Assembly (NCBI GenBank): GCA_009919005.1 | Contig: RGCW01000008.1 | Span: 1 to 32,048, forward strand | Length of the DNA: 32,048 bases | From: Candidatus Aquidulcis sp. | GTDB taxonomy: Bacteria > Chloroflexota > Limnocylindria > Limnocylindrales > Limnocylindraceae | Reading direction: 5' to 3' | In this document: positions 1 through 32,048 of the stretch, piece after piece | Layout of the letters: every line of letters begins with the position of its first letter | Numbering within the stretch: the stretch's first letter is position 1 | Position numbers and translations under genes: made by a program | The notes under the pieces: generated by a model | Told to the model about the DNA's origin: nothing | The model's database searches: none | The model's input: only the letters and a program-made list of their open reading frames with translations

Positions 1-582
1 CTTCTGGCAGAACTGAAACTCGCCAAGACTCTCGCTGGTAGGGCTAACGAACAGGACTGGGTGACTGTGAAGAAGCGGGTCGAAGCCGCCACGGGAGGCG
101 GTGACCTCGGCAAACTTTACGAAAAAGAACAGGCGGAAGCCGCCGCCCTACGAGCCAAGTTGAAGGAAGCCGACGAAAAATACGAGGCGGAGAAGGCGAA
201 GAAGCAAGCCGAGTTCAACGCCAAGTTGTTGGAGCGTGAGCAAGAGATTGAGCGTGAGCGTAGGATGCGAGTCCTCGAAGCCGAGGAAGCCCGTAAGGAC
301 AAGTTTATGTGGCTGGGCGGACTCATCTGCTTGGCGGGTGCGTTGATGTTCGTGTTCGCCTCGAAGCAGGATGGGGTAGAGGCGTTCGTGGCTGGCGTGG
401 CTATCGCCAGCATTGGACAGATTTGGTCATCGCCATACTTCCCGTGGGCTATCGGAGCGATGCTTGCCCTTGCGGTGGTCAAGGTAGCCATAGTCCTATT
501 CCGACGCAAAAAGGCGAAGGGGTTGACTGATGTTCAGAAGGGTGAGTCCTCCTCCGCCAGCACCGACGGAACAGATAACTGA
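1..582 (+). CDS. Partial CDS (5' end outside window): charged coiled-coil followed by two or more TM segments; lysis/late-module protein of unknown function
   Basis: Frame 1 is open from base 1 (LLAELKLAKTLAGRANEQDW...). Heptad-like E/K/A-rich region, then hydrophobic FMWLGGLICLAGALMFVF and WAIGAMLALAVVKVAIVLF. Confidence 0.6.
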   Translation, partial: LLAELKLAKTLAGRANEQDWVTVKKRVEAATGGGDLGKLYEKEQAEAAALRAKLKEADEKYEAEKAKKQAEFNAKLLEREQEIERERRMRVLEAEEARKDKFMWLGGLICLAGALMFVFASKQDGVEAFVAGVAIASIGQIWSSPYFPWAIGAMLALAVVKVAIVLFRRKKAKGLTDVQKGESSSASTDGTDN

Positions 583-940
583 CGCAGTAGGCATCCCCCA
601 CGAGGTCAAGGATGGCATCATAGCGAGCATCCTCGGAGGGTTGGCGATGACGGCTCGTATGCTCCTATCGACCGACCCCGTGTCCTTTGGGTTCGTCGTC
701 CGCAGGTTTTTCGCCGCCAGCATCACCGCTATGCTGGTAGGTCTTGGCACCAAAGAACACTTTTCCTCGACGGGTCTATGGCTGGCAGTCTCTGGTGGTT
801 CGGGCTATTGTGCCCCAGAGGTGGCGGATTACTTCCTACGCTGGGTGAAGGCGAAGGGAGAAGCCAAGGTTCGGGAGGCACAAGGAAACCAACCCCGTGG
901 CAAAAAGAAATCCAAAGCCAAGTCAGCCAAGCGTCGGTGA
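530..940 (+). CDS. Holin-like membrane protein
   Basis: DGIIASILGGLAMTARMLL...FFAASITAMLVGLG...LWLAVSGGSGYCAPEVADYFLRW with a Lys/Arg-rich tail; layout resembles the LydA/phage_holin_3 type; overlaps upstream TM gene. Confidence 0.55.
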   Translation: MFRRVSPPPPAPTEQITDAVGIPHEVKDGIIASILGGLAMTARMLLSTDPVSFGFVVRRFFAASITAMLVGLGTKEHFSSTGLWLAVSGGSGYCAPEVADYFLRWVKAKGEAKVREAQGNQPRGKKKSKAKSAKRR

Positions 941-1226
941 TACGAACCTATTCTGGGCGGTGGTGACCCTGCTGTTCGTCGCCATTCTCGCCTCGGGATA
1001 CACGGCGTGGGCGTGCGACTATGTGGTGTCGAGTTTCCAGAACTCGAATACGATGGTTCTCCTCATCACGGATGCGGGTCTGAAATCCGATGATGCCAAA
1101 CTCGAAGGTCAACTCACGACGGCGACGCAGACGCTGAACTTCCTGCACCAAATCGGACTCGCCGTGGTCATCGGGAGCGTAGGCGTAGCCGTCACGCTGG
1201 TCATCCGCAAGGTGCGTAGGGGTTGA
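897..1226 (+). CDS. Small protein with two predicted TM segments, possible lysis accessory
   Basis: N-terminal FWAVVTLLFVAILASGYTAW and C-terminal IGLAVVIGSVGVAVTLVI; overlaps the holin-like gene. Confidence 0.5.
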   Translation: MAKRNPKPSQPSVGDTNLFWAVVTLLFVAILASGYTAWACDYVVSSFQNSNTMVLLITDAGLKSDDAKLEGQLTTATQTLNFLHQIGLAVVIGSVGVAVTLVIRKVRRG

Positions 1227-1286
1227 CGGGCGACCAGTATCGGTTTGGTTCGTGTGTTGTTGTGTGTGAAAACTGACCCCAGTTTT

Positions 1287-1316
1287 AGCCCCTGTGTCCG
1301 CAGGGGCTTTTTCTGT
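1287..1316 (+). terminator. Rho-independent terminator between convergent genes
   Basis: AGCCCCTG-TGTCCG-CAGGGGCT followed by TTTTTCTG. Confidence 0.8.
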
Positions 1317-1642
1317 TACCCGTGCAGGAGCCGAACGGCACGCTCCGTAAGCCCGTGGACGGCTTTGGCTGACTGGTCGAGGGTCTTGACCGCATCGCTG
1401 TTGAAAGCGTCCGTAAGGGCAATCTGGGCGTTCTGGTGACGCAGGAACAAGACCTCCCCAGCGTCGTCAGACGGGGCTACGGAGTTCTTCAAGTTGTCGA
1501 GCAGGAAGGCGGAGTGGTCTACCTCCTCGGAGGTGTAGTGGAGGTTGATGAGGACACGCTTCGCCTCGGTGAGACGGGCTTCCGCTTCGGCGATGGCGAG
1601 GAACGCCTCCTTGATGTGGGAGGTGGATGGACGATTGCTCAT
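1316..1642 (-). CDS. Unknown small helical protein (MSNRPSTSHIKEAF...)
   Basis: ORF, promoter-like site immediately upstream, same operon orientation as following minus genes. Confidence 0.6.
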   Translation of the reverse strand: MSNRPSTSHIKEAFLAIAEAEARLTEAKRVLINLHYTSEEVDHSAFLLDNLKNSVAPSDDAGEVLFLRHQNAQIALTDAFNSDAVKTLDQSAKAVHGLTERAVRLLHG

Positions 1643-1648
1643 ACCCTT

Positions 1649-1677
1649 GGGTATCTGTCAATCGCTTGGGTTGTCAA
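1649..1677 (-). promoter_or_regulatory. Operator-type promoter: TTGACA-N17-ATACCC with CAAGCGATTG in spacer
   Basis: Reverse strand TTGACAACCCAAGCGATTGACAGATACCC. Confidence 0.45.
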
Positions 1678-1688
1678 GACCCAGCGTG

Positions 1689-2057
1689 TCAGATGCGGAT
1701 GTCCTTCGCATACCACTTGTCGCACAGGGCGACGATGGCACGGCGACGGGCGGCATCGCCCTCGTGTTGGGCGGGGATGGTGAGGGCACGCTCCTTGATG
1801 CTCCGCAGGTGGATGCGGATGTCGGAGGCGTTCTTCAAGACATCGCTCACGCCCCAATGCTCCTTGGAGCGGAGATACTTGGCGTGGCGGATGTGGCTCT
1901 TGATGGCTTCGACGGCATCCTTGGCGTGTTCCTTCAAGGGCGACAGGTGGTCGCACAGGTGGGGGATGGAGAAGAAGTCGTAGAGGCGGTTCGCCTTCCT
2001 CGCATCCCGCAGGATGGAGTCGAGCGTCCGTGGCTTGTTGATGTAGTAGTCGAGCAT
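1689..2057 (-). CDS. Unknown protein (MLDYYINKPRTLDSILRD...)
   Basis: ORF trimmed to the ATG preceded by CACCACACACCACA leader. Confidence 0.6.
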   Translation of the reverse strand: MLDYYINKPRTLDSILRDARKANRLYDFFSIPHLCDHLSPLKEHAKDAVEAIKSHIRHAKYLRSKEHWGVSDVLKNASDIRIHLRSIKERALTIPAQHEGDAARRRAIVALCDKWYAKDIRI

Positions 2058-2076
2058 TGTGGTGTGTGGTGGTGGG

Positions 2077-2247
2077 TTAAGAGTGCTTCGCTTCGAGGAG
2101 CGAGATGCGGAGTTCGTGGAGGTGGGCGAGGGTTTCCTCGATGCACGCACGCTGGGAAGCGGTGAGGTTCTTGTTCGACAGGGCGAGGTTCGCCGTGGCG
2201 ATGTGCTTGCAGATTTCGATGAGGGACTGGTTGTTGAGGGAGGTCAT
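2077..2247 (-). CDS. Unknown 56-aa protein (MTSLNNQSLIEICKHIATANLALSNKN...)
   Basis: Start trimmed to ATG after CCACACCACT leader. Confidence 0.5.
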   Translation of the reverse strand: MTSLNNQSLIEICKHIATANLALSNKNLTASQRACIEETLAHLHELRISLLEAKHS

Positions 2248-2258
2248 AGTGGTGTGGA

Positions 2259-2432
2259 TTAAGAGTGGGCGTTGAAGTGGTTGGCGAACGCCTCGGCTTC
2301 CGCACGGGTGGCGAAAGTGTGGGCGGGGTGGTTCGTCTTGTTGTTGAAGACGACGAACGGCTTGGCGAAGTTGCCAGCCCAAGACGGGGTCTTGGCTTTG
2401 GCTTCGGCGACGGACATTATGGTGAAGGTCAT
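2259..2432 (-). CDS. Unknown 57-aa protein (MTFTIMSVAEAKAKTPSWAGNFAKPFVVFNNKTNHPAHTFATRAEAEAFANHFNAHS), below the ORF-track cutoff
   Basis: Reading frame plus ACAACCACTATG start context and upstream operator-type promoter. Confidence 0.5.
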   Translation of the reverse strand: MTFTIMSVAEAKAKTPSWAGNFAKPFVVFNNKTNHPAHTFATRAEAEAFANHFNAHS

Positions 2433-2449
2433 AGTGGTTGTGTGTAGAG

Positions 2450-2478
2450 GTTGTATGCTATCGGTTGCGTATCGTCAA
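2450..2478 (-). promoter_or_regulatory. Operator-type promoter variant: TTGACG...CGCAACCGATAG...
   Basis: Reverse strand TTGACGATACGCAACCGATAGCATACAAC. Confidence 0.4.
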
Positions 2479-2483
2479 GAGGA

Positions 2484-2618
2484 TTATTCCTGCTCACGCT
2501 TCCAAGCGTTGCGGTCGTTACGGCTCTTGACCTTCTTGGTGGTGAAGGCGACCGAGGGGCGACCGCCCGTCTTGCGGACGGAGGCGAGGACTTGGGCGAA
2601 GGTGACTTTGTTTTTCAT
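2484..2618 (-). CDS. Unknown 44-aa basic protein (MKNKVTFAQVLASVRKTGGRPSVAFTTKKVKSRNDRNAWKREQE)
   Basis: ATG directly downstream of a strong promoter-like site. Confidence 0.45.
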   Translation of the reverse strand: MKNKVTFAQVLASVRKTGGRPSVAFTTKKVKSRNDRNAWKREQE

Positions 2619-2624
2619 ACGGGG

Positions 2625-2653
2625 ATTAGAACGCAACCCCTTGCGTTTGTCAA
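2625..2653 (-). promoter_or_regulatory. Operator-type promoter: TTGACA-N17-TCTAAT with CGCAAGGGGTTGCG in spacer
   Basis: Reverse strand TTGACAAACGCAAGGGGTTGCGTTCTAAT; near-consensus -10, near-perfect inverted repeat in spacer. Confidence 0.6.
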
Positions 2654-2712
2654 CACGGGAGTTCATTACAACTGGGCTTACGAATTGTAATCAGTCACCC
2701 CAAACATTCCGC

Positions 2713-2741
2713 TTGCAATACGCAACGGCTTGTGCTTCTAT
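2713..2741 (+). promoter_or_regulatory. Operator-type promoter: TTGCAA-N17-TTCTAT with CAACGGCTTG in spacer
   Basis: TTGCAATACGCAACGGCTTGTGCTTCTAT. Confidence 0.4.
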
Positions 2742-2766
2742 GTCCGCACACAAGCAACACGCTCTT

Positions 2767-2979
2767 ATGTCCGAAACCAAAATGCACATCGAACAAGTCC
2801 ACGCCTTCGTCAAGCAGACGCTCGCCAAGGTTCAGTCCCTCATCGTCGCCCACCAGAATGTGATGGCGACCCTCACCGACAAGGAGTCGCAGTTCGCTCT
2901 CGATGTCCGTGCGAACTACGAGCGTCTCTTGGACGAGGAGGAAGAACTCCTCCGCATCATCGGCAAAATCGCCGCTTGA
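2767..2979 (+). CDS. Unknown helical protein (MSETKMHIEQVHAFVKQTLAKVQ...)
   Basis: ORF 2272-2979 trimmed to the ATG downstream of the promoter-like site; 2740 is an alternative start. Confidence 0.5.
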   Translation: MSETKMHIEQVHAFVKQTLAKVQSLIVAHQNVMATLTDKESQFALDVRANYERLLDEEEELLRIIGKIAA

Positions 2980-3021
2980 CATACCCAAGCACTTCCCTTT
3001 AACTCTCCTCACTACACCACT

Positions 3022-3216
3022 ATGTCCCAGACCAAAACCATCGACACGCCCGACCAGTTGTTCGCCTTCATCGACCAGATGTTCAAGTCCCCGACTGTCT
3101 CTGGCTTTACTGTCGAGACGACCTTCGTCGGCTTCGTCCGAGTCCGCAAGAATGTGGACGGCACCTTCAACATCTTCACCCGAGTGAACCCCAAGGACGA
3201 CCTCTTGAACGACTAA
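3022..3216 (+). CDS. Unknown small protein (MSQTKTIDTPDQLFAFIDQMF...)
   Basis: ORF with CTACACCACTATG start context. Confidence 0.5.
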   Translation: MSQTKTIDTPDQLFAFIDQMFKSPTVSGFTVETTFVGFVRVRKNVDGTFNIFTRVNPKDDLLND

Positions 3217-3247
3217 TCCAAACCACAATCCAAGCACACACACACCA

Positions 3248-3898
3248 ATGACCACCCAACCCGAACTCGACCTCGCCCACGGACTCCCGTCCCTCACGCC
3301 CAAGGTCGAAAGCCAGCCGACTTACGGAAAGTCGGGACGAGTCGAACTCGAACTTCACCCGTCCCTCAACAACCCCAAGGCGGCTTGCACCATCTACGAT
3401 GTGAGTCTGTCCTCCTCGTTCACCCAGCGTAGCGACTACTACCGCCGTCGCTCCGTCCACCTGCACATCTGGGTCAAGCACAAGGACGAGAAGAAGAACA
3501 GCGTCATCGCCCAGTATGCCGCCCGTCACCTTGACAGCGACGACGGGCGTATGGCTGAATACCGCAAGCAGTTCTCCTCCGTCGTGAAGCACCTTCACGC
3601 CAACGGGATGCTCGACTTCACGCCGACCCTCGACCAGTTGGAGAACCCCACGGGCTTCCGCTGGAACCAGAAGGCGGGTTGCTCGTGCGGATGCTCCCCT
3701 GCGTTCGTCGCCCCTGCGTGGCTCTCGCTACGGAGCGAGAATGGCTACCGCCTCAACACCATCTACTGCAACATCCAAGAGAAGGATGATGCCGAGGTCG
3801 CCCTTGCCATCAACCCGAACCGCTTCCAGTCGCTCGCCAAAGACCCCACGATGCCGTGGGTCAACGAGCCGTCCAAGCCCCTCAACCCCGTCTCGTAA
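3248..3898 (+). CDS. Unknown protein with CSCGC motif
   Basis: 216-aa ORF; leader AAGCACACACACACCAATG. Confidence 0.6.
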   Translation: MTTQPELDLAHGLPSLTPKVESQPTYGKSGRVELELHPSLNNPKAACTIYDVSLSSSFTQRSDYYRRRSVHLHIWVKHKDEKKNSVIAQYAARHLDSDDGRMAEYRKQFSSVVKHLHANGMLDFTPTLDQLENPTGFRWNQKAGCSCGCSPAFVAPAWLSLRSENGYRLNTIYCNIQEKDDAEVALAINPNRFQSLAKDPTMPWVNEPSKPLNPVS

Positions 3899-3902
3899 TC
3901 CA

Positions 3903-4274
3903 ATGACCCAACCCGCAATCATCATCGTCGCCCAGAGCGTCCTCGACGGCGACAAGACCCTCACGCCCTCACAGCGTGGCACGCTCATCCGCCGTCTCGC
4001 CAAGGTCGCTGGTAAGCCAGCGGACATCGACTCCCGCATCTGCTTCGGCATCGAGTTCTACGACTCCGAGGAGAAGGCACACGCCGCCCACCTCATCTCC
4101 CGCTTGCAGGGCAACACATACAACGGGGGCTGGTTCCACGGGATGCCGTGCGGTCGGGACAAGTCCTTCGACTATGTCGTCAAGCCCGAGCATCTGGCTA
4201 ACGCCCGACCCAGCGACTCCCTCATCACCCAGAAGGTGCAGGTCGGCACGAAACTTTTTGCTGTCACCTGTTGA
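3903..4274 (+). CDS. Unknown protein (MTQPAIIIVAQSVLDGDKTLTPSQRGTLIRRLAK...)
   Basis: ORF trimmed to the ATG just after the upstream stop. Confidence 0.55.
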   Translation: MTQPAIIIVAQSVLDGDKTLTPSQRGTLIRRLAKVAGKPADIDSRICFGIEFYDSEEKAHAAHLISRLQGNTYNGGWFHGMPCGRDKSFDYVVKPEHLANARPSDSLITQKVQVGTKLFAVTC

Positions 4275-4299
4275 CAAACGCAACCGACTGTGTATCCAT
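4271..4299 (+). promoter_or_regulatory. Operator-type promoter variant: TTGACAAACGCAACCGACTGTGTATCCAT
   Basis: TTGACA with CAACCGACTG in spacer; ATG at 4314 after a C-rich leader. Confidence 0.45.
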
Positions 4300-4313
4300 T
4301 CCCATCCACCGCT

Positions 4314-4811
4314 ATGTCTCCCACCAACAACAAACCCACCAAACCCACCAAAGCCGTGCTGTCCAACAACACCAACAAGAAACAGAACCCTCGCCGCTGG
4401 TATCGTATGCCGAAGCGTATCGAGACGCTCGTCCTCGACGAAGTCGCAAAGGGTCGCACCTGCGTCTCGCTCGCCAAGGAACTGAAATGCAGTCCGATTA
4501 CCATCCACTTCAAAATCAAGGAGAGCGGTCATACTGTCGCCAGTCTGCGTAAGGCATACGCCAACAAGCCCAAGACTCCCGTCGTGGACATCAAGACGGG
4601 CGAAGACAAGCCCCAGCATCCGCACCTCGTCCCGATGCACGACATCAAGGTGTCCACCAAGACCAAGTCCTCGCTCCGTATGCTCGCCTTCTACCTCGGC
4701 GTGTCGGAGAACGATGTCCTCGATGCCGCCGTCACCAAGTATCACCAACTCCAACAGAGCATCGCTCGTGAAATGATTGCCAAGGGCACACCTTGGCAGT
4801 TGCCCTCGTGA
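4314..4811 (+). CDS. Putative helix-turn-helix DNA-binding protein
   Basis: RIETLVLDEVAKGRTCVSLAKELKCSPITIHFKIKESGHTVASLRKAY resembles an HTH. Confidence 0.5.
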   Translation: MSPTNNKPTKPTKAVLSNNTNKKQNPRRWYRMPKRIETLVLDEVAKGRTCVSLAKELKCSPITIHFKIKESGHTVASLRKAYANKPKTPVVDIKTGEDKPQHPHLVPMHDIKVSTKTKSSLRMLAFYLGVSENDVLDAAVTKYHQLQQSIAREMIAKGTPWQLPS

Positions 4812-4858
4812 TGCTGAACACGCTTCAACCTCCCCCTGCGAGAGCAGGGCGGGGCGGG

Positions 4859-4887
4859 TTGACAAACTCAAACAGTTGCATACCGCA
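4859..4887 (+). promoter_or_regulatory. Operator-type promoter: TTGACA with CAAACAGTTG in spacer
   Basis: TTGACAAACTCAAACAGTTGCATACCGCA upstream of the ATG at 4895; weak -10. Confidence 0.35.
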
Positions 4888-4894
4888 ACTAACT

Positions 4895-5119
4895 ATGAGC
4901 CGACCCGCAAAGAACACAGACGAACTCAAAGCCCTCAAAGAAGCCGCCCGACTCCTTGGTCGTATCGGCGGAATGTCGGGCACAGGCAAGGCGAAAGCCC
5001 GTCCGCCCGAGGTCTGTCGTCGAGCCGTGATGAAGCGTTGGGAAGCGTGGCGTAAAGCCCGTGGCGAGGTCGCCAAGCCCTCCTCCATCAGCACGAAGCC
5101 CAATGCTCTCGCTGACTGA
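4895..5119 (+). CDS. Unknown small basic protein (MSRPAKNTDELKALKEAARLLGRIGGMSGTGKAKARP...)
   Basis: ORF trimmed to CTAACTATG start. Confidence 0.5.
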   Translation: MSRPAKNTDELKALKEAARLLGRIGGMSGTGKAKARPPEVCRRAVMKRWEAWRKARGEVAKPSSISTKPNALAD

Positions 5120-5468
5120 CACTCTGGCTTCCCTGTTCATCGTCGGAGCCGTAATCGGTTTCGCCTTCTTCTCCGTCCTCGCCGCTTACGGCGGGTGGCT
5201 GTTGTGCAAGGTGCTGACGATTACTTGGCGAGTGGCTTACGCTCGCTGGCGATGGAAGCGTTACCAGCGTGAGATGGAGGCAGGTAACCTCCTGTTCGCC
5301 CACAAACTCTCGCAGGAGTTCATCCGTGAAATCAACAAGACCGCTCTGACCGAACCTGCTGGCGGAAACCCTTTCGGATTTGGAACCACACCCAACACAA
5401 CACCCAACACACAGACCAATGACAACGGAAAGACACAAGCCAAAGGAGTCCGCAGTCCTCGCCCGTAA
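5103..5468 (+). CDS. Small membrane protein
   Basis: N-terminal hydrophobic LTDTLASLFIVGAVIGFAFFSVLAAYGGWLLC; start overlaps previous gene. Confidence 0.5.
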   Translation: MLSLTDTLASLFIVGAVIGFAFFSVLAAYGGWLLCKVLTITWRVAYARWRWKRYQREMEAGNLLFAHKLSQEFIREINKTALTEPAGGNPFGFGTTPNTTPNTQTNDNGKTQAKGVRSPRP

Positions 5469-5841
5469 GCAACGCAACGGGAAATGTAAGCAAGCGTATG
5501 AGCATTGGGTCAAGAACCCATACCTCCGACTCGTGGACATCGGCGACAAGTTCCTCGTGTCCCCAGATGCTATCCGCTACTGGGTTCAGCAGAACGGCTT
5601 GAAGCGTCCAGACGGCAAGGGCTTCCGCCCTGCCACGAGCGACCGCAAGCAAGCCATCATCGACGCTTACAACGAAGCCATCAAGCAGGGCAAGGACGCT
5701 AACTGGGCGGTCAACAAGGCGAACGAAGGTCGTGCTGTGCGTAGCGTGAACAAGGGCGACTTCGTCTACTACGCCGTCAAGAACAACCTGCCCGAGTTGC
5801 CCAACCCCAAGCCATACCTCACCCCGACCAAGTATGGCTGA
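5419..5841 (+). CDS. Putative HTH-containing protein
   Basis: LRLVDIGDKFLVSPDAIRYWVQQNGLKRP resembles an HTH; leader CAACACACAGACCAATG. Confidence 0.5.
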   Translation: MTTERHKPKESAVLARKQRNGKCKQAYEHWVKNPYLRLVDIGDKFLVSPDAIRYWVQQNGLKRPDGKGFRPATSDRKQAIIDAYNEAIKQGKDANWAVNKANEGRAVRSVNKGDFVYYAVKNNLPELPNPKPYLTPTKYG

Positions 5842-6175
5842 CCAAGACGAACCTCTGGCTAACTTCGACCCGTGGGTCGAGGGCGGTGGCGTTCACGGCT
5901 TCATCGGCAAGCCCATCGCTCGCTACGACATCATCTTCGACGACGAGGAGCAACTCAAACGCTGGTATCGCTTCATCAAGGGGCTACGCTCCGTCTACCC
6001 GAGCGAGCGGACAATCGGCGGACGGGTGAACCAGTTCCTACTCGCACACGAGGCGGGGAAGACCATCGCTGGTCTGCTTTCCACGACACCCCAGAAGAAA
6101 TCTACTAAAAAGTCTCGCACGCACGGGGGAGCGGACACGCACGCAACGCCCCCGCCTATGAAAGCGGACGAGTAA
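5834..6175 (+). CDS. Unknown protein (MADQDEPLANFDPWVEGGG...)
   Basis: ORF overlapping upstream gene. Confidence 0.55.
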   Translation: MADQDEPLANFDPWVEGGGVHGFIGKPIARYDIIFDDEEQLKRWYRFIKGLRSVYPSERTIGGRVNQFLLAHEAGKTIAGLLSTTPQKKSTKKSRTHGGADTHATPPPMKADE

Positions 6176-6183
6176 TCACGACT

Positions 6184-6555
6184 ATGGCAACCGAACCAAT
6201 CGAAGTTCCCGACTACATCCGAGCCAACGCCCAGCGTGGACTCGACCTAAACCGCCAAGGACACGGCGGAGACGGGCTGACGGACAAGACAAAACAGGAA
6301 GCCCGAGAGATGGCGGACGGGGAGATAACCTACTCCAAGTGCAAGCGGATGGCGGCGTGGTTCGCACGGCATCGTGTGGACACACAGGCGGACGGCTTCA
6401 AGAACCGCCGCTCGCCCGACTACCCGTCTGCTGGACTGGTCGCTTGGCTCCTGTGGGGAGGCGACGGCAACGGCTCTATGCGAGCCGCTGTTTGGGCAGA
6501 GGGCGAGGTCAACCGCATCGACAGACTGCGAGAAGCGAACAAGGACAATGGCTGA
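6184..6555 (+). CDS. Phage protein with YPSAGLVAWLLWGGD motif
   Basis: Motif seen in phage structural/protease-associated domains (YPSA.VAWLLWGG.). Confidence 0.5.
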   Translation: MATEPIEVPDYIRANAQRGLDLNRQGHGGDGLTDKTKQEAREMADGEITYSKCKRMAAWFARHRVDTQADGFKNRRSPDYPSAGLVAWLLWGGDGNGSMRAAVWAEGEVNRIDRLREANKDNG

Positions 6556-6853
6556 CTACGAGCCAAAGAGCGACGGCAACTCGCTCATCCGACGGATTGT
6601 AGGACGCAATCTCGTGCGTTCCCGCACGCTTGGCACGCCTCCCGCACCCGTGACCATTCCCTTCGACAAGGCACACCAGATGGTGCAAGCCCATAAGCGA
6701 TGGGACAAGGACGCTGACCACCTCGAACGACTTGGGCAGGAAGTGGAGGAGATGCTGTATGACCCTAATGTCGAGTGGGACTCGAAGCAGAAGAAGTTGA
6801 AGCGTCTCGTGAACACCATCAACACGACTGTTCTCAAACTAAAACACCTGTGA
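6548..6853 (+). CDS. Unknown helical protein (MADYEPKSDGNSLIRRIVGRN...)
   Basis: ORF trimmed to the ATG overlapping the upstream stop. Confidence 0.55.
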   Translation: MADYEPKSDGNSLIRRIVGRNLVRSRTLGTPPAPVTIPFDKAHQMVQAHKRWDKDADHLERLGQEVEEMLYDPNVEWDSKQKKLKRLVNTINTTVLKLKHL

Positions 6854-7938
6854 GTAGGTTCAAACAACCGATGGGCATCAGCGTCTTGGAAGCCGCCAAG
6901 CAACGCATCCACCACATCTACGACATCCACGACACAGTAGTAGTCCTATTCTCTGGGGGAAAGGACTCGCAGGTGGTGTTGCACCTCGTGTGGGAGGTAG
7001 CCAAGGAGCGTGGGCATAAGTTCGTCAATGTCCTGTATTTCCACGACGAGTTCACGCTGTCTCCTACCATAGACCTTATTCGGCACTACGCCTCGCTCCC
7101 GTGGGTGCGTATGCACCACTTCTGCATCCCGACAGTAGGTCTGCGGACAGTCGTGGACAAGCCCGTCGAGTTCGTGAATTGGGACAAGAAGCGTCCCAAC
7201 CTACGCCCAATCCCAGACTACGCCATCCGCCCGTCCGACGAGTTGTTCGAGGACAGGGATGTCTGGTTCACGAGGACGGAGGAGTTCTGCCTCCAATCGT
7301 TCGTGGGCAAGGTCGCACAGGTCAACGGGATTAGGGCGAGCGAGTCCCGCTTCCGCTGGCGTGGGTCGGTGAACAAACTCATCGAGAACTACATCAACGC
7401 CCCGCAGGACTTCAAGCGAGCCACGCTGTGCAAGCCCCTCTACGACTGGGAGGAGAACGATGTCCTCCGCTACCTGTGGGAGAACAAGATACAGTATTGC
7501 CGTATCTACGACTGGCAGATGTTCGCCAAGATGGACTTGCGGACATCGTCTTGGTTACACCCCGAGAAGATACGCCACTTGAAGAAACTGCGAGCCATCG
7601 ACCCGCACTTCTACGACCGCATCTTGGAAATCTTCCCCGACCAAGTCCTGCACGACCGCTACTCCGAGGAGATGGACAAGGACAAGGTCATCGCCGAATA
7701 CGCCAAGTCTTGGGAGACAATCAGGAAATACATCGAGGTTCACTACACGGACGGGACGACGAAGAACATCGCCCTGCACCGCCTCTACCAGATTTGGAAG
7801 TTGTCGAAGTCCGAGCGTAACGAGAGACTGAACTGCTACCCTCTGGACTATGTCCTCAAATACTTCATCCGTGGCGAGGTGCGGAAACTTCTCCTGCCCT
7901 TCCGCAAGGGACACAAGGAGTGGGCGAAACTTCTTTGA
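6850..7938 (+). CDS. PAPS reductase / PP-loop ATPase-like protein (IbrA-like)
   Basis: VVVLFSGGKDSQVVLHLVWE PP-loop; LCKPLYDWEENDVLRYLWEN. GTG at 6850 in GTGA overlap; ATG at 6871 is an alternative start. Confidence 0.8.
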   Translation: MSRFKQPMGISVLEAAKQRIHHIYDIHDTVVVLFSGGKDSQVVLHLVWEVAKERGHKFVNVLYFHDEFTLSPTIDLIRHYASLPWVRMHHFCIPTVGLRTVVDKPVEFVNWDKKRPNLRPIPDYAIRPSDELFEDRDVWFTRTEEFCLQSFVGKVAQVNGIRASESRFRWRGSVNKLIENYINAPQDFKRATLCKPLYDWEENDVLRYLWENKIQYCRIYDWQMFAKMDLRTSSWLHPEKIRHLKKLRAIDPHFYDRILEIFPDQVLHDRYSEEMDKDKVIAEYAKSWETIRKYIEVHYTDGTTKNIALHRLYQIWKLSKSERNERLNCYPLDYVLKYFIRGEVRKLLLPFRKGHKEWAKLL

Positions 7939-7941
7939 CTT

Positions 7942-8541
7942 ATGGAACCCGTAGAGAACATCAAATGGATTGAGTGCGACCGCCTCGTGGCTAACCACTA
8001 CAACCCGAACCGAGTGATGAACGCAGAGATGAACCTCATCGAGCGAAGCATCCTCCGCACGGGATGGATACAGCCCATCCTCGTGAACACGAACCTCACC
8101 ATCATCGACGGCTTCCACCGCTGGACGCTCTCACGCCTGTCCACGCAGATGCGGGAGAAGTATCACGGCAAGGTGCCGTGTGCCGTGCTTGATGTGAGCG
8201 ATGCCGAAGCGATGGTCATCACAGTCCGCATCAATCGTGCGAAGGGGACGCACCTTGCGTTCCGTATGAGCGAATACATCCGAGAGTTGCTGACGAAACA
8301 CAAGATGCCCATCGACGATTTGGCGAAGGACATCGGAGCGACCATCGAGGAAGTCGAACTGCTGATGCGTGCGGATGTGTTCGAGCGTAAGGATGTGTCG
8401 AACTGGACATACAGCGAAGCGTGGTTCCCTGCCGAGTCTGGACGCACACGGATGCCGTCGCTGTTCGACTTTGCCGAGGACGGGAAAGAGGTCATCAGAA
8501 ACCTCGATACACTTTACGAACCAGAAAAACAGGCGGAGTAG
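7942..8541 (+). CDS. ParB-like nuclease-domain protein (IbrB-like)
   Basis: LVANHYNPNRV...GWIQPILVNTNLTIIDGFHRW...RINRAKGTH is typical of a ParB/Srx fold; 3 nt after the PAPS-reductase-like gene. Confidence 0.75.
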   Translation: MEPVENIKWIECDRLVANHYNPNRVMNAEMNLIERSILRTGWIQPILVNTNLTIIDGFHRWTLSRLSTQMREKYHGKVPCAVLDVSDAEAMVITVRINRAKGTHLAFRMSEYIRELLTKHKMPIDDLAKDIGATIEEVELLMRADVFERKDVSNWTYSEAWFPAESGRTRMPSLFDFAEDGKEVIRNLDTLYEPEKQAE

Positions 8542-8556
8542 TAGTTGTGTAAGTCG

Positions 8557-8585
8557 TTGATACGCAACGGCTTGCAACTATTTTG
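8557..8585 (+). promoter_or_regulatory. Operator-type promoter: TTGATA with CAACGGCTTG in spacer
   Basis: TTGATACGCAACGGCTTGCAACTATTTTG. Confidence 0.35.
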
Positions 8586-8605
8586 AAAAAAGTTCAACTG
8601 AACGC

Positions 8606-8634
8606 TTGACCCCAAGCGGTTGGGCACTCATAGT
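8606..8634 (+). promoter_or_regulatory. Operator-type promoter: TTGACC-N17-CATAGT with CAAGCGGTTG in spacer
   Basis: TTGACCCCAAGCGGTTGGGCACTCATAGT; second of two tandem sites before 8656. Confidence 0.5.
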
Positions 8635-8655
8635 GGTTTCATCAACAACACGACT

Positions 8656-9126
8656 ATGAGTAACGACTCCCACACCGCCGCCTCCCGCCTCACCTTCCTC
8701 GCCGACTCCATCGGCTGGAACCTCCTCCACTCGTTCGCCGACCAAGTGCTGAACGGACGCACCCTGTCCGCTCGCCAGATGGAGGTCGTCGCCAAGGCGG
8801 AAGCCCTCCTCGCCAAGCGTAACGCCGAGAAGGAAGCCCTCGCCAATGTCCCCGTGCCCGAAGGTCGCACGAGCGTCACCTTCCGCATCGTGAAGTTCAA
8901 GGAGTCCTCCTTCCGCTTCCACGGCGGTATGCACGGCGTGTCCACCTCCATCAAGGTCGTGGGCGTGATGGCTAACGGCGTGAAGGTCTGGGGCACCCTG
9001 CCCGATGCCATCGCCAACGATGCCAAGGAAGGCGACTCCGTGACCCTCACGGCTACCTTCACCAAGAAGGACGCTGGCTTCGCCACCTTCTCCCGCCCGT
9101 CCAACGCCACGCTCGCCGTGGCTTGA
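8656..9126 (+). CDS. Unknown protein with beta-rich C-terminal half
   Basis: ORF trimmed to ACGACTATG start; alternating pattern FRIVKFKESSFRFHGGMHGVSTSIKVVGVMANGVKVWGTLP...GDSVTLTATFTKKD. Confidence 0.6.
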   Translation: MSNDSHTAASRLTFLADSIGWNLLHSFADQVLNGRTLSARQMEVVAKAEALLAKRNAEKEALANVPVPEGRTSVTFRIVKFKESSFRFHGGMHGVSTSIKVVGVMANGVKVWGTLPDAIANDAKEGDSVTLTATFTKKDAGFATFSRPSNATLAVA

Positions 9127-9145
9127 ACAAAGTGCAACTGGACGC

Positions 9146-9174
9146 TTGACACAGCCCAACCGCTTCCCCATAAC
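9146..9174 (+). promoter_or_regulatory. Operator-type promoter variant: TTGACA-N17-CATAAC with CAACCGCTTC in spacer
   Basis: TTGACACAGCCCAACCGCTTCCCCATAAC upstream of CACACCACTATG. Confidence 0.5.
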
Positions 9175-9189
9175 ACACCACACACCACT

Positions 9190-9516
9190 ATGACCCAAGG
9201 TTATCTCATCAATGCCCAGACGCTCGAAATCTCCGACATCGAGGTCGGCGACTTCACGGACATCCAGAAGCACATCGGGTGCGACCACTTCGACTGCGTC
9301 GGACTCAACCGCAGGGGCGACACGCTCTATGTCGATGACGAGGGTCTGATGAAGCCCAACCACCAAACCATCGTGAGGACGGAGGGCGGTGCCCGTCTTC
9401 TGGCTGGCAACATCGTCGTCCTCGGGACGAACGCCGCTGGCGACTCCGTCAAGCCCAGCATCACCAAGGCGGAACTCCGCAAACTCGTCCCCCTCTCCTC
9501 CATCAAGAAGAACTAA
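9190..9516 (+). CDS. Unknown protein (MTQGYLINAQTLEISDIEVGDFTDIQKHIGCDHFDCV...)
   Basis: ORF with conserved leader. Confidence 0.6.
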   Translation: MTQGYLINAQTLEISDIEVGDFTDIQKHIGCDHFDCVGLNRRGDTLYVDDEGLMKPNHQTIVRTEGGARLLAGNIVVLGTNAAGDSVKPSITKAELRKLVPLSSIKKN

Positions 9517-9752
9517 TGAAGCCCACCGACCCGAACTACCGCCCTCCCTCGGCAGACTACATCGCCCTTACCCGCAAGTGCCCCGCCAACTGGCGTAGCG
9601 GCTTCACGGGGGCTGGACGCTACATCGTCGCCTGTGGAGGCAAGGAAGAACCCGTCTACCGCAACGGAAAGTGGCACCTCCTCGTCTGGGACAAGGAGGA
9701 ACGCAAGCACCTCGATTACTGCTACGACGACGACATCTTCCGCTCCATCTAA
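9516..9752 (+). CDS. Unknown protein (MKPTDPNYRPPSADYIALTRKCPANW...)
   Basis: ORF overlapping upstream stop (TAATGA). Confidence 0.55.
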   Translation: MKPTDPNYRPPSADYIALTRKCPANWRSGFTGAGRYIVACGGKEEPVYRNGKWHLLVWDKEERKHLDYCYDDDIFRSI

Positions 9753-9786
9753 CCTTCTCACCCAACCACCAACCCAACACACACCA

Positions 9787-9972
9787 ATGAAGCACATCAC
9801 CCGACCCGTCCACACCTTCAAGAAGGCGTTCGCCAAGGCGAAGGAGGCACTCCGCAACAAGGCGGAGGATGCCGACTCCCCCGCTTACGATGCGGTCATC
9901 CAGCACTACAAGCGGATGGCTCTCGCTTTCGCTCGCACGGACGCTGAACGCAACGCCGCCGCCGCCCTCTGA
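9787..9972 (+). CDS. Unknown small helical protein
   Basis: ORF trimmed to ACACACACCAATG start. Confidence 0.5.
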   Translation: MKHITRPVHTFKKAFAKAKEALRNKAEDADSPAYDAVIQHYKRMALAFARTDAERNAAAAL

Positions 9973-9983
9973 CACCCTCCCCT

Positions 9984-10196
9984 ATGAAAATGAAGCACCT
10001 CAACAAGAGCATCCGACGCACGAAGTATCGCTACCTGCAAAGCAAGCAGGTCGGCGAGATGGTCGTCGTCAGCACCACAGTCCCGAAGCGGTTCTCCCGC
10101 TTCCTGCACACGGAGAGCAAACTCCGCAACCAGAGCGTCTCGTCGCTGGTCGCCGAACTCATCTCCGAACGCTACAAGCACATCAAGACCCGATGA
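9984..10196 (+). CDS. Ribbon-helix-helix (Arc/CopG-like) protein
   Basis: VVVSTTVPKRFSRFLHTESKLRNQSVSSLVAELISERYKHI has RHH spacing. Confidence 0.5.
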   Translation: MKMKHLNKSIRRTKYRYLQSKQVGEMVVVSTTVPKRFSRFLHTESKLRNQSVSSLVAELISERYKHIKTR

Positions 10197-10417
10197 AGGA
10201 ACTGACCACACGCCAGAAGGCGGTGCTGGCTTACATCCAGTCTTACGCCTCGCACAAGGGCTACACGCCCTCGATGCGGGATGTGGCTGACTTCCTCGGG
10301 GGCGTATCCACGAACGCCGTGGAGGGCTACTACAAGGCGTTGGAGAGCAAGGGATACATCATCCGCACACCCCGAGTCGCTCGCTCCCTGCGGGTCGTCA
10401 AGCAAGCCACGCCGTGA
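10193..10417 (+). CDS. LexA-type winged-helix DNA-binding domain, no peptidase domain
   Basis: MKELTTRQKAVLAYIQSYASHKGYTPSMRDVADFLGGVSTNAVEGYYKALESKGYIIRTPRVARSLRV matches the LexA N-terminal pattern. Confidence 0.75.
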   Translation: MKELTTRQKAVLAYIQSYASHKGYTPSMRDVADFLGGVSTNAVEGYYKALESKGYIIRTPRVARSLRVVKQATP

Positions 10418-10680
10418 GCGAGCCGAAGCGATACGCCATCCGTGGATTTTCTGCGGCGTTGGTCGAAGAAGAAAACGGAGTCTTTATCCGCTACGAGGAC
10501 TACGCCCGACTCAAAGCCGAGGTCAAGAGTCTGACCGAGGAGCGTGAGCAGATGGAGTCGCACTACGATGACGACACCCAGACCATCGCCGAACTCCGCA
10601 AGGAACTCGCAGACGCACAGGAGAGCAACCACATCCTCAACGAGACAATCGCAAGGTTGATGAAGGGAGCCAGACGATGA
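10414..10680 (+). CDS. Unknown coiled-coil protein
   Basis: GTG start in GTGA overlap; EVKSLTEEREQMESHYDDDTQTIAELRKELADAQ. Confidence 0.5.
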   Translation: MSEPKRYAIRGFSAALVEEENGVFIRYEDYARLKAEVKSLTEEREQMESHYDDDTQTIAELRKELADAQESNHILNETIARLMKGARR

Positions 10681-10904
10681 GCAAACTCCAAGACACATTC
10701 GAGTGCGGTCACGGCATCGTGTTCGCAGGACGGCGATACATCGTCGCCGAGCATACCTGTTACCAAGAGCCGACTGGCATCTCGCTGAACATCCGAGCCG
10801 TGTCTTACGAGAGATGTGACCCGATGATTTACGCCTTCGACCGACCCACGCCGAAGCCCAAGCGGAAGCCCCGTAAGGCGAAGAAGAAAGGCAAGAAGCG
10901 ATGA
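10677..10904 (+). CDS. Unknown small protein with basic tail
   Basis: ATGA overlap on both sides; KPKRKPRKAKKKGKKR terminus. Confidence 0.5.
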   Translation: MSKLQDTFECGHGIVFAGRRYIVAEHTCYQEPTGISLNIRAVSYERCDPMIYAFDRPTPKPKRKPRKAKKKGKKR

Positions 10905-11125
10905 GCAAGCCACGAGTCTACTACATCCGACTGGAAGACTTGGAGAAGCCCCCGTCTCCGCTCAAAGCGTCATACGCTATGTGCCACTACCACGCTTACG
11001 CCGACTTGGAGTCCAAGATGGAGCGACAGTTGGATACGACCAAGGTGGTCTGCGTGTCGCTGTTCCTGTCTGGGATTTCTCTTGGCTTCTCAATCGCTTA
11101 CGCAATCCTCAAACTCACCCAATGA
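10901..11125 (+). CDS. Unknown small protein with C-terminal TM segment
   Basis: VVCVSLFLSGISLGFSIAYAILKL; ATGA overlaps. Confidence 0.5.
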   Translation: MSKPRVYYIRLEDLEKPPSPLKASYAMCHYHAYADLESKMERQLDTTKVVCVSLFLSGISLGFSIAYAILKLTQ

Positions 11126-11325
11126 TTTACGAGTTCAGAAACCCAATCCCCGTCAAGACCGACATCGGCTATGGCTACCTGCTGTATGTCCGTGACGGCG
11201 GGACATACTGCAACGACATCTTTGCGGTTGTCTTCGAGAAGGACGGCGTGATACGCCATCTCCGCACCGACCAGTTCGCCGTCATCCGCAACGACACCTT
11301 CGACATCCAGAACGAGGACAAGTAA
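11122..11325 (+). CDS. Unknown protein (MIYEFRNPIPVKTDIGYGYLLYVRDGG...)
   Basis: ORF trimmed to ATGA overlap. Confidence 0.55.
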   Translation: MIYEFRNPIPVKTDIGYGYLLYVRDGGTYCNDIFAVVFEKDGVIRHLRTDQFAVIRNDTFDIQNEDK

Positions 11326-11331
11326 GCCACG

Positions 11332-12051
11332 ATGCCCGTCGAGCCGAACACCATTCACCAGAAGGACTGCTTCGACCTGTTGAGGGAAATCGGCGACGGC
11401 ACCGCCGACTTGGTCGTGCTTGACCCGAACTACCAAGACTGGGACGACCTGCTGGCACGGGGCTTGTTCGAGGAGAGCATACGGGTGTTGAAGCCGACGG
11501 GCAACATCCTGCTGTTCACCAAGAAGCCATACGACCTACACCTGCGGAACAAGATTGACCCGCTTTTCCGAAACGAACTCATCTGGAAATACAAGAAGAA
11601 CGGGAACTGGTATTCCCATCGGATGCCGATTTACACCTACCAGAAAATCTACTGGTGTTGCCACGCCGACTTTTTCTACAACCCGCAGACGGGCATCCCG
11701 CACGACCGCACGCTCGGGGACGAGCGTAGGCAAGACCAAGGCGACGAGTTCATCGGATACGGGCTGGACGAGCAGTTGTTCACGATAGACTATGCCTACG
11801 GGGGTCAATGGTTGAAGGATTTCTTGGACATTCCGAGGAAGCGTGAGAACAAGACCATCCCGACGAAGCCAACGGAGTTGTGCCAAATCTTGATTAGGTG
11901 CTTCTCCCCGCTCGATGGGCTTGTGGTTGACCCGTTTATGGGCGGTGGGAATGTCGTGTTCACGGCGATGCGGGAGCGTCGCAGGTTCATCGGCGGTGAC
12001 ACGGATGAGGCGTGCTTCAAGTTCGCCTCGGAAAAGATTGCCCAGCGATGA
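11332..12051 (+). CDS. DNA methyltransferase, beta-class N6/N4 type, atypical motif IV (DPNY)
   Basis: DLVVLDPNYQDWDD (motif IV position) precedes TKPTELCQILIRCFSPLDGLVVDPFMGGGNVVFTAMRERRRFIGGDTD (motifs X/I). Confidence 0.75.
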   Translation: MPVEPNTIHQKDCFDLLREIGDGTADLVVLDPNYQDWDDLLARGLFEESIRVLKPTGNILLFTKKPYDLHLRNKIDPLFRNELIWKYKKNGNWYSHRMPIYTYQKIYWCCHADFFYNPQTGIPHDRTLGDERRQDQGDEFIGYGLDEQLFTIDYAYGGQWLKDFLDIPRKRENKTIPTKPTELCQILIRCFSPLDGLVVDPFMGGGNVVFTAMRERRRFIGGDTDEACFKFASEKIAQR

Positions 12052-12290
12052 GCAACAAGCCGAAAGCGAAGCGGACTTGGAAGCGACCTGCCTACGGGGG
12101 CGGTCACCTGTCTGGGAAGAAGCAGACAGAGGCGGAGTTCTTCGCCACCCAGCAATACTTTACGGATGCCAAAGCACGATGGGAATGGCTGTTCCATCCA
12201 GACCGAAACAGGTGGAAACCTACACAAGTCACGGATGGTGCGGAGATTGCACGCTGTCGCTTGCCCAGCATCGTTGACACCCGTAAATGA
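12048..12290 (+). CDS. Unknown small basic protein
   Basis: ORF trimmed to the ATG overlapping the MTase stop. Confidence 0.5.
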   Translation: MSNKPKAKRTWKRPAYGGGHLSGKKQTEAEFFATQQYFTDAKARWEWLFHPDRNRWKPTQVTDGAEIARCRLPSIVDTRK

Positions 12291-12547
12291 GTCCGATGTC
12301 CACACCCATCCACGGCTCTTTCAACAGTTCGATTACGGGTTCCGCTTACTCCCTCGGCGTGCCAGCAGAAGCAGTCGCCGCCTTCGTCCACAACTGGGAG
12401 AAGGGTAGGTATCTATCCACCCCCGCCACCGAGGTCGATGCACTCGTCGAGCAGATGGCTTACGAAGCCAGTAGGTCTAATCCCACGCTTGTCCAGCGTT
12501 GGAGACTGCTCAAAGTCCTGCGTGAGAAACAAAACAATGAGTCTTGA
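12287..12547 (+). CDS. Unknown protein (MSPMSTPIHGSFNSSITGSAYSLGVPAEAV...)
   Basis: ATGA overlap. Confidence 0.5.
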   Translation: MSPMSTPIHGSFNSSITGSAYSLGVPAEAVAAFVHNWEKGRYLSTPATEVDALVEQMAYEASRSNPTLVQRWRLLKVLREKQNNES

Positions 12548-12740
12548 AATACCTACCAAGTGCCCTCATTGTAATGCGGTGATGGCAACCGAAACCAAAG
12601 TCGAAACCGACGGGAGCGTCGAGACGCACCTGTTCACAGTCGAGGTGTTCGGTAAGCCCAAGTATTGGCATTGTTGGAAGTGCGAGTGTTCGTGGGAGAT
12701 AGGCAACAGGAAGCCCATCGTCTGGTGGGAGTGCGATTAG
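12537..12740 (+). CDS. Small zinc-ribbon-like protein
   Basis: CPHC...CWKC arrangement in 67 aa. Confidence 0.5.
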   Translation: MSLEIPTKCPHCNAVMATETKVETDGSVETHLFTVEVFGKPKYWHCWKCECSWEIGNRKPIVWWECD

Positions 12741-12746
12741 ACTTCC

Positions 12747-13001
12747 GTGAATGATGATAGCGACATCGTTCCTATGGACATCAGTCCGAACATCGCTTGC
12801 TTCGCTTGCGGTGAGAACAAGTGGGGGATGTGCATCGTCAACACGAGAACGCAGATTGACTGGGCGTGGAACAAGAAGTTGGCTTACTGGTATGGACGCT
12901 CCGAGTGCCTCAACTGTGGCATCGCCATCCGCTGGGAAATAGACCCAGACAAGACTTATCCGCCCACAGGCGACACCAATGACCCCAGCCCAACTGCGTA
13001 A
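12747..13001 (+). CDS. Small zinc-binding-like protein
   Basis: CFAC...CLNC arrangement; GTG start. Confidence 0.45.
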   Translation: MNDDSDIVPMDISPNIACFACGENKWGMCIVNTRTQIDWAWNKKLAYWYGRSECLNCGIAIRWEIDPDKTYPPTGDTNDPSPTA

Positions 13002-13194
13002 GATTAGGAGCCACCAGAAAGCCATCATCGCCTTGAAGGACGATGTCGAGCGTAGCGTGGAGTCTGGGAAGATGTCGTTTAGCGTCCTACGCCAGATGGA
13101 TGAGGTGGTGTTCGGTTTGTTTTACGCCGAGAAAGCGATTAGCAGAACTCTCGATGTAGCCGCCAATGCCGAAGAAGAACCCGAAAATCGTTGA
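12979..13194 (+). CDS. Unknown small helical protein
   Basis: ORF overlapping neighbours. Confidence 0.45.
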   Translation: MTPAQLRKIRSHQKAIIALKDDVERSVESGKMSFSVLRQMDEVVFGLFYAEKAISRTLDVAANAEEEPENR

Positions 13195-13459
13195 GCGAAA
13201 ACTCGGGCGTGAGAACGCCTACGGGCAGGTGTGGCTCTACAAAAATCCGCAGGTGATTGAGATAGACCCGAACCTACCGCCCCGCAAGCATCTCGAAATC
13301 CTGTGCCACGAGGCGGCTCACATCGCCTTCCCCGACCTCGAAGACGAGGTTGAGATAGACCGCATCGGTCGGTGCATCGCCAAGGTCGTGTGGCTGGCGA
13401 ACTACCGCAGGGTCGTGTTGCCCACGCCGAAGAAATCTCGAACCCAAAAGAAACGATGA
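13166..13459 (+). CDS. Putative zinc metallopeptidase-like protein
   Basis: LEILCHEAAHIAFPDLEDEVEIDRIGRCIAKVVW: HExxH plus downstream acidic residues, as in minimal ImmA/SprT-like folds. Confidence 0.5.
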   Translation: MPKKNPKIVERKLGRENAYGQVWLYKNPQVIEIDPNLPPRKHLEILCHEAAHIAFPDLEDEVEIDRIGRCIAKVVWLANYRRVVLPTPKKSRTQKKR

Positions 13460-13719
13460 CCGCATCAGAACTGATTGAACTGGCTAACCCCAAGGCACTC
13501 GTGCTTGAACCACGAAGCCATTTCGACTCCGCCCTCGTGGGCGTGTCGAGCGATGGACGACTGGTCTACTCGGAGGCGAAGATACTCATCGCCTTGCAGG
13601 AGAAAGATGGGATGAGTTATGAGGAAGCGGTTGACTACTACCAATACAATACTGTAAGAGCGTTGGAGTATGCCAAAGCGTCCGTCTCGCCCATCGTCCT
13701 CGTCCACGACTCGCTATGA
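13456..13719 (+). CDS. Unknown protein (MTASELIELANPKALVLEPRSHFDSALVGVSSDGRLVYSEAKI...)
   Basis: ATGA overlap. Confidence 0.55.
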   Translation: MTASELIELANPKALVLEPRSHFDSALVGVSSDGRLVYSEAKILIALQEKDGMSYEEAVDYYQYNTVRALEYAKASVSPIVLVHDSL

Positions 13720-13978
13720 GGTGATGCCTTACGACTGCCCCACGAGGTTCCTCGTGCGGTCGGAGAGCCGTCCCGATGAAGTCCACCTCGTAGACCTCGA
13801 CGCAGAGAACGAGAAGGTGTGCGAGTGTTCGTGCGAGGACTGGGAGTTCCGCAACAAGGACTGGCTGTCGTCAGAGGGAAGCGTCGTCCGCTTCCAAGCG
13901 TATGAGTGCAAGCACATCAAACAGGTATGGCTGTGGAAGCGATACCAAGATGTGCTACGCAACGCACCGCCCGTCTGA
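13670..13978 (+). CDS. SWIM-like zinc-finger protein
   Basis: CECSCEDWEFRNKD...YECKHIKQVW has CxC...CxH spacing. Confidence 0.5.
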   Translation: MPKRPSRPSSSSTTRYEVMPYDCPTRFLVRSESRPDEVHLVDLDAENEKVCECSCEDWEFRNKDWLSSEGSVVRFQAYECKHIKQVWLWKRYQDVLRNAPPV

Positions 13979-14302
13979 CTACTCGCCCTTGGCTTCGAGT
14001 TCGGCGAGGCGTTCACGCCAGATGTGCATCTCGCTTTCCTTGATGGGCTGGTTGTCGTGGAGGCAGATGCCCGTGGCTAACGCCCAGCGGACTGTGAGGG
14101 CATCCCTGTCACGCCACGCCTTGAAGCGGTCGTCGGGTGTGCCACGGAAGTTCGTCTCACGGACTTCTTTCCCAGTTCGGAATAACTCGATGGCGAGTAT
14201 CTGAACCTCGGGCTTCTGGTTCTCCCACCACGAGTGGAACTCGGGTTCGAGGTGCTGGCGGATGAACGCCATCGCTTCTTCAACTGTGTTAGTGATTTTC
14301 AT
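13979..14302 (-). CDS. Unknown protein (MKITNTVEEAMAFIRQHLEPEFHSWWENQKPEVQ...)
   Basis: Start trimmed to CCCCACTATGAAA; operator-type promoter upstream. Confidence 0.6.
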   Translation of the reverse strand: MKITNTVEEAMAFIRQHLEPEFHSWWENQKPEVQILAIELFRTGKEVRETNFRGTPDDRFKAWRDRDALTVRWALATGICLHDNQPIKESEMHIWRERLAELEAKGE

Positions 14303-14311
14303 AGTGGGGCT

Positions 14312-14340
14312 ACTGTGGTCAACCGCTTGGGTTTTTGCAA
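14312..14340 (-). promoter_or_regulatory. Operator-type promoter: TTGCAA-N17-CACAGT with CAAGCGGTTG in spacer
   Basis: Reverse strand TTGCAAAAACCCAAGCGGTTGACCACAGT. Confidence 0.45.
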
Positions 14341-14371
14341 CCAGAAAAAATACTGGTGAAAAAAAAGATAG

Positions 14372-14400
14372 TTGACAACGCAACCGATTGTGTTAGTGTG
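14372..14400 (+). promoter_or_regulatory. Operator-type promoter: TTGACA with CAACCGATTG in spacer
   Basis: TTGACAACGCAACCGATTGTGTTAGTGTG. Confidence 0.55.
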
Positions 14401-14419
14401 TCAGTCTATCACCCGCACT

Positions 14420-14686
14420 ATGCACGACATCAACGCCATCAAGCAGTCCGCCAAGGACACGCTCGCCGACCGAGGCATCGACCCGTCCAGTAAGTCCGCT
14501 TACGAGGTTTGGTTCCGCCACTTCGACAGCGACATCAAGGACATCCTCGCTTACATCGAACAGCACGGCGACATCCTGCCGTGGCTCTACGACACGGCGG
14601 AAATCTACGCTGACCCCAGCACCAACTACGCCGAGCCGTCCGCTCGCCGTGTCGCTCGCAAACTCATCAAGCAGTTCGCTGGATAA
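14420..14686 (+). CDS. Unknown protein (MHDINAIKQSAKDTLADRGIDPSSKSAYEVWFRHFDSDIKDIL...)
   Basis: ORF trimmed to CCGCACTATG. Confidence 0.6.
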   Translation: MHDINAIKQSAKDTLADRGIDPSSKSAYEVWFRHFDSDIKDILAYIEQHGDILPWLYDTAEIYADPSTNYAEPSARRVARKLIKQFAG

Positions 14687-14694
14687 GCAACCGC

Positions 14695-14723
14695 TTGACA
14701 TTCTCCCAAACATACCCATAACC
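14695..14723 (+). promoter_or_regulatory. Operator-type promoter: TTGACA-N17-ATAACC with CAACCGCTTG overlapping the -35
   Basis: CAACCGCTTGACATTCTCCCAAACATACCCATAACC (palindrome at 14688-14697). Confidence 0.5.
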
Positions 14724-14740
14724 AACCACGCACCACACCA

Positions 14741-14959
14741 ATGAACGCATACGAATACCACGCTTGGCTCGTCGCCAAACTCCGCTCCCAGATGGAGAAA
14801 GACCTCGCCGCCGCCGCTGACTGGGACAAGCAGGGTCGCTCCGACTACGCCGATGTCCGCCGTCGCTTCGCCGAAGAACTCAACACCGCTCTCGGCTATG
14901 TCGAGAACTGGAATGTCGAGTCCGCCAAGTATGACCAGAAGCACTCCCTCACCAAGTAA
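14741..14959 (+). CDS. Unknown small protein (MNAYEYHAWLVAKLRSQMEKDLAAAADWD...)
   Basis: ORF with GCACCACACCAATG leader. Confidence 0.55.
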   Translation: MNAYEYHAWLVAKLRSQMEKDLAAAADWDKQGRSDYADVRRRFAEELNTALGYVENWNVESAKYDQKHSLTK

Positions 14960-14971
14960 TCTCCCATCCCA

Positions 14972-15166
14972 ATGAAGACCCAATACATCAAACCCGCCGC
15001 CGTGAAGAAACTCATCAAGAGCCACGGCAAGCGAACCGCCGCAGAGTTCCTGCTCGCCCTCGACAACTATGTCGAGCGAGCCATCATCCGAGCCGCCAGC
15101 GAACACAACGGCGGGAAGAAGACTGTCGATGCCTCCGTCGCTGGTCACACGCTCGGCAACCGCTAA
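14972..15166 (+). CDS. Unknown small protein, possible histone-fold-like helix pattern
   Basis: MKTQYIKPAAVKKLIKSHGKRTAAEFLLALDNYVERAIIRAASEHNGGKKTVDASVAGH; the VERAIIRA...KT(V) pattern is suggestive only. Confidence 0.5.
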   Translation: MKTQYIKPAAVKKLIKSHGKRTAAEFLLALDNYVERAIIRAASEHNGGKKTVDASVAGHTLGNR

Positions 15167-15188
15167 CCTCTCACCACACCACACACCA

Positions 15189-15587
15189 ATGCAAGACGAC
15201 TACACCCCCGTTCGCTACGACATCCACCACTCGTCGGGCGAAGCCACCCTCAACCACCACCCCGAAGGCAGGTTCGTCTGCTACACCGACTTCCTCGTCG
15301 CCAAGCAGAGCCGTGAGCATTGGAAGGGCAAGGTGGCTCGCTGGGAAGGCGAAGCCAAGAGCCAAGAGAATGTCATCCAGAACCTCGAACGCCTCCTCAA
15401 CGACGCTTACAAGGACACGGACAAAGCCCGAACCGAAATCGGTCGCCTCAATCTCGAAGTCCAGCGTCTGACCTCCATCATCGACCACAACACCAGCGAC
15501 GAAGGTCGTAACCTCAAACAAGTCACGGAGGAGAACATCCGCCTCCGCCAGATGCTGGCTGACATCAAAGCCATCGCCTCCCGATGA
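15189..15587 (+). CDS. Unknown coiled-coil protein
   Basis: ORF trimmed to CACACCAATG; long coiled coil WEGEAKSQENVIQNLERLLNDAYKDTDKARTEIGRLNLEVQRLTSII. Confidence 0.55.
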   Translation: MQDDYTPVRYDIHHSSGEATLNHHPEGRFVCYTDFLVAKQSREHWKGKVARWEGEAKSQENVIQNLERLLNDAYKDTDKARTEIGRLNLEVQRLTSIIDHNTSDEGRNLKQVTEENIRLRQMLADIKAIASR

Positions 15588-15913
15588 GCGACAGCACTTA
15601 CGACCTCTGGCAAGTGGCTTACTGGCTGGACGAGCAGACCTCCCGCAAGGCGGGGGCGTGGAGCGAGGTAAAGCGGGTCAAGGTCAACAAGACCACCCAG
15701 CGTCTCCTCCTCGCCCAGTTGCCCATCCTGCGGGTCACCAAGGACGAGATGCCCGAGTTCCCCTGCCAAGACATCACGGGCGGGGCACCAGCCCAACGCT
15801 TCATCCTCCAAGTCGTCAAGGAGGAAGGGCTTGACCAAGACAAGGTCGTCGCCGAATACTACATCAACACCGAGGGCTACGAATACGCCCGATACGCCGC
15901 CCGTATCCAGTAA
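15584..15913 (+). CDS. Unknown protein (MSDSTYDLWQVAYWLDEQTSRKAGAW...)
   Basis: ATGA overlap. Confidence 0.55.
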   Translation: MSDSTYDLWQVAYWLDEQTSRKAGAWSEVKRVKVNKTTQRLLLAQLPILRVTKDEMPEFPCQDITGGAPAQRFILQVVKEEGLDQDKVVAEYYINTEGYEYARYAARIQ

Positions 15914-15925
15914 TTCACTACCCCT

Positions 15926-16186
15926 ATGAAAATCCCGCCGACCCAACTCCGACTCGACGACTTCTTGCGGAAGGGCGTGAAGCAGGTGCAGACCATCACG
16001 ACGGACGGCTCCGTCCACTTCAACTTTGAATACGAACTCAAAGGGCACACGCACCGACTGGACTGGGTTGCGAGGCAGGAGGAAGTCCTCCTCGCCTCCT
16101 CCGACCCCAAGGAGTCCACAGCCCTCATCAAGCGTCTCCACGCCGATGTGACCGCTTGGTTCGACGAAGCCAACGCTTATGGGTAA
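15926..16186 (+). CDS. Unknown protein (MKIPPTQLRLDDFLRKGVKQVQTITTDG...)
   Basis: ORF with CCCCTATGAAAAT start context. Confidence 0.55.
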   Translation: MKIPPTQLRLDDFLRKGVKQVQTITTDGSVHFNFEYELKGHTHRLDWVARQEEVLLASSDPKESTALIKRLHADVTAWFDEANAYG

Positions 16187-16346
16187 GAACGCACGATACC
16201 GCAAACTCCGCTCCGAACTGGTAGCCACCGCCATCAAGGAGCCGAAGTGGGGAACCCTCACGCCGTCCGAGCAGAGGTCGCTCGTGGCTCGCACGCTACG
16301 CAAGGTCAAACGGGCTGACCAGCAGGGGCAGGGGAACAAGCCGTAA
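16179..16346 (+). CDS. Unknown 55-aa basic protein (MGKNARYRKLRSELVATAIKEPKWGTLTPSEQRSLVARTLRKVKRADQQGQGNKP), below ORF-track cutoff
   Basis: Direct translation; overlaps upstream gene. Confidence 0.5.
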   Translation: MGKNARYRKLRSELVATAIKEPKWGTLTPSEQRSLVARTLRKVKRADQQGQGNKP

Positions 16347-16353
16347 GGGGGAT

Positions 16354-16381
16354 GCGTAGATTAGCCCGACCCAATCTACGC
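16354..16381 (+). repeat. Perfect 9-bp inverted repeat (GCGTAGATT-N10-AATCTACGC) ending in a CACG-rich stretch
   Basis: Direct reading. Confidence 0.8.
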
Positions 16382-16446
16382 ACGCACGCACCCGCACGCA
16401 CTCACGCCCGAGCGTAGGCGTATGGGGTGGACAATGCCCAACGGCT

Positions 16447-16983
16447 ATGGAGAAGCGTGCTGAAACTGGAACAGGGGGTATCCCTCGGAGGGCGTTCAAT
16501 AACCCTCGGGCTATGGAGTCGCTTGGCTCGTCTAATCTGGCGAACTCGTTCGACCTACCTCGTGGAGTCGCATCGTCTTTGCAACGAGAGGTCTACCGAA
16601 ATGCTGGCGGTGACCCCGCTGTCCTAACCAAGATTGATGCCGACAACCGAGCAATCAGCAGAACTGCTCGTATTATGCGTGGTCAGTTGAAGGACGCTAC
16701 CGCATCTCGAAATAGTGCGAACAAAGCGGAAAACCAGCGTCAGATAGACAACGCCCGTAGGAACTACTCCGACATCGTCCAGCGGACGAACCAACTGAAC
16801 AACGACCTTGTGTCGAACATCGTCCGTCTTACTGCCTACGCCAACGCAAACCCAGCCCAAGCCGCCCCCGTCACCGCTCTGGCTAACAAACTTAAAGCCG
16901 ACTACGACGCTAACAACCGACGCATTGGCTCCCTTCGTGCTGGGTTCCTTCGGGCTACTGGTCGTGACCCTGCCTCTGCTTAA
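16447..16983 (+). CDS. Protein A with conserved N-terminal tag MEKRAETGTGGIPRRAFNNPRAMESLGSSNLANSF and helical C-terminal part
   Basis: Direct translation; N-terminus nearly identical to the next gene. Confidence 0.7.
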   Translation: MEKRAETGTGGIPRRAFNNPRAMESLGSSNLANSFDLPRGVASSLQREVYRNAGGDPAVLTKIDADNRAISRTARIMRGQLKDATASRNSANKAENQRQIDNARRNYSDIVQRTNQLNNDLVSNIVRLTAYANANPAQAAPVTALANKLKADYDANNRRIGSLRAGFLRATGRDPASA

Positions 16984-16994
16984 ATCCTACACTT

Positions 16995-17459
16995 ATGCTG
17001 AAACACGCCGAGACTGGCACGGGCGGTATTCCCCGTCGTGCCTTCAATAATCCGAGGGCGATGGAGTCTTTGGGTTCCAGTAACCTATCGAACTCGTTCG
17101 CCCTTGGCGACACCTCGCCATCGGCTCGGCTTGGGGGTAGGGAACTACCCGCATTGAACACGAGGGGTTTCGTCCAAGGCAAGGAGCGTCTCAACGCCGT
17201 GAAGCGTGAGATGCAGAAGGACATCCGTGCCATCCAGAAGGCGTTGCCTACGCTCGACCCAGATAGCATCGGGTCGAAGACCCTACGCTCCCGAGAGGTC
17301 ACCCTTCGTCAAGAGGTCGAAGTCCTCAATCGGCAAGTGAGGCAGGGAGGTTACTTGAACACGCCAGCCGCCAACCGCCAAGCCAACCCCAACGGCAACT
17401 TCTATGTCCCGAAGGAGTATGCTGACAGGGCTGGCATCAATACGACCCGCTCGTTCTGA
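16995..17459 (+). CDS. Protein B with conserved N-terminal tag MLKHAETGTGGIPRRAFNNPRAMESLGSSNLSNSF and different C-terminal part
   Basis: Direct translation. Confidence 0.7.
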   Translation: MLKHAETGTGGIPRRAFNNPRAMESLGSSNLSNSFALGDTSPSARLGGRELPALNTRGFVQGKERLNAVKREMQKDIRAIQKALPTLDPDSIGSKTLRSREVTLRQEVEVLNRQVRQGGYLNTPAANRQANPNGNFYVPKEYADRAGINTTRSF

Positions 17460-17467
17460 CGGGCTGA

Positions 17468-17698
17468 TTAAGCCCTCTGGCTGGGCTTACGAAGCCCTCC
17501 CCAGTTCGGGTCACGGCGAAGGGTCACCCCGAGGTAAGAAGCCGCCATACGGACGCTTCTGGGGTCAATGGCGTGCAGTCTGGCTATCTCCCTTGCCGTG
17601 AGGCGGGAGGTGCCATCGCTATCCAGCGAGGCGAGGACGGCGTTGCGGACTACGAGGTAGCCAACATAGCGACGCTTGGGTTTGGTGTCGGTGTTCAT
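17468..17698 (-). CDS. Putative HTH-containing small protein
   Basis: SRLTAREIARLHAIDPRSVRMAASYLGVTLRR resembles an HTH. Confidence 0.5.
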   Translation of the reverse strand: MNTDTKPKRRYVGYLVVRNAVLASLDSDGTSRLTAREIARLHAIDPRSVRMAASYLGVTLRRDPNWGGLRKPSQRA

Positions 17699-18012
17699 TT
17701 GGTGGTGCGAAGGGCGAGGAGGGCGAGGAGGAAGCCACGGACTTCCGTGATGGAGACGAACTGGACGACGGACATCTCTGGCTCATCGTCCTTGACGGGC
17801 TTCTTGAAGATGACCCGCCACTTGGCGGAACCCTCCCTGCGGTCGCACCAAGTGAAGGTGTCGGACACGGAGACGGCTGGCTCGCCTTCCTTGCGGGTGG
17901 TGTTGTAGTGGTAGACGAGGTTGATGAGGTCGGACTTCTTGGTGACCTCTTGGCTCATCTGGGTGAGCGACATCTTGGCGATGTCTTCTGGGCTGTGGGT
18001 GTCGGAGGGCAT
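17695..18012 (-). CDS. Unknown protein (MPSDTHSPEDIAKMSLTQMSQEVTKKSDLINLVYHYN...)
   Basis: ORF, ATGA overlap with downstream gene. Confidence 0.55.
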   Translation of the reverse strand: MPSDTHSPEDIAKMSLTQMSQEVTKKSDLINLVYHYNTTRKEGEPAVSVSDTFTWCDRREGSAKWRVIFKKPVKDDEPEMSVVQFVSITEVRGFLLALLALRTTK

Positions 18013-18021
18013 AGATTTGGA

Positions 18022-18267
18022 TTACGGGAACTTACCCGAGGTGAGGCACATAATGTATGTGTCCTTGAACTTGTGACGCTGGTCGTGGGAAGCGTCGTCG
18101 TAGTCCTTGTAAAGACCACGGCACTCGCCGCCGAGGATGTCGAAGATGCCGTAGTTCTTCACGCCGTCGGAGACGGGCGAGAGGACGGCACGGATTTTGC
18201 CAGCGACGGGCTTGTAAGTCTGCCAGATGCAGTAGCCGTCTTGGGTGTCGATGATGGGATTGCTCAT
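18022..18267 (-). CDS. Unknown protein (MSNPIIDTQDGYCIWQTYKPVAGKIRAVLSPVSDGVKN...)
   Basis: ORF trimmed to ATG close to the upstream stop. Confidence 0.5.
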   Translation of the reverse strand: MSNPIIDTQDGYCIWQTYKPVAGKIRAVLSPVSDGVKNYGIFDILGGECRGLYKDYDDASHDQRHKFKDTYIMCLTSGKFP

Positions 18268-18271
18268 TGGC

Positions 18272-18550
18272 TTACTTGGCGATGTAGAGGGTGGCGACTC
18301 GGTCGGTGTTGCCCGAGCGGGACAGGTCGATTTCGTAGATGTCGTATGCACCCGCTTCCTGTGCGTCCACGGGATACTTGCCCGAGGCGAACTTTTTGAG
18401 GTAGCGTTCGATACGCTTGGCGTTGGACTCGATGAGTCCCAACTCGTCGGACGGGTAGATGTATTCGCCTCCGCATCCGCAACGGCAACAGGCACCCTTG
18501 CCGATGTAGAGTTTCTTGACCTGCTCGATGGTGAATGAGTATTCGCTCAT
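18272..18550 (-). CDS. Unknown protein with CCRCGCG motif
   Basis: MSEYSFTIEQVKKLYIGKGACCRCGCGGEYIYPSDELG...; leader CCACCACCACTATG. Confidence 0.55.
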   Translation of the reverse strand: MSEYSFTIEQVKKLYIGKGACCRCGCGGEYIYPSDELGLIESNAKRIERYLKKFASGKYPVDAQEAGAYDIYEIDLSRSGNTDRVATLYIAK

Positions 18551-18569
18551 AGTGGTGGTGGATTGTGGA

Positions 18570-18941
18570 TTAGAACTCGCCCTTGCGGAAGGCATCGGAC
18601 TCATCGCACTCGTGCTGATGGTCACGCTCCTCGCAGGTCTGGAAGTCGGGGGTGGCACGCAGGGCGTTGACCACACAGGCGGTCATCTTTTCAGACCAGA
18701 AGAACTTGCGGTTCGCCCACAGACCCTGCGACATACGCCACTCGTTGTGGCTATCGACGGACTTCATCTTGACGGCGAAGGCGGACAGCACCTTCCAGCC
18801 CGAACGGGCGGCGAGGCGTTCCAAGTCCTCGGGGGAGCGTTTGATGCTCTCGACCCGCTGGCGTTCCGTGCGGGAGAACAGACGGCGGGAGGTTTCCAGC
18901 AGGTCGGGGCGGCGGGGGTCGAACTCGATTTCGGAGTGCAT
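18570..18941 (-). CDS. Unknown protein (MHSEIEFDPRRPDLLETSRRLFSRTERQRVESIKRSPEDLERL...)
   Basis: ORF trimmed to ATG after CACCAATCAATACT. Confidence 0.55.
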   Translation of the reverse strand: MHSEIEFDPRRPDLLETSRRLFSRTERQRVESIKRSPEDLERLAARSGWKVLSAFAVKMKSVDSHNEWRMSQGLWANRKFFWSEKMTACVVNALRATPDFQTCEERDHQHECDESDAFRKGEF

Positions 18942-18962
18942 AGTATTGATTGGTGTATGAGC

Positions 18963-18991
18963 AAGGTAGCCCAAGCCCTTGGGAATAGCAA
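18963..18991 (-). promoter_or_regulatory. Operator-type promoter: TTGCTA-N17-TACCTT with CAAGGGCTTG in spacer
   Basis: Reverse strand TTGCTATTCCCAAGGGCTTGGGCTACCTT. Confidence 0.4.
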
Positions 18992-19042
18992 GCACAAAAG
19001 TGAAGAAATCTTTCTGGGCAGGAAACCCAATAAAGACGGGCA

Positions 19043-19073
19043 CAAAAAAGGGGTGAGGCACTCGCCCCACCCC
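19043..19073 (-). terminator. Rho-independent terminator of the recombination operon
   Basis: Reverse strand GGGGTGGGGC-GAGT-GCCTCACCCC followed by TTTTTTG. Confidence 0.8.
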
Positions 19074-19119
19074 CGTGGTCAGTCACCACTACACCAACCC
19101 GCCTTGCGGCGGGAAAGGG

Positions 19120-19536
19120 TTAGAAGGGCTGGTCAGCCGACGGCTTCACGAACTTGCTGACTCGCAGGACGGACTTCTGCTCGCCGTCCTTGCCCGTGTA
19201 AGACTCGGACTTCAAGGAGATGCCGACTCGCATCCCGACGAAGGAGCGGACGAAGTTGAAGAACTCGCCCGACTTGGAGAAGTCGAACTCGGCTCCGTTC
19301 GGCACCTTCATACCGCTGGCGATGATGAGTTGGTTCAGTCGCCAGTAGACAGTATCCTTGTTGAGAAGGTCGTCACGGCACGAGCGGTTCTTGTCGTCCT
19401 TGAACACGATGACCGCCTTCTCGACTCCGTTGGAGGTGAGGGCACGCTCGACCGAGTCGATGACGACTGTGTAGTCGCCTTCATCGGTGAAACGCTCGGG
19501 GCGGTCGCTGGCATTGAGGTCTACTTTGAACTTCAT
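19120..19536 (-). CDS. Possible ssDNA-binding/DUF669-like recombination-associated protein
   Basis: MKFKVDLNASDRPERFTDEGDYTVVIDSVERALTSNGVEKAVIVFKDD... adjacent to exonuclease/annealase genes. Confidence 0.4.
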   Translation of the reverse strand: MKFKVDLNASDRPERFTDEGDYTVVIDSVERALTSNGVEKAVIVFKDDKNRSCRDDLLNKDTVYWRLNQLIIASGMKVPNGAEFDFSKSGEFFNFVRSFVGMRVGISLKSESYTGKDGEQKSVLRVSKFVKPSADQPF

Positions 19537-19545
19537 TGGTGTATC

Positions 19546-19570
19546 TTGGTTTGGTTTGGTTTGGTTTGGG
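19546..19570 (-). repeat. Pentanucleotide tandem repeat (TTGGT x4 + TTGGG on +; CCAAA-type on -) in an intercistronic leader
   Basis: Direct reading: ttggtttggtttggtttggtttggg. Confidence 0.9.
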
Positions 19571-19581
19571 TTTGCGGGAGA

Positions 19582-20475
19582 TTAGTTAATCCACGGCGGG
19601 ATGGACAGGGAGTTCACGCCACGCTGGTATGCTGGGAACTCGTTCCGTGCGATGCAATCAGAGAGTGTCTCCATCAGACGCTGGCGGATTGCAAACGCTT
19701 TTTCAAGCGATTGGGCATCCAGTTCGTAGAGAGCCACGGAGTGAGGCGGAGCCGACTCCACGGCGACGAAGATGAACCGCTCGATGGGAAGCCCCATCTT
19801 GCGACAGATGGCGATGTAGTGGGCGGCTTGCATCCAGTAGCCATACGACATAAAACTCTTGCCGAACCCTTCGGCGGAAGCGTCCTGTGTCGTCTTCAAG
19901 TCTACGATTGTGGTGCCGTCCATCGTGATGAGGTCGCAACGACCCTTACAGGCGATTTCGAGTCCCTTGACTGTCTCGTTGCAGACGATGGACATCTCCG
20001 CCTTGGCTGACGGGTGGGTCAGAAGCGGAATGACATCGGCGTGATTGCGGACAGCGGAAGCCATCGCTCGGGACAGGGCATCCTGCTCCGCCGTGATGAT
20101 GGCACGACCCGTGGCTTGGGCGTTGAAGTCGTCCCACCACTTGATGGCGGCGAGGGTATCCTCGGACGGCTTCTTGGCGTTACGCTGGACGCTGGTGGGC
20201 TTCTTGGGTGCGTCCTCGGGGATGACTGTGATTTCGTCCTGCCACTTGTGCGGCTCGAACACCAGCGTGTGCGTGGCGGTGCCCAAGTCCATCGAGGCGG
20301 AAGCGGGTTCCGACTCGCTGTTGAGCCAATGCCAGAAGTGGGCTGGGGATTTGCGGAGCATCATTAGACCCGTCTTGGTCAAGCCCAAGACACGATGGTA
20401 GTCTTCCGCTTGCAGGTTGTCATACACCCCCTGCTGGACGGCAGGAGCGTCCTGCTTGCCTCCTGTGATGCTCAC
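19582..20475 (-). CDS. RecE/YqaJ-like PD-(D/E)XK exonuclease
   Basis: LTKTGLMMLRKSPAHFWHWLN...MDLGTATHTLVFEP...CKGRCDLITMDGTTIVDLKTTQDAS...YWMQAAHYIAI. Confidence 0.8.
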   Translation of the reverse strand: MSITGGKQDAPAVQQGVYDNLQAEDYHRVLGLTKTGLMMLRKSPAHFWHWLNSESEPASASMDLGTATHTLVFEPHKWQDEITVIPEDAPKKPTSVQRNAKKPSEDTLAAIKWWDDFNAQATGRAIITAEQDALSRAMASAVRNHADVIPLLTHPSAKAEMSIVCNETVKGLEIACKGRCDLITMDGTTIVDLKTTQDASAEGFGKSFMSYGYWMQAAHYIAICRKMGLPIERFIFVAVESAPPHSVALYELDAQSLEKAFAIRQRLMETLSDCIARNEFPAYQRGVNSLSIPPWIN

Positions 20476-21302
20476 AGGGACTCCTTTCGGATGCCTTCGA
20501 GGATGGTCACAATCTTCGAGGGGTTGGCGAGGATACGCTGGGCTGTCATCGCATCGAGGTCACGATAAGTCTGCCCAGCACGGAGGAAGGACTTGCTCAC
20601 GAGATACTCGGAAGCGGTCGGCTCATACTTGGCGAGAAGGTCGTCCAGACGGCTGGCTACGGCACCTGCGGGGTCAGCCACGCTCACCACCTGCTCCACG
20701 GGGGAGGAGGGCAGTTGCTTGGCGACGGGCAGGGGCTTGTCCTGCGAGGAGAAGTCGGACACCTCCTCGGGCGTGTAGATGCCAGAGACGATTTGCGGAG
20801 CGAGGAGGCGGACACCTTCGCTGATGCAACGGGCGGTCAGCATCTGGCGAGGGAACTTACGCCAGTTGTCCTTCAACCCGCTCTTGCCCATAGCGACTCC
20901 GTTCGCCTTCATCTCATCGACTGTGCATCCGATTTCGACCTCGGAGTCGGAGTGGATGAACACCGCCTTGACCTCCTTGTCGTTTCGGACGAGCCACTTG
21001 ACCTTGCCACCCGTGGTGAGGAAGCGACCGAGCATAGCGTCGGCACGCATCGAGAGTTTGCCCTCGATGATGTGGTAAGTCTTGGCGAGTTCGAGCGGTG
21101 CCTTGCCTTCGGCGAGACAGGTCATAGCGAGAACCATTCCCTGCTCGGGCTTCACGCATCCGAACATACCGCTACCCCAAATCATTTCGCCCATCACTTG
21201 GATGGCTTGGATGGGGTCGGTGATTTTGTTGTAGATGGCGTTGGAGCCAGCGATGGCGTTCGACTCGCTGATGTCGATGATTTCGTTTTTCGGTTCGGAC
21301 AT
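20472..21302 (-). CDS. RecT-like single-strand annealing protein
   Basis: PEQGMVLAMTCLAEGKAPLELAKTYHIIEGKLSMRADAML...NWRKFPRQMLTARCISEGVRLLAPQIVSGIYTPEEV; ATGA-coupled to the RecE-like gene. Confidence 0.7.
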   Translation of the reverse strand: MSEPKNEIIDISESNAIAGSNAIYNKITDPIQAIQVMGEMIWGSGMFGCVKPEQGMVLAMTCLAEGKAPLELAKTYHIIEGKLSMRADAMLGRFLTTGGKVKWLVRNDKEVKAVFIHSDSEVEIGCTVDEMKANGVAMGKSGLKDNWRKFPRQMLTARCISEGVRLLAPQIVSGIYTPEEVSDFSSQDKPLPVAKQLPSSPVEQVVSVADPAGAVASRLDDLLAKYEPTASEYLVSKSFLRAGQTYRDLDAMTAQRILANPSKIVTILEGIRKESL

Positions 21303-21331
21303 AATGGTGTTGGTGTGTGGTGAAAGACTGC

Positions 21332-21559
21332 TTACAGCGTCACGCCGTTGATGCTGAACGGAACGGCGACGGAGAAGGGAACGAGGTTGTCGTTCGCATC
21401 TCGCATCATCAGTCCGCCCTTGCGACAGTTCTCGATGGTCAACTGCTTGGGAACGAGTTCGTTCACGAAGAAGCCGTGGAGGTCGGACTTCTTCACGCCA
21501 CGAGTCGGGTCGGTTGGGTTAATAACGATGCGGGTTTGATTGATGTTGGTGTGTCTCAT
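21332..21559 (-). CDS. Unknown small protein (MRHTNINQTRIVINPTDPTRGVKKSDLHGFFVNELVPKQLTIENC...)
   Basis: First gene of the recombination operon. Confidence 0.5.
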   Translation of the reverse strand: MRHTNINQTRIVINPTDPTRGVKKSDLHGFFVNELVPKQLTIENCRKGGLMMRDANDNLVPFSVAVPFSINGVTL

Positions 21560-21579
21560 TGTGTGAGGGAGGGATGTGG

Positions 21580-21608
21580 GACGATGCCCAACCGCATCCG
21601 TTGGTCAA
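21580..21608 (-). promoter_or_regulatory. Possible operator-type promoter (TTGACC, half-site GCGGTTGGG)
   Basis: Reverse strand TTGACCAACGGATGCGGTTGGGCATCGTC; weak -10. Confidence 0.3.
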
Positions 21609-21653
21609 CGGGAAAAATGTTGCTCCACGCAAAATAGTTGCAACCCTCTGGCT

Positions 21654-21989
21654 ATGAAGCAGATTTCTGTGTTCGAGCCACAGCAAATCGGGGGCAAATG
21701 GGTTGACCCTCTTTGCCTCCCTGTCGGCGGAGACATCATCTGCTCCTCCATCGCCGCCGCCTTGAACCTCGTGTGGTTCAGTCTGAACATCGCCGCAGAA
21801 CGCAAGGATGCAGACGAGGTCGGTCGCCTCGCCTTGATGTGCAAAGCGATGCTGACTGTCGAGCAATCGGGCATCTCCATCGGCTCCGATGAAGACCTCA
21901 AAGAAGCACTTGACAGAGTGTCTGATGTTGAGAATAGTCAAGCGGATGACTACACCAACACAGACGACGACGACGAGGACGCTGGCTAA
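21654..21989 (+). CDS. Unknown acidic-tailed protein (MKQISVFEPQQIGGKWVDPLCLPVGGDIICSSIAAAL...)
   Basis: ORF trimmed to CTCTGGCTATG. Confidence 0.55.
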   Translation: MKQISVFEPQQIGGKWVDPLCLPVGGDIICSSIAAALNLVWFSLNIAAERKDADEVGRLALMCKAMLTVEQSGISIGSDEDLKEALDRVSDVENSQADDYTNTDDDDEDAG

Positions 21990-22440
21990 CGCCACGCTCC
22001 TGCTACTCCTGCTATCGCTACCCGTGAAGGCAGACCAGAACAAGATGCCCACGCTACTCAAACTCGTGGCTGGCATCGAGTCCTCCAACAACCCGCAAGC
22101 CGTGGGAGACAACGGACTCGCTCGTGGCGAGTTCCAGTTCCACAAGGCGGCGTGGGAGCAAGTGTCAGCCCAACGCAAGGCACAGGGCAAGAAGGCATAC
22201 GCATACGCATACGCACACGACCGCTTCGTGGCTCACCAGTATGCGGAGGCATACCTCACTTGGATTTCCTCCGACCTCGAACGCCGACTCGGACGCAAGC
22301 CAAGGGCGTGGGAGGTCTACGCCGCCTTCAATCGTGGCGTGGGTGGCTTCCAGTCGCTCGGCTTTCGGTTTGACCGACTGCCCAAGCACACACAGCGTTC
22401 CTGTCGCTCCATCGCCACCGCCCTCAACGAGACGCTCTGA
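21946..22440 (+). CDS. Signal-peptide-bearing lytic transglycosylase (SLT-like)
   Basis: LANATLLLLLLSLPVKA leader; LLKLVAGIESSNNPQAVGDNGLARGEFQFHKAAWEQVS...AWEVYAAFNRGVGGF. Confidence 0.65.
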   Translation: MTTPTQTTTTRTLANATLLLLLLSLPVKADQNKMPTLLKLVAGIESSNNPQAVGDNGLARGEFQFHKAAWEQVSAQRKAQGKKAYAYAYAHDRFVAHQYAEAYLTWISSDLERRLGRKPRAWEVYAAFNRGVGGFQSLGFRFDRLPKHTQRSCRSIATALNETL

Positions 22441-22450
22441 CCTTGCCCCT

Positions 22451-22948
22451 ATGAAAATCTTGGCGATTGATACTGGCTCGAACGGAGCAATCTCCGTCGC
22501 CATCGACGGCGTTCACTCGCACACCGAGAAACTGAACGGAGCCGACCCGAGCGATTGGTTTCCGCAGTTGGAAAAAATGTTCGAGGCGACGACGGACATC
22601 GACACAGTCATCATCGAGAAGCCGCCATACTTTATGGGGACGATGATACCCTCGTCCCGCATCGCCGTCCTGTTCGAGTGCTACGGGATGATGGTTGGCT
22701 ACCTGTATGCCAAGGGCGTTCGCAACCGCCTCGTCACAGTCACACCGCAAGACTGGCAACGCTTCATCCGAGACGAGATGGGCATCAAGCGTGGCGAGAT
22801 GAAGCACGCCGAATGGAAGCGTCACCTGTCGCAATACGCCAAGGAGCGGTTCAAGGGCGAGAAGGTCACAGGGCAGACGGCGGACGCACGCCTCATCCTC
22901 GACTGGTGGCTACGGCACGGACGGCACAACGAGCATTACCTCAAATGA
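22451..22948 (+). CDS. RuvC-like Holliday-junction resolvase
   Basis: MKILAIDTGSNGAISVAI...DTVIIEKPPYFMG...VTPQDWQRFI...TADARLILDWWLR. Confidence 0.7.
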   Translation: MKILAIDTGSNGAISVAIDGVHSHTEKLNGADPSDWFPQLEKMFEATTDIDTVIIEKPPYFMGTMIPSSRIAVLFECYGMMVGYLYAKGVRNRLVTVTPQDWQRFIRDEMGIKRGEMKHAEWKRHLSQYAKERFKGEKVTGQTADARLILDWWLRHGRHNEHYLK

Positions 22949-23226
22949 GAACCACACGCAAAGACCTCGACGCTCTGGTAGGCGAACTGAACGAGGAGTT
23001 GGGTCGCCCCGCCAAGGGCTACGACCCCGAGCGTAGGAAGTTCAGCATCGGACACTTCTGCATCTACAAGACTGTGTTCGGCTACGAACTCCACGAGAAT
23101 AGGTCTGATAGCGGGGCAATCCGCTGTCACGGCGGGTGCCATCGGACGGCTCGTGAGTTTGCTACTTACCTACGGGGGATGCTTAACGGGGTTTCCGTAG
23201 CACGAAGTAGCGTTTGTAGCGTGTAG
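22945..23226 (+). CDS. Unknown protein (MRTTRKDLDALVGELNEELGRPAKGYDPERRKFSIGHFCIY...)
   Basis: ATGA overlap; 3' end overlaps the convergent HNH gene. Confidence 0.5.
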   Translation: MRTTRKDLDALVGELNEELGRPAKGYDPERRKFSIGHFCIYKTVFGYELHENRSDSGAIRCHGGCHRTAREFATYLRGMLNGVSVARSSVCSV

Positions 23227-23611
23227 ACTTCCTGTTCCGTCTTCCGAAGTTCTCGGTCATCGAGTGGCAGTTCGGGCACAGGACTTGTAGGTTACTACGC
23301 TTGGAGTTCGACGAGTCACCATCCTTGTGGTGGATGTGCAGGGTGTAGCGTCCATCGGTCGGATGCTTCTTCCCCCAACCACACGACTCGCACTTGCATC
23401 CTGCTTGCTCGATTAGATACCTACGGACGCTCCTTTTCATCACCTGCATCACGCCTTTGGTAGCCCTGCCTCCCCTCAACCATCTCGCCAACGCCTTGTT
23501 CGCACGATGCGTGCCTTGGCACCTATTGGAGCAGTATTTGAAGGACGACTTTCCTCCGAGTTTTCGGTGGCAACCAGCACAATGACTGTGTCGCTTCCTC
23601 CCCTTCCGCAT
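23183..23611 (-). CDS. HNH endonuclease with N-terminal zinc finger
   Basis: HCAGCHRKL...YCSNRCQ and CKCESCGW...LHIHHKDGDSSNSKRSNLQVLCPNCHSM. Confidence 0.85.
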   Translation of the reverse strand: MRKGRKRHSHCAGCHRKLGGKSSFKYCSNRCQGTHRANKALARWLRGGRATKGVMQVMKRSVRRYLIEQAGCKCESCGWGKKHPTDGRYTLHIHHKDGDSSNSKRSNLQVLCPNCHSMTENFGRRNRKSTRYKRYFVLRKPR

Positions 23612-23657
23612 ACTTTTTCACAATGTCAACGGAAAGTGGCTCCTACCACGCTGGATT

Positions 23658-24092
23658 TCAGACCGAAACCCAACTGAACTTCGACTTCGGTATCTTGAAA
23701 AACAACTCACCGCTGTGGACATACCTGTTCGGGTTCTCCCGTAGGTTGCTATCCCCGATGTATGGCACCAAAAAGCGTGCGAGGATGATGCCTATGCGGG
23801 AGCAATCGGCGTTGACGATGGCGTATGCGGTGTTCGGATGGCGGAAAAACTTCGCCTTACGCTCGGGCAGGTTGACCTCGGCGAACGGAAAATCTTTGCC
23901 CGTCCATACATTCCTACGCTCGACCTCGACCGAGAAGAAGCCGTCGGGGGAGATGAGGTCGATGCCGTAGCGGTCGGGGTTGTCGATGAGGTGGACAAGG
24001 TTACGGGCGAAGTATGCACGCACGCACGCACGGGAGGCGGGGTCGTTCTCCTCGAAGTTGGCGTGGTCGTATGGCTTACGCTCGCCCATCAC
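23658..24092 (-). CDS. Unknown protein, possible PD-(D/E)XK nuclease-like fold
   Basis: GIDLISPDGFFSVEVERRNVWTGKDFPFAEVNLPERKAKFF; starts right after a tRNA. Confidence 0.45.
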   Translation of the reverse strand: MMGERKPYDHANFEENDPASRACVRAYFARNLVHLIDNPDRYGIDLISPDGFFSVEVERRNVWTGKDFPFAEVNLPERKAKFFRHPNTAYAIVNADCSRIGIILARFLVPYIGDSNLRENPNRYVHSGELFFKIPKSKFSWVSV

Positions 24093-24093
24093 G

Positions 24094-24164
24094 AACTCCC
24101 TCTTGGACTCGAACCAAGACAGACAGAACCAAAATCTGTCGTGCTACCATTACACCAAGGGAGC
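24094..24164 (-). tRNA. tRNA-Gln (anticodon UUG), no encoded CCA
   Basis: GCTCCCT TG GTGT-AATGGTA-GCAC G ACAGA-TTTTGGT-TCTGT CTGT CTTGG-TTCGAGT-CCAAG AGGGAGT T folds into a cloverleaf. Confidence 0.9.
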
Positions 24165-24170
24165 GTGCTG

Positions 24171-24722
24171 TCACGATGCGTCGTTGTCATCCGTATTCTG
24201 AATGTCCTTACGCTTGTTCGCACAATGCTTCAACCAGCGGACATAAGCGTCGTAGTCGCTCTCGCCGTAGAGACGGGGGAAGTCCTCGAACGGGATGTCC
24301 GCATCCTTTGGCTGACCGACCGACAGGGGCTTCGCCCAGTCGATGGCTTCCTTGCTGTTGGTGAGGAAGTCGTTGGGGTCGAGCGTCGGCGATGTGGCGT
24401 TGTCGAACGGAAAGTCGAAGGAGTATTCCTTCTCCTCGGGCGTGAAGCCCTTGGCTGGCTGGTCTGGGTCGATGAGCCAGTTGAATGGTGTCCCGCACTC
24501 GCCACACTTGGTGCTGACCTTCCAGACCTTCCACGACTCGCCGTTGCTTCCGCAGGTGACCTCGGAGCGATGGAGCCATCGTGTTCCGAACTGCGGATTG
24601 TATGCGGGGTTGTGTGCCTCGCACAGAGGACAATCGCAGGGAGGTTTGATGTCCATCACGATTGCCTCGACGGGGGCTTTGACTTTTCGGTTGAGCCAAA
24701 GGATGCGTGTGAGTTCGTCCAT
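24171..24722 (-). CDS. Zinc-binding unknown protein
   Basis: CDCPLCEAH and STKCGECGTPF in 183 aa. Confidence 0.55.
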   Translation of the reverse strand: MDELTRILWLNRKVKAPVEAIVMDIKPPCDCPLCEAHNPAYNPQFGTRWLHRSEVTCGSNGESWKVWKVSTKCGECGTPFNWLIDPDQPAKGFTPEEKEYSFDFPFDNATSPTLDPNDFLTNSKEAIDWAKPLSVGQPKDADIPFEDFPRLYGESDYDAYVRWLKHCANKRKDIQNTDDNDAS

Positions 24723-24728
24723 TGGACG

Positions 24729-24757
24729 CACATTGGCGACCGCTTGGCTTGCGTCAA
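24729..24757 (-). promoter_or_regulatory. Operator-type promoter variant: TTGACG-N17-AATGTG with CAAGCGGTCG in spacer
   Basis: Reverse strand TTGACGCAAGCCAAGCGGTCGCCAATGTG, 6 nt before ATG. Confidence 0.4.
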
Positions 24758-25062
24758 GTGTCGTGTCGCTTCACCCGCAGGGGGACATAGCGTCGCTTGT
24801 AACGGGCGTGCCACTTGACGAAGTGGTAGCCACGCTCCGCCAGTTCCTCTCGGGATAGCCCTTGGAGGTCGTCTGGGAGGGCGACCATACCCTCTTTGAG
24901 CATACGCTCGACTATGGGGTCTGGCTTGCCCGTGGAGGGCTTTGGGAGGGTGAAGTCGAGGGTAAGGGCGGGTCGGCTCTTGGGCTTGCCCAGAGACGGC
25001 TTGGAGGGGTCAAGGAACCACACCTCCCCGTGACCTCGGAAGCGGAAGATGTTTCGGCTCAC
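24754..25062 (-). CDS. Unknown protein (MSRNIFRFRGHGEVWFLDPSKPSLGKPKSRPALTLDF...)
   Basis: ORF, ATGA overlap with upstream gene. Confidence 0.5.
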   Translation of the reverse strand: MSRNIFRFRGHGEVWFLDPSKPSLGKPKSRPALTLDFTLPKPSTGKPDPIVERMLKEGMVALPDDLQGLSREELAERGYHFVKWHARYKRRYVPLRVKRHDT

Positions 25063-25349
25063 AGGAAGTCGCCGTTGTCGGCGAACAGGATTAAGTCAGC
25101 CACATCGTCCAGTTTGCCGTCCACCTCGAAAACGCCGTGGACAGTCCAGACCTTGCAGTAGTGCTTGGCGGAGATGAAGAACATCTCCTGCTTGTCGAAG
25201 GCGGGGTCGGTGTGCTGGTCGATGGAGACGACATACTGCGGGTTGATGTAGCGTTCGTGACTCTTGCGGAGTTGCTCCTCCGTCTGGTGGTTGAGGGCGT
25301 ATCGCTCCGTGCGGATGTGCCCTTGGAAACTTACGAGTCGTGGTTTCAT
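25059..25349 (-). CDS. Unknown protein (MKPRLVSFQGHIRTERYALNHQTEEQLRKSHERYINPQ...)
   Basis: ORF trimmed to the ATG downstream of the hairpin. Confidence 0.55.
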   Translation of the reverse strand: MKPRLVSFQGHIRTERYALNHQTEEQLRKSHERYINPQYVVSIDQHTDPAFDKQEMFFISAKHYCKVWTVHGVFEVDGKLDDVADLILFADNGDFL

Positions 25350-25369
25350 TTTCGTGGGTGGGAAAGAAT

Positions 25370-25397
25370 GGGGCAGGGGTCTTGCGACCCCCACCCC
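25370..25397 (-). terminator. Hairpin with GCAA tetraloop between the DUF932-like gene and the next gene (terminator/attenuator candidate)
   Basis: Reverse strand GGGG-TG-GGGGTC-GCAA-GACCCC-TG-CCCC. Confidence 0.5.
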
Positions 25398-25404
25398 GTT
25401 CGGG

Positions 25405-26265
25405 TTACGCAGTCACCAGCATCGGCACCGCAAGCGTCGGGTTGGCGGCGGCTCGGGCGAACTCGCTCGTCACGGCGGACGAGATGCGTTCAGCCAACTC
25501 GAAGCGGGGACGCTCGCCGTTCTCGATGCCGTGGGTGATGTGCTGGGTGAAAGCGTTGAACAGGTTCCAGAGCGACCGCTCCCTGTCCTCGTGGTGCGTC
25601 GGGTTAGCCCAGACGGACTTCACGCCTTCCGCCTGTCGCTCGGACAGACCGCCGATGCCACGCTTGACCATCGAGTCGATGATGTCCTCGCCCTGCTTCT
25701 GGCTGATGTCGATGACCGACATCCGCTCGAAGATGGGAGCCGACTTGGTGAAGTCGGAGATAGCCCTGTCGAGGGCATCGCTCATCGTTTCGAGGTTGAG
25801 GGTGCCCGTGTGCTTGTGCGACAGGTTGATGGACTTGTGCGGGATGGTCATCCCGTTCGAGCAGATGAGGCGGAACAGCCCCACATTGAACGAGGCACGG
25901 AGCGAGCCGTCGAACGAGTTCTGCACCTTCAAGGCGAAGATGAGGTCGTTCTTGGCTACCTTGATGCCCAGCGACGGGAAGCGGTAGACGGCACGGGACT
26001 TGGCACCGCCGTGCGTCACGACGACCTTGCGTTCCCAGTTGGTCAAGCCCTTGGACTTGAACAGGGACTCGCTGGTGTCGATGAGCGAGCGGTTCTGCAC
26101 GAGGTCGTAGCGGTCGGAGCAGACCCCGAGGCACTCGCCCGTGTCGGTGCGGACATTCCCGAGCCAGCGGGTCTGTCGCCCGTCGGCGTGGAGGTTGACC
26201 TGCTTGACCTCGTAGTCGAACAGGTCGGTTTCGGTTTCGTTGGTGTTCTGGATGTTGGTGTTCAT
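25405..26265 (-). CDS. DUF932-like phage/plasmid protein
   Basis: CSDRYDLVQNRSLID...SLRASFNVGLFRLICSNGMTIPHKSINLSHKHTG...LWNLFNAFTQHITHG. Confidence 0.7.
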   Translation of the reverse strand: MNTNIQNTNETETDLFDYEVKQVNLHADGRQTRWLGNVRTDTGECLGVCSDRYDLVQNRSLIDTSESLFKSKGLTNWERKVVVTHGGAKSRAVYRFPSLGIKVAKNDLIFALKVQNSFDGSLRASFNVGLFRLICSNGMTIPHKSINLSHKHTGTLNLETMSDALDRAISDFTKSAPIFERMSVIDISQKQGEDIIDSMVKRGIGGLSERQAEGVKSVWANPTHHEDRERSLWNLFNAFTQHITHGIENGERPRFELAERISSAVTSEFARAAANPTLAVPMLVTA

Positions 26266-26287
26266 CGTGTGTGTGTGTGGGTGGAGA

Positions 26288-26356
26288 TTAGAGGGCGGCG
26301 AGCAGGTAGCACAGGGCGACAGTCGTCAGCGTGAAGAAGAAGATGCAGTAACTCAT
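26288..26356 (-). CDS. 22-aa single-TM microprotein (MSYCIFFFTLTTVALCYLLAAL)
   Basis: Start codon in ATGA overlap with the upstream gene's stop. Confidence 0.4.
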   Translation of the reverse strand: MSYCIFFFTLTTVALCYLLAAL

Positions 26357-26577
26357 CGGGGTTGGACGGAGTGGAGGTGGGCTTGGGCTTGGCATCGCTG
26401 GGCGAGGCGAAGGTAGATGGCTTCCATCGTGTCGTGGTCGAAGCGGGACGCATCGTAGCGACCCTGCCCCCACGAACCTCGTGCCCAAGCGAGGGCATCC
26501 TCGGCGATGGCGTTGATGGTGTCGGGCGTGAGTCGCCCGTCAGCGTCGTATTCGTATTGGTGAGGCGAGATGCTCAT
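26353..26577 (-). CDS. Unknown protein (MSISPHQYEYDADGRLTPDTINAIAEDALAWARGSWGQGRYDASRFDHDTM...)
   Basis: ORF trimmed to CACCACACTATG. Confidence 0.5.
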   Translation of the reverse strand: MSISPHQYEYDADGRLTPDTINAIAEDALAWARGSWGQGRYDASRFDHDTMEAIYLRLAQRCQAQAHLHSVQPR

Positions 26578-26600
26578 AGTGTGGTGTGGTGAAAGGGGAT

Positions 26601-26624
26601 GGGCGGGGGCTTTCGCCCCCACCC
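26601..26624 (-). terminator. 10-bp GC hairpin with GAAA tetraloop (terminator/processing candidate)
   Basis: Reverse strand GGGTGGGGGC-GAAA-GCCCCCGCCC; poor U-tract. Confidence 0.5.
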
Positions 26625-26630
26625 GAGTGA

Positions 26631-27101
26631 TTAGCCGACCGAGAGGATGTTGCTCGCCTTGATGGTGAAGCACTCGATGGCTTCCGAGGAGGGCTTGGCA
26701 TCCGACGGGGTGAGGAAGGAGTTGAACTCGTCCTTGGAGACTTCCTTGCCGTTGACGAAGTGCTTGACCTCGACCTTGTGACCCACGGAGGGGTAGAGGC
26801 GGACATACTGCTCGCCCTTGTGAGCGATGAGGTAAGGGAAGGAAACCCACTCGCCCCACGGGAGGGAGCCGACCGCCTCACGCTCGCCGTTGGCGATGCC
26901 CTCCTTGACGGAGGCGAGGTTGGAGAAGTCGATGCCCGAGCGGAACACGCCCGAGGAAACCTTGACGAGTTCGGTGCCCTTGAACTTGGCGGCGGGCTTC
27001 TTGGTGGACTGGAAGGACACCTTCACGAACTGACCCGTGCCCTTGGTGATGAGGGTGAGGTCGGCGGTGGAGGCGGCGGTGGTGTTGTTGGCGGTGTGCA
27101 T
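26631..27101 (-). CDS. Unknown protein (MHTANNTTAASTADLTLITKGTGQFVKVSFQSTKK...)
   Basis: ORF trimmed to CGCACCACAATG. Confidence 0.6.
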   Translation of the reverse strand: MHTANNTTAASTADLTLITKGTGQFVKVSFQSTKKPAAKFKGTELVKVSSGVFRSGIDFSNLASVKEGIANGEREAVGSLPWGEWVSFPYLIAHKGEQYVRLYPSVGHKVEVKHFVNGKEVSKDEFNSFLTPSDAKPSSEAIECFTIKASNILSVG

Positions 27102-27150
27102 TGTGGTGCGTGGGTTGGTGTGTGTGAGTGAGCGTTGGTGCTGTGGAGAC

Positions 27151-27179
27151 AATGTGGACGAACCCAACCGATTGTGCAA
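27151..27179 (-). promoter_or_regulatory. Operator-type promoter: TTGCAC-N17-CACATT with CAATCGGTTG
   Basis: Reverse strand TTGCACAATCGGTTGGGTTCGTCCACATT. Confidence 0.4.
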
Positions 27180-27218
27180 GCGATTTTTCACTCCCGAAAG
27201 CAAGAAAGTTGTAACTCA

Positions 27219-27247
27219 TTGATAATCAACGACTTACGAAACAAACT
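27219..27247 (+). promoter_or_regulatory. Operator-type promoter variant: TTGATA-N17-CAAACT with CAACGACTTA
   Basis: TTGATAATCAACGACTTACGAAACAAACT. Confidence 0.3.
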
Positions 27248-27250
27248 TTT

Positions 27251-27640
27251 TTGTGGTTCGCAGAGATTTCTCGTCTGAAATCTTGCTCCAAGGCAATCGC
27301 TCGGGCACTTTTCAGTCTCGTGAAACGCTCTCCGCTCAATCGTCGCAAGCCCTTGCGTGGCTCCAACTCGCTCGCTCGCTCACGGATTAATCCTGTATCC
27401 AAAAAACGAAGACAAGAGCAGGTCACTTATTCCAAACTGCGGAAAGAGTATCTCGCCGCACGCCCTCGATGCGAGTGCTGTGCAACGGCACCATCGACGG
27501 AGATACATCATCGCCGTGGTCGATGGAAGTCTCGCCTCAACGATGTCGAGTGGTGGCTCGCTATCTGTCGCCCGTGCCACGACCGCATCCACGGCAACCC
27601 TGCGTGGGCTTACGAGAAAGGTCTGCTCGTCTCACGATGA
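27251..27640 (+). CDS. HNH endonuclease
   Basis: CECCATAPSTEIHHRRGRWKSRLNDVEWWLAICRPCHDRIHGNP; start uncertain (TTG 27251 or later GTG). Confidence 0.75.
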   Translation: MWFAEISRLKSCSKAIARALFSLVKRSPLNRRKPLRGSNSLARSRINPVSKKRRQEQVTYSKLRKEYLAARPRCECCATAPSTEIHHRRGRWKSRLNDVEWWLAICRPCHDRIHGNPAWAYEKGLLVSR

Positions 27641-27644
27641 ACGC

Positions 27645-27673
27645 TTGACTCAACGCAACCGCATCGGCACAAC
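27645..27673 (+). promoter_or_regulatory. Operator-type promoter variant: TTGACT-N17-CACAAC with CGCAACCGCATC
   Basis: TTGACTCAACGCAACCGCATCGGCACAAC. Confidence 0.4.
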
Positions 27674-27697
27674 ATCTTCGCACACCCAACATACACT

Positions 27698-28057
27698 ATG
27701 GAAAAACACGAACTCACATTCGGCGATGTCTGCACAGTCAAGTCTGGCAAACACGCTGGCAAGAAAGTCCTCGTCATCAAGACTGGCATCCAGACCAAGT
27801 TCGGGATGCGAGCCATCACAGTCGAATACTTCGGCTCCTCGCACACGGGAGAAGAAAAGGTCTGGGTCGAACCCACTCTGCTCGTCTTCGCTGGCGAGAG
27901 CGACGAACCGACCGCCGAGGTAATCAAGGAAGCCGACTACCAAGAGTGGAAGGCACGCAAGGACGCTGGCGTTCCTCCCAAGTCCTCTTTCAACAAGAAG
28001 CCGTGGGGCAACCGCAACGCCAAGAAGTCCGACGGAGAGTCGGACGACTCGTTTTGA
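27698..28057 (+). CDS. Unknown protein (MEKHELTFGDVCTVKSGKHAGKKVLVIKTGIQTKFGMRAITVEYFG...), SH3-like N-terminus
   Basis: ORF with CATACACTATG leader; GDVCTVKSGKHAGKKVLVIK is KOW-like. Confidence 0.6.
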   Translation: MEKHELTFGDVCTVKSGKHAGKKVLVIKTGIQTKFGMRAITVEYFGSSHTGEEKVWVEPTLLVFAGESDEPTAEVIKEADYQEWKARKDAGVPPKSSFNKKPWGNRNAKKSDGESDDSF

Positions 28058-28139
28058 GTCGGGGCACGCACTCACGCTCGACTACACGGAGGAACTGATT
28101 GCCAACTCGGACTGGTCGTTCGAGGTCGGCGAACCGCTC

Positions 28140-28553
28140 GTGAGCGGTAAGCATCGCTCCATCTCCGTGACGGCGACGAACCGCACCGACGGCAAGAAGC
28201 ACAAGATTGTCTACTCCGTGAAGCCGAACCTCACCAAGAGGTGCGTGGACATCTACACCTCTTACTCCTCGACGAAGGGCGATGTTCAGAACCTCACCTG
28301 CTTGAAGGACGAACTGACGACCAAGATGTCGCTACGCTACTCGCAACTCCTTCCTTGGATTTCGGAGTTCCGTGAGCGTCAGTCAGCCAATGTCACACGG
28401 GAACACGGCTCTGGCGTTCCCGCCAAGATTGCCGTCTCGTATGTCCTGCCCCTCGTCTGGGATGCCTTCACGGACACGAGAGACGGCTTGCACGAACGCA
28501 AGTCGCTCGCCAAGGACAAGGCGGACAAGAACACGGGACTGTTCGACGAATGA
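28140..28553 (+). CDS. Unknown protein upstream of the primase
   Basis: ORF; open frame extends upstream of the GTG with no obvious ATG, so the start is uncertain. Confidence 0.5.
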   Translation: MSGKHRSISVTATNRTDGKKHKIVYSVKPNLTKRCVDIYTSYSSTKGDVQNLTCLKDELTTKMSLRYSQLLPWISEFRERQSANVTREHGSGVPAKIAVSYVLPLVWDAFTDTRDGLHERKSLAKDKADKNTGLFDE

Positions 28554-30598
28554 GTGCCCTCCCTTCCCCAATCGAGCGTGCCCGTCTCTACGCACGGGCG
28601 TGCCCACCCGCCATCAGCGGCTCGGGCGGACACTCGACCACATTCCAACTGGCGGTCGCTCTGGCTCACGGCTTCAACCTCAACGAGTCGGACTGCTGGG
28701 ACATCCTCAACGAGTGGAACGCAGGATGCCAGCCGCCGTGGGGCGAGCGTGACCTACGCCACAAGATGCGGGACGCTTACCACACACAGCACACGAAACC
28801 TCGGGGCTGGTTGCTCGGCGACGACACGATGCTCGAACCCAGAAAACTCGGCGGAGCGGGACAGAACACAGTCACGCAGTCGGGCAAGTTCAAGGTCAAC
28901 TTGGGAAGCGTAGGCACCATCCCCTCGGAAAAAACATACGCCACCAAAGACCTACTGCTGAACTGCTTCAAGGAGGACGAGGTCATCTGCATCACCAACG
29001 AGGCGGGGCAGGACGACGACGGACGCTGGTTCCCCGCAAGCAAGGGCACTTTCCAGACAGTTAGGTGGTGGGTCGATAACTTCTTCCAGTCCGCACTCCC
29101 GAACGACCTGTTCATCAACCGCCCCCAAGGGGCGTGGATACGCATCAATCCGACAAAGGAAGGCGACATCAGCGGTAGGGACGATGGCGTGGCTGACTTC
29201 CGCTACCTTCTCGTCGAGTTCGATACACGACCCAAGGAGGAGCAGTTCGCCATCTTCAAGCAGAGCAACCTGCCTATCTCGGCAATCATCGACTCTGGCG
29301 GTAAGTCCCTGCACGCTTGGGTGCGACTGGACGCACGAGACTTCGAGGAGTGGAAGATTAGGAGACAGCAGGTGTTCGACTACCTCTCCGACTACGAACC
29401 CGACGAGATGACCAAGAACCCCAGCCGTTGGTCACGGCTTGGTGGCGTGTTCCGAGGCGACAAGGAACAGCGTATCGTCGCCCTCAATGTGGGCGTAGGC
29501 AACTGGGACGAGTGGCTCTCATACTTGGAGTCGGCAGAAGTCCCAGAGGAGGTCAGCATCGAGCAGTTGGAGAACTACGACACGGACAATGACCCTACTA
29601 CTGTGCTGGGCAACCGATGGCTGTGCAAGGGTGGCTCGCTCTGCGTCATCGGGCAGTCGGGTATCGGCAAGTCCTCCTTCTTGATGCAGTTCGCCATTAT
29701 GCTGGCTATCGGTCGTCAGTTCTTCGGGGTCGAGGTCAAACGCCCGTTTAGGTGCATAGTGATGAACGCCGAGAACGACACGGGCGATTTGGCAGAAGCG
29801 TTCAAGGGCATCGTATCCTCGATGGCTCTCACCGAGGAGGAGAAAGTCCTACTCCGCAAGAACATCAAGTTCTACCGAGAGACAGTCAAGGTCGGCTTGG
29901 ACTTCGTGAAGCAAGCCCGACGGCTCATCGTCCACAACAAGGCGGACTTCTTCTTCGCTGACCCGCTCCTAGCGTTCGCAGGGGGCGACATCTCCAACCA
30001 AGCATACTCGTCGCAGTTCCTCCGCAACTGGATACAACCTGTGCTGATGGAGACGGGCGTGGTGTGGGTGTTCCTGCACCACACGGGTAAGCCCAAGAAA
30101 GCCGAGGAAGCGTCCAGTATGACTGTGTCCGACCTTGCCTACTCTGGATTGGGGTCGTCCGAACTTGTGAATTGGAGCCGTGAGGTAGCCGTCTTGCGGC
30201 GAACCGACAAGGTGAAGCCCTTCTTCGAGTTGGTGCTGACGAAGCGTGGCAAACGAGCAGGGATTACGGATAGGGATGGTAAGCCAACCGCCTTCCTCAA
30301 TCTCCGCCACGCCGAGGGTCGCATCCTCTGGGAGAAGAACGACGAGAATGTCCTCTCCAACTTCTCGCTCAAAGACCTCCAAAAGATGGACGAAATGCCT
30401 CCTACGGAGCATCTGGCAGACCCGTTCCAGTCCGAGTTCGTGAAGTATGTGGAGCGTCGTCTTGGCATCGGCACCCTCACCGCACTCGATGTGGTTAACC
30501 ACCTAATCCGCCTGTCAGCCACCAACCCCATCGTCATCTGGGACAGCAGACGCTCGCTCTGGCAAGGTGCGAAATGGACAGGAAATAACCCGTTCTGA
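28550..30598 (+). CDS. Primase-helicase (AEP-like primase region + RepA/RecA-type ATPase)
   Basis: FRYLLVEFDTRPKEEQFAIFKQSNLPISAIIDSGGKSLHAWVRLDA...WSRLGGVFR (primase-like) and SLCVIGQSGIGKSSFLMQFAIMLA (Walker A)...FFADPLLAF...WVFLHHTGKP. Confidence 0.75.
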   Translation: MSALPSPIERARLYARACPPAISGSGGHSTTFQLAVALAHGFNLNESDCWDILNEWNAGCQPPWGERDLRHKMRDAYHTQHTKPRGWLLGDDTMLEPRKLGGAGQNTVTQSGKFKVNLGSVGTIPSEKTYATKDLLLNCFKEDEVICITNEAGQDDDGRWFPASKGTFQTVRWWVDNFFQSALPNDLFINRPQGAWIRINPTKEGDISGRDDGVADFRYLLVEFDTRPKEEQFAIFKQSNLPISAIIDSGGKSLHAWVRLDARDFEEWKIRRQQVFDYLSDYEPDEMTKNPSRWSRLGGVFRGDKEQRIVALNVGVGNWDEWLSYLESAEVPEEVSIEQLENYDTDNDPTTVLGNRWLCKGGSLCVIGQSGIGKSSFLMQFAIMLAIGRQFFGVEVKRPFRCIVMNAENDTGDLAEAFKGIVSSMALTEEEKVLLRKNIKFYRETVKVGLDFVKQARRLIVHNKADFFFADPLLAFAGGDISNQAYSSQFLRNWIQPVLMETGVVWVFLHHTGKPKKAEEASSMTVSDLAYSGLGSSELVNWSREVAVLRRTDKVKPFFELVLTKRGKRAGITDRDGKPTAFLNLRHAEGRILWEKNDENVLSNFSLKDLQKMDEMPPTEHLADPFQSEFVKYVERRLGIGTLTALDVVNHLIRLSATNPIVIWDSRRSLWQGAKWTGNNPF

Positions 30599-30620
30599 AC
30601 GCCTACCAGAAGCAGATACA

Positions 30621-30761
30621 ATGAGCCATTGTAGCGTCAGTATTCGCACTACCAGAACTTCGGAGTTTCCGCCGCAAGGCGGTAAATCATCCACCATCAG
30701 ACCTCGCTCTATTAATACTAATAGGTTGCGTATGGAGGGCTGTCAAGCACAATCGTCGTGA
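30621..30761 (+). CDS. Possible 46-aa ORF (MSHCSVSIRTTRTSEFPPQGGKSSTIRPRSINTNRLRMEGCQAQSS), doubtful
   Basis: GTGA overlap with next gene, but codon usage is atypical and it spans a hairpin. Confidence 0.2.
   Translation: MSHCSVSIRTTRTSEFPPQGGKSSTIRPRSINTNRLRMEGCQAQSS
30718..30746 (-). promoter_or_regulatory. Sigma70-like promoter facing the primase-helicase 3' end: TTGACA-N17-TATTAG
   Basis: Reverse strand TTGACAGCCCTCCATACGCAACCTATTAG. Confidence 0.45.
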
Positions 30762-31279
30762 CCACCCAAAATACCCCATCCGACGGCGAGACATTCTACG
30801 CCAAGTGGTTCGCACAGCAGTCTCCTATGGAGCGGCAACGCCTCATAGACGCTGGCTTACAGCCAGAGGTCAACCAGTCCAAGGACTGGGTCTTCGAGGT
30901 CAACCCCAACCATACCGCATACGCATACACAGAGGACAAGGCATACGACGAGCCAGCCAAGGGGGGCGTATCCCGTCTCTACACAGAGGACGAGGTCAAT
31001 GAGGTCATACGCCGTGTCGTGATGGCTATGCAGATGACCGAGTCACCAGATGCCCTGTTCCAAGCAAGGTGCATCCTCATAGCGTTCGGCATTGGTGACC
31101 CTCCCACGGAAACAGAACTCGCCAAGCAGAAGGGATGCTCACGCCAATTCGTATCCAAGAAGGTCAAGCGTATCCAACAACTATTCAACCTCTCGCCTTC
31201 CCAGTTTATGCGAAGCGAACAGGCGTGCCTCGCTTACTCTCGGGCTTGGCACAAGAACCACAAGAAGCCAAGGGGTTGA
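30758..31279 (+). CDS. Sigma-factor/HTH-like protein (late regulator candidate)
   Basis: PPTETELAKQKGCSRQFVSKKVKRIQQLFNLSPSQFMRSEQA resembles a sigma region 4/HTH; GTG start. Confidence 0.5.
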   Translation: MTTQNTPSDGETFYAKWFAQQSPMERQRLIDAGLQPEVNQSKDWVFEVNPNHTAYAYTEDKAYDEPAKGGVSRLYTEDEVNEVIRRVVMAMQMTESPDALFQARCILIAFGIGDPPTETELAKQKGCSRQFVSKKVKRIQQLFNLSPSQFMRSEQACLAYSRAWHKNHKKPRG

Positions 31280-31306
31280 CTTAAATGCACATTAACACGC
31301 TAAACT
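31276..31306 (+). promoter_or_regulatory. Possible late promoter without the CAA-N4-TTG element: TTGACT-N19-TAAACT
   Basis: TTGACTTAAATGCACATTAACACGCTAAACT upstream of the terminase-like gene. Confidence 0.3.
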
Positions 31307-31341
31307 CCGCCGCTCCGCAAGGTGCCTACGGATACGCCAAA

Positions 31342-31455
31342 ATGACCCATACCCCCCAAGAAATCTATTTTCAAGCACCCTCCCCCCACGGGGTTATGAA
31401 CACACGCCTACGGGTCTGGCTTGTTAAGGGTTTTTCAGAAGCACTCATAAAATGA
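31342..31455 (+). CDS. 37-aa ORF (MTHTPQEIYFQAPSPHGVMNTRLRVWLVKGFSEALIK) overlapping the terminase start
   Basis: Stop TGA overlaps the next ATG (AAATGA). Confidence 0.35.
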   Translation: MTHTPQEIYFQAPSPHGVMNTRLRVWLVKGFSEALIK

Positions 31456-32048
31456 TACAGCAGAGCGAGATAGCGACGGCACTCGGCTTGACGAGAGGGC
31501 GAGTGAGCCAACTCGTGAAGATGGGGATGCCGACGGAGAGCGTCGAGGCGGCTCGTGCGTGGAGAGCGGAGCGACAGTCGAGCAACGAGAGGGCTGGGCA
31601 CATCGCCCAACCCGTGCGTCCGCTGGATTTGAGTGGGCTGGACGACATCCTACAAGCGGTGAGCCAGCCGCAGGGCGGTGGCGACGAGATGGATGTCCGC
31701 ATCCAGCAACAGGTGGAGTTGTGTCGGATGACGAGGGAGGTGTTCGTGAACGCCTTGGAGAACGGCGACCCCGCACAGGGGAAACTTTACGGGAACTACG
31801 ACAGGGCTATTGGCACGCTCTTGGCTTTGGAGAAGGTTAGGAAGCAGAGGCAGGTAGAGGACGGGCGGCTGGTAGACGCTGATGAGGCGGCGGCTCGTTT
31901 CTCGAAAGTGCTGGGTCAGTTGCGTTCCCTACTGGACAGGGCGGAGTTGACCTTCGCACCGAAGGCGAACCCCGATAACCCGCCGAAGGCACTCAAAGCG
32001 TATCGTGAGTTCAAGGACGACATCTTCCGCAAGATAGCGGAGTATGGG
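31452..32048 (+). CDS. Small-terminase-like protein, partial (3' end outside window)
   Basis: MIQQSEIATALGLTRGRVSQLVKMGMPTESVEAARAWRAER...; N-terminal HTH then helical region; frame open to window end. Confidence 0.6.
   Translation, partial: MIQQSEIATALGLTRGRVSQLVKMGMPTESVEAARAWRAERQSSNERAGHIAQPVRPLDLSGLDDILQAVSQPQGGGDEMDVRIQQQVELCRMTREVFVNALENGDPAQGKLYGNYDRAIGTLLALEKVRKQRQVEDGRLVDADEAAARFSKVLGQLRSLLDRAELTFAPKANPDNPPKALKAYREFKDDIFRKIAEYG

Follow-up and report, generated by a model that had tools for sequence, protein, structure and literature searches.

Two tandem phage genes with a common N-terminal peptide

Why should two neighbouring phage genes begin with nearly the same 35 residues and then encode unrelated proteins? 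The question is raised by gene A (16447..16983, forward strand; 178 aa, pI about 11) and gene B (16995..17459, forward strand; 154 aa, pI about 10.7) of the window, that is, the whole stretch of DNA analysed, a complete 32,048-base contig (C68) within a 1.1 Mb bin. A sequence-only reading had described them as tandem genes with a near-identical N-terminus of about 35 aa and unrelated C-termini, and both are present in the ORF list at these positions. The window represents one half of the genome of a tailed phage. It encodes exonuclease VIII, RecT, a single-strand binding protein, a RuvC-like resolvase and a primase/helicase, together with a DNA methylase, a PAPS reductase and a ParB-like protein, and over most of its length it is collinear with one half of the 61-kb IMG/VR contig IMGVR_UViG_3300014836_000771 (hereafter G061), its nearest relative. 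A search of the same bin for a capsid gene belonging to the window's phage found none.

The N-termini of A (MEKRAETGTGGIPRRAFNNPRAMESLGSSNLANSF; 35 codons, 16447..16551, forward strand) and B (MLKHAETGTGGIPRRAFNNPRAMESLGSSNLSNSF; 35 codons, 16995..17099, forward strand), referred to below as the tag, agree at 32 of 35 residues, beyond which the sequences are unrelated. When A was used as a query against its own complete genome, B was retrieved with E = 5e-15 through residues 2-39 of A only, and a search for similarity between the cargo parts of the two proteins found none. Since the likeness stops at residue 39, the full-length similarity expected of ordinary paralogs is absent between A and B.

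At the DNA level the two tags are identical at 75 of 105 nt. The codon count of the sequence-only reading proved exact, with 10 identical codons, 22 synonymous codons and 3 amino-acid changes over 35 codons. With random synonymous recoding based on the codon usage of the window itself, 12.9 +/- 2.4 identical codons were expected among the 33 aligned codons and 9 were observed. Synonymous divergence is thus at least that of random recoding, so that conservation lies in the peptide, as had been proposed from the synonymous codons, which are no more alike than chance. The synonymous sites of the two tags are saturated, with selection acting on the peptide rather than on the DNA, and the two copies are either old or were kept different at the DNA level.

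Family searches gave no confident match for either protein; A consists of the tag and a cargo without known family, and B of the tag and a folded C-terminal domain. In the AlphaFold2 model of B (built from three sequences), the C-terminal part is mostly above pLDDT 90, while the tag is predicted to be disordered (pLDDT below 50 at residues 1-13 and 21-41), which argues against its being part of a globular domain. The model had no significant match by Foldseek against the PDB and viral libraries and fitted no known fold, and the tags contain no hydrophobic segment. The tag had no tblastn match among phage isolates, and a tag alignment run against GTDB species genomes gave no confirmed relative. 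Weak tag-like matches to 126 genomes of the order (E 0.005-0.1) resemble noise, and weak matches of A residues 17-65 in host genomes were judged to be chance.

Tags are more alike within genomes than between them

In G061, three tandem genes carry the window's tag at the position matching A and B. Gene 1 stands in the place of A and joins the tag to a C-terminus unrelated to that of A, gene 2 is a full-length ortholog of B (73% identity) and gene 3 is a full-length paralog of B (44% identity); the full-length relation of B, gene 2 and gene 3 indicates that ordinary duplication occurs too. A DNA-pattern search of IMG/VR for the tag core GGIPRRAFN returned no contig other than G061.

Alignment of the five tags showed 30-32 of 33 residues alike within a genome and 25-27 of 33 between the window phage and G061 (1-3 differences against 6-8), with four positions fixed differently in the two phages and third codon positions near chance identity. 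The tag of B is nearer to that of A (31/33) than to that of its own ortholog (27/33). This is the pattern that would be expected if all copies within a phage fitted one partner that differs between phages. Elsewhere in G061, at about 33.9-38.4 kb (window orientation) between terminase and portal, there are few convincing ORFs and perhaps a tRNA cluster.

Other tags in related phages

The window's tag is absent from four other related viruses, which have different ones; these came to light in a blind search for ORFs of one genome with a common N-terminus. G062 and G063, one virus from two samples, have M[AS]RG[YF]..[RK]SE (for example MARGYSQSRSE) on about 22 genes; G064 has MARG...GR.ARSE on about 14; the partial contig G065 has 5-6 genes with a tag of the G064 type; and G066 has MATRS...L.SD on about 25, mostly in one array at 49-63.5 kb. 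The start tetrapeptide MARG occurs 20 times in G062 and 14 times in G064, and MATR 22 times in G066, whereas the commonest start tetrapeptide of the untagged G132 and G133 occurs only 3 times. Tag lengths across the group are about 11-35 residues, and codons vary freely inside the MARG- and MATR-type tags as well. Tagged proteins thus number 2 in the window, 3 in G061 and about 5-25 in the four other relatives. The sequence-only reading had expected the tag to cap diverse C-termini, often in tandem; the relatives go beyond this, each one with a tag placing a version of its own on between 3 and about 25 proteins. The tag system is dispensable, as G132 and G133 share the head module yet have no tags. 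In G133 (IMGVR_UViG_3300042154_002686), a region at about 43-55 kb is rich in short stretches, on both strands, that resemble one another; these are apparently intergenic repeats and not protein tags.

Cargos were compared after removal of the first 20 (or 36) residues. The cargos of G062_22929 and G064_39798 are 64% identical, and the GNAT-like cargos of G064_6515 and G066_61121 59% identical, each pair under different tags. The cargo of G062_31557 is 42-44% identical to those of G064_31451 and G065_6144, and ART-like cargos of G062 and G066 are 24-32% identical, again with different tags. By eye, a HNHP...S..D region is common to G062_34115, G064_29594 and G066_58813 under three tags. Homologous cargos are therefore found under different tags in different phages, so that the tag belongs to the genome and not to the cargo. 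A tagged gene of G064 (G064_32368, L045:12371-13186) contains an internal tag-like stretch, SGGRAAKSE, at the point where its G065 ortholog stops, an arrangement that resembles a fusion of two tagged genes.

Most tagged proteins measure 120-350 aa, with at most one recognised domain each, and the majority of cargos belong to no known family. Among the exceptions are a SpoT/RelA-like HD hydrolase (TIGR00691, 1.6e-10; phrog_990, 3.7e-35; Pfam HD_4, 3.3e-06) and a probable GNAT (Pfam 0.0011, below the curated cut-off). A paralogous set of cargos shows, in alignment, R-G, S-F and E-x-E positions resembling the conserved R, S-[TF] and E-x-E of R-S-E class ADP-ribosyltransferases, ART-like cargos being present in G062 and G066; this ART-like assignment and a JAMM-like one are by motif and should be taken as putative, and PDB searches supported neither. 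For the ART-like cargo, a PDB profile search and Foldseek against the PDB gave no match, the model having a mean pLDDT of 67. A PDB sequence search returned a designed helical protein and chance matches only. In tblastn against isolates, two cargos and the GNAT-like cargo had no match, and the JAMM-like cargo had distant ones. A role of the cargos in anti-phage defence was set aside, as PADLOC matched none of them.

The linker gene of the head operon opens with the tag core

The relatives have a lambda-type head module comprising a GpA-type terminase, a gpW-like protein, a lambda-family portal, an S49 head maturation protease, an acidic scaffold, a linker gene between scaffold and coat, and a P22-like coat protein. 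The linker gene opens with the tag core of its own phage: MARGFGG in G062, MARGGVN in G064 and MATRRQA in G066. In G061 it starts MFQKHAE, where the tags read M..K[HY]AE. Such tag-core starts are seldom seen in other phages (4/2540, 0/2883 and 0/2695), and the linker of G132 and G133, phages with no tag family, begins MAGRTFY.

Tagged genes also lie between the coat and head-tail connector genes of G062, G064 and G066. Most tagged genes of the group nevertheless sit in non-structural regions, and those of the window and G061 adjoin recombination genes, outside the head operon and among small genes. The PAPS-reductase-like and ParB-like pair of the window (6775-8541) is also found in G061, G062 and G066, with two tagged genes inserted between its members in G062. 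The scaffold measures 525-597 aa in the three tag-rich phages against about 334-394 aa where tags are few or absent, a difference that is only suggestive with the six phages G061, G062, G064, G066, G132 and G133. The longer scaffolds have an acidic middle segment in common. S-E or S-D stands at the end of the MARG and MATR tags, and the window tag has no such end; cleavage after the tag is weakly supported.

An element upstream of tagged genes

Pattern scanning located an element, GGTGGACA (16426..16433, forward strand), that ends 13 nt before the start codon of A. An element of this type also stands 16 nt ahead of G061 gene 1 and is present before genes that open the tagged clusters of G062, G064 and G065. 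Compared with untagged ORFs, T[TGA]GACA at 12-19 nt upstream was found at 8/15 tagged genes against 1/88 other ORFs in G064, at 9/23 against 9/150 in G062 and at 3/6 against 0/46 in G065; it was found at 0/27 tagged genes of G066. The idea that the element marks late genes was dropped: GGTTGACA lies 27-43 nt ahead of the scaffold, coat and primase genes alike, so the presence of the element does not tell when a gene is expressed. The 107-base gap before A also holds a perfect inverted repeat, TGCGTAGATT ... AATCTACGCA (window 16353-16382), with no T run; as RNA, the gap folds barely better than its shuffles (z -1.25).

A possible function in loading the head

Sequence comparison thus documents genome-specific tags, a multiplicity of cargos, tag exchange, selection at the protein level and members within the head operon. 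The 35-aa peptide may accordingly be described as a genome-specific, disordered N-terminal address tag, of which each tag-bearing phage would keep a single version on a set of otherwise unrelated proteins. By analogy with phage T4, virion loading seems the likeliest function, and we lean towards a model in which the tag loads host-takeover proteins into the prohead. The tag would most likely bind a prohead component of its own phage, either the scaffold or the scaffold-coat linker protein. Such binding would bring the tagged proteins into the head; they would then enter the host with the DNA and could act as early host-takeover factors, as the T4 internal proteins and Alt do, and the S49 head protease may remove the tag. 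The sequence-only reading had suggested a sorting, packaging or protease-recognition signal for virion cargo, or a shared motif for binding a host or phage partner. Its account is supported in part: the diverse C-termini and tandem arrangement bear it out, and neither full-length paralogy of A and B nor a globular tag was found, while the link to the head is drawn from the setting of the genes, the kind of cargo and the tag-like start of one head-operon gene.

The main rival to virion loading is that the tag docks its proteins onto a partner inside the cell (a phage or host complex, a compartment, a chaperone or a modifying enzyme), the proteins being made after infection and never packaged. 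The non-structural setting of most tagged genes, with those of the window and G061 next to recombination genes, would suit such docking, and the likeness of tags within a genome demands a common partner without naming which. Docking in the cell would not account for tagged genes within the head operon or for the linker genes of four phages that open with the tag core, and we regard it as rather unlikely. A relic of ordinary paralogy, in which one duplicated family diverged in its C-termini and changed more slowly in its N-terminus, is improbable. B, gene 2 and gene 3 are indeed full-length paralogs, as are some ART-like cargos of G066, but the same tag caps cargos of clearly different families, different tags cap homologous cargos and tags are more alike within genomes than between them; for the tag-rich relatives, these comparisons already contradict it. 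It is more improbable still that the tag is an export signal for a host secretion system or another non-virion delivery route. Short, polar, disordered N-termini on diverse enzymes may recall exported effectors, but the missing hydrophobic segment speaks against Sec and Tat, related phages differ in their tags and some tagged genes are in the head operon. Finally, a conserved DNA element at the gene start (promoter, ribosome-binding or recombination site) that makes the proteins look alike was rejected as scarcely credible, since codons vary freely in the tags with third positions at chance identity, even though tagged genes have an upstream element in common in three relatives.

A wider reading, on which we are evenly divided, is that of a private address code: each phage lineage would put its own label on up to about 25 injected effectors, the label would be read by the lineage's own head-assembly machinery, and a new effector would become usable after gaining the local label. 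The label would then be a genome-specific loading licence for cargo in lambda-type heads. If so, an N-terminal label alone would mark dozens of phage proteins of unknown function as virion-delivered effectors, making a large stock of 'hypothetical proteins' testable. The phages would also offer a natural experiment on the co-evolution of a targeting peptide and its receptor, and a source of new, small tags with which proteins could be loaded into lambda-type capsids.

Comparison with known systems

To our knowledge, no lambda-type phage packages such cargo, and no proteomic data were found for this group of phages. Among isolated phages, Verrucomicrobia phage P8625 has the most similar capsid protein (34.5% identity); it likewise has a GpA-type terminase, a portal, a Clp/S49-like protease and a P22-like coat protein (PMC4642752). 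No repeated N-terminal tag was seen among its 52 annotated proteins.

The internal proteins of T4 reach the prohead core by means of N-terminal propeptides of 10-19 residues; the first ten residues of IPIII suffice for targeting, and three internal proteins, IPI-IPIII, carry a CTS (PMC9026906). As with the T4 CTS of IPI-IPIII and Alt, a short N-terminal peptide is common to proteins with divergent mature parts, the cargo is of host-takeover type (T4 Alt being an ADP-ribosyltransferase) and there is a head-assembly context; the window proteins are small and basic. Unlike T4 with its three internal proteins, this group has up to about 25 tagged proteins, and each related phage has its own tag. 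T4 also uses the gp21 prohead protease and its cleavage motif, whereas the relatives have a lambda C-like S49 protease, which might cut the tag. The S49 head maturation protease belongs to a family different from that of T4 gp21. We do not claim membership in the T4 CTS family, because the protease comes from a different family, sequence comparison gave no link and packaging is a proposal.

For P1 DarB, fewer than 30 N-terminal residues send a heterologous reporter to the capsid (PMC9024508, PMC12810830). The likeness, at the level of architecture, lies in the short N-terminal stretch and in a type of cargo that acts early in P1. The N-termini of the P1 Dar proteins have no consensus (PMC9024508), whereas an N-terminal consensus is the defining feature here. 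Polyvalent proteins of phages and plasmids carry ART and other enzymatic domains and are thought to be packaged in virions and injected (PMC5512222). They combine many domains in one long polypeptide, unlike the separate proteins of about 150-350 aa described here, each with its own tag and none with several disparate catalytic domains. The open-access literature yielded no account of genome-specific tags carried by 10-25 proteins, of homologous cargos exchanging tags or of tags of this kind in lambda-type heads. Set against the literature found, the architecture is known from T4 and P1, and the scale, the genome-specific tags, their exchange and the proposed setting in lambda-type heads appear to be new.
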